Source: Flavobacteriaceae bacterium (lineage in GTDB: Bacteria > Bacteroidota > Bacteroidia > Flavobacteriales > Flavobacteriaceae). From it: DNA of 50,146 bases. Location of the stretch: assembly GCA_022425945.1 (NCBI GenBank), contig JAKMEK010000008.1, positions 1 through 50,146 of the forward strand, given 5' to 3'. This document shows, in pieces, positions 1-50,146 of this stretch. The notes under the pieces are model-generated. The model worked only from the letters and a program-made list of their open reading frames with translations, had not been told where the DNA came from and searched no databases. Position 1 is the first letter of the stretch; each line of letters starts with the position of its first letter. The translations under genes were made by a program, and so were the position numbers.

Positions 1-174
1 ATTAAAAAGAAGCTTAATCTTGGTAAAGATGAAAGTATTACATCTTTTATTCACGGACTTACGGAGTAGATGCTTGATAATACATTTACAAAGGTCAAAT
101 CGCTCAGATAAGTCACATCTTTTAAGGCTAAAAAAGACCGAACAACCCAGCACACAACCCAGCAAAAAAACAAA

Positions 175-201
175 ACCCCGAAAACATTGAGCTCTCGGGG
201 T
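175..201 (-). terminator. Rho-independent terminator of tRNA-Ser
   Basis: A perfect 7-bp stem (ACCCCGA with TCGGGGT, 13-base loop) begins 8 bases beyond the tRNA 3' end. Read on the minus strand it is followed by a T-rich stretch (TTTTG then seven T). The position and polarity fit intrinsic termination of the tRNA transcript. Nothing comparable follows it on the plus strand. Confidence 0.8.
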
Positions 202-208
202 ATATTTG

Positions 209-293
209 CGGAGAAAGAGGGATTCGAACCCCCGGAGGTGTGACCCTCAACAGTTTTCAAGACTGCCGCATTCGACCACTCTGCCATTTCTCC
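209..293 (-). tRNA. tRNA-Ser (anticodon UGA)
   Basis: The minus strand folds as a class II tRNA. The 7-bp acceptor stem is GGAGAAA/TTTCTCC with G as discriminator base. A D-arm and an anticodon arm with loop CTTGAAA follow, giving anticodon TGA. There is a long variable arm typical of serine tRNAs and a T-arm containing GGTTCGAATCC. The 3' CCA is not encoded. It decodes UCA and related serine codons. A TAnnTTTG box lies 10 bases upstream and a hairpin terminator just downstream, so it is probably a single-gene transcript. Confidence 0.97.
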
Positions 294-303
294 TGTGCGG
301 TGG

Positions 304-311
304 CAAATATA
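304..311 (-). promoter_or_regulatory. -7 promoter element of tRNA-Ser
   Basis: The minus strand reads TATATTTG, an exact match to the Bacteroidota -7 consensus TAnnTTTG. It is separated by 10 bases from the first tRNA base, as expected for transcription starting at or just before the tRNA. I see no convincing -33 TTG at the usual 19-21 base spacing. Confidence 0.6.
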
Positions 312-382
312 CATAGCTTATTTGACCTAAGAAAGCTTTTTTTTAAAAACGATATCCTTATTTTCGTTCTTTGCGTTTTTCT

Positions 383-1135
383 ATGGATGAACTAATACGT
401 TACGGGATTTTATTATTAGCAGGATTGGCTGCAGGAATTATCAATACCCTTGCAGGGGGAGGGTCTTTACTCACTTTACCTGTCTTGATTTTCATGGGAT
501 TACCACCTTATGTTGCCAATGGCACAAATAGAATAGGGATCGTAATTCAGGCTTTAGTGGGCACAGCAGGCTATCGGTCCAAGGGGGTATCAACTTTTCC
601 ATTCAATGTTTATTTGGGTATAGCTGCATTGTTTGGTTCACTCATTGGTGCCCAAATAGCTATGGACATCCGCGGAGACGTTTTTAACCGTATTCTATCG
701 ATCATTATGATTGTGGTTGTGGCGATCATAGTGCTTAAACCCAAAACAAAAGATATTGATTTACCGGAGCGTTTAACAGGCAAGTACTTGGTCTATGCGA
801 TAATCGGTTTTTTCTTCATTGGTATATACGGTGGATTCATCAATGCTGGGATTGGCTTCATCATCATGCTCTTTTTAAACAATGTCAATCGTTTGTCGCT
901 GATTAAAACCAATGCCACCAAAGTAGCCTTAGTGTTTATCTATACACTAGGCGCCTTAGCGCTCTTTGCTTGGAATGGTGCTGTAGATTGGGGACTGGGT
1001 CTGGTTTTAGCTGCAGGTACTTCCTTAGGGGCTTGGTGGTCTAGCCGTTGGTCGGTAGATCAAGGGGAGGGAGTCATCAAGATAGCCATGGTTGTTATGG
1101 TTACCGCAATGTCGATTAAGCTTTGGTTTTTTTAG
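383..1135 (+). CDS. TauE/SafE family membrane permease
   Basis: This 250-residue, highly hydrophobic protein belongs to the TauE/SafE (UPF0721) group, proposed exporters of sulfite or organosulfonates and permeases for related anions. The N-terminus has the family's glycine-rich signature (residues about 14-31, with GIINTLAGGGS). A second glycine-rich segment with similar spacing occurs mid-protein (GGFINAGIGF), consistent with the family's internal duplication. About eight membrane segments are apparent. I start at ATG 383; an in-frame TTG at 371 would add four residues (MRFS) and looks less likely. Its 3' end overlaps the convergent ribB by 4 bases. The substrate cannot be read from sequence. 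Confidence 0.85.
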   Translation: MDELIRYGILLLAGLAAGIINTLAGGGSLLTLPVLIFMGLPPYVANGTNRIGIVIQALVGTAGYRSKGVSTFPFNVYLGIAALFGSLIGAQIAMDIRGDVFNRILSIIMIVVVAIIVLKPKTKDIDLPERLTGKYLVYAIIGFFFIGIYGGFINAGIGFIIMLFLNNVNRLSLIKTNATKVALVFIYTLGALALFAWNGAVDWGLGLVLAAGTSLGAWWSSRWSVDQGEGVIKIAMVVMVTAMSIKLWFF

Positions 1136-2265
1136 TATTTAACGTATTCAATAATCTCCAGACCATAGCCGGTAATACCGACACGTGGACCTTGAGATGA
1201 ATTCGTAATTACCCGTAATTTTTTGATGTGTAGCTCGTGTAAAATTTGCGCTCCTATCCCAAAATCTTTGGCATCCATTTTTAAGGGAGGTGCTTTAGGT
1301 ACACCTTCATTATTATCAGTGAATTGCTTCAACTCCTTTATTCTGGCCAATAAATTCTCTGATTGTTGTTGTTGATTGATAAAGAGTATCGCACCCTTTC
1401 CTTCTGCATTGATCAGATTGAACGTTTCTTCAAGCCCTTTGTCGTTTGAACCCGTCAACATGCCCAATAAATCATTGCTAAATTGCGAAGAGTTGATACG
1501 GGTTAGCACTGGTTCATCGAGATCCCATGCCCCTTTGGTCAAGGCAATATGCACTTGATTATTTGTAGTCTGTTGAAAAGCACGAAGTCTAAAGTCGCCA
1601 AAACGTGTTTTGATTTCAGTGTCTTCACGCTTTAAAATCAAACTGTCGTGTTGCATTCTATAGGCTACTAGATCTTCAATGGAAACTAGTTTTAAATCAA
1701 ATTTTTGAGCAACTTTCATCAATTGAGGAAGCCGAGCCATAGTACCGTCTTCATTCATGATTTCAACAATTACTCCTGCTGGTTTTTTACCAGCTAGGCG
1801 AGCAAAGTCAATTGCTGCCTCTGTGTGTCCAGTTCTGCGAAGCACACCACCCTCTTTTGCTATTAAAGGGAAAATATGCCCCGGGCGACTGAGGTGATGG
1901 GGTTGGGTAGTATCATCAACCAACGCCTTGACTGTCAATGCTCTGTCACTAGCAGATATGCCGGTTGTCACTCCTTTACCTTTTAAATCAATGGAAACGG
2001 TAAAGGCTGTTTCCATTGGGTCTGTATTGTTTGAGACCATACGGTCCAATTGCAATTCACTACAGCGTTTTTCGGTCAATGGAGTACAGATGAGACCTCT
2101 TCCTTCCTTGGCCATAAAGTTGATGATTTCTGGACTAATGTTTTCTGCAGCAGTCAAAAAGTCTCCTTCGTTTTCACGATTGTCATCGTCGACTACAATA
2201 ATAACTTCTCCATTTTTAACGGCTAGAATGGCTTCTTGAATTGAGTCTAGTTTATTTTTTTCCAT
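1132..2265 (-). CDS. ribB: 3,4-dihydroxy-2-butanone 4-phosphate synthase with degenerate GTP cyclohydrolase II-like domain
   Basis: Residues 1 to about 205 form the DHBP synthase of riboflavin synthesis (ribulose 5-phosphate to dihydroxybutanone phosphate plus formate). They keep the acidic metal site DDDNRENEGD (26-35) and RRTGHTEAAIDFARLAG (143-159). Residues about 210-377 align with GTP cyclohydrolase II but lack its chemistry. The segment that should hold the three zinc cysteines reads NSSQFSNDLLGMLTGSND (258-275), and there is no cysteine after C68. The REGR-type catalytic segment is also gone. The protein should therefore supply only RibB activity, with true RibA encoded elsewhere. This resembles RibBX-type hybrids known from Proteobacteria. 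It is the last gene of the ftsK-lolA-lptG run; its start overlaps the lptG-like 3' end by 19 bases. Confidence 0.9.
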   Translation of the reverse strand: MEKNKLDSIQEAILAVKNGEVIIVVDDDNRENEGDFLTAAENISPEIINFMAKEGRGLICTPLTEKRCSELQLDRMVSNNTDPMETAFTVSIDLKGKGVTTGISASDRALTVKALVDDTTQPHHLSRPGHIFPLIAKEGGVLRRTGHTEAAIDFARLAGKKPAGVIVEIMNEDGTMARLPQLMKVAQKFDLKLVSIEDLVAYRMQHDSLILKREDTEIKTRFGDFRLRAFQQTTNNQVHIALTKGAWDLDEPVLTRINSSQFSNDLLGMLTGSNDKGLEETFNLINAEGKGAILFINQQQQSENLLARIKELKQFTDNNEGVPKAPPLKMDAKDFGIGAQILHELHIKKLRVITNSSQGPRVGITGYGLEIIEYVKY

Positions 2266-3749
2266 AGCTTATCTCTGAGTGCAAAAGTAGTGTTCTTTAT
2301 TGAGCTTACGAAGCTTTGAATGCTTACAACGAAAAAGTCATAATTGACTAGACCCTTGTCTGTAGAGGCACGTTTGGTGAAGTAAATGGCCAAAGGCGCT
2401 ATGATCAAAAGGGATAGCCAACTTCCCATAAAAGGGGTGAGACTATTGTCCTCAGCAGCATTTTTCCCAAATAATCCAATGTAATGATAGGTCAAGAAAA
2501 TTAAGATTGCCAGAACCATTGGTAAACCTAATCCTCCTTTTCGAATAATCGCTCCAATGGAGGCGCCAATCAAGAACAGAAAAAAGACACTAAATCCAAG
2601 AGTGAATTTTTCATGGTAGGTATTTTTGTGCAGGTTGATGCGTTTTTGATCTATAAAAAACAGTCGTTTCTTTGTATCTAGATTCCGAATTACCCCTACC
2701 AAGCCAGTTTGAGCAGTTTGCAAAACGCTTAGGTGTTTGTCGGATAATTCACTACCAATAAACTTAATTGGATTGCTGTAGAGGGCAAAAATAGAATCGG
2801 GCACAATACTATCTGCGGGTATTGTTAATGGAGTATTTAGGTTTTTTATACTGTTGTAAGAACCCGATTTCATGAAGTTACTCGCATAAATTTCGCGCTG
2901 CTCTTTAAATTGTAGCTCAAGGGAATCAATACTTTCAACCAACTCAGTTACCTGTTGCATTCGATAGGTGCTTGTATATTTTTCCTCCCCCAAATCAACA
3001 TTATTGAACTGAGATAAATCAATATTCATGACATATTCTTTGAAGGAAACCTTAGCATGAGGCACTTTACGTTGTTCTATACGGTTTTTGCTTAGGACTT
3101 CTTCGTATCGATTTCCATCAAATAACACCAATTGCAATTGCTGTCCAATTTTGGCACTTTTTAATTCACCATGGGCAGCTTTGATCACAATTCTATTTTT
3201 ATTATCCGGGGTTATTTCGTGGATGATGATGTTTTCTAGAAAGCGATTATCCTCTCCATATTTTCGTTCAACCTTGATGTTCATTGCACCGAGATCATTG
3301 AAAATTCCCTCAGTAATGGCAAGTGCGGGTTTTAGTTTTGCCATATTTCTCCTTAGGTTGAAATATTTGAATTCCCCATATGGAATAACATGGTTGGAAA
3401 AGTAAAAACTCCCAATGCCTAAGAAAAAATGAAAAACAATGAGTCCTAACAGCGCTCTTTGTAGCGAAATCCCAGTAGATTTCATGGCAGCAAATTCATA
3501 GTTCTCAGCAAAATCACCATAGGTCATGATGGAAGCCAATAAAACGGAGAGTGGCATAACCAACGGATAGAGCTTGGGGGTGTAATACAACAAAAATTTT
3601 AAAATGATTTCCGCATCAATTCCTTTTCCGGCGAACTCATCAATAAACAACCAGAAGGTTTGTATTACGAAAATGAGCATCAGTATTAAAAACACACTGG
3701 CTAAGCGCGATAAATAGGTCGTTAAAATATAGCGATCTAATATTTTCAT
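2247..3749 (-). CDS. LptF/LptG (YjgP/YjgQ) family LPS export permease
   Basis: This 500-residue inner-membrane protein has the LptF/LptG layout: three N-terminal membrane segments (about 16-36, 58-78, 100-118), a large periplasmic domain, and three C-terminal segments (about 375-460). The N-terminus MKILDRYILTTYL and the segment EFAAMKSTGIS match the coupling region that contacts the LptB ATPase. With LptB it would move lipopolysaccharide from the inner membrane toward LptC/LptA. It is longer than E. coli LptG (about 360) because the periplasmic domain is bigger, which I believe is usual in Bacteroidota. It follows lolA by 4 bases and overlaps ribB, so it is co-transcribed. I cannot decide between LptF and LptG. 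Confidence 0.9.
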   Translation of the reverse strand: MKILDRYILTTYLSRLASVFLILMLIFVIQTFWLFIDEFAGKGIDAEIILKFLLYYTPKLYPLVMPLSVLLASIMTYGDFAENYEFAAMKSTGISLQRALLGLIVFHFFLGIGSFYFSNHVIPYGEFKYFNLRRNMAKLKPALAITEGIFNDLGAMNIKVERKYGEDNRFLENIIIHEITPDNKNRIVIKAAHGELKSAKIGQQLQLVLFDGNRYEEVLSKNRIEQRKVPHAKVSFKEYVMNIDLSQFNNVDLGEEKYTSTYRMQQVTELVESIDSLELQFKEQREIYASNFMKSGSYNSIKNLNTPLTIPADSIVPDSIFALYSNPIKFIGSELSDKHLSVLQTAQTGLVGVIRNLDTKKRLFFIDQKRINLHKNTYHEKFTLGFSVFFLFLIGASIGAIIRKGGLGLPMVLAILIFLTYHYIGLFGKNAAEDNSLTPFMGSWLSLLIIAPLAIYFTKRASTDKGLVNYDFFVVSIQSFVSSIKNTTFALRDKLWKKIN

Positions 3750-3753
3750 CTAA

Positions 3754-4386
3754 TTACTCATTGATATAATAATTGGGGTACTTATTCTGGTCAAACACAA
3801 AATAATCTGTGGGTAAAATGATATTGGATTCCTGATTGTTAAGGGTTAAGGTGGTTATGGTTCCATTAGCGCCTACTTCTATCAAACGATAGACCTCTAG
3901 GCGATCAATATCTATCCCTAGCAAGAGGTAGTCAACTTCACTACTATTTTCAATGGGGAGAAGTTTAATGAATTGAATGTTTTTTCCCATAACTCGTTGT
4001 TGGATATCCCATTCATATCCATAACCCTTTTCGTAAAAACTGAGTAATTTAGATGGATTGACGCTTACATCATCCTCATTTTCTGGAACACTGATGGTGA
4101 TTTCCTCATTCTCAGGTACAATGGTGTAGATTTTGGTACCATCAAACAATTGTTCAGCCGCTAAAAAATTCAGTTTATAGCGATCTCCCGATAAGGTGAC
4201 ATCACCCTCCATTTCTTGACGGATTTGTTCTTTTTTATTCTCAAGAACATAGCTAAATGCGAAACGAATATTCTCCTTGCTTTTTATTTGAACAGAAACC
4301 TGATCCAACAAGTTCTTGGCTTGGTCGTACCCTTGTGCAAAGCATAGATTAGTGAGAAATAATAAAAGTAGAAGACTGTTTTTCAT
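3754..4386 (-). CDS. lolA: LolA-like periplasmic lipoprotein carrier
   Basis: This 210-residue protein starts with a clear signal peptide (MKNSLLLLLFLTNLCFAQ), predicted to be cleaved near residue 17-18. The mature part matches the LolA/LolB fold in order: helix with a DQVSVQIKSKENIRFAFSY-type segment, GDVTLSGDRYKL, EQLFDGTKIYTI, and PSKLLSFYEKGY. The family ferries outer-membrane lipoproteins across the periplasm from LolCDE. It lies 11 bases after ftsK and 4 before the lptG-like gene, so lipoprotein and LPS transport are encoded together behind a division gene. In Bacteroidota no LolB is usually found, so how cargo is delivered is unclear. Confidence 0.88.
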   Translation of the reverse strand: MKNSLLLLLFLTNLCFAQGYDQAKNLLDQVSVQIKSKENIRFAFSYVLENKKEQIRQEMEGDVTLSGDRYKLNFLAAEQLFDGTKIYTIVPENEEITISVPENEDDVSVNPSKLLSFYEKGYGYEWDIQQRVMGKNIQFIKLLPIENSSEVDYLLLGIDIDRLEVYRLIEVGANGTITTLTLNNQESNIILPTDYFVFDQNKYPNYYINE

Positions 4387-4397
4387 ATGTTTAGAGG

Positions 4398-6758
4398 CTA
4401 TACTTCGTTGTTCAAAAATTGTTCCAAGCTGGTTAAATCTGGAATAAGAACCTGTCTGGCTTTGCTTCCTTCGAAAGGACCTACAATGCCCGCTGCTTCC
4501 ATTTGATCAATGATTCTTCCTGCTCGATTGTATCCCAGCTTTAATTTACGTTGTAGGAGAGATGCTGATCCCTGTTGAGCATTGACAATTACTTCAGCAG
4601 CTTCACGGAACAAAGCATCGCGATCACTTTTATCAATATCCAAAGCACTGCTTTCTTCTCCGACAAACTCGGGCAGTAAATGCGCTTCAGGATAAGCCTT
4701 TTGACTTCCGATATAACCCACAATTTCTTCTACCTCTGGGGTATCCACAAAGGCACATTGTATACGGGTTAAATCGTTGCCTTGAGTATAGAGCATGTCA
4801 CCACGACCAATCAACTGATCGGCTCCACCATTGTCCAGAATCGTACGTGAATCTATTTTAGAGGTAACCCGGAAAGCTATACGTGCAGGGAAGTTAGCTT
4901 TGATTATTCCCGTAATTACGTTGACCGATGGTCGTTGTGTGGCAATGATTAAATGGATACCAATTGCACGTGCCAACTGAGCCAAGCGAGCTATAGGGGT
5001 TTCTACTTCTTTTCCCGCAGTCATGATTAAGTCAGCAAATTCGTCGACGACTAAAACGATGTAGGGTAAAAAGTGGTGACCATCGTCAGGGTTTAGCTTT
5101 CGCGCTTTGAATTTTGCGTTGTATTCTTTAATGTTACGACACATCGCATTCTTCAACAATTCATAGCGATTGTCCATTTCAATACACAAAGAATTTAAGG
5201 TATGAATTACTTTGGTGTTATCTGTAATGATTGCATCCTCAGAATCGGGTAATTTCGCTAAGTAATGCCGTTCAATCTTGTTGTAAATGTTCAGTTCTAC
5301 TTTCTTTGGATCGACTAAAACAAATTTTACTTCTGCAGGATGTTTTTTGTACAACAACGAGGTTAATACGGCATTTAATCCTACCGATTTCCCTTGTCCC
5401 GTAGCACCTGCCATGAGCATATGGGGCATTTTGGCTAGGTCAACGACAAAGGTTTCATTGCTAATTGTTTTTCCAAAAGCTATGGGTAATTCCATTTCTG
5501 CCTGCTGAAAACGCTGCGACGCTATTACAGATCGCATGGAGACGATGCTGGGTTTTTGGTTCGGTACTTCGATCCCAATAGTTCCCTTTCCAGGTATGGG
5601 TGCTATGATGCGAATTCCTAACGCTGAAAGTGAGAGAGCAATGTCGTCCTCCAGATTTTTGATCTTAGAGATACGAATTCCAGCTGCAGGAACAATTTCA
5701 TAGAGGGTAACCGTTGGGCCAATGTTGGCTTTAATCTTAGCAATTTCAATTTTATAATTGCGAAGTGTTTCAATGATCTTATTTTTATTGACCTCCAATT
5801 CATCCTCATCAATGGTGATGGTCGATCCGCCATAATCTTTTAGCAATTCAAGTGTTGGGAATTTAAAACCGCTCAACTCTAGAGTAGGGTCAAAGGCTCC
5901 GTATTTTTCCACCAACTCCTGTGAAAGCGTATCGACAACATCTTCTTCTTTTACGGTTTTTACCTCAATGGCCAGTTCTTCTTTCTCTTCTTCAACAATT
6001 GATTCTTTTTCTTTGCTTATGCTAATAGTTTCTTCGGCTGCAGGAATAATTTCTAATCGATCATCCTCTTTTCGCTCGATGGATTCTTTTTCTTCCTCCT
6101 CGTTATTTAGACCAAAGGCTTGACTTTCTTCTTCAAAACTTGAAACAGGTTCATTTGTTTTTTCTTCTTTAATGAAATAGGGTTGTAGTCGAGCAATGAT
6201 TTTTTCAGGTGTTATGCCAAGGTGGAGAACTAGAGCAACAAGTGCCATAAAAACGATGATGAACCACAAGCCGATTATTCCGATATAGTCCACAATAAAG
6301 TCAGTGACTTCAAAGCCCACTTTTCCTCCTAGAAAGGGGAATAATTCAGTAAATCTGGCGGTAATTAATGGGAGTAAAATCATGTAGTAAATTCCCCATG
6401 ACCATCGGTTTAACAGGGTCTTTTTCTGGATGTCAAAGAAGAGGAACATTCCGCTGATAAGAATGAGATAGGTGAGAATATAAGAGGCAATACCAATTCC
6501 ATTGTAGATGAAAAAGTGACTGAGTTGAGCGCCGAGCTTACGTAATAAATTAGCACTCTCAACAGAACGATCACCAAGAGTATTCAATTCACTTTGGTCT
6601 ATTTTCCAACTAAAAAAATAGGAGGTAAATGCAACAATCAATAGGAGGGAGGTCAATATTAAAAAACCACCAAAAAGGATCTCCCTGGAGCGCTTTTTCT
6701 GCGGATCATCCGTTTTAAATTTCGGTACTTTTGGCGATGTGGTTTTTTTTGCGGTCAT
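4398..6758 (-). CDS. ftsK: FtsK/SpoIIIE DNA translocase
   Basis: This 786-residue septal DNA pump clears chromosomes during division. Four membrane segments lie in residues about 28-180, followed by a Glu/Lys-rich linker (about 200-275). The motor has Walker A GATGQGKS (451-458) and Walker B IVLVVDEFADL (567-577). The C-terminal winged-helix gamma domain (about 712-775) should read polar DNA motifs and contact XerD. I chose ATG at 6758. An upstream in-frame TTG at 6782-6780 lies inside the predicted -7 promoter box, so it cannot be translated from that promoter. The linker is far shorter than in E. coli FtsK. It heads the ftsK-lolA-lptG-ribB operon. Confidence 0.95.
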   Translation of the reverse strand: MTAKKTTSPKVPKFKTDDPQKKRSREILFGGFLILTSLLLIVAFTSYFFSWKIDQSELNTLGDRSVESANLLRKLGAQLSHFFIYNGIGIASYILTYLILISGMFLFFDIQKKTLLNRWSWGIYYMILLPLITARFTELFPFLGGKVGFEVTDFIVDYIGIIGLWFIIVFMALVALVLHLGITPEKIIARLQPYFIKEEKTNEPVSSFEEESQAFGLNNEEEEKESIERKEDDRLEIIPAAEETISISKEKESIVEEEKEELAIEVKTVKEEDVVDTLSQELVEKYGAFDPTLELSGFKFPTLELLKDYGGSTITIDEDELEVNKNKIIETLRNYKIEIAKIKANIGPTVTLYEIVPAAGIRISKIKNLEDDIALSLSALGIRIIAPIPGKGTIGIEVPNQKPSIVSMRSVIASQRFQQAEMELPIAFGKTISNETFVVDLAKMPHMLMAGATGQGKSVGLNAVLTSLLYKKHPAEVKFVLVDPKKVELNIYNKIERHYLAKLPDSEDAIITDNTKVIHTLNSLCIEMDNRYELLKNAMCRNIKEYNAKFKARKLNPDDGHHFLPYIVLVVDEFADLIMTAGKEVETPIARLAQLARAIGIHLIIATQRPSVNVITGIIKANFPARIAFRVTSKIDSRTILDNGGADQLIGRGDMLYTQGNDLTRIQCAFVDTPEVEEIVGYIGSQKAYPEAHLLPEFVGEESSALDIDKSDRDALFREAAEVIVNAQQGSASLLQRKLKLGYNRAGRIIDQMEAAGIVGPFEGSKARQVLIPDLTSLEQFLNNEV

Positions 6759-6779
6759 ATGTGAGATCAGCGCTTCCCA

Positions 6780-6787
6780 CAAAATTA
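6780..6787 (-). promoter_or_regulatory. -7 promoter element of the ftsK operon
   Basis: The minus strand reads TAATTTTG, an exact TAnnTTTG match. Transcription would start near 6772, giving a leader of about 14 bases before the ATG at 6758. This box decides against the longer TTG start. No clear -33 element is visible. Confidence 0.5.
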
Positions 6788-6846
6788 CAAATTATGATTG
6801 ACATCTTCCCTTTATTTTAGGGTTCCCTGAACAACAATAATAAAAA

Positions 6847-6870
6847 ACCCCCCTCCGTGAGGAGGGGGGT
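6847..6870 (-). terminator. Rho-independent terminator after the peroxiredoxin cluster
   Basis: A 9-bp GC-rich stem (CCCCCCTCC, loop GTGA, GGAGGGGGG), plus a flanking A-T pair, is followed on the minus strand by six T. It sits 6 bases beyond the stop codon of the 85-residue gene and before the ftsK promoter, so it ends the prx-trx transcript. Confidence 0.92.
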
Positions 6871-6875
6871 GTGCT

Positions 6876-7133
6876 TTAGGCATTGATACTACCTTGAACC
6901 CTTTTCATAAAGTTGTTTAAGGCTTCTTTTTTTGGAACCCCAGATTTGACCTCTTTATGGACCTCTAGTGCACCATAAAGATTCGAAATCATCTCGCCCA
7001 ACACATCAATTTCCTCATCCTTTAGGCCAGCATATTCTGTTAAATGCTCTAGCACCTCTAAGGTTTCGGTGATATAATCTTCATCGTTTTCGTCTACGAA
7101 TTGAACAATGTGCTTAATGAGTGGTAACTTCAT
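6876..7133 (-). CDS. Small conserved protein downstream of thioredoxin (DUF6952-like)
   Basis: This 85-residue, acidic, cysteine-free, all-helical-looking protein has no signal peptide and no membrane segment. From memory it matches a small flavobacterial family (annotated as DUF6952, I believe) that regularly follows a peroxiredoxin and a thioredoxin; the family number needs checking. Its start overlaps the thioredoxin 3' end by 20 bases, indicating coupled translation, and a strong terminator follows. The lack of cysteines argues against a redox enzyme; an adaptor or regulator of its two neighbours is possible but unproven. Confidence 0.8.
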   Translation of the reverse strand: MKLPLIKHIVQFVDENDEDYITETLEVLEHLTEYAGLKDEEIDVLGEMISNLYGALEVHKEVKSGVPKKEALNNFMKRVQGSINA

Positions 7134-7428
7134 CTACAAAGGTTTTTAGGACATCAACTTTATTGGTTTGCACTTGGTTGAGTAATGTGCCATTCGCAAA
7201 AGCTGCAAAAGTGGGTAGATTACTAACATCAGCCAATTGTCTAGAGTTTGGATTTTTTTCAGCATCGACAAGTACAAAAGTAATGTCCTCATTTTCAGCA
7301 GCCATCTTTTTAAACTTGGGCTTCATGATCCGGCAGTTACCACACCATCCAGCCGAATACTGGACAATAACTTTCGACTGTTCTCCCACTAGGGAAGCTA
7401 AACTGTCGTCTTTAATCTCTTGCAACAT
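7114..7428 (-). CDS. Thioredoxin-family protein with WCGNC active site
   Basis: This 104-residue cytoplasmic protein has a single thioredoxin fold. The active site is WCGNC (C29, C32) and the cis-proline loop is LPTF. Asn instead of Pro between the cysteines should change the redox potential and pKa relative to canonical WCGPC. The gene lies 10 bases after the peroxiredoxin gene and overlaps the next small gene, so its most likely job is to reduce that peroxiredoxin. I would not call it the general thioredoxin TrxA. Confidence 0.9.
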   Translation of the reverse strand: MLQEIKDDSLASLVGEQSKVIVQYSAGWCGNCRIMKPKFKKMAAENEDITFVLVDAEKNPNSRQLADVSNLPTFAAFANGTLLNQVQTNKVDVLKTFVDEVTTH

Positions 7429-7438
7429 CTTTCTTTTT

Positions 7439-8077
7439 TTAGTTGTTGCTCAAGTAACTCTGAACACCTTTACGGTCAGCATTTATTGCGTCTTTTCCTT
7501 CTTCCCAGTTTGCAGGACATACTTCTCCTTTTTCTTGGACGTGGGTCAAGGCATCAATGATGCGTAAGTATTCATTTACATTTCTACCAATTGGCATATT
7601 GTTAATTCCTTCATGCTGAACTACACCTTCTTCATCTAAAAGATATGTCGCTCTGAAGGTTACGTGATCACCGTCTACCAATACAGTTCCTGTTTCTTCA
7701 TCATAACGTTCGTTGGTACTATCTAAAATACCCAGTAAACCAGATAGGTTGCGGTTACTGTCAGCAAGTAAATTGTAGGTTACTCCTTCAATTCCACCTT
7801 CATCTTTAGGAGTGTTCAACCATGCGAAGTGAACTTCTGCAGTATCACATGAAGCTCCAATTACGATAGTGTTTCTTTTCTCAAACTCAGGCAATGCAGC
7901 TTGAAAGGCATGAAGTTCGGTTGGACACACGAAAGTGAAATCTTTTGGGTACCAGAACAAAAGAACTTTTTTCTTGTTTTCAATGGCCTCATTTAGAACG
8001 TTAACAGAAATAGTATCACCCATTTCATTCATAGCGTTTACATTTAAATCAGGGAATTTTTTTCCTACTATAGACAT
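7439..8077 (-). CDS. Typical 2-Cys peroxiredoxin (AhpC/Prx1 type)
   Basis: This 212-residue peroxidase reduces hydrogen peroxide and organic peroxides. The peroxidatic cysteine is C51 in FTFVCPTE and the resolving cysteine is C187 in the EVCPANW segment near the C-terminus, the 2-Cys layout that forms intersubunit disulfides. The C-terminal YF motif of over-oxidation-sensitive eukaryotic forms is not visible, so it is probably robust. It is first in a three-gene unit with thioredoxin and a small helical protein. A TACTTTTG promoter box lies about 26 bases upstream of the start codon. No AhpF is present here. Confidence 0.95.
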   Translation of the reverse strand: MSIVGKKFPDLNVNAMNEMGDTISVNVLNEAIENKKKVLLFWYPKDFTFVCPTELHAFQAALPEFEKRNTIVIGASCDTAEVHFAWLNTPKDEGGIEGVTYNLLADSNRNLSGLLGILDSTNERYDEETGTVLVDGDHVTFRATYLLDEEGVVQHEGINNMPIGRNVNEYLRIIDALTHVQEKGEVCPANWEEGKDAINADRKGVQSYLSNN

Positions 8078-8102
8078 AACAAATTGTTTTTAAAAATTTC
8101 AT

Positions 8103-8110
8103 CAAAAGTA
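8103..8110 (-). promoter_or_regulatory. -7 promoter element of the peroxiredoxin operon
   Basis: The minus strand reads TACTTTTG, an exact TAnnTTTG match 25 bases before the peroxiredoxin ATG, giving a leader of roughly 20 bases. No clear -33 TTTG is seen at the expected spacing. Confidence 0.5.
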
Positions 8111-8184
8111 AGATTTGCCAAGCAATTTACTCTGTTCTAAAATATCAATTCATAATCAAACTATAGGAAAGCCTTATATTGAAT

Positions 8185-9624
8185 TTATGACGCCTTTAAC
8201 TGTTTGATTTTTATGCCAAAGTATGCATAAATCAAGGTCATGATTGGACTTAGCCAATTGAAAATAGCAAACGCAAAATACTCACCAACGCCTACACCCA
8301 AAACCCCTGATTGGTAGGCACCACAGGTGTTCCATGGGATGAGTACCGAAGTGACTGTTCCTGCATCTTCAAGGGTACGACTCAGGTTTTCGGGGGCAAG
8401 ATCTCTATCGCGGTAAGCTTGATCGAACATTTTCCCTGGAAGAACAATGGACAGGTATTGGTCAGAGGCCGTTAGGTTAATGGTTACACAAGAAGCAGCT
8501 GTACCGGCAAATAATTGAAAGGTGCTCTCAGCTTTCGCCAACAATGCTTGACTTAGTTTTTGTAGTCCACCAGTGGCGTCCATCACTCCTCCAAAAACCA
8601 TAGCACAAACAATCAGCCAAATGGTGCCTAACATTCCCTGCATTCCTCCGGAAGTAAATAGATCATTCAGCAATTCATTTGAAGTGACAATGGCATTGTC
8701 TACAGTTATGGCATTCATGACTCCACGATAGGCAGAAATGGCCGTCAGTTTTGCTGCTCCGGCAGTTTCTACCACCAAATGCGGTTGGTAGAAGAGGGCA
8801 AAAACACCTCCTAAAAGTGTACCAATCATCAAGGCTACCAAAGGGGGGGCTTTACGGATAATCATTCCAATTACCAATAGAGGTACAATGAATAAGCCAA
8901 GGTTAATGGTAAAGCGCTCATCAATACTTTCGAGTAGAAGTTGTGTATCAGCTGTTCCGTTGGTTTGCTGAAAGAAACCAAGGATTAAAAAGACAATTAG
9001 CGTAATGATGATACTGGGAACCGTTGTCAGGGTCATGTAACGAATGTGGGTAAATAAATCGGTTCCTGCCATAGCGGGCGCCAAGTTGGTGGTGTCACTA
9101 AGTGGAGACAATTTGTCGCCAAAGTAGGCGCCAGAAATTACGGCACCAGCTACCATGCCTACTGGGATTTCTAAAGCTCGTCCAATACCAATGAGGGCTA
9201 TTCCCACGGTAGCAGAGGTGGTCCAACTACTCCCCGTTGCTACCGAGATAATGGCACATATTACAATACAGGCTGGGAGGAAAATACTGGGATGAAGAAT
9301 TTGTAAACCATAGTAAATCATGGCGGGGATTATGCCACTCAACAACCAAGTACCCGCTAGGGCACCGACAAAAAGCAAGATCAAAATTGCACCCGTGGTA
9401 GATTTTAGGTTACTCCCAATGGCTTCTAGCATATCGGTATAGCTCACCTTTATTTTAAAGCCGACCATCGCTGCTACTGCAGCACCAATCAACAAAATGA
9501 ATTGATTGGATCCACTTAATGCATCGTCTCCATAGACATATACATTAAAGGCCAATAAAAGGACCAAGATGAGTACAGGTAGCAGGGCTTGCGAAAGGCT
9601 AATGGAGGGTGTCTTTTGGCTCAT
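8185..9624 (-). CDS. nhaC: NhaC family Na+/H+ antiporter
   Basis: This 479-residue protein has about 11-12 membrane segments. It carries NhaC-type conserved blocks, including TGSSWTTSATVGIALIGIG, GAYFGDKLSPLSDTTNLAPA and the C-terminal EDAGTVTSVLIPWNTCGAYQ (polar residues likely form the ion path). It would exchange external protons for cytoplasmic Na+, consistent with a saline habitat. The gene stands between the peroxiredoxin cluster and a small K+ channel, all on the minus strand, with 42 bases between channel and antiporter, so these two may be co-transcribed. The start MSQKTPS is the only good candidate. Confidence 0.92.
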   Translation of the reverse strand: MSQKTPSISLSQALLPVLILVLLLAFNVYVYGDDALSGSNQFILLIGAAVAAMVGFKIKVSYTDMLEAIGSNLKSTTGAILILLFVGALAGTWLLSGIIPAMIYYGLQILHPSIFLPACIVICAIISVATGSSWTTSATVGIALIGIGRALEIPVGMVAGAVISGAYFGDKLSPLSDTTNLAPAMAGTDLFTHIRYMTLTTVPSIIITLIVFLILGFFQQTNGTADTQLLLESIDERFTINLGLFIVPLLVIGMIIRKAPPLVALMIGTLLGGVFALFYQPHLVVETAGAAKLTAISAYRGVMNAITVDNAIVTSNELLNDLFTSGGMQGMLGTIWLIVCAMVFGGVMDATGGLQKLSQALLAKAESTFQLFAGTAASCVTINLTASDQYLSIVLPGKMFDQAYRDRDLAPENLSRTLEDAGTVTSVLIPWNTCGAYQSGVLGVGVGEYFAFAIFNWLSPIMTLIYAYFGIKIKQLKAS

Positions 9625-9666
9625 GTCAAATTCTTTCCCGTAATAATACGATTTTTAATTGTGAAT

Positions 9667-9969
9667 TTATTTCTTGTTTTGGGATTTGTAATGATGGTAA
9701 ACCGCATTGATAAAGCCCAGAATTACGCCTACACCAACAATAATATACCCGATGGTGAAAAGTTTCCCCAAGTCGGTTGTTGGAGAGAAATCTCCATAGC
9801 CAATGGTAGTGAGTGTAATGACCGAGAAATAGGCCGCATCGATCCATGACCAACCTTCAATGTAGTGATAGAAGACAGTACCAACAGCAATTATAACCGA
9901 AGTACCGGTTAAAAGCTTACGGTATTCTTTGTCCTTAACAAACGATAAGATTGTAATAATTAAGTACAT
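9667..9969 (-). CDS. Small two-helix potassium channel
   Basis: This 100-residue protein has the minimal pore layout of the Ion_trans_2 family. TM1 is about 18-38, then a pore helix, the selectivity filter TTIGYGD (54-60), and TM2 is about 68-90, with a short basic tail. Four copies would be needed to form a K+ pore. There is no RCK/TrkA-N regulatory domain and no voltage sensor, so gating is not evident. It lies upstream of nhaC on the same strand with a 42-base gap, which suggests a shared ion-homeostasis role. This is inference from position. Confidence 0.9.
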   Translation of the reverse strand: MYLIITILSFVKDKEYRKLLTGTSVIIAVGTVFYHYIEGWSWIDAAYFSVITLTTIGYGDFSPTTDLGKLFTIGYIIVGVGVILGFINAVYHHYKSQNKK

Positions 9970-10047
9970 GATGATATTTTTTGGGTTTTACAATTTATAA
10001 AAAAAACGAAAAAGGCATATTTTCTTTATTCAGGATAGAAACATTTG

Positions 10048-10055
10048 TATTTTTG
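10048..10055 (+). promoter_or_regulatory. -7 promoter element of lpd
   Basis: TATTTTTG is an exact TAnnTTTG match 20 bases before the lpd ATG. The predicted leader is about 13-15 bases. A -33 TTG at the usual spacing is not obvious. Confidence 0.5.
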
Positions 10056-10075
10056 CTCTTCATAAAACAAATAAG

Positions 10076-11476
10076 ATGAGTCAATTTGATGTTGCTATTA
10101 TTGGATCAGGCCCGGGAGGCTATGTTGCCGCTATTCGTTGTGCCCAATTGGGTATGAAAACGGCTTTGATTGAAAAATATAACACCCTTGGGGGAACTTG
10201 CTTGAATGTAGGTTGTATCCCTTCAAAATCTTTATTGGATTCTTCCCACCACTATGAGGATGCCATCAAACATTTTGACACCCACGGAATTGAAATTCCG
10301 GGAGAGATTAAAGTGAATTTTGAAAAAATGATTGGCCGTAAGCGTGGGGTAGTAGAGCAGACCACCAAAGGAATTGATTTCTTAATGGAGAAGAACAACA
10401 TTACTGTTTTTCATGGTTTAGGTAGTTTTGTCGATGCCACCCACATCAAAATACATGGAGAAGCAAATACCACCATTGAAGCCAAACACAGCATCATTGC
10501 CACCGGATCTAAACCCGGTTCTTTACCTTTTATAACGCTTGACAAAGAGCGTGTCATCACCTCTACTGAAGCCTTGGAATTGAAAGAAATTCCTAAACAC
10601 CTTGTCGTCATTGGTGGTGGGGTCATTGGCTTAGAGTTAGGACAGGTGTATCGTCGTTTGGGAGCTGATGTTTCCGTGATTGAATATGCAGATCGTATTA
10701 CGCCTGTTATGGATAGTGCTGTTTCCAGAGAACTGACCAAAGTACTAAAAAAGCAAGGAGTTAAGTTTTACTTGTCTCATGGAGTGAATAAAGTTGAACG
10801 TAAAGGGGACGAGGTAAACATTACCGCCACCGACAAAAAAGGAGCCGAAGTTACTTTTACAGGAGATTATTGTCTGGTGTCAGTTGGACGCCGCCCTTAT
10901 ACTGATGGATTGAACGCACAAGCTGCTGGAGTACAGGTAACTGAACGTGGACAAATAGAAGTCAACGATCATTTACAAACCACTGCCGCAAATATTTATG
11001 CGATAGGTGATGTAGTTCGTGGTGCCATGTTGGCCCACAAAGCGGAAGAAGAAGGAGTGATGGTCGCTGAAATTTTGGCAGGTCAAAAACCACATATTGA
11101 TTACAACCTTATTCCTAATGTCATCTATACTTGGCCAGAAGTTGCCTCTGTTGGAAAAACAGAAGAAGAACTGAAAGCAGCAGGTGTAGCCTATAAAAGC
11201 GGACAATTCCCCATGCGCGCCTTGGGTCGTGCTCGTGCGAGTATGGATACTGATGGTTTTGTGAAGATTCTAGCCGATAAAACTACAGACGAAGTATTGG
11301 GTGTTCACATGGTCGGAGCTCGTGTGGCCGATCTAATTGCTGAAGCCGTAACGGCCATGGAATTCCGAGCATCGGCTGAAGATATTTCTCGAATGAGTCA
11401 CTCACATCCAACCTATGCCGAAGCGGTGAAAGAGGCAGCTCTTGCAGCGACCGATAATCGTCCACTCCACATCTAG
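10076..11476 (+). CDS. lpd: Dihydrolipoyl dehydrogenase (E3)
   Basis: This 466-residue FAD enzyme reoxidises dihydrolipoamide in 2-oxoacid dehydrogenase complexes and the glycine cleavage system. In order it has the FAD motif IIGSGPGGYVAA (8-19), the redox disulfide GGTCLNVGCIPS (C42, C47), the NAD motif VIGGGVIGLELG, the second FAD motif YAIGDVVRGAMLAHKA, and the interface base SHSHPTYAEAVKEA near the C-terminus. Length is normal. No E1 or E2 genes are nearby, so it is probably a shared E3 for several complexes. Its 3' end overlaps the convergent lipoprotein gene by 4 bases. Confidence 0.97.
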   Translation: MSQFDVAIIGSGPGGYVAAIRCAQLGMKTALIEKYNTLGGTCLNVGCIPSKSLLDSSHHYEDAIKHFDTHGIEIPGEIKVNFEKMIGRKRGVVEQTTKGIDFLMEKNNITVFHGLGSFVDATHIKIHGEANTTIEAKHSIIATGSKPGSLPFITLDKERVITSTEALELKEIPKHLVVIGGGVIGLELGQVYRRLGADVSVIEYADRITPVMDSAVSRELTKVLKKQGVKFYLSHGVNKVERKGDEVNITATDKKGAEVTFTGDYCLVSVGRRPYTDGLNAQAAGVQVTERGQIEVNDHLQTTAANIYAIGDVVRGAMLAHKAEEEGVMVAEILAGQKPHIDYNLIPNVIYTWPEVASVGKTEEELKAAGVAYKSGQFPMRALGRARASMDTDGFVKILADKTTDEVLGVHMVGARVADLIAEAVTAMEFRASAEDISRMSHSHPTYAEAVKEAALAATDNRPLHI

Positions 11477-11820
11477 TCAACAGCTGTTCTGCTGATTTCT
11501 TTTATGAGTGTATATTCGTACCTACCCACATCTTGCGGGACAGGGTTACGTTCGGTTATCTTAACATCTAAATCGTAAATGAATCCTTGAACATATTCAA
11601 ATCCGTTGATTCCATCGTAAAAATAAGTCCAAACATCAGTGCCAATGGCCTCACCCGTTTGCACCAATAAACAGGTTTGTTCAATGAAACCCTGACAGGT
11701 TTCGGTATAACTATTGATTCTAATTAATGTGCCTTCAATTGTGGGTTTTGTGTCAATTTCGCTTTTAGTACAAGAGAAAAGTAGGAGTAAGAATAAGATC
11801 AGGTTAGGGGCGGTTTTCAT
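11473..11820 (-). CDS. DUF4377-like lipoprotein
   Basis: This 115-residue protein has a lipoprotein signal peptide with lipobox LLFSC (lipidated Cys near residue 17). The mature part resembles DUF4377: a short beta-rich domain with INSYTETCQGFIEQTCLLVQ, a YFYDGINGFEYVQGFIYDLDVK segment split around GF, and a closing YEYTLIKEISRT. The two cysteines in CQGFIEQTC could form a disulfide. Function is unknown; relatives are envelope or stress-linked lipoproteins. It begins 1 base after the hydrolase stop codon, so the two share a transcript. The family call comes from memory of the motif pattern. Confidence 0.72.
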   Translation of the reverse strand: MKTAPNLILFLLLLFSCTKSEIDTKPTIEGTLIRINSYTETCQGFIEQTCLLVQTGEAIGTDVWTYFYDGINGFEYVQGFIYDLDVKITERNPVPQDVGRYEYTLIKEISRTAVD

Positions 11821-11821
11821 G

Positions 11822-12715
11822 CTAGATAAAATTATTTTTCTTGTAGAATTTCACCAATAATGATGCCAGTTCAGGTCCTTTATCCTCCTGTAAGAAGTGT
11901 CCCCCAGAGACAAAAGTATGTGCTTGTCCTTTGGTACCGGGAACTAATTTCTGAAATACCTGCTCACCTCCCTTGGTGATGGGATCCTGATCACTGAATA
12001 GGGTAATGAAAGGTTTTGTCCATTGGTTGAGTATTCCCCATGCTGCTTTGTTGTTATTGCTTTCCGGATCATCCTCTGTTGTTGGAACGAGGGCAGGAAA
12101 AATCCGTGCACCAGCTTTGTATTCATCCGTAGGGAAGGGGGCATTGTAGGCGGCCATTATAGCGGGGGATAAATTGGTCGTAGTGGCCATTTGAATAACG
12201 GTGGCGATATCAAATTTTGGGCTTGTCGTGGCAAAACGTTGCCAATCCAAAAAGGCTTTAGAAGGTGCAAAACTCCCCGTCGGAAGCATTGTGTTGCCTG
12301 CGGCTATGGAGGCAAAGTGTTCGGGTTCAGCACTCACTAGGCGAAGTCCAATAAGTCCACCCCAGTCTTGAATGAACAGATGAATGTCTTGCAGGTCCAG
12401 TTGCTTAAGCAAGTCTTGTGTCCAAACAATATGCTTGGCGTAAGTATAATCACTTTGCTCACTGGGTTTGTCTGATTTTCCAAAGCCTACTAAATCGGGG
12501 GCAATGACCCGCAAACCTGCAGCAACCAAAACGGGTATCATGGTACGGTAGAGGTAGGACCAACTCGGTTCTCCATGCAACAAAAGCACAACAGGACCTT
12601 GTCCTTCGTCTACATAGTGCATGCGTATGTTGTCTGTTACAGTAAGGTAGTTAGGAGAGAAAGGATAGTCTTCTAGTGTCTCAAAAGCCGCCTCAGGTGT
12701 TCTAAGTAATTTCAT
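11822..12715 (-). CDS. Haloalkane dehalogenase-type alpha/beta hydrolase
   Basis: This 297-residue cytoplasmic alpha/beta hydrolase has the residue set of haloalkane dehalogenase subfamily I (DhlA/DhmA-like). The oxyanion segment is HGEPSWSYLYR (47-57). The nucleophile is D117 followed by the halide-binding W118 in FIQDWGG, and a second candidate halide tryptophan is W158 in FLDWQRF. The acid is D242 or D244 in FSDQDP, and the base is H273 in GGHFLQED. These enzymes hydrolyse carbon-halogen bonds to alcohol plus halide. The closest look-alikes are epoxide hydrolases, but those need two cap tyrosines. It is followed at 1 base by a lipoprotein gene and preceded 48 bases away by a membrane acyltransferase. 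Activity and substrate are predictions. Confidence 0.82.
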   Translation of the reverse strand: MKLLRTPEAAFETLEDYPFSPNYLTVTDNIRMHYVDEGQGPVVLLLHGEPSWSYLYRTMIPVLVAAGLRVIAPDLVGFGKSDKPSEQSDYTYAKHIVWTQDLLKQLDLQDIHLFIQDWGGLIGLRLVSAEPEHFASIAAGNTMLPTGSFAPSKAFLDWQRFATTSPKFDIATVIQMATTTNLSPAIMAAYNAPFPTDEYKAGARIFPALVPTTEDDPESNNNKAAWGILNQWTKPFITLFSDQDPITKGGEQVFQKLVPGTKGQAHTFVSGGHFLQEDKGPELASLLVKFYKKNNFI

Positions 12716-12763
12716 AGAGATTATTAATAGGTTGGTTTATTTCGGGTAATCAATGTTACCTTC

Positions 12764-13834
12764 TTATTGAGTTTTTCTTTTCAGTAAGGTAGAAATTTTT
12801 TCCCGATAGTGCTGATCCAAAAGGACTAATCCCACGCAAACGCCCATAAAAACAAGTGCGCCTAATGTTCCTTGTATGAAGCTCCACGAATACTTTACAT
12901 ATTTATAAACACCTACACCAAACAAGCTTCCGTAGAAAATGAAGTAATGAACTATATAAATTTCCAGTGTTTTTCCACCAATACTCGTCCATATGCCCTG
13001 CTTGACATAGTCGTTGAAAAGCATAAAAACACCAAAGAGCACAAAAACATCTCCCAAGCGAATAAAAAGAAAGTTATTGTAGGCCACTTTTCTGAACAGT
13101 ACCATTCCTGTTAAACTTTCTAGCTCAATCAGAAAGGCGGAAGAGCGAAACACCAACCAAAAGCCTAGGGCCATAAAGCCTAACCCCCAACTCCAGAGTT
13201 GACGTGTTGTTGCATGAAAGAGATAAGCAATGAAGGCGCCTATGCTGACATAGCCCAACCAAGGGAAGAGGTAAAAAACACCTTTGTTGGCTTTGGTCAA
13301 ATAGGCAGCTATGTAGGGGGGCAGAGAAGGGAAAGTGAGATCGACATAGTAGGGTTGGGTTAGGAAAATGAGCAGACCAATTACAAGGAAAATCGAACTC
13401 GTCCATTGTTTTAAAAAACCGAATAGCAAGTAGATAAGGATGATGAAACTCAGACTCAGTCCTATGATTTGGAGGACATCGGGATACAAAAAAGAATTAT
13501 TGATTTGTCCATTGAATAGCATGGGTAGATTGAGTCGCAATAGATAGCCCCAAAGCAATAGTTCGATTGTGCGTTTTAGCCCTTTTTTGATGCGGGGGTT
13601 TTTCCAGCCTTGTTGCGCATTGCGCAATAATAAAAAGGTGAATACCCAACCGGTGATGGTGAAGAAAACGGGGGCAGTGAAACCCCTACAATACAGCCAA
13701 AAAGAATAGAAACTGTTGGAAGAATCGATATTTGTTAGATCTAGCACCCCGCTAATGAAATGCCCCTGAAGCATCATCAGTATTGCAAAAGCACGCAAGG
13801 CATCAATAAAATATAAACGAGCTTGTTTCTCCAT
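12764..13834 (-). CDS. DUF1624/HGSNAT-like membrane acyltransferase
   Basis: This 356-residue protein has about 10 membrane segments. The N-terminus (RLYFIDALRAFAILMMLQGH, with the likely catalytic His26) and the following APVFFTITGWVFTFLL match the DUF1624 family related to the catalytic domain of heparan-alpha-glucosaminide N-acetyltransferase, and more loosely membrane acyltransferase 3. Such proteins move an acyl group across the membrane onto a sugar. The acceptor is unknown and no polysaccharide genes are nearby. It is the first of three minus-strand genes, with 48 bases to the dehalogenase-like gene. Confidence 0.78.
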   Translation of the reverse strand: MEKQARLYFIDALRAFAILMMLQGHFISGVLDLTNIDSSNSFYSFWLYCRGFTAPVFFTITGWVFTFLLLRNAQQGWKNPRIKKGLKRTIELLLWGYLLRLNLPMLFNGQINNSFLYPDVLQIIGLSLSFIILIYLLFGFLKQWTSSIFLVIGLLIFLTQPYYVDLTFPSLPPYIAAYLTKANKGVFYLFPWLGYVSIGAFIAYLFHATTRQLWSWGLGFMALGFWLVFRSSAFLIELESLTGMVLFRKVAYNNFLFIRLGDVFVLFGVFMLFNDYVKQGIWTSIGGKTLEIYIVHYFIFYGSLFGVGVYKYVKYSWSFIQGTLGALVFMGVCVGLVLLDQHYREKISTLLKRKTQ

Positions 13835-13916
13835 AATTTTTTCCTTCTACAAATGAAGCAAAATGTTATGGGACTTCCTAATGAGCAACCTGCTAGTTGA
13901 CTTTATCGCTTGACTT

Positions 13917-14093
13917 TTATTTCGTTAAGTTCTTGAGGCTTTTGTAGGTCATTAACCCCATGGCACCACCAAAAAGCAGCAAGTTAAAACTGAATTTTGC
14001 CCAATTAAATTCTGTTCCATCTGCATAGTCGAATAGGGCCATTCCTGCTGCAAAGAAAACACCAGAAAAGCAGCCAGTTTTAATTGGTTTCAT
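13917..14093 (-). CDS. Small 58-residue hydrophobic protein
   Basis: An open frame of 58 residues begins MKPIKTGCFSGVFFAAGMAL and ends with a basic tail (KSLKNLTK). The N-terminal segment (about 6-20) and a second segment (about 38-52, LLLFGGAMGLM) are hydrophobic, separated by an acidic stretch DYADGTEFNW, so it could be a small two-pass membrane protein. It starts 4 bases after the stop of the retropepsin-like lipoprotein gene on the same strand, which supports real translation. I do not recognise a family. Confidence 0.55.
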   Translation of the reverse strand: MKPIKTGCFSGVFFAAGMALFDYADGTEFNWAKFSFNLLLFGGAMGLMTYKSLKNLTK

Positions 14094-14097
14094 TGTG

Positions 14098-14619
14098 CTA
14101 TTCTTTTAAAAATAAGATCAGATTGGAATAATCAATTATTGCGTTATGGTTGGTTAATATATCTGCGCCGATTACCCCGTCAATTTTCTCCAAGCCCATG
14201 CTTTCAAATGCATCATTGACATGGTCTAAATTCATGAGCAGTAAATTAAAATCATTAATCTTGAATGTGTCAAAGGTGAAATTGTTACCATCGGAAGCTT
14301 GCATTTGAATATTTGTCCCCCCAGCTCCTGTTGCCTCTTCTTCAGATTCTTCAGCGCTCATGTTGAATTTCCCTCTATTTTTTTCCTCAATAACCGTTGC
14401 TCCTGCACCAGTATCAAGGATGAAATTACCCTTTATTCCATTTAGCTCACCAACTATATGCAGATGTCCCGAAGGCATTTTTTCCATTTGGAGTTTGCTA
14501 TAGTCGGCCTTTAAAAGTTGTTGCTCTAGATTAAAACTTTCAGTTTCTTTTTTATCGGTACAAGAACCCAATAAAACCGAAATAAATAATAGAGTCAAAA
14601 TGCTATGTCTATTTCTCAT
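14098..14619 (-). CDS. Retropepsin-like aspartic protease lipoprotein
   Basis: This 173-residue protein has a lipoprotein signal with lipobox LLGSC (Cys about residue 20) and a single retropepsin-type domain. The catalytic motif is FILDTGAGATVI (about 66-77). A later IDGVIGADILTNHNAIIDY segment matches the second conserved block of clan AA single-domain proteases. As in retroviral and DdI-type enzymes, one Asp per chain means it must dimerise. It is anchored in the envelope, so a periplasmic or surface proteolytic role is likely; the target is unknown. A 58-residue gene follows after 4 bases. About 200 bases upstream hold no gene. Confidence 0.82.
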   Translation of the reverse strand: MRNRHSILTLLFISVLLGSCTDKKETESFNLEQQLLKADYSKLQMEKMPSGHLHIVGELNGIKGNFILDTGAGATVIEEKNRGKFNMSAEESEEEATGAGGTNIQMQASDGNNFTFDTFKINDFNLLLMNLDHVNDAFESMGLEKIDGVIGADILTNHNAIIDYSNLILFLKE

Positions 14620-14821
14620 GTGTTGTGGGAGTTTTTAATTGTGTTTTTTTCATACAAGTTTCGTTAATGAACTGTTATGATACCCTAAAACGAAATGTGC
14701 AAAATGTTGATTTTCTCATGGCATAGATCAGATTTGGGATCGTTTCTACACGCAAATTAATAAATTTTCAAGAAATGGGTAGGAGGAGAGAAAAGTATGC
14801 TTAGAGAAAAAGGTTTACTGC

Positions 14822-16102
14822 TTAGCGCAGTTTCTCCATTTTCGCACGGATTTCTGCTAAACCAAGATTTCCAATACTACCTAGGTGGGTATGGTCTACC
14901 GCTCTATTGGGGGTGAAATTCCCTGCTTCAATGGCTTCCCCTAGTTCGCGGTAGGCATCGCGGAAGGGTTTTCCTGCTAGCACTTCTGCATTTAGGGTGT
15001 CCACACTAAAGAGGTAGTCGTATTTTTTTTGGTCCGTAATGTGCTTGCGTACCTTCAATTTGGGCAAACTAAATAAGAGAATTTCCAAACAGGCTTTTAG
15101 TTCTTGTACCGCTTCAATGATGGGCCCTTTGGCCAATTGTAACTCACGGTGATAACCACTGGGTAGGTTGGTGGTTAAGAGGGCTAGTTGGTTAGGAAGA
15201 CCTTGCAGGCTATTGCATTTTCCTCTGACCAATTCAAAGAGATCGGGATTCTTTTTATGGGGCATGATACTCGACCCGGTGGTAAGGTCGGCAGGAAATG
15301 AAATAAAGTCAAAATCCTGTCCCATGTACAAACAAATGTCCATGCTCAGTTTAGCCAAACTACTCCCGATAGAGGAAAGGGCAGTAGCCGTACTTTTTTC
15401 TAATTTCCCTCGGCTCATTTGTGCAGCCACAGCATTTACTTTTAGTTGGTCAAACTGCAATAACTCAGTGGTTAATTCACGATCTATAGGGAAGGAACTC
15501 CCATAGCCAGCGGCACTTCCCAACGGATTCTGATCGGCCATTTTGTAGGCTGCTTCCCAAAAATAGAGATCATCGATTAAGCTTTCTGCATAGGCAGACA
15601 ACCACATTCCAACAGAGGAGGGCATGGCCACTTGTAAATGAGTGTAGCCGGGTAATAAATCCTTTTGGTGTTTTTCGGCCAGATCAAGGAGTAAGTCGAA
15701 CAAGGAAACCACATCTGCTTTCACTTCCTTTAGGGCTTGCTTAAGGTAGAGGTGCATGGCCACCAAAACCTGATCATTTCGCGATCGTGCGGTATGTATT
15801 TTTTTTCCTAAATCGCCCAATTCTGCAGTTAAAACATGTTCTATTTTAGAGTGCATGTCTTCAAATTCATCTTCTATGGTGAAATCCCCTGCTGCAGCGG
15901 AGGTTTTCAATCGGGATAAAACAGCACAGAGTTGTTCTACTTCATTGGCTGTAATCAACCCTATTTTCCCTAGCATATTAGCATGAGCCATAGAGGCCTC
16001 ACAATCGTATTGCGCTAAAACCAAATCGTATTCTCGGTCTTTGCCAACAGTGAATGCATCTACTTTCTCGTGGGCTGCGGCCCCTTTTTGCCAAAGTTTC
16101 AT
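14822..16102 (-). CDS. argH: Argininosuccinate lyase
   Basis: This 426-residue enzyme splits argininosuccinate into arginine and fumarate, the last arginine step. The fumarase-superfamily signature TGSSIMPHKKNPD is present, as are HTARSRNDQV and GYTHLQVAMPSS (catalytic His region). Length is a little under the usual 455-460 residues, with a short C-terminus. It is the last gene of the arginine operon, 1 base after the argE-like stop. No terminator hairpin is obvious downstream. Confidence 0.97.
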   Translation of the reverse strand: MKLWQKGAAAHEKVDAFTVGKDREYDLVLAQYDCEASMAHANMLGKIGLITANEVEQLCAVLSRLKTSAAAGDFTIEDEFEDMHSKIEHVLTAELGDLGKKIHTARSRNDQVLVAMHLYLKQALKEVKADVVSLFDLLLDLAEKHQKDLLPGYTHLQVAMPSSVGMWLSAYAESLIDDLYFWEAAYKMADQNPLGSAAGYGSSFPIDRELTTELLQFDQLKVNAVAAQMSRGKLEKSTATALSSIGSSLAKLSMDICLYMGQDFDFISFPADLTTGSSIMPHKKNPDLFELVRGKCNSLQGLPNQLALLTTNLPSGYHRELQLAKGPIIEAVQELKACLEILLFSLPKLKVRKHITDQKKYDYLFSVDTLNAEVLAGKPFRDAYRELGEAIEAGNFTPNRAVDHTHLGSIGNLGLAEIRAKMEKLR

Positions 16103-16103
16103 A

Positions 16104-17159
16104 CTATAGAATTTTATTTAAAAGATCAATATACAACGCAATTCCTTCTTCGATTTCATGCACATAGATAAATTCATCTGCCGTGTGTGAGCGCGTGGAA
16201 TCTCCAGGTCCTAATTTTAGGGAAGGACAAGAGAGTTTTGCTTGGTCGGAAAGGGTTGGAGAACCATAGGTTTCTCTTCCCAGTGCAATACCGGCTTGCA
16301 CCAAAGGGTGTTCTTCAGGGATGGAAGAGGAGTTTAAAACAATCGAGCGTGGTGTCAATTCAAGTGGTGCCTCTTTTTGTAAGAGTGCAACAATTTCCTG
16401 ATTGCTGTAACAATCATTCACCCGAACATCGATAACTAAATCTACCTGTGCAGGAACAACATTGTGTTGTTTCCCTGCATTGATTTGAGTTAGGGTTAGT
16501 TTTACTGGGCCCAGTACCTCGGATTCTTTTTCAAAAGTGAAATTATTAAGCCATTCAATTACCGCTGGTAATTTCAATAGGGGATTATCTGTGTTTGGAT
16601 GGGCTGCATGACTTGCAGTTCCCTTCACTTTTCCATCAAAAACAACCAAGCCTTTTTCGGCGATGGCCAATTGCATAAGGGTGGGTTCCCCCACTATGGC
16701 AACGTCAATGGGTGGTAGGGTTTTAAGTAGACTGTTAAGGCCTAAGGGACCCGAGCTTTCCTCCTCAGCCGTTGCAGCGATAATAAGGTTGTATTTTGGG
16801 TTGGGATGATCGTAGTAGTGTGTAAAAAGCGCCATCAGGGAGACCAAGGCTCCTCCTGCATCATTGCTCCCTAGACCATAAAGTTTTCCGTCTTCTACAT
16901 GAGGATGAAAGGGATCTTTGGTATAGGCAGAATTGGGTTTAACCGTATCGTGATGAGAATTTAAGAGCAGGGTAGGTTTTGATGGGTCATAGGCAGCATT
17001 GAATGCATAGACATTATTGTTTTCTCGCTTGGTGGGTATTTCATGTTCAACAAACCATTGTTCAATTCGCTTGGCTGTAGGGTCTTCTTCACTCGAAAAA
17101 GATTGAATGGAAATGAGGTCATGCAATAAGGCGATTGCAGCTTCTGTTAAATTTATCAT
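16104..17159 (-). CDS. argE: M20 deacylase of arginine synthesis (ArgE-like)
   Basis: This 351-residue M20 zinc peptidase has the expected ligands in order: NSHHDTVKP (first His and Asp), GSNDAGGAL (bridging Asp), ATAEEESSG (catalytic Glu pair), and GEP. Because the operon encodes an N-acylornithine carbamoyltransferase and no ornithine carbamoyltransferase, the likely substrate is N-acylcitrulline, predicted N-succinyl-L-citrulline, rather than N-acetylornithine. Its start overlaps argB by 4 bases (ATGA) and argH follows after 1 base. Family membership cannot by itself exclude succinyl-diaminopimelate desuccinylase activity, but the context strongly favours arginine synthesis. Confidence 0.9.
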   Translation of the reverse strand: MINLTEAAIALLHDLISIQSFSSEEDPTAKRIEQWFVEHEIPTKRENNNVYAFNAAYDPSKPTLLLNSHHDTVKPNSAYTKDPFHPHVEDGKLYGLGSNDAGGALVSLMALFTHYYDHPNPKYNLIIAATAEEESSGPLGLNSLLKTLPPIDVAIVGEPTLMQLAIAEKGLVVFDGKVKGTASHAAHPNTDNPLLKLPAVIEWLNNFTFEKESEVLGPVKLTLTQINAGKQHNVVPAQVDLVIDVRVNDCYSNQEIVALLQKEAPLELTPRSIVLNSSSIPEEHPLVQAGIALGRETYGSPTLSDQAKLSCPSLKLGPGDSTRSHTADEFIYVHEIEEGIALYIDLLNKIL

Positions 17160-17932
17160 TTTAGTGTGATTGATGTATAAGGGGTGTTATCGCAAATCAT
17201 TTTTGTTGATCCAATGCCCACTTCTTTGAGTCCCCCTTTTAGGGCATCAAAGCTATTGTGCAATTTGGGTAGCATACCCGCGGAGATGATGTTATTGACC
17301 AAGAGGTCAGTATAACTTGCCTCGGTGATATGTTTAATCAGTGAGTCAGGATTGTTTAGGTCTTCCATTACGCCAGCCAATTCAAAACAATAGTAAAGAA
17401 CCGTATCAAAGTGAGCAGCCATGGCTTTTCCAATTTCTGCGGCGATGGTATCGGCATTGGTATTGAATAGCTGACCTCTACCGTCATGGGTAATGGCACA
17501 ACAAACCGGGCTTATGTCTTGCTCAATAAGGCTATTGAATAAGGCGGTGTTTACTTGAGAGACATCGCCTACAAAACCATAATCAATGGCTTTAACGGGG
17601 CGTTTAATGGCTTGTATGGCATTTCCGTCGGCTCCTGACAATCCTAGCGCATTGCAACCCATGCCCTGTAAGAGGGCGACAATATTCTTGTTGAGTTGAC
17701 CACCGTAAATTCCTGTTATAAGTTCAAGGGTAGCAGCATCGGTAACCCGACGTCCATCCTTCATTTGCACTGGAATGCCTAATTTTTCCGCCCATAGGCT
17801 GGCCTTTTTTCCGCCGCCATGTACCAATACCTTGTGTCCATCGAGTGCAGCAAAATCGGCTAAAAAAACAGCTAATTTTTTAGGATCCTCGATGACTGCA
17901 CCGCCAATTTTTACAATGGATAGTTTAGGCAT
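17156..17932 (-). CDS. argB: N-acylglutamate kinase
   Basis: This 258-residue amino acid kinase phosphorylates the gamma-carboxylate of N-acetylglutamate, or here probably N-succinylglutamate. Seen are the N-terminal KIGGAVIEDP phosphate loop, VLVHGGGKKAS, the substrate segment KDGRRVTDAATLE, and the C-terminal ISAGMLPKLHNSFDAL with its catalytic lysine. The length is that of the short, arginine-insensitive E. coli type; there is no N-terminal helix extension of the feedback-inhibited hexameric kinases. It overlaps argF' by 8 bases and the argE-like gene by 4. Confidence 0.95.
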   Translation of the reverse strand: MPKLSIVKIGGAVIEDPKKLAVFLADFAALDGHKVLVHGGGKKASLWAEKLGIPVQMKDGRRVTDAATLELITGIYGGQLNKNIVALLQGMGCNALGLSGADGNAIQAIKRPVKAIDYGFVGDVSQVNTALFNSLIEQDISPVCCAITHDGRGQLFNTNADTIAAEIGKAMAAHFDTVLYYCFELAGVMEDLNNPDSLIKHITEASYTDLLVNNIISAGMLPKLHNSFDALKGGLKEVGIGSTKMICDNTPYTSITLK

Positions 17933-18872
17933 GATCGAGCAATGTTTTTAGTACCGCCTGCGCAGCAAAGGTTCGGTTATTGGCTTGTTCAATGACCAAT
18001 GAATTGGGACCGTCCAATACTCCGTCAGCAGCGACTATATTACGTCGAATCGGTAAACAATGCATGAATTTTGCTTCATTGGTTAGTTGCATTTTTTCAG
18101 GAGTAATCATCCAATCGGCATCTGTCCGTAAAATTTCACCATACTGACTATAGGAACACCAGTTTTTGGCGTAGACAAAATCAGCCCCAACCAAGGCTTC
18201 TTCTTGATTGTGTATGATGGGGATGTTTTTGGTGATCTTCGGATCCAAATCATAACCTTCAGGGTTAGCTATCACATAGTCTGCATCACGTAATTGCATC
18301 ATCTGGGTAAAAGAATTTCCCACGGCATGCGGTAATGCCTTGGGGTGAGGTGCCCATGTGAGCACAACCTTTGGGCGATGAGGAGTTGCATGCTCCTCTA
18401 GGGTTAGGGCATCTGCAAGAGATTGCAGTGGATGTCCAGTAGCACTTTCCATATTGATGACTGGGATGGAAGCGTATTTGGCAAAGCTATTCAATACAAT
18501 CTCTGCTTCGTCTTGTTCTTTATTGTTTAGACTGGCAAAAGCACGAATGGCTACCATATCGCAATACTGAGATACCACCGCGGCAGCTTCCCGTACGTGT
18601 TCCGAACGAATGCCCCGCATTTCGGTACCATCTTCAAATTCCAAAGCCCATGCTTCGTTTGAAAAGTTCATCACTATGGTATTGAAACCTAAATTTTGGG
18701 CAGCTTTTTGTGTGCTTAGCCGTGTACGAAGACTAGGGTTAAAAAAAAGTAAGCCTAAGGTTTTACGTTTACCGGCAGTTTCATGCGCATAAGGATCCGC
18801 TTTCAACTGTTTAGCCAACGAAAGGGTCTGCTCAAAATTTGGAAGATCGTTTAATGAGATAAAGTGTTTCAT
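17925..18872 (-). CDS. argF': N-succinyl-L-ornithine carbamoyltransferase
   Basis: This 315-residue transcarbamylase has the carbamoyl phosphate loop as FFNPSLRTRLST (about 43-54) instead of STRTS, the substrate segment HPLQSLADAL, and HCLPIRR near the C-terminus. It belongs to the acylornithine branch (AOTCase/SOTCase), not the ornithine enzymes. The specificity position aligning with Glu92 of Xanthomonas AOTCase and Pro90 of Bacteroides SOTCase is Ser90 here, in RGIRSEHV. From memory, replacing that Glu by Ser, Pro or Val converts the acetyl enzyme to succinyl use, so N-succinylornithine is predicted. It overlaps argD by 4 bases. Confidence 0.92.
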   Translation of the reverse strand: MKHFISLNDLPNFEQTLSLAKQLKADPYAHETAGKRKTLGLLFFNPSLRTRLSTQKAAQNLGFNTIVMNFSNEAWALEFEDGTEMRGIRSEHVREAAAVVSQYCDMVAIRAFASLNNKEQDEAEIVLNSFAKYASIPVINMESATGHPLQSLADALTLEEHATPHRPKVVLTWAPHPKALPHAVGNSFTQMMQLRDADYVIANPEGYDLDPKITKNIPIIHNQEEALVGADFVYAKNWCSYSQYGEILRTDADWMITPEKMQLTNEAKFMHCLPIRRNIVAADGVLDGPNSLVIEQANNRTFAAQAVLKTLLDHA

Positions 18873-20008
18873 GCTGCAATGGTTTTCAATGCGATTTCAA
18901 GTTGTGTGAAAAAGAAATCAATGTGTTTTTGTTCTACAGTAAGTGGAGGAAGGATGCGTAATAAGTTCTTATTACTGCTGCCCCCTGTAAAGATCCTGTG
19001 GGTGTAGATCAATTCTTTGCGTAAGGGGCCTACTTCAAAATCAAATTCAAGACCAAGCATAAGCCCTCTACCCTTGATTATTTTTACTCCATCAATATTC
19101 TGTGCCTTTTGATAGAAGTATTCACCCAAGTCTTTTGCATGCGCTTGTAATTTTTCTTCTTTGAGGACATCTAACACTGCCAAGGAGGCTGCACAGGCGA
19201 GGTGATTTCCACCAAAAGTGGTTCCTAGCATTCCATATTTAGCTTCAATGGAAGGATGCACCAAAATGCCTCCTACGGGAAAACCATTTCCCATACCCTT
19301 GGCCATACAAATGATATGCGGTTCAATGCGGTATTTTTGATAAGCAAAGAAAGTACCCGTTCGACCAAAACCGGCCTGAACTTCGTCGGCAATTAAACAG
19401 GCTGAATATTCATTACACAAACGCTCCATGGCATAAACAAATGTTTCTGAAGGTTCATCTAATCCACCTACACCTTGAATGGCTTCGAAAATAACGGCAC
19501 AAACATCTCCTTTTTTTAATTCGTTTTCGAGTGCCTTTTCATCGTTAAAAGGAAGGAAGGTTACCTTTTGTTGTTGGTTCAAAGGTGCATTGATACTAGG
19601 ATTATCGGTTGCAGCTACTGCGGCACTGGTTCTTCCGTGAAAGGCATGATCAAAGGCGATGATGCGTGCCTTGTCTGTGTGAAAAGAGGCAAGTTTTAAG
19701 GCATTCTCATTGGCTTCTGCCCCCGAACTACACAAGAACAATTGATAGTCATGACAACAAGATTGTTCTCCAATAGCATTGGCCAAATCGTGTTGTAATG
19801 GATTTTGAATTGCATTGGAATAAAATCCAATTTGGTGCATTTGTTGGGTTAGGCGTTCCAAATAGCGGGGATGACCATGTCCAATGGAAATTACTGCGTG
19901 TCCACCATACAAGTCAAGGTATTCGTTCCCATTTTGGTCATATACATAAACATCTTTGGCCCTTACTGGGGTGACATCATACAGGGGGTAAACATCAAAT
20001 AATTTCAT
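18869..20008 (-). CDS. argD: N-acylornithine aminotransferase
   Basis: This 379-residue class III PLP aminotransferase converts N-acylglutamate semialdehyde to N-acylornithine, with glutamate as donor. Visible are SSGAEANENALKLA (PLP phosphate contact), FDHAFHGRT, IADEVQAGFGRTG (Asp contacting the pyridine N) and the PLP lysine in AKGMGNGFP. I use ATG 20008, which leaves 1 base after the proC stop; an in-frame start 33 bases further up would lie inside proC and add an uncharacteristic N-terminus. The 3' end overlaps argF' by ATGA. Confidence 0.95.
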   Translation of the reverse strand: MKLFDVYPLYDVTPVRAKDVYVYDQNGNEYLDLYGGHAVISIGHGHPRYLERLTQQMHQIGFYSNAIQNPLQHDLANAIGEQSCCHDYQLFLCSSGAEANENALKLASFHTDKARIIAFDHAFHGRTSAAVAATDNPSINAPLNQQQKVTFLPFNDEKALENELKKGDVCAVIFEAIQGVGGLDEPSETFVYAMERLCNEYSACLIADEVQAGFGRTGTFFAYQKYRIEPHIICMAKGMGNGFPVGGILVHPSIEAKYGMLGTTFGGNHLACAASLAVLDVLKEEKLQAHAKDLGEYFYQKAQNIDGVKIIKGRGLMLGLEFDFEVGPLRKELIYTHRIFTGGSSNKNLLRILPPLTVEQKHIDFFFTQLEIALKTIAA

Positions 20009-20009
20009 T

Positions 20010-20804
20010 TTATTGAGTAGATATTTCGTTGATTTTTTCAAAAGAAGCCACTAGGCCTTGGATAAGTGACGAGCTGAGTCCTTGGTGCTCCATTTCATTT
20101 AAACCAGTAATGGTACAGCCTCTTGGGGTAGTTACTTTATCGATTTCTTGTTCAGGATGGGTGTCAGTTTCGATCAGCAGCGATGCTGCACCAAGGGCAG
20201 TATGCATCGACATCATCATGGCTTCTTTCGCATCGAAGCCCAATTGAACACCCCCTTGGGTTGTAGCACGAATGAGACGCATCCAAAAGGCGATTCCACT
20301 GGCACAAATAACTGTTGCTGCCTGCATGTGTTCTTCTTCAATGATGATGGAAGTTCCAAGTCCATTAAAAATTGCAGATGCGATGGCTATGCGTTTTTCT
20401 CCTACAGTATTAGAGCACAAACACGTCATGGATTTCCCAACGGATATCGCTGTGTTTGGCATACTTCTAATGATCGGAAAAGTAGACCCAATTAATGCTT
20501 CAATGCGACTTATTTTGAATCCTGTGATGGTAGAAATAAGGACATGCTTTTCAGTTAAAAGATGTTTTATTTCTTCCAAGATTCCCTCCATTTGACTGGG
20601 TTGAACGGCAAAAATGAGAATGTCTGCATTTTTAACTGCTTCGATGTTGTCGTAGGTTACCGTTACATTTTTGGTGTTGTTCCATTCATTTAGGGAAGAA
20701 GGGTTGCGTTTGGTTAAATAGAGGGTTGTAATGGCATTGTTGATGACCAGCCCTTTGGCAATGCTCAGTCCTAAATTCCCAGTTCCAATGATGGCTATTT
20801 TCAT
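20010..20804 (-). CDS. proC: Pyrroline-5-carboxylate reductase
   Basis: This 264-residue NAD(P)H enzyme makes proline from pyrroline-5-carboxylate. It has the Rossmann motif IIGTGNLG at the N-terminus, MPNTAISVG, and the C-terminal family block TTPRGCTITGLNEMEHQG. The ATG at 20804 (MKIAIIGTGNLG) is chosen over an upstream in-frame start because family members begin right at the Rossmann strand; it leaves 11 bases after argC. Its place between argC and argD links proline synthesis to arginine synthesis. proA and proB are not in this window. Confidence 0.93.
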   Translation of the reverse strand: MKIAIIGTGNLGLSIAKGLVINNAITTLYLTKRNPSSLNEWNNTKNVTVTYDNIEAVKNADILIFAVQPSQMEGILEEIKHLLTEKHVLISTITGFKISRIEALIGSTFPIIRSMPNTAISVGKSMTCLCSNTVGEKRIAIASAIFNGLGTSIIIEEEHMQAATVICASGIAFWMRLIRATTQGGVQLGFDAKEAMMMSMHTALGAASLLIETDTHPEQEIDKVTTPRGCTITGLNEMEHQGLSSSLIQGLVASFEKINEISTQ

Positions 20805-20815
20805 GTGTTCTTGAT

Positions 20816-21790
20816 TTAAAAAATACTTGCTTTTAGTTGAAGACCCAAGGTCTCTTCCCAACCCATAATGAGGTTGAGGTTTTGTATCGCCTGCCCTGAA
20901 GCGCCTTTAATGAGGTTGTCTATCACAGCAGTAATCAACAATTGATCACCGTGTTTGTGTAAATGCAAAAAGCACTGATTGGTGTTGACGACCAATTTGA
21001 GGTTAACCTCTTTTTTAGCTACCTGAGTAAAAGGAGCGTCTTTGTAGAAGTCGTTATAAAGTGTGTAGGCCTCCTCCAAACTTCCTTCGAACTTGGTATA
21101 GGCGGAGGCAAAAATTCCTCTTGTAAAATCGCCACGTTGGGGTAAGAAAAGGACGTCTACGTCATTTCCCTGTAAATGGCCAATAGTCTCACCAATTTCA
21201 CCCAAATGTTGATGTGTAAAAGGTTTGTACCAAGAGAGGTTATTGTTTCGCCAGGTGAAATGTGTGGTAGGGGACAAACTCACTCCCGCACCCGTACTTC
21301 CTGTAGTTGCATTCACATGCACCGTTTCGGTAAGTTTTGCTGCCTTTGCTAGGGGGAGTAGTGCTAACTGAATGGCTGTGGCAAAACATCCTGGATTTGC
21401 GATGGCAGTCGCTTTTTCTATGGTTGTTTTGTTGGTTTCTGGTAATCCATAGATGAACTCTCTTCCGCTGAAATGTGCATCATTATTTAGACGAAAGTCA
21501 TTGCTTAGGTCGATAATGATTGTTGAGGCCGAAAAGCTGTACTGTTCCAAGAATGCACTTGAATTTCCATGACCAAGACATAAAAATAGTACTTCTATTT
21601 CGGGATTAATTTTATCGGTAAAATTCAAATCTAGTGTTCCCAATAGATCTTGATGGGTGTCACTGATGGGTGTTCCTGGTCGGGTGGTACTGTATACAAA
21701 ATCAAGCGCCAAAGCGGGATGATTTACGACTAAGCGAATGAGTTCTCCTCCGGTATAACCAGAACCTCCTATTATTCCTACTGTTTTCAT
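20816..21790 (-). CDS. argC: N-acyl-gamma-glutamyl-phosphate reductase
   Basis: This 324-residue NADPH enzyme reduces N-acylglutamyl phosphate to the semialdehyde. It has the N-terminal IIGGSGYTGGELIRLV, the catalytic cysteine in IANPGCFATAIQ, and the conserved HQHLGEI and PQRGDFTRGI segments. Length fits the family. It overlaps argG by 4 bases (ATGA), so translation is likely coupled. Confidence 0.96.
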   Translation of the reverse strand: MKTVGIIGGSGYTGGELIRLVVNHPALALDFVYSTTRPGTPISDTHQDLLGTLDLNFTDKINPEIEVLFLCLGHGNSSAFLEQYSFSASTIIIDLSNDFRLNNDAHFSGREFIYGLPETNKTTIEKATAIANPGCFATAIQLALLPLAKAAKLTETVHVNATTGSTGAGVSLSPTTHFTWRNNNLSWYKPFTHQHLGEIGETIGHLQGNDVDVLFLPQRGDFTRGIFASAYTKFEGSLEEAYTLYNDFYKDAPFTQVAKKEVNLKLVVNTNQCFLHLHKHGDQLLITAVIDNLIKGASGQAIQNLNLIMGWEETLGLQLKASIF

Positions 21791-22977
21791 TTCTTTGATG
21801 AGTTGTTTACACTTCCGTAAATCTTATGAGCATTGGCTGATATCTTGATAAAGCCTTTGGCATCATCGGCCGTCCACCCTTTATTCATTTCTCCGTAACT
21901 GCCAAAGGAAGCATTCATGAGATCGTTTGCTGAGGAAACGCCTTCCAATTCAAAGCGGTAGGGGTGTAGAGTGACATACACCTCTCCATTAACGGTCTGC
22001 TGACTGCTTTCTAAAAAGCTTTCTATATCGCGCATTACGGCATCCAGATAATTTCCTTCATGCAATTGCATACCATAAAAATTAGCCAACTGTTCTTTTT
22101 GGTGCTGCTGCCATTTTGTTTGGGTATGTTTTTCCAGTAAATGGTGGGCTTTGATGATCAATAGCGGTGCGGCTGCCTCGAAACCAACCCGACCTTTGAT
22201 CCCGATGATGGTGTCACCAACATGAATATCTCGTCCAATTGCGTATTCTTTTGCGATTTCTTGCAGTGATTGTATCAGTTCTACTGGGCTACCTTGGGCA
22301 CCATTCAAACCAACCAATTCCCCTTTTTCAAACCGTAGAATAACTTTTTTGGGGGTGCTTGCTGTCAATTGACTTGGATAAGCAGATTCGGGTAGACTTT
22401 GGTGTGAGGTAAGGGTTTCGCTTCCACCAACACTGGTCCCCCACAAGCCTTGGTTGATGGAGTACTGTGCTTTTTCCCAAGACAGTTCAATGCCTTGGCT
22501 TTTGAGGTAGTCAATTTCTGCTTCGCGCGAAAGTTGTTGGTCACGAATGGGAGTGATGATTTCTATGTTAGGTGCGAGTACTTGAAAAATCAAATCAAAA
22601 CGCACTTGGTCGTTTCCTGCTCCCGTACTTCCATGGGCAATATATTTTCCATCAATGCTTTTGGCGTATTCAATGATCTCGATGGCTTGAACAATGCGCT
22701 CGGCGCTTACAGAAAGCGGGTAAGTATTATTTTTCAATACATTTCCAAAGATCAAATACTTGACAATTTTGGCATAAAAGGTTTCCAGAGCGTCAATCGA
22801 TTTATAGGTGGTTGCACCCATAGCGTATGCTTTTTCTTCCTGTTCCTTAATTTCTTCGGCTGAAAATCCACCGGTATTAACACTTACAGCATGAACTTCA
22901 TAGCCATCTTGCGAAAGCGTTTTGAGACAATAAGAAGTGTCGAGGCCGCCGCTGTAGGCGAGAACTAATTTTTTCAT
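21787..22977 (-). CDS. argG: Argininosuccinate synthase
   Basis: This 396-residue enzyme joins citrulline and aspartate using ATP. The ATP pyrophosphatase loop AYSGGLDTSYCL opens the protein, followed by GSTGAGNDQVRFD, ERIVQAIEII and the GRDIHVGDTIIGIKGRVGFEAA block. I start at ATG 22977 (MKKLVLAYSGG); an in-frame start 24 bases upstream would overlap the GNAT gene. The junction with the GNAT is TAA-A-ATG, the same spacing seen between proC and argD. It is the second gene of the operon. Confidence 0.96.
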   Translation of the reverse strand: MKKLVLAYSGGLDTSYCLKTLSQDGYEVHAVSVNTGGFSAEEIKEQEEKAYAMGATTYKSIDALETFYAKIVKYLIFGNVLKNNTYPLSVSAERIVQAIEIIEYAKSIDGKYIAHGSTGAGNDQVRFDLIFQVLAPNIEIITPIRDQQLSREAEIDYLKSQGIELSWEKAQYSINQGLWGTSVGGSETLTSHQSLPESAYPSQLTASTPKKVILRFEKGELVGLNGAQGSPVELIQSLQEIAKEYAIGRDIHVGDTIIGIKGRVGFEAAAPLLIIKAHHLLEKHTQTKWQQHQKEQLANFYGMQLHEGNYLDAVMRDIESFLESSQQTVNGEVYVTLHPYRFELEGVSSANDLMNASFGSYGEMNKGWTADDAKGFIKISANAHKIYGSVNNSSKK

Positions 22978-22978
22978 T

Positions 22979-23560
22979 TTATTTTCTTTTAAAGAGGCCA
23001 CTCAAAAAGGTGGTGGTTTTAGATTCGGTTTTCTTTTTTTCATTTGGATCGTGCAACATTCCTGTACACAGGCAAAGCTTTCGCTCAGTGCGTGTGAGTA
23101 CATCAAAGTTTTTGCAGGTTTGACAGCCTTTCCAAAATTCTGGATCATCGGTTAGTTCAGAAAAATGTACAGGTTTATACCCAAGGTCATAGTTGATTTT
23201 CATGACGGCCTGTCCGGTGGTTATCCCAAATATTTTTGCTCCCGGAAATTTCTTCAACGAAAGGTCAAAAACGCGTTTCTTGATGCGTTTTGCTAAACCT
23301 TGTCCACGAAAGCCTGGGGAAACAATGAGTCCTGAATGTGCAACATATTTACCGTGTCCCCATACTTCAATGTAGCAAAAACCGGCAAAGTCATCTTCTT
23401 CAAAGGCGATGACAGCATTTCCATTTTGCATCTTTTCAATGATATAGGCTGGAGAGCGTTGTGCAATACCCGTTCCACGGTCTTTTGCCGATTCTTCGAT
23501 GGTTTGACTAATGATTTTTGCGAAATGTATGTGCTGAGGTCCAGCGTTAACAATTTCCAT
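22979..23560 (-). CDS. GNAT acyltransferase, candidate N-acylglutamate synthase
   Basis: This 193-residue protein heads the arginine operon. A GNAT domain covers about residues 1-135, with the acyl-CoA pyrophosphate loop SPGFRGQGLAKRI (81-93). A cysteine-bearing tail follows: CQTC (146-149) and CLC (163-165), which could bind a metal, then a Lys/Thr-rich end. The operon encodes every arginine-pathway step from kinase to lyase but no ArgA, ArgJ or known N-acylglutamate synthase, so this protein is the natural candidate to acylate glutamate, probably from succinyl-CoA. I recall a related Bacteroides GNAT being assigned that role genetically but cannot verify it here. An unrelated acetylation role remains possible. 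Confidence 0.8.
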   Translation of the reverse strand: MEIVNAGPQHIHFAKIISQTIEESAKDRGTGIAQRSPAYIIEKMQNGNAVIAFEEDDFAGFCYIEVWGHGKYVAHSGLIVSPGFRGQGLAKRIKKRVFDLSLKKFPGAKIFGITTGQAVMKINYDLGYKPVHFSELTDDPEFWKGCQTCKNFDVLTRTERKLCLCTGMLHDPNEKKKTESKTTTFLSGLFKRK

Positions 23561-23718
23561 GGGAAATGGTTTTTAAGGATAAAAAAAAGTGAATATGCTT
23601 GTGGTGAGAGCGGAATCGGACACACCTGGATTCCATAAATGTATTAGACCCCCAAGGGGCGACGAACACGCGGAAAGCGAGGTGAAACGAACGGTACAAT
23701 AGATCTTGTTATCATAAT
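23561..23718 (-). promoter_or_regulatory. Possible structured 5' leader of the arginine operon
   Basis: From the predicted transcription start (about 23718) to the GNAT ATG there are about 155 untranslated bases, long compared with the roughly 13-20-base leaders predicted elsewhere here. The minus strand holds CCCC-TTG-GGGG, then GGAATC...GATTCC, which competes for bases with GGTG...CACC, and a run of eight T (23588-23581) just before the coding region. Mutually exclusive hairpins before a T-run could mean attenuation or ligand sensing. The stems are short, so this is a weak call. Confidence 0.3.
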
Positions 23719-23724
23719 ACACTG

Positions 23725-23756
23725 CAAAAATGCACCAAATTATTCAGTAAACCAAA
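23725..23756 (-). promoter_or_regulatory. Promoter of the arginine operon
   Basis: On the minus strand, -33 TTTG (23756-23753) is followed after exactly 20 bases by CATTTTTG (23732-23725), one mismatch from TAnnTTTG. This is the best -33/-7 pair upstream of the GNAT. The -7 box sits in the symmetric sequence TGCATTTTTGCA, which might be bound by a repressor. Confidence 0.5.
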
Positions 23757-23798
23757 TTCTACTGCTTCCTCAGGGCCTTTTTTACTTTTTTAAAACAT

Positions 23799-23806
23799 TA
23801 TCTTTG
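23799..23806 (+). promoter_or_regulatory. -7 promoter element of tilS
   Basis: TATCTTTG is an exact TAnnTTTG match ending 4 bases before the GTG start codon at 23811. Transcription would begin at or within a few bases of the start codon, implying a leaderless or nearly leaderless mRNA. No -33 TTG is evident. Confidence 0.45.
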
Positions 23807-23810
23807 TCCT

Positions 23811-25100
23811 GTGTTAAAAATAGTACAAGATCAACTGAATGGCTTGTTGGAGTCCCATCCAAAAGCCCACTTGCTACTCGCCAATAGTGGAGGAGTTGAC
23901 AGTATGGTTTTGTTTCATTTGTTGTTAAAATCTAAGCTCCCTTTTGCTGTCGCACATTGTAATTTTGGGTTACGCCATGAAGCAAGCGATGGCGATGAAG
24001 ACTTTGTTGTTTCTCACTGTCAGAAGCATTCAATTAATCTACACACCCAGAATTTCGACACCCAAAGTCATTCAAGCTCCAACGGTATTTCCACCCAAAT
24101 GGCAGCACGTCAGTTGCGCTATGATTGGTTTGATGAACTGAAAAAAGAATTTGGATATTCCCATATTCTCACTGCACATCACTTGGATGATCAGTTGGAA
24201 ACCTTTATGATCAACATGGGCAGGGGAAGTGGCTTAAAAGGCTTGCGTGGAATCACTTCTTCAGCAATAATTCGGCCATTACTATCTTTTTCAAAAGCAG
24301 AGATTCTTGCTTTTGCTAAAGAGAACAGTATTGACTGGCGAGAGGATGCATCTAATGCAACACAAGATTATTTACGGAATCAATTACGTCATGCCGTAAT
24401 TCCTGTCTGGAAAGCTACCAATGATCGTTTATTGAAGAATGCCGAAGAAACCCTTAAAAACATAGCAATAGCAGAAGAGGCTTTGTCCAACGTTTTGCAA
24501 GATTTCAAAGCGAAACATTTCATTGAAAAGGAAGAGGTGATTACCATTTCGCTTGCGTCTATTAAAGCCTTGAAACCCCATGATTATTATTTGTTTGCAC
24601 TGTTTTCGCCCTATGGCTTTAGCCATTTAAATGACCTTGTTTCTTTGTTGAACGCACAGAGTGGAAAACAATTGATTTCGTCCACACATCGTTTGTTGAA
24701 CAACAGAACATCCTTACTGCTCTGTCCTTTAAAAAATGAGGACAATGCAGCTGAGATTGAATGGACGCCTTCTGCAAATCTTTTGTCTCCAGTTCAATTG
24801 ACCTTGATGGAAGAGGCACTTTTTTCACCAGATTATGCACGCTTAAGCCCGTCGCTGTTAAAATATCCCTTAATCCTTCGTAAATACCGGAAAGGAGATT
24901 ATTTTTACCCTGTAGGAATGACGGGAAAGAAAAAACTGAGTAAGTTTTTTAAAGACCAAAAGTATTCCATGCTAGACAAAGAAAACCAATGGTTGTTGTG
25001 TACGGGAGATCAAATTGTTTGGGTAATTGGTCAGCGGGTCGATGCTCGTTTCGCGGCTTCTTCTTCTAGTACTAACCCCTTAATCATCAAATGCTCTTGA
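23811..25100 (+). CDS. tilS: tRNA(Ile)-lysidine synthetase
   Basis: This 429-residue essential enzyme converts C34 of the tRNA-Ile CAU anticodon to lysidine so that it reads AUA. The PP-loop SGGVDS (26-31) follows LLLAN, HHLDDQLETFMINMGRGSGLKGLRG contacts ATP and tRNA, and a C-terminal TilS domain (about 345-425) ends the protein. The start is GTG at 23811, chosen because MLKIVQDQLN fits the family N-terminus and no ATG is available. Its stop overlaps dsbD by 10 bases, so the two genes are co-transcribed. Confidence 0.95.
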   Translation: MLKIVQDQLNGLLESHPKAHLLLANSGGVDSMVLFHLLLKSKLPFAVAHCNFGLRHEASDGDEDFVVSHCQKHSINLHTQNFDTQSHSSSNGISTQMAARQLRYDWFDELKKEFGYSHILTAHHLDDQLETFMINMGRGSGLKGLRGITSSAIIRPLLSFSKAEILAFAKENSIDWREDASNATQDYLRNQLRHAVIPVWKATNDRLLKNAEETLKNIAIAEEALSNVLQDFKAKHFIEKEEVITISLASIKALKPHDYYLFALFSPYGFSHLNDLVSLLNAQSGKQLISSTHRLLNNRTSLLLCPLKNEDNAAEIEWTPSANLLSPVQLTLMEEALFSPDYARLSPSLLKYPLILRKYRKGDYFYPVGMTGKKKLSKFFKDQKYSMLDKENQWLLCTGDQIVWVIGQRVDARFAASSSSTNPLIIKCS

Positions 25101-27046
25101 AAAATTTCTATTTGCTCTTACTGACCTTTTTAAGTTGTGGGGTTTTCGCACAAGGAGAAGATGAACCTGTGGTATGGACTACCACCCTAGAGCGTTTGTC
25201 TAAGACCGATGCTGTCTTGCATTTCAAAGCAAATATTCAAAAAAAATGGCACCTTTACAGTCTAGAGGAGTTTGAGGATGGACCCTTGCCAACAGAATTC
25301 ACCTATACCTATGACTCTTTGCAAATCGCTTTAAATGGAGAGATGTTGAGCAGTGTTCCCAAAAAAGAATTTGATCAAATATTTGAAATTGACCTGCCCT
25401 TCTTTGAAGACGAAGCCACATTTTCACAAGCAATTGTACTTCTTGATCCGGCAGTAGAAGAAATTCGTGGAGAAATCAATTACCAAGCCTGCGATGATAA
25501 GGTCTGTATTTTTAGAACCGAACCCTTTGCTTTTTCATTGACAGACAAGACCGTTGCTAGATCATTGATTAAGGTTTCTGAGCAAGACAAAGCCCGTTCA
25601 GCGGCACTTAGTCTTTCGCTGAAAAACAAGCACTTTTTGTCCAACGGATTAGTGGATGAACAAAATACTTCTCCCTTATTGAATTTGTTTTTATTAGGTT
25701 TTTTGGGCGGACTCATTGCTTTGTTAACTCCTTGTGTGTTTCCCATGATTCCACTGACGGTTTCTTTTTTCTTAAAACAGGGCAGCAGTTTACGAAAGGG
25801 AATTTTTAATGCATTGCTCTATGGAGGATTCATCGTACTGATTTATGTTTTATTGAGTATCCCCTTTCATTTCCTAGATTCTCTTAATCCGGAAATTCTA
25901 AACAGTATTTCAACCAACGTGCCACTTAACTTGGTGTTTTTTGCTGTTTTTGTCTTTTTTGCTTTTTCCTTTTTTGGTTTTTATGAATTGACCTTACCTT
26001 CTAGTTGGGGGAACTCTACCGACCAAAGTTCAAATCTAAAGGGCATCACGGGCATCTTTTTTATGGCGCTAACCCTTGCCATTGTCTCGTTTTCCTGCAC
26101 AGGCCCAATTCTGGGTTCCCTCTTGGCAGGTTCTTTAACCGCCGATGGCGGAGCTTTGCAATTAACTGCCGGGATGACCGGATTTGGCGTAGCCTTGGCC
26201 TTACCTTTTGCCTTATTTGCACTCTTTCCTAATGCGTTGAATGCCTTACCGAAATCGGGGGGATGGATGACTACGGTGAAAGTTGTGTTAGGTTTCTTGG
26301 AACTCGCTCTTGCCTTGAAGTTTTTGTCCAATGCCGATTTAGTTTCCCATTGGGGTTTACTGAAACGCGAAGTTTTTGTTGGAATTTGGACGTTCTTAGC
26401 ACTTGGCCTCACGCTTTATTTATTTGGACTGTTCCGCTTTCCGCATGATATAAAAGGAAAATTATCGAAGGTGAGAATGGGACTAGGTGCATTGAGTTTA
26501 CTACTCACGGCCTACCTTTTCAATGGACTAGTGTCCAAAGAAAACACATTAACCCTTTTGAGTGGCTTCCCTCCACCAGCATTTTATAGTATTTATACCA
26601 CAACATCCGATTGCCCTCTCGGGCTTGATTGTTACAAAGATTTTGAACGCGGTTTGGCAGTCGCCCGTTTGCAAAACAAACCCATTTTGTTGGATTTCAC
26701 GGGTTGGGCCTGTGTAAACTGCCGTAAGATGGAAGAAAATGTATGGTCGAAACCCGCCATTTTTTCGTTATTGAACGAAGAAGTTGTGTTAATTTCCCTC
26801 TACATAGATGACCGAACTGCACTCTTAGATAATGATCAATTCAATTTCCAATATTCAGATGGTCGCATTCGAAGCATCAGCACAGTGGGTGAAAAGTGGG
26901 CAACGTTTCAAAGCCTAAATTTCTCTACAGCTTCGCAGCCCTATTATGTGCTCATGCAGCCCGATGGTACGCTACTAAATACGCCCATTCAATATACAGA
27001 TGCTGCAACTTATTTAAGTTGGTTGAAGGCCGGACTGGCTCAATAA
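25091..27046 (+). CDS. dsbD: Thiol:disulfide interchange protein DsbD
   Basis: This 651-residue protein carries electrons from cytoplasmic thioredoxin to the periplasm. All three modules are present. A signal peptide (1-20) precedes an N-terminal DsbD-alpha domain with its cysteine pair C134/C139 (YQACDDKVC). A membrane domain of about eight segments (about 195-480) carries the paired cysteines C215 (LTPCVFP) and C336 (SFSCTGP). A C-terminal thioredoxin domain has CVNC (541-544). It would reduce envelope disulfides, for example during cytochrome c maturation. It overlaps tilS by 10 bases. Confidence 0.95.
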   Translation: MLLKNFYLLLLTFLSCGVFAQGEDEPVVWTTTLERLSKTDAVLHFKANIQKKWHLYSLEEFEDGPLPTEFTYTYDSLQIALNGEMLSSVPKKEFDQIFEIDLPFFEDEATFSQAIVLLDPAVEEIRGEINYQACDDKVCIFRTEPFAFSLTDKTVARSLIKVSEQDKARSAALSLSLKNKHFLSNGLVDEQNTSPLLNLFLLGFLGGLIALLTPCVFPMIPLTVSFFLKQGSSLRKGIFNALLYGGFIVLIYVLLSIPFHFLDSLNPEILNSISTNVPLNLVFFAVFVFFAFSFFGFYELTLPSSWGNSTDQSSNLKGITGIFFMALTLAIVSFSCTGPILGSLLAGSLTADGGALQLTAGMTGFGVALALPFALFALFPNALNALPKSGGWMTTVKVVLGFLELALALKFLSNADLVSHWGLLKREVFVGIWTFLALGLTLYLFGLFRFPHDIKGKLSKVRMGLGALSLLLTAYLFNGLVSKENTLTLLSGFPPPAFYSIYTTTSDCPLGLDCYKDFERGLAVARLQNKPILLDFTGWACVNCRKMEENVWSKPAIFSLLNEEVVLISLYIDDRTALLDNDQFNFQYSDGRIRSISTVGEKWATFQSLNFSTASQPYYVLMQPDGTLLNTPIQYTDAATYLSWLKAGLAQ

Positions 27047-27343
27047 CTAGCGTTTAATTTCTTTGCGTAAGCGTTTTATTTTTCGTTCTACTTGGATGGC
27101 TTTGCCCGTATAGCGTAAATGAATTTTTCTGGCTTTTAGCCGAAGCTTATAGCGGTAACCGGCGCCTTGTTTTTCCCATACATAGGTACGATTGATTTTT
27201 TTTGGAGGACCAAAATAATCTTCAATCAAGGCAATATTTTCATTCGTATGTTGAGGCGATACATTAAAGGCATAAGAGAGTTTGGTTTGTGCATTTAGTG
27301 AAACGTAACTAAAAAGCAACAAGAGTAGGATTCGTGTGTACAT
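27047..27343 (-). CDS. Small secreted basic protein, unknown function
   Basis: This 98-residue protein has a signal peptide (MYTRILLLLLFSYVSLNAQ, cleavage near 18-19). The mature part is very basic, with a Lys/Arg-rich C-terminus (KIKRLRKEIKR), no cysteines, and a central segment YFGPPKKINRTYVW. I do not recognise a family. It stands alone, convergent with dsbD with no bases between the stop codons and divergent from comM. A role in the periplasm or outer membrane is all that can be said. Confidence 0.6.
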   Translation of the reverse strand: MYTRILLLLLFSYVSLNAQTKLSYAFNVSPQHTNENIALIEDYFGPPKKINRTYVWEKQGAGYRYKLRLKARKIHLRYTGKAIQVERKIKRLRKEIKR

Positions 27344-27405
27344 TATTCAAGGATTTGGGTTTACTAAAATTATAGAAAAATTTTAATAATGCAAAATGTG
27401 ATTTG

Positions 27406-27436
27406 TTGAGCAGCAGAATGGAGTTAAATACTTTTG
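27406..27436 (+). promoter_or_regulatory. Promoter of comM
   Basis: A -33 TTG (27406-27408) and an exact -7 TACTTTTG (27429-27436) are separated by 20 bases, the expected Bacteroidota spacing. The ATG follows 29 bases after the -7 box. It is the most complete promoter in the window and is intact although the gene is frameshifted. Confidence 0.65.
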
Positions 27437-27465
27437 TATATTTAGATAGATAAAATAACCTACTT

Positions 27466-28988
27466 ATGCTTGTTCAACTCTTTGGCAGCGCTGTCTTTGG
27501 CGTAGATGCCCATTTGATTACCCTAGAAGTAAACATAGACAAAGGCATTGGCTATCATTTGGTGGGTTTGCCCGATAATGCCATTAAAGAAAGCAATTAC
27601 CGTATTGCTGCTGCATTGCAAAATATTGGGTACAAACTACCCGGGAAAAAGATCACCATCAACATGGCTCCTGCAGATATGCGTAAGGAAGGCTCTGCGT
27701 ATGATCTCCCCATTGCCTTAGGGATATTGACTGCATCCAAACAGATTCAGGCCACTGAAATTGGGGATTACATCATTATGGGGGAAATTGCCTTGGATGG
27801 CAGCTTACGTCCAATCAAGGGAGCCTTGCCCATTGCTATCCAAGCTTTGAAAGATGGCTTCAAGGGATTTATCCTTCCCAAGGAAAATGCAGAAGAAGCG
27901 TCCATAGTGAAAGGAATAGCCGTTTATGGTGTCAGTCATTTAACCGAAGTAATGCATTTTTTTGAAGGAAAAGAAGCATTGGTTCCCACTCAAATCGATG
28001 CCCGATCCTTGTTTAAAGAACAACAGCAAAATACTGCATTTGATTTCTCGGATGTAAAAGGGCAGGAGACCATTAAGCGTTGTATGGAAATTGCGGCTGC
28101 TGGTGGGCATAATGTGATATTAATTGGTCCCCGGGAGCTGGGAAGATCATGTTGGCCAAACGCTTACCTTCCATTTTGCCTCCCATGACGCTTGGAGAGG
28201 CCTTGGAAACGACCAAAATACATTCTGTCTTGGGGCGCGTAAAAGAGAAGGGTTTGGTGCATCAACGTCCGTTTCGCTCGCTCCATCATACTATCTCTGA
28301 TGTAGCTTTGGTGGGTGGGGGAACCTATCCGCAGCCGGGAGAAATTTCCTTGGCGCACAATGGGGTGTTGTTTTTGGATGAATTACCCGAGTTTAAACGT
28401 TCGGTGTTGGAAGTTATGCGGCAACCCCTAGAAGACCGAGAAGTGACTATCGCCCGTGCCAAGTTTACCGTTACCTATCCAAGTTCATTTATGTTGGTGG
28501 CCAGTATGAATCCCAGTCCTTCGGGCTATTTCCATTCAGGATCAAGTACACCCATAGAAACCCAGCGCTATTTGGCTAAAATATCCGGACCCTTGTTGGA
28601 TCGTATTGATTTGCATATCGAAGTGGAACCGGTTCCCTTTGAGGAACTGGCAAAGAAAGCATTGGGTGAAAACTCGGCCACAATTCGGAAACGGGTAACT
28701 GCAGCGCGTGCCATTCAGCAAAAGCGCTTTTTAGCCTTTACCAGCATTCATTACAATGCACAAATGAGCCCTAAGCAATTGCGGCAGTATTGTAAACTAG
28801 ATCCTTCAGCTCTTGACTTGCTAAAAACAGCTATGAAGAAATTGGGTCTTTCTGCCCGGGCCTATGACCGCATCTTAAAAGTAGCCAGAACCATTGCAGA
28901 CTTGGCTGCATCTGACAATATTCAATCTGCGCATATTGCTGAGGCTATTCAATACCGAAGCCTAGATCGAGAGGGTTGGATGGGTTGA
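27466..28988 (+). pseudogene. comM: ComM/YifB Mg-chelatase-like AAA+ ATPase, frameshifted
   Basis: Two overlapping frames (27466-28188 and 28149-28988) together encode one ComM protein. Restoring one base gives 507 residues, the normal family length. ComM is a hexameric helicase promoting branch migration during natural transformation. The N-terminal ChlI domain and most of the AAA+ and C-terminal domains are otherwise intact. The lesion is in the CCCC run at 28129-28132: adding a C restores GPPGAGK, the Walker A motif. The residue after that lysine would then be Ile, whereas the family has Thr (or Ser) to bind Mg2+. So two defects lie within about 20 bases of the ATP site. The frameshift alone could be a sequencing error; the second change argues for real loss. 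Confidence 0.88.
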
Positions 28989-29044
28989 TGAAAAGTTTTA
29001 AAAAAAAAAGAGGTACAAATGACAGTCTAATTAACGAAAGCAAT

Positions 29045-29052
29045 TATTTTTG
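29045..29052 (+). promoter_or_regulatory. -7 promoter element of fbp
   Basis: TATTTTTG is an exact TAnnTTTG match 26 bases before the fbp ATG, giving a leader of about 20 bases. No clear -33 element is visible. Confidence 0.5.
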
Positions 29053-29078
29053 TGCGGAAAATAAAGCAAGTGTAGAGC

Positions 29079-30065
29079 ATGAAAACATTAGGGGAATTTT
29101 TAATCGCAAATCAGCAAAAGGTCCAAGATTCCACAGGAGAGTTCAGCAAGGTCATTCATGCGCTTCGCCTAGCCTCTAAAGTGGTAAGTCATGAGGTCAA
29201 TAAGGCCGGTCTTGTAGATATTTTAGGAGAAGTTGGTACCACCAATATCCAAGGAGAATCGCAGCAAAAGTTGGATGTCTTTGCTCATGATCTCTTCATT
29301 AAAACACTAACCAATAGAAAAATTGTCTGTGGGATTGCCAGTGAGGAAGCCGATGATTACATACAAGTAAAACATCCAGATGCTGAAGAAGATAGCAAAT
29401 ACATTGTACTGATTGATCCTCTAGATGGATCATCCAATATTGATGTGAATGTTTCTTTAGGTACTATATTTTCCATTTACAAAAAGAAATCTGAGGGAGA
29501 CGAGGTGGTCTTGGATGACTTTTTACAGGCAGGAACAGAGCAAGTTGCTGCGGGTTATGTGCTCTATGGAACATCAACACTCTTTGTGTATACCACCGGT
29601 CAGGGGGTAAATGGTTTTACCTTGAATCCTGCCATTGGAACTTTTTATTTATCTCATCCCAATATAACCTTACCCAAAGAGGGGCATATTTATTCCATTA
29701 ACGAAGCTAATTATGCCAGTTTCCCTCAATCGGTCAAAAACTTTTTAAAGCAGCGCAAAGCGGAAGATTTAAATTACACCACCCGTTATATCGGCTCTAT
29801 GGTGTCTGATATACATCGCAATATGCTTAAAGGCGGACTCTTTTTGTATCCTCCCAATGCGAAATCACCGCAAGGAAAACTTCGTTTATTATACGAGTGC
29901 AACCCAATTGCCTTTATCGTAGAACAAGCCGGCGGAATGGCGGTGAGTATGGATAAGCGAATCATGGAAATACAACCCACGGAATTGCACCAACGCGAAC
30001 CCTTCTTTTGCGGAAATAGCGAGATGATCCAAGACCTTCAATATCATTTACAAAAGGGGGAGTGA
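29079..30065 (+). CDS. fbp: Fructose-1,6-bisphosphatase class I
   Basis: This 328-residue gluconeogenic enzyme removes the 1-phosphate of fructose 1,6-bisphosphate. The metal site DPLDGSSNIDVNVSLGTIFSIY and upstream ASEEAD carry the acidic Mg2+ ligands. The C-terminal NPIAFIVEQAGGMA and the RYIGSMVSDIHRNMLKGG segment are standard class I features. Start MKTLGEFL is supported by the -7 box 26 bases upstream; an upstream frame at 28976 is discarded. It stands alone after the broken comM, with its own promoter. Confidence 0.96.
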   Translation: MKTLGEFLIANQQKVQDSTGEFSKVIHALRLASKVVSHEVNKAGLVDILGEVGTTNIQGESQQKLDVFAHDLFIKTLTNRKIVCGIASEEADDYIQVKHPDAEEDSKYIVLIDPLDGSSNIDVNVSLGTIFSIYKKKSEGDEVVLDDFLQAGTEQVAAGYVLYGTSTLFVYTTGQGVNGFTLNPAIGTFYLSHPNITLPKEGHIYSINEANYASFPQSVKNFLKQRKAEDLNYTTRYIGSMVSDIHRNMLKGGLFLYPPNAKSPQGKLRLLYECNPIAFIVEQAGGMAVSMDKRIMEIQPTELHQREPFFCGNSEMIQDLQYHLQKGE

Positions 30066-30107
30066 AAAATAAATCCCCTGTAGTCTTTTCATAATTTGAT
30101 CCAAAAG

Positions 30108-30121
30108 TTAAGTAGCTGTTT
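30108..30121 (+). repeat. 14-bp motif upstream of the KAS III gene (copy 1)
   Basis: TTAAGTAGCTGTTT occurs here, 92 bases before the KAS III start, and again at 36951-36964, 119 bases before ilvD. Both copies are in AT-rich intergenic DNA in the same orientation relative to the gene. It may be a shared regulatory site or coincidence. Confidence 0.35.
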
Positions 30122-30199
30122 GATATAATTGTATTAACTTTAGATAACGTCTTGTCAAAGCATTTTCGCTAAGCTATAGGAGACGTTTAATACAACTAT

Positions 30200-31267
30200 A
30201 TGGGGAGTAAAATTACGGGTTCAGGGAGTGCAATGCCGAGTAGGATAATTACCAATGATTACTTTTTAAAGCACAACTTCTATACCAAAGAAGGCAAAAA
30301 AAATGAAAAGCCGACCGAAGCAGTTATCCAAAAACTAGAGGAAATTTCGGGTATAAAAGAACGTCGTTTTATTCCAGAAGAAGAGCCCTCTGTTGAAATT
30401 TTATTTGAAGCTTGTACGAATGCGATACAAGATGCAGGGGTCGATAAGAATGAAATCAGCGCCCTTATTGTGGCCCACAATGCAGGTAATATGCTTCCCA
30501 ACAAAGAAGGCGTATTTCATACAGTGCCTAATTTGGCTGCCGTGGTAAAGAATAAATTGGGGATCACCAATCATCAATGTCATGCCTATGATATTCTTTT
30601 TGGTTGCCCAGGATGGTTACAAGGGATCATTCAGGCCAATCGTTTAATTGAGTCGGGAGAAGCTACCCACGTACTTGTAGCTGGTTTAGAAATAGCTTCT
30701 CGTCTTTTGGATCCGCACGATGTGGATTCCTTGCTCATGGCCGATGGCTGCGGGGCTACCCTTGTTTCTAAGAATGATGCAAAAAATAGCGGCGTTATAT
30801 CGCATGCCATGTTCTCGCATACCGAAGAGGACCTAAATAATATTACTTTGGGAGATTCATTAAATAAGGAAGCCGCAGGACATTGCTTTTTTAAAATGAA
30901 TGGCCAAAGGGTTTATAAATACGCTACCACTTGGTTGCCTCAAGTAATTAAGCAGGCATTGGAAAAAGTAGACATTACTCCCGATGAGGTTGATTATTTT
31001 TTCTTTCATCAAGCCAATGCAAAAATGCTGCGTGTGATTGCGAGTAATTTAATGGGTTTATACGATCTTAAGGATGCGACTTATGCTCATAAAATCCCCT
31101 CTAGCATTAGTTTTTTAGGCAATACCTCTGTAGCAACCATCCCTACGCTTTTTGATTTGGTAGATAAAAACAAGATGGAAGGCTTTTCATTGAAAAAAGG
31201 ACAGACGTATGTCTTTGCATCAGTTGGTGCAGGGATGCATTGCAATGCTGTGGTATACAAGAGTTAG
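30200..31267 (+). CDS. 3-oxoacyl-ACP synthase III family protein (KAS III-like)
   Basis: This 355-residue thiolase-fold condensing enzyme has the KAS III catalytic triad: C136 in DILFGCPGW, H270 in FFHQANAKM and N308 in LGNTS. It ends with the family's FASVGAGMHCNAVVY glycine loop. It is longer than housekeeping FabH (about 317-335 residues), with a divergent N-terminus (MGSKITGSGSAMPSR), and it is not next to fatty acid synthesis genes. A role in a specialised or lipid-modifying condensation is as likely as primary FabH function. It precedes the Nramp-like transporter by 35 bases, so co-transcription is possible. Confidence 0.85.
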   Translation: MGSKITGSGSAMPSRIITNDYFLKHNFYTKEGKKNEKPTEAVIQKLEEISGIKERRFIPEEEPSVEILFEACTNAIQDAGVDKNEISALIVAHNAGNMLPNKEGVFHTVPNLAAVVKNKLGITNHQCHAYDILFGCPGWLQGIIQANRLIESGEATHVLVAGLEIASRLLDPHDVDSLLMADGCGATLVSKNDAKNSGVISHAMFSHTEEDLNNITLGDSLNKEAAGHCFFKMNGQRVYKYATTWLPQVIKQALEKVDITPDEVDYFFFHQANAKMLRVIASNLMGLYDLKDATYAHKIPSSISFLGNTSVATIPTLFDLVDKNKMEGFSLKKGQTYVFASVGAGMHCNAVVYKS

Positions 31268-31302
31268 AAATTTTAAAATGATTATATTACACTAAAATTC
31301 TA

Positions 31303-32496
31303 ATGTTTTCACGATTCAAGGGTGGTCCAGCTTTTATAATTACTGCAGCCTTTATTGGTCCAGGTACAATTACCTTGTGTGTTTTAGCCGGTGTTCAACA
31401 CGGTTTTTCCTTATTGTGGGCAATGCTGCTCTCCATTTTGATTACCATCATCATCCAAAACACCACTGCTAGAATAAGTTACACCACGCGTAAAGGTTTG
31501 GCAGAAAGTGTACTCTTGCAAGCCAAACACCCTTTGGTGAAATTCATTTTAGGACTGCTATTGATCAGCGCAGTTTTTATAGGAAATGCAGCTTATGAGG
31601 CCGGAAACATATCTGGTGCGCTCATAGGTTTTCAAACATTAATGCCTAGGATAGACTTTCATTTTGGGACAAAGCTTAATTTTTTACCATTGTTCGTGGG
31701 TAGCCTGGTGGGAGTTCTGCTTTTGGTGGGCTCTCCAAAAAGATTAAAGCATATTTTGATCGGAATTGTACTGCTGATGAGCACCTCTTTTTTGATTACG
31801 GCCATACTCACTCAACCCAATTTGGGTGAAATCTTTAGTGGCGTTTTTATTCCCTCGTTTAATGTAAATGATACCTTGATTATTGTTGGTTTATTGGGTA
31901 CAACCGTGGTACCATATAATTTATTCCTTCATGCTGCTTTGGTTAAAGAAACAAATCTATCCCTAGAGGCGCTTCGAGCAGACACTATTGTTGCGGTCGG
32001 TCTTGGTGGATTGATTTCTATCTCTATCATCATTTGTGCAGCTGCGCTTCAAGGACAATCCATCCAGTCTGCAGCAGATTTAGGTCAGTCGCTTGCACCC
32101 TTATACGGTCGCTTTGCGCCAGTACTGATGTCTATTGGATTGTTTGCTGCTGGAATTACTTCGGCACTCACTGCTCCCATGGCAGCAGCCTTTGTTGTTT
32201 GTGAATGTTTTGGCTGGCGGTCAAATGCTATGGCCTATAAAATTGTTGCTTTCTTGGTATTATTGGTCGGGGTTCTTTTTGCTTCTCTAGAAATTAAGCC
32301 CATAGAAATCATACGTTTTGCACAGATTACAAACGGAATTTTACTTCCTGTGGTCGGTTTTTTTATTTTGTTGTTGGTAAACAATGCCAAATTAATGCGG
32401 GGGAATACGGCTGGCACAGGAGTCAATCTTCTCCTTGTTTGCATTGAGGTCTTTTTTCTTTTCCTCGGCGTTAAAAGCCTTGGATTAATTTTTTAG
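31303..32496 (+). CDS. Nramp-like transporter of a 5-oxoprolinase operon
   Basis: This 397-residue protein has about 11 membrane segments and the Nramp/APC fold, recognisable in the TM6 region GLLGTTVVPYNLFLHAALV. The canonical metal ligands are missing. The TM1 DPGN motif is GPGT (19-22), so both the Asp and the Asn are lost, and TM6 MPH is VPY (203-205), so the soft metal-binding Met is lost. It is therefore unlikely to be a Mn2+/Fe2+ importer. pxpA starts 1 base after its stop, and B. subtilis has a comparable Nramp-family gene, ycsG, beside its pxp genes. Import of 5-oxoproline or a related compound is a reasonable inference. Confidence 0.85.
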   Translation: MFSRFKGGPAFIITAAFIGPGTITLCVLAGVQHGFSLLWAMLLSILITIIIQNTTARISYTTRKGLAESVLLQAKHPLVKFILGLLLISAVFIGNAAYEAGNISGALIGFQTLMPRIDFHFGTKLNFLPLFVGSLVGVLLLVGSPKRLKHILIGIVLLMSTSFLITAILTQPNLGEIFSGVFIPSFNVNDTLIIVGLLGTTVVPYNLFLHAALVKETNLSLEALRADTIVAVGLGGLISISIIICAAALQGQSIQSAADLGQSLAPLYGRFAPVLMSIGLFAAGITSALTAPMAAAFVVCECFGWRSNAMAYKIVAFLVLLVGVLFASLEIKPIEIIRFAQITNGILLPVVGFFILLLVNNAKLMRGNTAGTGVNLLLVCIEVFFLFLGVKSLGLIF

Positions 32497-32497
32497 T

Positions 32498-33226
32498 ATG
32501 TTTAGCATCGACTTGAATTGCGATGTAGGCGAGGGCACAGGTAATGATGCCAAACTAATGCCTTTTATTTCTTCTTGTTCCATTGCCTGCGGAGGACATT
32601 ATGGTTCTAAGCAGACCATTGAAGCAACTGCACAACTTGCCCAAGCGCATGGTGTACATATTGGCGCACACCCTTCTTATCCTGATAGCGAAAATTTTGG
32701 ACGTAAATCAATGAATCTGTCACTTGCAGACTTGCAAGATGCTTTGCGAAAACAACTGGATCTTTTTTTCTCTATTTGTACAAACGTAAGTCATATTAAA
32801 CCTCATGGAGCACTATACAATGACCTGTTCTTTGATTTGGAAAAGACTGAAGCTGTACTTGCTGTGTTTGCTGAGTATGCGCCGGGTATACGGGTGTATT
32901 GTTCAGCTGCCAGTCAATTGGCTAAAGTAGCAGCGCACAGTGGTTTTTCTGTTTGTATTGAGGCGTTTGCTGATCGCAGTTATGCAAAGAATGGATCCTT
33001 GCTGTCGCGTTCTGAAGATAATGCGGTACTTACGGACAAGCACAGTATTGCAAAGCAGGTTATTCAACTGGTGACCTCCAAGAGTGTTGAGTGTAATACT
33101 GGAGTGATTATCCCGGTTAAAGCACAAACCATATGCCTTCATGGTGATGGCTTACATGTGATTGAAAATGCTGCTTTTTTAGCAGAATCATTAATGCAAA
33201 ACAATATTCGTGTTCAAGGATTGTAG
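32498..33226 (+). CDS. pxpA: 5-oxoprolinase subunit A (LamB/YcsF family)
   Basis: This 242-residue subunit of the ATP-dependent prokaryotic 5-oxoprolinase opens pyroglutamate, a damage product of glutamine and glutamate, to glutamate. Family motifs are DLNCDVGEG at the N-terminus, HIGAHPSYPD, HIKPHGALYND and CLHGD near the C-terminus; their conserved His/Asp residues suggest the active site. It lies 1 base after the transporter and overlaps pxpB by 17 bases, consistent with a complex made from one transcript. Confidence 0.93.
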   Translation: MFSIDLNCDVGEGTGNDAKLMPFISSCSIACGGHYGSKQTIEATAQLAQAHGVHIGAHPSYPDSENFGRKSMNLSLADLQDALRKQLDLFFSICTNVSHIKPHGALYNDLFFDLEKTEAVLAVFAEYAPGIRVYCSAASQLAKVAAHSGFSVCIEAFADRSYAKNGSLLSRSEDNAVLTDKHSIAKQVIQLVTSKSVECNTGVIIPVKAQTICLHGDGLHVIENAAFLAESLMQNNIRVQGL

Positions 33227-33923
33227 GATTTTAAAAATAACTCCATCGATTTATTCGCTTCATTTTGAGAAGGGTTTTAATGGTGTCTTGACCTTGATCA
33301 AACAACGACTGAGCCAACTTTTCCCTGAATTGATTGAAATAACCAACAGCTTCAATCGCATAAATTTGATTTTTCCTAATGACCAACCGATCAAAGCGAT
33401 AAAATCAAAGCTTAGCTCCTTGGACCTTGAGAAACAATCGGTCAATTTTTCTGCGATACTTTGGGAGATTCCCATTTGTTTTGATCCCGTTTTTACGACT
33501 GACTTAGATACGCTTTTTGAAGATGACCTTGAAGCTGTTAGTCGCTATAGGCATGATTTTTTAGCAACGACTTTTACTCTTGAACTCTACGGCTTTCTGC
33601 CGGGATTTGGCTATCTGTCTGGTTTGCCAAAAGTATTGCAGCTCGACCGAAAGACCAATCCGAACGCCTTAACCCTAAAAGGTACTGTGGGTGTAGGGGG
33701 AGCCCAAGTTGGGGTATATCCACAAGATAGTCCCGGTGGATGGCAAAACATTGGCAATTGTCCATTGCCCTGGATAAATTTCACCAAAACTCCGTATACC
33801 TTTGTTGCTATTGGTGATAAAGTTTGCTTTTACGAAGTTGATTTGGCAGAACATAAAAGGATAGAGCATGAAGTTGCCATGGGGAGTTATCAACCTAAAT
33901 CAAGTAGCTATGATAAAAGTTGA
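33210..33923 (+). CDS. pxpB: 5-oxoprolinase subunit B (KipI family)
   Basis: This 237-residue protein matches the KipI/allophanate hydrolase subunit 1 domain, with YGFLPGFGYLSGLP, LKGTVGVGGAQVGVYPQDSP and GGWQNIGNCP blocks typical of PxpB. It works with PxpA and PxpC on 5-oxoproline. The start is GTG at 33210, the only in-frame start near the expected N-terminus, and it overlaps the pxpA 3' end by 17 bases. The name KipI comes from a sporulation kinase inhibitor in B. subtilis, a role not expected here. Confidence 0.9.
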   Translation: MFKDCRILKITPSIYSLHFEKGFNGVLTLIKQRLSQLFPELIEITNSFNRINLIFPNDQPIKAIKSKLSSLDLEKQSVNFSAILWEIPICFDPVFTTDLDTLFEDDLEAVSRYRHDFLATTFTLELYGFLPGFGYLSGLPKVLQLDRKTNPNALTLKGTVGVGGAQVGVYPQDSPGGWQNIGNCPLPWINFTKTPYTFVAIGDKVCFYEVDLAEHKRIEHEVAMGSYQPKSSSYDKS

Positions 33924-34758
33924 AGCTCCCGGTTTTTTCACCACTATTCAAGATAAAGGCCGGTTTGCATATCGGCATCTTGGCGTTCCTGTTGCCGGTC
34001 CAATGGACCAACATGGCTATGATTTGGCAATGGCTTTATTGCCCCATATACCCGATGGTTGCGTTTTTGAATGCACCTTGATTGGTCCGACCTTGCGACT
34101 GACAAAAGAAGTGCGATTTGTGGTTACCGGTGCACCCATTTCGATTAATCTTGATGGTGCACAATTGGCCATGAACAAAGTGCATCTTGCCCCAGTCAAC
34201 AGTTTATTGAAATTGGGTAAAGTGGAGAAGGGCATGCGTTCTTATTTGCGTTTTGGAGCGGATTTAGGAGTACCTACCATCCTTGACAGTAAATCGTTTT
34301 ATTCTCCACTAACTGCACACAAATCTTTGCAAAAGGGGGATGTTTTTTCGATTGAGAATACGCGATCCACAACTGTTATGAACCATGCATTGCTTCGCGT
34401 AAACGACGATTATATCACAGCGACCAATTTGGTCGTGTCTCACGGGCCAGACTGGGGGTTGCTTTCCACGGATCAACAATTGCAACTTCTCAATGAAACG
34501 CACAAGGTAGAAGCTCAAAACCGAATGGGGTATCGATTGAGCAGTACAATACGTGTTAATGCTCCTGCATTACTGAGTCAACTGGTCGTTCCCGGAATGG
34601 TACAACTTACTCCGGGTGGTAAACTATTGATTGCTACTGCTGACTGTCAGGTTACCGGTGGTTACCTCCAAGTCTTGCGATTACACAAGGAGTCGCTTGA
34701 TGTGCTCGTTCAAAAAAGAGAAGGGGAGATCCTTACTTTTCGAAATAAACTTCGTTGA
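33910..34758 (+). CDS. pxpC: 5-oxoprolinase subunit C (KipA family)
   Basis: This 282-residue protein belongs to the KipA/allophanate hydrolase subunit 2 family. It opens with the characteristic APGFFTTIQDKGRFAYRHLGVPVAGPMD and has SHGPDWGLL and the C-terminal GMVQLTPGGKLLIATADCQVTGGY block. I choose ATG 33910, which overlaps pxpB by 14 bases and places the family N-terminus at residue 1; a start at 33868 would add an unrelated 14 residues. Its last 26 bases overlap the convergent nitroreductase gene. Confidence 0.9.
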   Translation: MIKVEAPGFFTTIQDKGRFAYRHLGVPVAGPMDQHGYDLAMALLPHIPDGCVFECTLIGPTLRLTKEVRFVVTGAPISINLDGAQLAMNKVHLAPVNSLLKLGKVEKGMRSYLRFGADLGVPTILDSKSFYSPLTAHKSLQKGDVFSIENTRSTTVMNHALLRVNDDYITATNLVVSHGPDWGLLSTDQQLQLLNETHKVEAQNRMGYRLSSTIRVNAPALLSQLVVPGMVQLTPGGKLLIATADCQVTGGYLQVLRLHKESLDVLVQKREGEILTFRNKLR

Positions 34759-35461
34759 ATGGAACCCGAAATTGGGGCCCATAGACACCGCCTTTGCCTC
34801 GAATTCCACAGCTAATAATCATATTGATCATTGCTGCTTTTGGGAGTCCTAAAATGTCTTTTACACGTTTGGAGTCAAAGCCCTCCATGGGGCAAGTATC
34901 ATAGCCATGTGACGCCATGCTAATCATGAAGTTTTGTGCTGCTAAGGCAGTGCTCTTGTGTGCAACCACTTTAAGGTCACTAGCAGATACTTGTCGATAC
35001 ATTGGTTTTGAAAGCCCACTGATAAAGGCAAATATGCCTTTGAAAAAGCCGAGTATGCCGAAGTAATCTGTGTAGAGCGTAGGGATGATTTTTGTGTAGT
35101 AATTGGTCGCTATTTTCTCGCGTTTGTGGTCGCGTTTTTCTTGTGCTTCGAATTGAGCCTTCAAAAAAGCGAGGTTTGCTTGAACGCGTGATTTCCACAA
35201 ATCTTTCCGCACCACTGGAATGACAAACTGAAGCGCCGTTTTTGCAGCTGCTTGTCCAAAACATGCTTCAGCAATTTTTGCTTTCACAGTAGGGTCGGTG
35301 ATGTGATAAAACTCCCAGAGTTGAAGATTACTGCTCGTTGGAGCAATTGCGGCTTGTTTTACGCATTTTTTTACGATTGCCGTATCGATTGCTTTTGATG
35401 GATCATAGATGCGCACTGATCGGCGATAACTGATCGCTTCACTTACCGTTTTCTCGGTCAT
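34733..35461 (-). CDS. Nitroreductase family flavoprotein
   Basis: This 242-residue protein has the N-terminal FMN-binding signature SYRRSVRIYD and APTSSNLQLWEF, and the C-terminal CPMEGFDSKRVKDILGLP of NfsB-like enzymes. It would use NAD(P)H and FMN to reduce nitro compounds, quinones or other electrophiles. The middle (about 90-150) is longer and more basic than in typical 200-residue members. It follows an aldehyde dehydrogenase gene by 1 base, so the two form an operon, perhaps for handling reactive carbonyl or electrophile stress. The physiological substrate is unknown. Confidence 0.88.
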   Translation of the reverse strand: MTEKTVSEAISYRRSVRIYDPSKAIDTAIVKKCVKQAAIAPTSSNLQLWEFYHITDPTVKAKIAEACFGQAAAKTALQFVIPVVRKDLWKSRVQANLAFLKAQFEAQEKRDHKREKIATNYYTKIIPTLYTDYFGILGFFKGIFAFISGLSKPMYRQVSASDLKVVAHKSTALAAQNFMISMASHGYDTCPMEGFDSKRVKDILGLPKAAMINMIISCGIRGKGGVYGPQFRVPFNEVYFEK

Positions 35462-35462
35462 A

Positions 35463-36836
35463 TTATATGTTTTTTAAAAGTTTTTTCAGCCAATTAAAGG
35501 AAGTTGGGTAAGGGGCATAACGTATGGATGGGTCAATCCAAGTTCCACGTTTTACGAAAGGTTTGTAATGCGTAAAAGCATCAAATGAATGTTTCCCATG
35601 GTAGGCCCCCATGCCACTGTGTCCAACTCCACCAAAGGGCAGGTTGTCATTGGCAAATTGGATTAGGCTATCGTTGGCCACTCCACCTCCATAGGAGTGT
35701 TGAGCAAAGATGCGCTTGATGAATTTTTTTCGTTTGGAAAAGACATAAAAACCTAGCGGGCGTTCGTATTGTTCTATGATGTGATCAATTTCATTTTCGT
35801 TCTGATAGGATAAAACAGGTAGGATTGGACCAAAAATTTCTTCTTCCATGGTGGGATGCGAACTGTTGTTAACCTCGAGAACAGTGGGGCCAAAATAGTT
35901 GGTTTTGGCATCGTGATCTCCACCGTGAATTAGATCAGTGTCTTTGACAAGGTGCACCATGCGATCAAAGTGTTTGGCATGGGCAATGCGTCCATAACTT
36001 TTGGAGCTAGAAGGATCCTCGCCAAAGGCATGTTTTATTTCGGCGACAATGGCTTCTATCAGCTGATCTTTTATGCTGGCTTCTGCCAAAATGTAATCAG
36101 GTGCAATACAGGTTTGACCGCAATTCACATATTTCCCCCATACAATGCGTTTGGCGCTTAATTGAATAGAAGCTGAAGCATCAACAATACAAGGGTTTTT
36201 TCCTCCCAGTTCCAATACAGTTGGGGTTAAATGAACTGCAGCAGCTTTGGCAATGATCTTTGCGATATGTGTACTACCCGTAAAAAAGATATGATCCCAA
36301 CGTAGGTTTAGTAATTCATTGGCAGCTGAGGCATCTCCATTGACGACCGTGACATGTTGAGGGTCGAAAGATTTTGCGATTATTTTTGCAACAATCTCTG
36401 CCGTTTTGGGTGCGTGTTCTGAGGGTTTTAAAACAACCGTATTTCCTGCGGCAACTGCACCAATCACCGTGGCTAAAGAAAGTTGGAAAGGATAATTCCA
36501 TGGACTTATTTGTAAACAACAGCCAAAAGGCTCAGGTAGCAAATAGTCCTTGGAAGGGAAATTTAGCATTGAGGACTTAACCCTTTTGGGCATCGACCAG
36601 CGTTCCATATTTTTGATCATGGTTTTCAATTCCGACATTACCACAAAATACTCTGTCAAATAGGCTTCAAAGTCTGGTTTTCCTAGGTCGGAAAATAGTG
36701 CGTGATGGATTGCATTTTCTTCTTCTATCAGCACAGCTTGAAACCGAATAAGACTATCTTTGCGGAATTGAATGTTTTTGGTTTGATGTGCGTTGAAAAA
36801 AGCACGTTGTTTTTGATGAATGTCAGAAATTGGCAT
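35463..36836 (-). CDS. Aldehyde dehydrogenase, class 3-like
   Basis: This 457-residue NAD(P)+ enzyme oxidises aldehydes to acids. Catalytic residues are visible: N114 in ISPWNYPF, E209 in TVLELGGKNP and C243 in VNCGQTCIAPDY. The short length without a long N-terminal extension and the PFGCCLQISPWNYP segment place it near class 3/fatty aldehyde dehydrogenases; relatives in bacteria include coniferyl aldehyde dehydrogenases. It is transcribed ahead of the nitroreductase. Upstream, 233 bases separate it from the divergent ilvD and contain no gene. Confidence 0.92.
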   Translation of the reverse strand: MPISDIHQKQRAFFNAHQTKNIQFRKDSLIRFQAVLIEEENAIHHALFSDLGKPDFEAYLTEYFVVMSELKTMIKNMERWSMPKRVKSSMLNFPSKDYLLPEPFGCCLQISPWNYPFQLSLATVIGAVAAGNTVVLKPSEHAPKTAEIVAKIIAKSFDPQHVTVVNGDASAANELLNLRWDHIFFTGSTHIAKIIAKAAAVHLTPTVLELGGKNPCIVDASASIQLSAKRIVWGKYVNCGQTCIAPDYILAEASIKDQLIEAIVAEIKHAFGEDPSSSKSYGRIAHAKHFDRMVHLVKDTDLIHGGDHDAKTNYFGPTVLEVNNSSHPTMEEEIFGPILPVLSYQNENEIDHIIEQYERPLGFYVFSKRKKFIKRIFAQHSYGGGVANDSLIQFANDNLPFGGVGHSGMGAYHGKHSFDAFTHYKPFVKRGTWIDPSIRYAPYPTSFNWLKKLLKNI

Positions 36837-36950
36837 AGTAATGTTTTAAAGTAGTAAAGTAGTTAACTTTTTTGAATGGGGGAGAGGAATCACTTTTATT
36901 AATTGAATGTGGGCTTCGTTTATTACTTAGGAATAACTATTTCAAACGAT

Positions 36951-36964
36951 TTAAGTAGCTGTTT
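36951..36964 (+). repeat. 14-bp motif upstream of ilvD (copy 2)
   Basis: This is the same TTAAGTAGCTGTTT as at 30108-30121, here 119 bases before the ilvD start, in AT-rich DNA between the divergent aldehyde dehydrogenase and ilvD genes. Confidence 0.35.
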
Positions 36965-37069
36965 ATTAGATTTTTAATTATATTAATGTGTCTTTGGGCA
37001 TAATAGGAATAAATCTTTTTTGGCTGTGGTGCTTTTTTTGCATTTTAAATTCGTTACATAATAAATTAG

Positions 37070-38743
37070 ATGGAGCTCAATAAATACAGTAAAGCGGTCA
37101 CCCAAGACCCAACACAACCTGCAGCGCAGGCAATGTTACACGCTATTGGTTTAACCGATGAAGACTTTAAAAAACCATTAATAGGTATCGCAAGTACGGG
37201 TTACGAAGGTAACCCATGTAATATGCACTTGAATGCCCTTTCAGTTGATATCAAGAATGGAGTTCAAAGCGCCGATTTGGTTGGTTTGATTTTTAATACG
37301 ATTGGTGTTAGTGATGGAATTTCTATGGGAACACCCGGAATGCGCTTTTCCTTACCTTCTCGAGATGTAATTGCCGATTCGGTAGAAACAGTAGTACAAG
37401 CAATGTCCTATGATGGTGTAGTTACCGTAGTAGGCTGTGATAAAAATATGCCTGGTGCCCTTATGGCCATGTTGCGTTTAAACAGACCGAGTATTTTGGT
37501 CTATGGTGGAACCATTGCCGCTGGTTGTCACAAGGACAAGAAACTAGATGTTGTCTCTGCCTTTGAAGCTTGGGGCGAAAAAGTAGCGGGAACCATCGAT
37601 GAAAAAGAATACAAAGAAGTGGTGCGTAATGCCTGTCCAGGCGCCGGTGCTTGTGGCGGAATGTACACAGCCAATACTATGGCATCTGCTATAGAGGCTT
37701 TGGGAATGGCATTGCCTTATAATTCATCCAATCCTGCTGTTAGTCCAGACAAAAAAGAAGAATGTGAGCGTGTTGGAAATGCACTAAAACATTTGATAGA
37801 AAATGACATTAAACCCAAAGATATTGTAACCGCTAAGGCCTTAGAAAACGCCATCCGATTGATTGCTGTTTTGGGAGGATCTACGAATGCAGTGTTGCAT
37901 TTCTTGGCGATTGCTAAAGCGGCAAAGCTTGACTTTACCATCGATGATTTTCAAAAAATCATGGACAAAACACCTTTCCTTGCTGACTTGAAACCAAGTG
38001 GTAAATACCTCATGGAAGATTTGCACAATATTGGAGGTGTACCTGCAGTACTAAAATTTATGCTTGAAGAAGGTTTGTTACATGGAGACTGTTTAACCGT
38101 TACTGGAAAAACCTTGGCTGAAAATTTAGCGAATGTTCCCTCGCTCAAGGAAGGACAGCAAATCATCAAGCCCATGGATAATCCTATTAAAGCTACAGGT
38201 CACATCCGTATCCTGAAAGGAAACTTAGCTGCAGGTGGGTCAGTTGCAAAAATTACTGGAAAAGAAGGCCTCGTTTTTAAAGGCCCGGCTCGTGTGTTCA
38301 ATGGCGAATATGCAGCCAATGACGGAATCCGTGAGGGCTTGGTCCAAAAAGGAGAAGTTGTTGTCATTCGATACGAGGGTCCTAAGGGTGGTCCGGGAAT
38401 GCCAGAAATGCTAAAACCAACTGCTGCCATTATGGGTGTGGGATTAGGAAAAGATGTAGCGCTGATTACTGACGGACGATTTTCTGGTGGAACCCACGGT
38501 TTTGTGGTAGGTCACATTGTACCTGAAGCGCAAGAGGGTGGAGTAATTGGATTGCTCGAAGATGGAGATATCATCGAGATCAATGCAGAGAAGAACACCT
38601 TAGAGGTGCATTTATCGGATGCAGAACTAAGCGAACGTAAAGCAAATTGGACAGCACCCGAGCTAAAGTTCTCGAGTGGTGTACTTTATAAATACATTAA
38701 AAACGTGTCAACAGCCTCTGAGGGATGTGTGACCGACGAATAA
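37070..38743 (+). CDS. ilvD: Dihydroxy-acid dehydratase
   Basis: This 557-residue iron-sulfur enzyme dehydrates dihydroxyacids to the 2-oxoacid precursors of valine and isoleucine. Cluster cysteines are in [12 protein letters not shown] and [20 protein letters not shown], and the C-terminal [21 protein letters not shown] signature is intact. It is the first gene of the ilvDBNCA operon, 6 bases before ilvB. The 233-base upstream region shows no exact TAnnTTTG box near the start, so its promoter is unresolved. Confidence 0.97.
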
Positions 38744-38749
38744 ACGCAT

Positions 38750-40453
38750 ATGAAAAACAAAGAATCACTCCATATTTCTGGAGCTGAAGCGGTCATCCGC
38801 TGTCTTTTGGCCGAAGGTGCTGATTTGATTTACGGCTATCCAGGTGGGGCAATTATGCCCATCTACGATGAGTTGTATAAATTCAGTGATCAATTGCGTC
38901 ATGTCCTGACGCGTCATGAGCAAGGAGCGACGCACGCAGCTCAAGGTTTTGCGCGTACCTCTGGAAAGGTAGGTGTTGCCATGGCAACCTCTGGACCAGG
39001 CGCAACAAATTTAGTTACTGGTATAGCAGATGCGCAAATTGATTCAACCCCGATGGTTTGTATCACGGGTCAAGTTGCCTCCCATTTACTGGGGTCAGAT
39101 GCCTTCCAAGAAACAGATATCATCGGAATTTCTACTCCTGTAACCAAATGGAATTACCAAATCACCAAAGCCAGTGAAATTCCTGAGATAATGGCCAAGG
39201 CATTTTATATTGCACGTTCTGGACGTCCAGGACCTGTACTTGTAGACATTACAAAAGATGCTCAATTTGAATTGTTTGACTTTAGCTATGAAAAGTGCAA
39301 AGGTGTACGCTCTTACAAGCCCGTTCCCACCATGGACATGAAGCAAGTAGAAGAAGCGGCCGCTGCAATAAATGAGGCTAAGCAACCCATGATTGTTTGG
39401 GGACAAGGAGTAATTTTGGGCGAAGCCGAAGAGGAGTTTAAAACCTTTGTTGAAAGCACTGGAATTCCTTCAGTTTGGACCATCCTTGGACTTTCTGCCT
39501 TGCCAACATCCCATCCTTTAAATATGGGAATGGTTGGAATGCATGGAAATTATGGTCCCAATTTGTTAACCAACGAATGTGATGTTCTTATCGCCATCGG
39601 AATGCGTTTTGATGACCGTGTAACTGGGAATTTAGCGACCTATGCCAAACAAGCGAAGGTGGTGCATTTGGAAATAGACCCGGCTGAAATAAGTAAAAAT
39701 GTACATGCCGATTATCCTGTTTTAGGGAATTGTAAAGAGAGCCTGAGTGCTCTAACCAAATTGGTAGAGCATAAACCATTGGAAGAATGGAAAGCACGTT
39801 TTACCTCCCATATGGAAACAGAATACGAAACCGTAATCAAAGGAGATACGCTTCCAACCAAAGAAGGCTTAACGATGGGTGAAGCCATTGTAGCCATTAA
39901 TAAGCATACCGCTGGTGATGCAGTAATCGTAACTGATGTGGGACAACATCAAATGATTGCCTGTCGTTATGCGGAGTTCATCCGTTCTAAAAGTAATGTA
40001 ACCTCAGGAGGTTTGGGAACGATGGGCTTTGCCTTACCTGCTGCTATAGGGGCCAAAATGGGAGCTCCAGACCGTCACGTTGTGGCAGTCATTGGTGACG
40101 GGGGGTATCAAATGACCATTCAAGAATTGGGTACTATATTTCAAACAGGAACCGCCGTAAAAATTGTAGTCCTCAACAATGATTACCTTGGAATGGTGCG
40201 TCAGTGGCAGCAGTTGTTTTTCGATAAACGCTATGCCTCTACAGAAATGACCAATCCAGATTTTGTGATGATTGCTAAAGGCTATAACATCGATGCACAG
40301 CGCGTAACTGAGCGTTCTCAACTCGATGCAGCTGTAAAAGAAATGATCGCTTCAGACAAACCTTATTTCCTCGAAGTTTGTGTTGAAAAAGAAGCCAATG
40401 TATTCCCGATGATTCCTACCGGAGCATCCGTATCTGATATAAGACTACAATAA
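38750..40453 (+). CDS. ilvB: Acetolactate synthase large subunit
   Basis: This 567-residue ThDP and FAD enzyme makes acetolactate or acetohydroxybutyrate from pyruvate. The ThDP-activating glutamate is E57 in RHEQGATHAAQGFA. The ThDP/Mg motif begins GDGGYQMTIQELGTIF and ends at VVLNND. The FAD segment around GMRFDDRVTGN is also present. The stop codon overlaps the start of the regulatory subunit gene (TAATG), which gives tight translational coupling of the two subunits. Confidence 0.97.
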   Translation: MKNKESLHISGAEAVIRCLLAEGADLIYGYPGGAIMPIYDELYKFSDQLRHVLTRHEQGATHAAQGFARTSGKVGVAMATSGPGATNLVTGIADAQIDSTPMVCITGQVASHLLGSDAFQETDIIGISTPVTKWNYQITKASEIPEIMAKAFYIARSGRPGPVLVDITKDAQFELFDFSYEKCKGVRSYKPVPTMDMKQVEEAAAAINEAKQPMIVWGQGVILGEAEEEFKTFVESTGIPSVWTILGLSALPTSHPLNMGMVGMHGNYGPNLLTNECDVLIAIGMRFDDRVTGNLATYAKQAKVVHLEIDPAEISKNVHADYPVLGNCKESLSALTKLVEHKPLEEWKARFTSHMETEYETVIKGDTLPTKEGLTMGEAIVAINKHTAGDAVIVTDVGQHQMIACRYAEFIRSKSNVTSGGLGTMGFALPAAIGAKMGAPDRHVVAVIGDGGYQMTIQELGTIFQTGTAVKIVVLNNDYLGMVRQWQQLFFDKRYASTEMTNPDFVMIAKGYNIDAQRVTERSQLDAAVKEMIASDKPYFLEVCVEKEANVFPMIPTGASVSDIRLQ

Positions 40454-40992
40454 TGACTGAAATTACTCGCTATACCATCTCGATTTATTCCGAAAACAAC
40501 ATTGGTTTGCTCAATCGCATCTCGGCCATTTTCCTAAAACGTCACATCAATGTACTAAGTTTTTCTACCTCGCAATCTGAAATACCGGGCGTTTTTCGCT
40601 TTGTAATTGTGGTAAAGATGACTGAATCTGGGGTGAAGAAAATCGTTCAACAGATTGAAAAACAAGTTGATGTAATCAAGGCTTTTTATCATACGGATGA
40701 AGAAACTATTTTTCAAGAGTCGGCACTTTACAAAGTGAAATCGAGTTATTTGTTTGAAGAACGTCAAATACAAAACATCATTAAAGATAGCCACGCAAAT
40801 ATTGTTACGGTATCTCCAGAGTTTTTTGTCATTGAAAAAACAGGCTTCAGACACGAAACAGAAAAACTAAGAGAAGATTTAGCCCCATACGGATTATTAC
40901 AATTTGTACGTTCAGGACGTATTTCTGTAACAAAATCTCCCATGGGTATCTCAGAAATTTTAAATAATTTTAACAACCAAAATAACGATTAA
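40453..40992 (+). CDS. ilvN: Acetolactate synthase small subunit
   Basis: This 179-residue regulatory subunit activates the catalytic chains and mediates valine feedback. An N-terminal ACT domain (about 5-80) contains [20 protein letters not shown], with the Asn and Gly typical of the ligand interface, and a C-terminal ALS_ss_C-like domain follows. The length matches IlvH/IlvN forms. It starts within the ilvB stop codon and is followed after 10 bases by ilvC. Confidence 0.93.
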
Positions 40993-41002
40993 ACAAAACA
41001 CA

Positions 41003-42478
41003 ATGGCAAATTATTTTAACCACCTATCACTACGAGATCAACTGGACCAATTAGGGCAGTGTCGCTTCATGGATTCTTCTGAATTTAGCGATGGCATTAC
41101 TGCACTAGAAGGAAAGAAAATTGTCATTGTAGGTTGTGGAGCGCAGGGACTGAACCAAGGTTTAAACATGCGCGATTCTGGCTTAGACATTTCTTATGCT
41201 TTGCGTCAAGGGGCAATCGACAACAAAAGAGCTTCTTTTCAGAATGCATCAGACAATAACTTTCCTGTGGGAAGTTATGAGGAAATGATTCCAGATGCAG
41301 ATGTTGTGATCAATTTAACACCAGACAAGAACCACACTTCAGTGGTAAATGCTGTTATGCCGATCATGAAGCAGGGAGCAACACTCTCTTACTCGCACGG
41401 ATTCAACATTGTTGAAGAAGGAACGCAGGTAAGAAAAGATTTAACAGTTATTATGGTTGCGCCAAAATGTCCAGGATCAGAAGTACGTGAAGAGTACAAG
41501 CGTGGATTTGGAGTACCAACTCTTATCGCTGTTCACCCAGAGAATGACCCACAAGGTCATGGTCTAGCTCAAGCCAAAGCCTATGCTGTTGGTACAGGTG
41601 GACATCGTGCAGGAGTATTAGAGTCTTCTTTCGTTGCTGAAGTGAAGTCTGACCTAATGGGAGAGCAAACCATTTTGTGTGGAGTGCTACAAACGGGCTC
41701 AATTCTTTGTTTCGACAAAATGGTTGAAAAAGGTATCGACGCATCCTATGCTGCTAAACTCATTCAATACGGTTGGGAAACAATCACCGAAGCATTGAAA
41801 CACGGAGGGATTACCAATATGATGGATCGCTTATCGAATCCAGCAAAAATAAAAGCCTTTGAATTGTCTGAGCAGTTGAAAGAAATTATGGAGCCTTTGT
41901 TCCACAAACACATGGACGACATTATGTCTGGACATTTCTCTAAGACAATGATGGAAGACTGGGCCAATGACGATAAAAACTTATTGGGATGGCGTGCAGC
42001 AACAGGAGAAACTGCTTTTGAAAAAACAGCTCCAACTGATCAAGAAATCTCAGAACAAGAATTCTTTGATCATGGAATTCTAATGGTTGCCTTTGTACGT
42101 GCTGGTGTTGAGCTAGCTTTTGATACCATGGTAGCTGCCGGAATCAAAGAAGAATCTGCTTACTATGAGTCTTTGCACGAAACGCCGCTTATCGCCAATA
42201 CCATTGCGCGCAAGAAATTGTTCGAAATGAACCGCGTAATTTCTGATACAGCTGAATACGGTTGTTACCTTTTTGATCATGCATGTAAGCCTTTATTGGT
42301 TGACTTCATGAAAGGAATTGAGACCGACGTAATTGGATCTTCCTTTGCTGCTGCAGCTGGAAATGGCGTTGACAATAAGCAATTGATTGACATTAATGAA
42401 ATCATTCGCTTTCACCCAATCGAATTGATTGGTTATGAGTTGAGAAACTCCATGACTGCGATGAAAAAAATAGTATAA
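41003..42478 (+). CDS. ilvC: Ketol-acid reductoisomerase, class II (long)
   Basis: This 491-residue enzyme isomerises and reduces acetolactate and acetohydroxybutyrate. It is the long, E. coli-type class II form with a duplicated C-terminal knotted domain, not the 330-residue class I form. The NADPH site reads [20 protein letters not shown] and then [14 protein letters not shown], where the Arg and Ser residues predict NADPH preference. Mg2+ ligands lie in the segments with [10 protein letters not shown] and SDTAEYG. ilvA follows after 1 base. Confidence 0.97.
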
Positions 42479-42479
42479 G

Positions 42480-43727
42480 ATGAGACAACCAAATGTTGAA
42501 GGGGCTCTGGCCGCGCAAGCTCGATTAAAAGAGGTTGCATTGGTAACACCCTTTCAACATTTGGCTCGTTTTTCTGATAAATTTAACGCCCAAGTCTATA
42601 CCAAGCGCGAAGATTTACAACAAGTACGCTCGTTTAAAATACGTGGTGCTTACAACAAATTCCTCACCCTTAACGAACAAGAACGCTCCAAAGGTACCGT
42701 ATGTGCCAGTGCAGGTAATCATGCCCAAGGCTTTGCCTATGCTTGTCGTGCACTAAAAGTTAAAGGAACCATTTTTATGCCCGTTCCTACGCCCAATCAA
42801 AAAGTTGATCAAGTACGAATGTTTGGCGGAGCTTTTGTCGATATTCAGCTCATAGGCGATACCTACGACGATTCTTCTAAAGCCGCCCAATACTATCAAA
42901 AAGAAAATGATTTGGTCTTTATTCATCCCTTTGATGATGTTGATGTGATTGAAGGTCAGGCGACCATTGCACTTGAGATAATTGCGCAAGCCGATCAACC
43001 CTTAGACTATTTATTCGTCCCTGTGGGTGGCGGTGGATTAATTTCAGGAATTTTGACCGTTTTTAAGTCCCTCTCTCCTTCCACTAAAATTATTGGTGTA
43101 GAGCCAGCCGGAGCTCCTTCACTTCGCGTTTCTCTTGACAATAAAAAAAATACACGTTTAAAAACAATCGATAAGTTTGTCGATGGAGCTGCTGTTCAGC
43201 GAGTGGGTGATCTATGCTTTGCTGTTTGTGAAGACCATTTGGATGATTGTATTTCGGTAGATGAAGGACGTATTTGTCAAGAAATTTTGACCTTGTACAA
43301 CACCGAGGGAATTGTTGCTGAACCAGCAGGTGCAATTTCTTTGGCTGCCTTAGATCAGTACGCTGATCAGTTGGACGGAAAACAGGTAGGAACATTAATC
43401 TGCGGAGGAAACAATGACATCACACGAACACCAGAAATTAAAGAACGCGCCTTGTTGTATGCGCAGTTAAAGCATTATTTTATTGTTCGTTTTCCCCAAC
43501 GTGCAGGAGCGCTCAAAGAATTTGTGAACGATATTCTTGGCCCTCAAGATGACATTACCTTTTTTGAATATTCAAAAAAGAATAGTAGAGTAAATGCACC
43601 GGCTGTTGTTGGCATTCAACTCAAAGAAGCGAGCGATTTTGATCCTCTCGTTTCCCGCATGAAAGCACATGGCTTTTTTGGGGACTATCTAAATGAGAAA
43701 CCCGATTTATTCCAATACCTAGTTTAG
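42480..43727 (+). CDS. ilvA: Threonine ammonia-lyase (biosynthetic)
   Basis: This 415-residue PLP enzyme deaminates threonine to 2-oxobutanoate, the isoleucine precursor. The PLP lysine is in RSFKIRGAYNK and the phosphate-binding glycine loop is VGGGGLISG. A single ACT-like domain occupies about residues 330-415 (from HYFIVRFPQRAGALKEF), half of the double domain in E. coli IlvA, which suggests simpler isoleucine feedback. It closes the ilv operon; no ilvE or leu genes follow. It ends 4 bases from the convergent transporter gene. Confidence 0.95.
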   Translation: MRQPNVEGALAAQARLKEVALVTPFQHLARFSDKFNAQVYTKREDLQQVRSFKIRGAYNKFLTLNEQERSKGTVCASAGNHAQGFAYACRALKVKGTIFMPVPTPNQKVDQVRMFGGAFVDIQLIGDTYDDSSKAAQYYQKENDLVFIHPFDDVDVIEGQATIALEIIAQADQPLDYLFVPVGGGGLISGILTVFKSLSPSTKIIGVEPAGAPSLRVSLDNKKNTRLKTIDKFVDGAAVQRVGDLCFAVCEDHLDDCISVDEGRICQEILTLYNTEGIVAEPAGAISLAALDQYADQLDGKQVGTLICGGNNDITRTPEIKERALLYAQLKHYFIVRFPQRAGALKEFVNDILGPQDDITFFEYSKKNSRVNAPAVVGIQLKEASDFDPLVSRMKAHGFFGDYLNEKPDLFQYLV

Positions 43728-43731
43728 AAGA

Positions 43732-45156
43732 TTAAAAAACGAAGGGAATAATGTACTGAAAGAGAAAAATCAACAAGACGACTGCAATTAGGTTGATGAT
43801 TATTCCAATTCGAGCCATTTGCGCAACCTTGACATAACCACTTGCAAAGACAATGGCATTGGGGGGTGTTGCCATGGGGAGCATAAAGGCACAGCTACTT
43901 GCCATGGTTACCGGAATTAACAAGTAAAGAATGGGTACTTCTAAGCCCATGGCTATTCCTGCTACCACTGGTGCTAGCACGGCAACTAAAGCGACATTAC
44001 TCATCAATTCAGTCATGAACAACATGAGGAGAATAAGCAGAGAAGCTGTGATTAAAATATTCAAATTCGCTGTAGCAATGGCGTCAGTAATTAGTGAAAC
44101 GATGCCCGTAGTCGACATGCCTTTGGCTAGGGCAAGCCCACCACCAAATAAGATTAAAATTCCCCAAGCTAGTCGTTGAGTATCTTTCCACTCCAAAATA
44201 AAGGTTCCTTTTTTAAAATCATGGGGGAGGGCAAACAATGCCACGGCACAACCCATGCTAATGATGGTGTCAGAGAGGCCTAAGCTGGGGAAAACAGTGT
44301 TCAACACAGTTCGAAAGACCCACAAGAAGACCGTTAGCCCGAAAACCGCAAGCACATGTTTTTCTTTTGCGCTTATGGGCCCCAAATCGGCTAGCTTTTG
44401 TGCAATCAATGCATTGGAGGAAGAAAAGGCAATTCCTTTGTTTGGAAACATCCAACGGGTTAAAATAAAATATATGATGACGATCATGATGGTCGAAAAT
44501 GGAAGTCCAATGCTCATCCATTTGAAGAAGGAAATTTGGATGTTGTATTCATTTTCCAATAGGCCTATGAGAATGGAATTTGGGGGTGTGCCAATCACTG
44601 TTGCAATTCCGCCAGCGTTGGCAGAAAATGCAATTCCTAGCATCACACTCAGGGCAAAATGCTGTTCTTGCGGGGTAAATTCTCCATCGCTTTTAACCAG
44701 TAGTTGAATGACCGAAAGGGCGATGGGAAGCATCACTACGGTACTGGCTGTATTGGAAATCCACATACTCATAAAAGCGGTGGCCAGCATAAAACCTAGG
44801 ATGACTCGGTTAGGGGTGGTGCCTGTTCGTTGAATAATGGTGAGCGCAATGCGTCGGTGAAGATTGACCTTTTCAAGTGCCAATGCCAATACGAAGCCCC
44901 CAAAAAAGAGAAAGACAATTGAACTGCCATAGTTGGCGCCAACCTCGTTCATTGACATCACTCCAAACAGGGGAAACAGGATCAGGGGTAGCAGTGCTGT
45001 CACAGAAATTGAAACAGCTTCCGTGATCCACCAGCTTACCATCCATGCAGCCAGTCCAAGAACTACACTCGCCTCGGGCGACAGAAAAGACAACTGACTG
45101 CCTTTGATGAAGATGAATAGTAATGGGCCGACAATTAATCCAATTTGTTTACTCAT
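43732..45156 (-). CDS. DASS (SLC13) family Na+/dicarboxylate symporter
   Basis: This 474-residue protein has about 11-12 membrane segments and two-fold repeat features. The first SNT motif is in MWISNTASTVVMLP; its mirror copy reads MSNVALVAVLAP, with Val for Thr. The carboxylate-site segments NAGGIATVIGTPPNSI and LPMATPPNAIVFASG are intact. Family members import succinate, malate, citrate or sulfate with sodium. I start at ATG 45156 (MSKQIGLIVG); a start at 45204 would run through the palindrome at 45171-45190. It is divergent from the gapN-like gene. Confidence 0.92.
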   Translation of the reverse strand: MSKQIGLIVGPLLFIFIKGSQLSFLSPEASVVLGLAAWMVSWWITEAVSISVTALLPLILFPLFGVMSMNEVGANYGSSIVFLFFGGFVLALALEKVNLHRRIALTIIQRTGTTPNRVILGFMLATAFMSMWISNTASTVVMLPIALSVIQLLVKSDGEFTPQEQHFALSVMLGIAFSANAGGIATVIGTPPNSILIGLLENEYNIQISFFKWMSIGLPFSTIMIVIIYFILTRWMFPNKGIAFSSSNALIAQKLADLGPISAKEKHVLAVFGLTVFLWVFRTVLNTVFPSLGLSDTIISMGCAVALFALPHDFKKGTFILEWKDTQRLAWGILILFGGGLALAKGMSTTGIVSLITDAIATANLNILITASLLILLMLFMTELMSNVALVAVLAPVVAGIAMGLEVPILYLLIPVTMASSCAFMLPMATPPNAIVFASGYVKVAQMARIGIIINLIAVVLLIFLFQYIIPFVF

Positions 45157-45170
45157 TCGTGGGTGTTTTA

Positions 45171-45190
45171 AATTAAACTTTAGTTTAATT
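45171..45190. promoter_or_regulatory. Palindrome in the DASS/gapN divergent region
   Basis: AATTAAAC-TTTA-GTTTAATT is a perfect 8-bp inverted repeat with a 4-base spacer, starting 15 bases upstream of the DASS transporter start codon. It shares the half-site TTAAAC with a second palindrome at 45242-45255. The position fits an operator overlapping the transporter's transcription start. Confidence 0.45.
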
Positions 45191-45241
45191 AGGTGTATGA
45201 CCAAAGTTTATGCGTTAATTTTCGGCTTGATGCAATTATTT

Positions 45242-45255
45242 GTTTAACTTTAAAC
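45242..45255. promoter_or_regulatory. Second palindrome in the DASS/gapN divergent region
   Basis: GTTTAA-CT-TTAAAC is a perfect 6-bp inverted repeat with a 2-base spacer, 22 bases before the gapN-like ATG. It uses the same half-site as the palindrome at 45171-45190 but in reversed order. It contains TAACTTTA, one mismatch from the -7 consensus, so a bound protein could block that promoter. Confidence 0.4.
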
Positions 45256-45276
45256 TTAAAATATTAAACAATAAAT

Positions 45277-46881
45277 ATGCAAAGCGTTCAATTAGGTAAG
45301 ATAGATACTTCTGTCAAATTTGACAATCAAATTCATTGTAAACACTATTTGGTTGATGGAGAATTAAAAAGTTGGGAATGGAGTACATCCGAGGTGTATT
45401 CAACCATTTATACCGAAAATCAAGCAGGCGAAACTGGACCGACCTTGTTGGGATCCATTCCAGACATGGAAACCGATGCAGCTCTAGATGCGTTGAATGC
45501 TGCAGAGAAGGCCTTTAATCGTGGACAAGGAACTTGGCCAACCATGAAGGTGAAAGATCGTTTAAAGTGCTTGAATACCTTTGCTGGAAAAATGAAGGAG
45601 CACCGCGAACAAGTCGTTGAATTATTGATGTGGGAAATCGGAAAAAACAAAGCGGACTCCTACAAAGAATTCGATCGTACGGTAGATTATATCTACGATA
45701 CGATTGAGGCCTATAAAAAGCTAGACCGAAAGAGTGCAAAATTTGACAAGCAAGCAGGAATTCATGCGCATATTCGTCGTGGTCCTCTGGGCGTTGTTCT
45801 GTGTTTAGGGCCATATAACTATCCTTTAAATGAAACCTTTTGTTTATTGATTCCGGCCATTATCATGGGAAATACTGCCATTTTCAAGCCTGCAAAACAC
45901 GGAGTGTTATTGATCACTCCCTTGCTCAAAGCTTTCCATGAAAGTTTTCCTCCCGGTGTTGTGAATATTCTTTTTGGTCGCGGACGTAAAATCGCTTCCC
46001 CAATAATGGAAACAGGAAAAATTGATGTACTGGCCTTGATAGGCCATTCTACCTCTGCGGTTGCGTTGCAAGATTTGCACCCAAATAAAAACAGATTGCG
46101 TTTGGTTTTAGGATTGGAGGCAAAGAATCCTGGAATTATCCTTCCAGATGCAGATCTTGATTTAGCCATCAAAGAATGTATTTCTGGGACCCTTTCTTAT
46201 AATGGTCAACGTTGTACTGCCCTTAAAATGTTGTTTGTACACGAATCTATTGTAGATGAGTTTAATTCACGTTTTGCAAAAGCAGTGGATAAACTGACTT
46301 ATGGTTTACCTTGGGATGATGGCGCCTTTTTGACGCCATTGCCAGAGCCCAATAAACCTGCCTATATTCAAGAATTGATTGCAGATGCTAAAGCGAAAGG
46401 CGCTAAAGTGCTCAACAAAAAAGGAGGGAAGTTAACGCATAACTATTCTTATCCAGCGGTTTTGTATCCGGTTACAAAAGATATGAGTGTTTACCATGAA
46501 GAACAGTTTGGTCCAGTAATACCCATCTTATCCTACAAAGACATCAACGAACCCTTGGACGTAATGGCTGCCTCAGAATATGGTCAGCAGGTGAGTTTGT
46601 TTGGGCGCGATATTCGTAAAATAGGACCTTTGGTCGATGTATTGGCCAATTTGGTTTGCCGCGTGAATTTAAATTCTGCCTGCCAACGTGGACCAGATGT
46701 TTATCCGTTTACGGGGAGAAAGAATTCTGCAGTTAGCACGCTTAGCGTTTTTGATGCCTTGCGTTCGTTCTCTATCCGAACGTTTATCGCAGCAAAAGAC
46801 AATTCATACAACAACGAGATTTTGGATGCATTGATGGATTCAAAAGAATCTAACTTTGTGAATACAGAATACCTGCTGTAG
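45277..46881 (+). CDS. gapN: NADP-dependent non-phosphorylating glyceraldehyde-3-phosphate dehydrogenase-like protein
   Basis: This 534-residue aldehyde dehydrogenase superfamily member resembles GapN, which oxidises glyceraldehyde 3-phosphate straight to 3-phosphoglycerate, making NADPH and no ATP. Catalytic residues are N181 in [11 protein letters not shown]281 in [10 protein letters not shown] and C313 in [10 protein letters not shown]. The N-terminus is longer than in ordinary ALDHs (about 475-500 residues). The GLEAKNP and [10 protein letters not shown] forms point to GapN rather than other ALDHs, though activity is inferred. It is divergent from a carboxylate transporter, sharing 120 bases that contain two palindromes. 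Confidence 0.85.
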
Positions 46882-46882
46882 G

Positions 46883-48137
46883 CTAAAAATACTGACCAAT
46901 ACCAAAGACAAGTCCATTTTGTTTTGAATTGCCAAGCGCAAAACCATAGTCAATGCGCAGCACAGCATTGTAGATGTATTTATGTATAAAACGAATGCCT
47001 ATGCCATTGTAGGCATGGGCATTCTCATTTTTAAATAGATCCTTTAGTGCATAGCCCGACAGCCGTATTCCAGCTACATCAACAAAGAGATTGGCCTGCA
47101 TGGCGAACCATTTTCGTTCAAATAAACTTTGACGGTACTCACTGTTGATGACCCAAAGGGCACTTCCTCGTTGGACTAAATTGCCACTCCCACGAACATT
47201 ACGGTTGTTGTCGATCGCAAAGGGTGGGAAGGGAGTGTCAATGTTTTTTGCATAACCAAGCTTTACACGAAGGGCCAAATTTCCCATCGCTTTAATTCGT
47301 TTAAAATAGGTTGTCTGATTTTCTATGGAGTAAAAGGTGTTGTTATTTGTGATGGTTTTTCCCCATACATGAGCAAAAATTAGTTGGTTTTTCCAGCCGC
47401 TATTGAAAATAGTAATAGGGAACGATGGCATCATAATCATAACCCACTTTTCCGATCAATTTTGTGGTGTTGAATTTTTCTGGTGCACCCATTAAGCGCT
47501 CACCATGACTAAATGCATAGCGTTCCCCAAACCATCCAATACCCACATAAAGCTTACTTTTTAGGTTCAGCTCTTTACCAAAACTTGTTTTGATGGACTG
47601 TATACGGTAACGATAATTCGCTTCAAGCTGGTCTTGCTGGATGGGTTCTAAGGTTTCGCTTTGTTGGGCAATAAATTTCAACTCATGCTTGGCAGAAATG
47701 AAATTATTATTTTCGAGGATGAGGCCAAAGCCAGCAAAATTATTGCGTCGATAAAACGCACCTACCGTATAACCTTTTCCGATAAAATTGTGGTCGGTCA
47801 CGCCAAGATGATAGCCGAGTTGATTTTCAAGGGTTTGCCATAGATCTACCGCCGGAATAAGGGTTTTGTTTTCTTCAATATGTATGATGAGTCGTTTTCC
47901 ATTCTCTTCTAAGTAATAGTAGGCATGACTAATGGCGGGTTCTCTGATGAGACGAATCATGTCTTCGGCCAAAATCAAGCTGTCGATTGGACTATTGTTG
48001 TCAAAGCTGAGTAGTTTCTTTAAATATTGTTCTTTTGATTTCTTTAGCCCTTCAAAAGTAATGGATTCGATAAGACGATCTTGTGCCTTTATGCTTGCAC
48101 AGAAGAGCAAAAAAAGTAGCAATAGTGCTTTGTGCAT
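46883..48137 (-). pseudogene. Omp85/BamA-TamA-like outer membrane protein, frameshifted
   Basis: Two frames (48137-47400, then 47440-46883) join into one 417-residue protein if one T is removed from the TTTT run at 47409-47406; YYYF then continues as NSGWKNQL. The first part has a signal peptide (MHKALLLLFLLFCASIKAQ), one POTRA-like domain (about 20-95) and the start of a beta barrel. The second ends the barrel and carries the Omp85 L6 motif VRG (in RNVRGSGNLVQRG) and a C-terminal aromatic (GIGQYF). One POTRA and no patatin domain is a compact form. It could be a true pseudogene or a sequencing indel. The neighbouring barrel-like gene lies 1 base upstream in the same operon. Confidence 0.82.
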
Positions 48138-48138
48138 A

Positions 48139-49023
48139 TCAATTCAGTAAAGCCCTTAAACCAATGTTAAACGATTGCCCAATGCCGCTGTCTTTTCCCC
48201 GTATAAAGTTAGCATACAAGAGTTCTAGGTTTAGGGTTTGATTCAGTTGAAATTTTGCGCCCCCGCCAAGGGCAGAGTAGTCCTGTGAAAAGCCATTGCT
48301 GATGGCAAACAAATTGTAGTGTTGCGCCAATAGCAGGAGGGTGGTGTTGGGTGAGGGGAAATAACTAAAGAAGATGCCCGGACTAATGCCAAACGAATCA
48401 TTGGCAAAGCTGTTCTCTTTGTTTCCAAAATTGTATTGGGTGTTTACTTCCGTATAAATTTGTACACTTCTATTGGGGGCAAGATAATCGCAGAAAAATC
48501 GATTCTGAAAGGTTTTCCCTTTTTGGTCTAAAAAGATCCCGTTCTGGGTTTCTGCTCCCGAGAAAACAGGAAAGCTAAGGGAAGATTGGATGGCAAAGCG
48601 CGCCCATCGTTTAAAGGGAGTAAACTTAATGGCCGGTGCAATACTGGATAAGCCAGAACGATTGTGGGGCTCACCAGCAAAAGAAAACGGTTTGAGAATG
48701 CCTTTTCCGTTAATGGTGTTGGAACGGTATTCCACTAACACGCCCACATTTAAACGATCAGAATTACTTACTCCAGTAAAAAGGTCGAGGGTAGAAGTGA
48801 AAAAATTCTGTCGCGGAAAAGTAATTGTATTCTTCTGATCATCGATTCGTTTGTTCTCTGTATAGAGATTGTTGAACCATTTGATGTCCCATTGCCCTTT
48901 CCGAAGCAGTTTGGACGGGGTATAGGTTTGAATGTTTGAGCTTTGTTGTTCAATTTCTTCCGATTCAATTTGAGCAGTTAAAACGAAGGGAGTAAATAGA
49001 AAGCAGGCGAAAAGTGTTTTCAT
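48139..49023 (-). CDS. Outer-membrane beta-barrel-like protein, unknown function
   Basis: This 294-residue protein has a signal peptide (MKTLFACFLFTPFVLTAQ). The rest is rich in alternating hydrophobic and aromatic strands with glycine-asparagine turns (for example LNVGVLVEYRS, SVQIYTEVNTQYNFGN, LNLELLYANF, IGQSFNIGLRALLN), the pattern of a 12-14 strand barrel. I cannot assign a family; it loosely resembles transporter-like OMPs. It is the first gene before the Omp85-like gene, with 1 base between them, so the two may act together at the outer membrane. Confidence 0.68.
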   Translation of the reverse strand: MKTLFACFLFTPFVLTAQIESEEIEQQSSNIQTYTPSKLLRKGQWDIKWFNNLYTENKRIDDQKNTITFPRQNFFTSTLDLFTGVSNSDRLNVGVLVEYRSNTINGKGILKPFSFAGEPHNRSGLSSIAPAIKFTPFKRWARFAIQSSLSFPVFSGAETQNGIFLDQKGKTFQNRFFCDYLAPNRSVQIYTEVNTQYNFGNKENSFANDSFGISPGIFFSYFPSPNTTLLLLAQHYNLFAISNGFSQDYSALGGGAKFQLNQTLNLELLYANFIRGKDSGIGQSFNIGLRALLN

Positions 49024-49039
49024 TTATAGGTAAGATTGG

Positions 49040-49047
49040 TAAGTTTG
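49040..49047 (+). promoter_or_regulatory. -7 promoter element of the SGNH hydrolase gene
   Basis: TAAGTTTG is an exact TAnnTTTG match 14 bases before the ATG at 49062 and 32 before the alternative ATG at 49080. It also rules out the far-upstream in-frame start at 49014. No -33 TTG is evident. Confidence 0.45.
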
Positions 49048-49061
49048 AGTACTTTAAATGT

Positions 49062-49769
49062 ATGAAAATTTATTCACCCATGTGGAAATCTCTTTTTACG
49101 GTACTATTGAGTGCTTTCTTTTTTTGGAGTTGCTCTCCCTTGAAGCAGTATCCCAAAGAAAGTTATGCCTGGGCAGCCCAAGAAATTGAAAACTTTGTCG
49201 CTCAAGACAGCACAGAAGATTATCCCGAGAATTCCCTCCTCTTTGTGGGTAGTTCGAGCATTCGTTTGTGGAATACACTAGCAGAAGACATGGCGCCTTA
49301 CCCGGTCATTCAGCGCGGCTATGGCGGAGCGCATTTACGGGATGCGATTTTTTATACGGATAAACTTCTTGGAAAGCACCAACCTACAATGATTATCGGC
49401 TTTATTGCCAATGATATCAAGGGCGTAGCCGAAGATGAATCCCCCCGAAAAGTAGCACGTCTTTTTCGATTTTTTCTGAAACAACTGCGCCAAACACATT
49501 CCAATATCCCTTTTTTGTGGGTTGAAATTACCCCCACCAAAAGTCGTTGGAAACAATGGCCCGAAATTAAAACGGTGAATGAAAAAATAAAAGCCTACTG
49601 TGCCAAAACACCCAACCTCCATTTTGTGGAAACGGCTGAAGCTTTTCTCACCAAAGAGGGATTACCTAGAACGGAACTTTTTGTAGCTGACCAATTACAC
49701 CTTAACCCTCAAGGCTATGCCCTGTGGAGTAGTCTCATTAAAAAAGAAATTGAACAACACTTAGATTAA
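49062..49769 (+). CDS. SGNH/GDSL hydrolase lipoprotein
   Basis: This protein of about 235 residues has a lipoprotein signal ending in lipobox FFWSC. The SGNH blocks are complete: block I is FVGSSSIRLW (nucleophile Ser), block II is RGYGGAHLRD (Gly), block III is GFIANDIKG (Asn) and block V is VADQLHLNP (Asp-x-x-His). It should be an esterase or lipase acting in the envelope, perhaps deacetylating a glycan. The start may be 49062 or 49080; the latter gives a tidier signal peptide. Its stop overlaps the convergent small membrane gene by 4 bases. Confidence 0.85.
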   Translation: MKIYSPMWKSLFTVLLSAFFFWSCSPLKQYPKESYAWAAQEIENFVAQDSTEDYPENSLLFVGSSSIRLWNTLAEDMAPYPVIQRGYGGAHLRDAIFYTDKLLGKHQPTMIIGFIANDIKGVAEDESPRKVARLFRFFLKQLRQTHSNIPFLWVEITPTKSRWKQWPEIKTVNEKIKAYCAKTPNLHFVETAEAFLTKEGLPRTELFVADQLHLNPQGYALWSSLIKKEIEQHLD

Positions 49770-50017
49770 GCGGCTTTTTCCATGCTACGCAGCACCCAGT
49801 AGGGAATTGCGTTAAAGAAAATCCACAACAGTTTGTAAACGCCCATGACGAGATAGAGGTCGCGCTTGAAGGCCACCAATGTTCCTCCATAAAAGTGCTC
49901 ATGTAGCGTAAAGACCTGATCCGTGAAAAAGAGTAGTACAAGCGAAAACAATAGCAAAATAAAAAAGTTGAGTCTGGTGCATTGCCATAAAAAGGCTTTG
50001 AGTTGTGCTAGAGTCAT
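49766..50017 (-). CDS. Small two-helix membrane protein (DUF6868-like)
   Basis: This 83-residue protein has two membrane segments (about 15-33 and 54-76) separated by a loop with FTLHEHFYGGT. The layout, N-terminal LKAFLWQCTRLNF and C-terminal YKLLWIFFNAIPYWVLR resemble the DUF6868 family as I remember it; the family number should be checked. Function is unknown. It is convergent with the SGNH hydrolase gene. Upstream is a symmetric non-coding region reaching the window end. Confidence 0.7.
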   Translation of the reverse strand: MTLAQLKAFLWQCTRLNFFILLLFSLVLLFFTDQVFTLHEHFYGGTLVAFKRDLYLVMGVYKLLWIFFNAIPYWVLRSMEKAA

Positions 50018-50027
50018 AGAACTTTTG

Positions 50028-50098
50028 GTTTAGATAAATTTAGGCAATTTTTTTGTCTACTGGCGCGCGTTTATAACGCGTGGCCAATTAATCTAAAC
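50028..50098. repeat. Nested inverted repeat at the window end
   Basis: Outer arms 50028-50040 and 50086-50098 (GTTTAGAT...ATCTAAAC, extended to 12 of 13 matching pairs) enclose an inner hairpin CGCGTT-TAT-AACGCG (50066-50080). It lies upstream of the small membrane protein gene and could be a leader structure, an operator, or part of a non-coding RNA whose rest is outside the window. Confidence 0.35.
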
Positions 50099-50146
50099 AG
50101 GCCTTACTAAAGGAGTAAAAAAAAATAAGTTCTTTGAAAAGAGTTA

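Follow-up and report, generated by a model that had tools for sequence, protein, structure and literature searches.

Canonical SLC11/Nramp metal transporters such as DraNramp and MntH (PF01566) are marked by DPGN in TM1 and MPH in TM6, and the NRMT-like proteins, including the Mg2+ carrier EleNRMT, keep the Asp of the TM1 motif (D56 of DraNramp). In the rooted tree of a preprint (PMC12873925), canonical metal Nramps are nested within paraphyletic Nramp-related proteins, and the 'G-motif 3' group named there takes in MntG (YcsG/MntG of B. subtilis). An orphan outgroup of SLC11 described by Cellier also belongs to PF01566 and stands beside Slc11; its helix 6 has V-Y and its helix 3 has Y-N (PMC10606218, PMC9606685).

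The YcsG/PxpT/MumT type (TM1 GPGF, TM6 GGTVGGY) is encoded next to pxpA, and its cargo is disputed between Mn2+ and 5-oxoproline. The C. glutamicum gene pxpT is required for growth on 5-oxoproline and by itself restores growth (PMC13274462). Mn2+ import has been reported for YcsG and MumT: overexpression of B. subtilis YcsG raises cellular Mn and MntR binds the operon promoter (PMC10448178), while an A. baumannii mumT mutant has lower cellular Mn (PMC5050338). In our comparisons YcsG and PxpT are linked to this type through those papers, being absent from the alignments, and MumT is identified by its operon (locus L137).

An Nramp-family gene ahead of pxpABC

Here we describe a carrier gene in a window of 50,146 nucleotides (contig JAKMEK010000008.1, Flavobacteriaceae bacterium). 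The gene probably encodes a secondary carrier with the LeuT fold, from a non-metal branch related to Nramps (the GPGT branch), that imports 5-oxoproline (pyroglutamate) for PxpABC. The features concerned are:

31303-32496, + strand: GPGT-branch carrier of the Nramp family (PF01566), 397 aa, with a LeuT fold predicted (Pfam, DraNramp alignment, AF2 model, fold match)
31357-31368, + strand: TM1 break G19-P20-G21-T22, canonical D56-P57-G58-N59 (alignment; residues 18-19 non-helical in the model)
31597-31608, + strand: TM3 E99-A-G-N102, canonical D131 and E134 (residue table)
31900-31920, + strand: TM6 break T200-T-V-V-P-Y-N206, canonical A227...M230-P231-H232 (alignment; residues 202-203 non-helical in the model)
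32497, no strand: single spacer base between carrier stop (TAG, 32494-32496) and pxpA start (ATG at 32498)
32498-33226, + strand: pxpA, 5-oxoprolinase subunit A (LamB/YcsF; PF03746 247.6 bits; NF003814 227.8 against a cut-off of 226)
33210-33923, + strand: pxpB-like carboxyltransferase subunit (CT_C_D; PF02682 121.7 bits; TIGR00370 91.1, below the cut-off of 145.55)
33868-34758, + strand: pxpC-like carboxyltransferase subunit (CT_A_B; PF02626 171.4 bits; NF045499 116.4, below the cut-off of 500)

The carrier matches PF01566 over residues 27-367 (234 bits, cut-off 29.8), and its AF2 model (pLDDT 86.5, pTM 0.87) has DraNramp 6d91 as top fold match (Z 48.1, rmsd 2.3 across 379 residues). It falls below the canonical SLC11/MntH threshold (NF001923, 119 bits against 430) and passes NF037982 (69.7 bits against 50), whose title 'Nramp family divalent metal transporter' is a name rather than a tested function. 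Annotation rules label such proteins divalent metal transporters, as with the eight haloarchaeal plasmid matches that head our match list; if the import reading is true, part of PF01566 is misnamed.

Two described relatives share features with the carrier. Among solved structures, EleNRMT gives the top sequence match (109.6 bits) and shares Thr at position 227, but the carrier has G19 for D56 and lies outside the NRMT clade, from which the GPGT branch is separated with support 98/96; D56 is retained in the nine NRMT-like rows, where M230 is replaced by Ala, Ser or Thr. The YcsG type shares PF01566 and the pxpA neighbour, yet forms a distinct clade (100/100), is only distant kin at 20-22% identity to the carrier and has GPGF and GGTVGGY where the carrier has GPGT and GTTVVPY. 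Membership of the same family as YcsG is rejected, and the B. subtilis ycsG-pxp parallel drawn in the original prediction is not one between close relatives; two of two YcsG-type control loci have pxp. B. subtilis YcsG gave no match in the sequence search of the solved-structure set; the YcsG-FabL model 9a52 appeared in fold searches only, at 18 and 20% identity.

All three PxpABC subunit families are present by Pfam, and PxpA alone reaches its NCBIfam cut-off. The sub-threshold PxpB and PxpC were counted against the import reading, as was the lack of any Peptidase_C15 match in the window genome (86% complete). The single base between carrier stop and pxpA is as originally predicted. Gene order is kept in all 13 same-genus or same-family loci with wider flanks, with genes broken in one (L098).

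Metal-site positions across the branch

In TM1 the carrier reads AAFIGPGTITL against IAYMDPGNFAT in DraNramp, and in TM6 LGTTVVPYNLFLHA against IGATVMPHVIYLHS. This alignment confirms the reported GPGT in place of DPGN and VPY in place of MPH. From DraNramp to the carrier the substitutions are D56 to G19, N59 to T22, A227 to T200, M230 to V203 and H232 to Y205, with Glu and Asn replacing D131 and E134; P57, G58, P231 and Q378 are retained. The carrier shares with canonical SLC11/Nramp proteins the fold, the TM1 and TM6 helix breaks and Q378, but lacks D56, N59, M230 and H232. Compared by description only, V203/Y205 and Y98/N102 fit the SLC11 orphan outgroup in spacing.

The same state extends across the branch. 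Among 131 aligned rows of at least 360 aa, which include at least one duplicated genome (L101 and L200) and possibly further named/unnamed repeats, D56, N59, A227, M230 and H232 are each non-canonical in 130 or 131; Gly stands at D56 in 130 and the remaining row has a gap. Loss of ligands in one gene is thereby ruled out, and the earlier statement that ligands were removed holds for their absence but not for removal as an event. Position 134 is Asn in 127 rows and Asp in four, exactly the four linked to an arginase-family gene, which also have Ile or Met at 131. TM1 GPG, TM3 Asn (134) and TM6 Tyr (232) occur together in 126/131 branch rows, 6/6 YcsG-type rows and 0/43 others. The GPG of the TM1 break, Asn102 and Tyr205 may together bind a small carboxylate or cyclic amide rather than a metal.

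A divalent metal (Mn2+ or Mg2+) importer, with a site altered as in NRMT and feeding cofactor to the neighbouring enzymes, is an improbable alternative. Its case draws on EleNRMT as top solved match and on the Mn2+ import reports for YcsG and MumT, which were counted against 5-oxoproline import (PMC10448178, PMC5050338). The A. baumannii YcsG-type protein likewise lacks the metal ligands and its mutant is nevertheless Mn-poor (PMC5050338), so ligand absence alone does not dispose of Mn2+ transport. Against a metal cargo stand the branch-wide non-canonical positions and the separation from NRMT, together with the gene neighbourhoods described below.

Neighbouring enzymes across genomes

In a sample of 296 genomes (carrier call at E <= 1e-40), 40 had carrier and pxpA, 22 the carrier only and 17 pxpA only (Fisher p 1.9e-20, uncorrected for kinship). 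The Bacteroidota label of this sample rests on one locus from the window's own family (G022, L101), apparently the same contig as L200 (Flavobacteriaceae). In 31 of the 40 genomes with both genes, pxpA follows the carrier on the same strand at a distance of at most 1.5 kb; in nine it lies elsewhere. The order kept in the 13 relatives, the co-occurrence and this proximity disfavour chance pairing of carrier and pxpA.

Neighbours were called at 40 bits in phmmer, a threshold that may miss remote enzymes; the pxpA loci of G149, G231, G220, G102 and G223 lie outside the set inspected. Of the 62 branch members, 30 have pxpA, pxpB or pxpC on the same strand no more than 300 bp away and nine abut a HyuA/HyuB-type oxoprolinase/hydantoinase (six split HyuA/HyuB, three fused HyuA-HyuB); in four a Hyu gene is more distant or on the opposite strand. 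Two have DUF2891 within 300 bp and no pxp that near, one of them (G145) with pxpABC 1.2 kb downstream. None of the enzymes sought was found in the flanks examined of 17 members; flanks were only about 1.4 kb in 29 of the 62 loci, and about 5 kb per side in most control loci, a few having less. No such neighbour was found in 20 canonical, 8 NRMT-like and 10 other Nramp-related control loci (0/38), which argues against a metal cargo, as does the fact that the pxp and Hyu partners are different enzyme families with ring-opening chemistry in common.

A second set comprised the 80 highest-scoring among 587 named genome matches to a haloarchaeal query, and so was not drawn at random. Here pxp was adjacent in 52 and further away in 4, and the other partners were HyuAB (8), fused Hyu (2), arginase-family (4) and DUF2891 (1); 9 had no such neighbour. 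The eight HyuAB loci are the eight haloarchaea in this set; with L105, the one locus examined among the eight plasmid matches, all nine haloarchaeal loci examined abut HyuAB. The loci without a neighbour enzyme (17/62 and 9/80) and those with pxpA elsewhere (9/40) were counted against the import reading. The tight linkage to 5-oxoprolinase genes first proposed is supported, and is wider than the window alone could show.

Four Bacillota members, also counted against the import reading, have an arginase-family gene nearby in place of pxp or Hyu. The arginase family is Mn-dependent, and these are exactly the members with Asp at the E134 position, a point in favour of metal transport. They also fit the view that the branch moves another small solute (hydantoins or other lactams where the partner is Hyu, guanidino compounds where it is an arginase-family gene, or else glutamate or bicarbonate), with 5-oxoproline a side substrate only. 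Single members beside a CN-hydrolase (L154) and a carbonic-anhydrase-like protein (L195) point the same way, as does the breadth of the HyuA/HyuB family: the closest solved chains to these partners are 7hk5, an N-methylhydantoinase, and 6yra, which carries the deposited names 5-oxoprolinase and hydantoinase. The NCBIfam models that they hit, all below cut-offs, are caprolactamase and acetophenone carboxylase. Since HyuA/HyuB-type enzymes have further substrates, the cargo of Hyu-linked members may be another ring, a point also counted against the import reading. The other-solute alternative is unlikely: the window clade is bound to pxpABC, which is known to cleave 5-oxoproline (PMC13274462), and positions 56, 58, 134, 227, 230 and 232 are identical between pxp-linked and Hyu-linked rows. 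No paper joining Nramp with hydantoinase was found among open-licence literature.

Carriers are also exchanged around the same enzyme. Among the 17 genomes with pxpA and no branch carrier, a YcsG-type protein adjoins pxpA in 8 and lies 2.4 kb off in 1, an MFS carrier stands between pxpC and pxpA in 2, and neither was found in the stretch examined in 6.

Partner exchange and the origin of the metal site

Trees were built from hand-picked rows (90, 44 and 46) with contexts already known, and are unrooted. On these, pxp and Hyu partners replaced one another at least three times with the key pocket positions left unaltered, and a single Hyu clade is rejected (AU p 0.005); the test used 27 pxp rows, four of them with pxp non-adjacent (L153, L165, L185, L221), and 14 Hyu rows, among which L084 has its enzyme 2.9 kb away. 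A joint clade of the GPGT branch with YcsG-type proteins is neither shown nor rejected (AU p 0.228, long branches); a claim of independent origin for the two pxp-linked branches was accordingly dropped.

Re-pairing with other enzymes, and an order conserved over phyla, make it very improbable that the carrier is a product exporter, or that it is a chance operon partner or relic with no part in transport for the pathway. Transport direction is unreadable from sequence, and one congener (G013/L098) has a frame-broken copy; the carrier frame is open in the other 12 of the 13 wide-flank relatives.

That the branch switched from metals, as proposed, is doubtful and not borne out: with canonical Nramps inside paraphyletic Nramp-related proteins in the published rooted tree, the metal site was apparently gained (PMC12873925). 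There is about an even chance that GPGT-branch and YcsG-type proteins, as near relatives of metal Nramps, alike carry cyclic amino-acid derivatives and are marked by TM1 GPG, TM3 Asn and TM6 Tyr, that Nramp metal transport arose within an organic-solute carrier family, and that the pocket can be re-tuned, as with the arginase-family partner (Asn to Asp, nearby Glu/Gln to Ile/Met). If so, Nramp metal transport began as a shift away from organic solutes, and a second branch with several enzyme partners offers an independent test in the YcsG dispute.

The predicted fold, the absent metal ligands, the conserved operon and the exchanges of partner enzymes and of carriers are computed results; the substrate and the inward direction are inferred. 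A branch without metal-binding residues that frequently adjoins differing ring-opening enzymes makes 5-oxoproline import likely, and the cargo is best read as 5-oxoproline or a close cyclic amide, in keeping with the metabolite first suggested from ligand absence and pxpABC linkage. The growth phenotype of C. glutamicum pxpT (PMC13274462) also speaks for this cargo, although that gene is of the YcsG type. The carrier would bring 5-oxoproline into the cell, where PxpABC, encoded directly 3', would use ATP to cleave the ring and yield glutamate. By inference from the published Q-rule, 5-oxoproline in Bacteroidota could derive from pyroglutamate at the N-terminus of most signal-peptidase-I substrates, reported for ~71% of them in Bacteroidetes (PMC10653852); this pyroglutamate would then have a candidate route back to metabolism.

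DUF2891 adjoins the branch carrier in many loci. The same neighbour occurs in the C. jejuni operon of DUF969/DUF979, a candidate 5-oxoproline carrier of different protein families for which import is likewise proposed (PMC12795558).

The window operon and its carrier

The carrier gene of the window heads a pxpABC operon, in which carrier, pxpA, pxpB and pxpC are each assigned to their own family by Pfam.

31303-32496, Nramp-family gene, one base upstream of pxpA; pxpB and pxpC follow in overlapping frames

Alignment to DraNramp gives GPGT (TM1) and VPYN (TM6) as the ligand motifs, confirming the original observation of an Nramp gene with changed motifs that ends one base before pxpA. The window genome is a draft (1.83 Mb, 98 contigs, 86% complete), in which no canonical DPGN/MPH Nramp was found. 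Neither motif occurs in its four other PF01566 matches (L085-L088; TM1 GTGS or GVSH; one open over 303 aa only). Matches to the window protein are present in 17 of the 18 congeners searched. In one congener (locus L098, genome G013) carrier, pxpA and pxpB are all frame-broken, by decay or sequence errors. In the window itself, a ComM/YifB-like gene (27466-28988, named by eye) is split into two overlapping frames near the nucleotide-binding loop, by a frameshift or an assembly error. In both the window (27466-38743) and genome G019 (locus L279), pxpABC is flanked by ComM-like and ilvD-like genes (by eye). G019 lacks the carrier, unlike the window, and carrier loss or gain at a single chromosomal place could be studied in this pair.

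The AlphaFold2 model of the window protein (50 rows; pLDDT 86.5, pTM 0.87) predicts helix breaks at residues 18-19 (GPGT) and 202-203 (VVPY). In the fold search Nramps rank first (6d91, Z 48.1, rmsd 2.3, 379 aligned; EleNRMT, Z 44.6), ahead of APC-fold carriers of amino acids, K+, choline and others (Z about 28-32); fold likeness is by itself no indication of function. In APC amino-acid carriers, the substrate carboxylate is held at a Gly-rich TM1 break.

Absence of metal ligands across the branch

A local alignment comprised 131 branch, 21 canonical, 9 NRMT-like, 6 YcsG-type and 13 other rows. In 130 of the 131 branch rows the D56 position is Gly and the N59 position is Thr or Ser (a gap in the remaining row in each case), while Thr at A227, Val at M230 and Tyr at H232 are each found in 131/131. 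All 21 canonical rows have Asp, Asn, Ala, Met and His at these five positions. The missing metal ligands are therefore a property of the whole branch. In the trees, a supported split (98/96; 96 in a larger quick tree) sets the branch apart. A GPG-Asn-Tyr signature is present in 126/131 branch rows, 6/6 YcsG-type rows and 0/43 others, and by eye in seven further YcsG-type rows.

Partner enzymes and the likely cargo

In sample one, 296 Bacteroidota genomes were searched with the window protein (E <= 1e-40), giving 62 genomes, and neighbours were labelled in all 62 loci by phmmer (within 300 bp, same strand). The neighbours are pxpA/B/C in 30 loci, split HyuA+HyuB in 6, fused HyuA-HyuB in 3 (1,265 and 1,279 aa in L076 and L078, the two measured) and DUF2891 in 2, one of which also has pxpABC 1.2 kb downstream. 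A Hyu-type gene is more distant or on the opposite strand in 4, and 17 have no such neighbour (family f51 six, f22 five, f19 two, f53, f39, f43 and f37 one each). Such enzymes were found at none of the canonical (0/20), NRMT-like (0/8) or other Nramp-related (0/10) control loci, and pxp genes at both YcsG-type ones (2/2). By PF03746, 40 of the 296 genomes contain carrier and pxpA, 22 the carrier alone and 17 pxpA alone (57 pxpA genomes over the cut-off, leaving out a sub-threshold match in genome G144). In 31 of the 40 genomes with both, pxpA follows the carrier on the same strand at a distance of no more than 1.5 kb; in the other 9 it lies elsewhere.

In sample two, genome contigs were scanned with a 12-row alignment, and the best 80 of 587 matches were labelled: pxp adjacent (52) or more distant (4), HyuAB (8), fused (2, each 1,252 aa), arginase-family (4), DUF2891 (1) and none (9). 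Among these 80, the pxp loci span Bacteroidota, Bacillota (Natroniella, Alkalihalobacillus), Actinomycetota (Streptomyces) and Pseudomonadota (Kangiellaceae). All 8 HyuAB loci, in which HyuA immediately follows the carrier, are haloarchaeal, and they make up every haloarchaeal row of the 80. In the plasmid locus L105 of Haladaptatus the order is likewise carrier-HyuA, with zero bases between the annotated genes.

PxpABC and HyuA/HyuB belong to different Pfam families. Mapping the PXP/HYU label onto a tree of 44 rows takes three changes, as dictated by the starred branches (bootstrap 5-95% range also three), and the AU test rejects a tree in which all HYU rows form one clade (p 0.005). The Natroniella and Alkalihalobacillus pxp rows adjoin haloarchaeal HYU rows (99/98), and a pxp clade encloses two Bacteroidota fused-enzyme rows (97/95). 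Positions 56, 58, 134, 227, 230 and 232 are identical in PXP- and HYU-linked rows; position 231 is Pro, or Gly in the nine haloarchaeal rows.

The carriers are exchanged as well. Where pxpA occurs but no branch member does (17 genomes), a YcsG-type protein lies directly at pxpA in 8 (listed below) and 2.4 kb away in one (L293), and a Pfam-confirmed MFS carrier, another candidate 5-oxoproline carrier, lies between pxpC and pxpA in two (L287, L291). In the other 6, the stretch fetched contains no YcsG-type or MFS carrier (that of L289 ends at a contig end).

YcsG-type protein directly at pxpA: L228, L229, L280, L281, L282, L285, L286, L288

Carriers of different kinds can thus occupy one slot beside pxpA, which is what substrate uptake would predict. 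Linkage and exchange, like the predicted fold and residues, are established by computation. YcsG-type operons L137, L138, L141 and L143 also encode a YcsI-like putative hydro-lyase and a biotin carboxylase, both absent from the window operon.

That a YcsG-type Nramp-family protein beside pxp genes imports 5-oxoproline has already been proposed in print. Deletion of pxpT in C. glutamicum abolished growth on 5-oxoproline, which pxpT alone restored; PxpT is 50% identical to YcsG, and the authors of that study did not exclude metal transport (PMC13274462). YcsG was elsewhere named a Mn2+ importer, its earlier 5-oxoproline phenotype being possibly polar (PMC10448178), and MumT was linked to Mn (PMC5050338). 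A preprint describes Nramp-related proteins as paraphyletic, with MntG within 'G-motif 3' and groups other than this and the NRMT-like one uncharacterised (PMC12873925); an SLC11 outgroup is described in PMC10606218 and PMC9606685. Across Bacteroidetes, the Q-rule is reported for about 71% of signal-peptidase-I substrates (PMC10653852). As far as the literature was searched, the second (GPGT) branch is new, and so are its pairing with PxpABC and with HyuA/HyuB in fused or split form, the exchange of carriers and the signature GPG-Asn-Tyr.

As far as is known for these families, the factor common to the PxpABC and fused and split HyuA/HyuB partners is cyclic-amide opening. Since the window-clade enzyme is PxpABC, 5-oxoproline is the likely cargo of its carrier; we infer the substrate, direction and pocket chemistry of the branch carrier. 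That it instead moves a metal is improbable, though kept in view because of the arginase-linked rows and of the Mn2+ claims for the other GPG branch, the YcsG type.

Pocket variants and unusual partners

Pocket and partner enzyme vary together, and since each pocket-variant group is mostly one clade, this covariation represents few events. Asp at E134 with Ile or Met at D131 is found only in L186, L187, L203 and L210 of the 131 rows, each of them a Bacillota member with an arginase-family gene close by (tested with Pfam in L203). The ligand of this Asp could be either a guanidino group or a metal. A regulator bearing a YheO-like PAS domain is also present in L203 and, by eye, in L210. Ten rows have Thr or Ala at P231, and none of them has a lactam-enzyme neighbour in the stretch searched. 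TM6 reads VTYN or VAYN, with no lactam enzyme nearby, in L075, L077, L079, L082, L083, L102 and L266-L268; a thiamine-pyrophosphate-domain protein adjoins L077, and a similar one is seen by eye at L102.

In 34 loci (36 rows, two of them repeats; more repeats may remain), a DUF2891 (PF11199) gene shares the carrier's strand and lies <=300 bp away. Its product often has a lipoprotein-like N-terminus.

DUF2891 loci: L299, L301-L303, L305, L312 (= L037, L041, L038, L040, L039, L058), L214 and others

In all seven loci inspected it is directly upstream of the carrier. The C. jejuni operon cj0552-4 encodes DUF969, DUF979 and DUF2891, and in a preliminary experiment its mutant did not use 5-oxoproline (PMC12795558). 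Together with the branch loci, this operon ties DUF2891 to two unlike candidate 5-oxoproline carriers. DUF2891 has no match in the window genome; solved structures of the family are available (8ieu/8iev).
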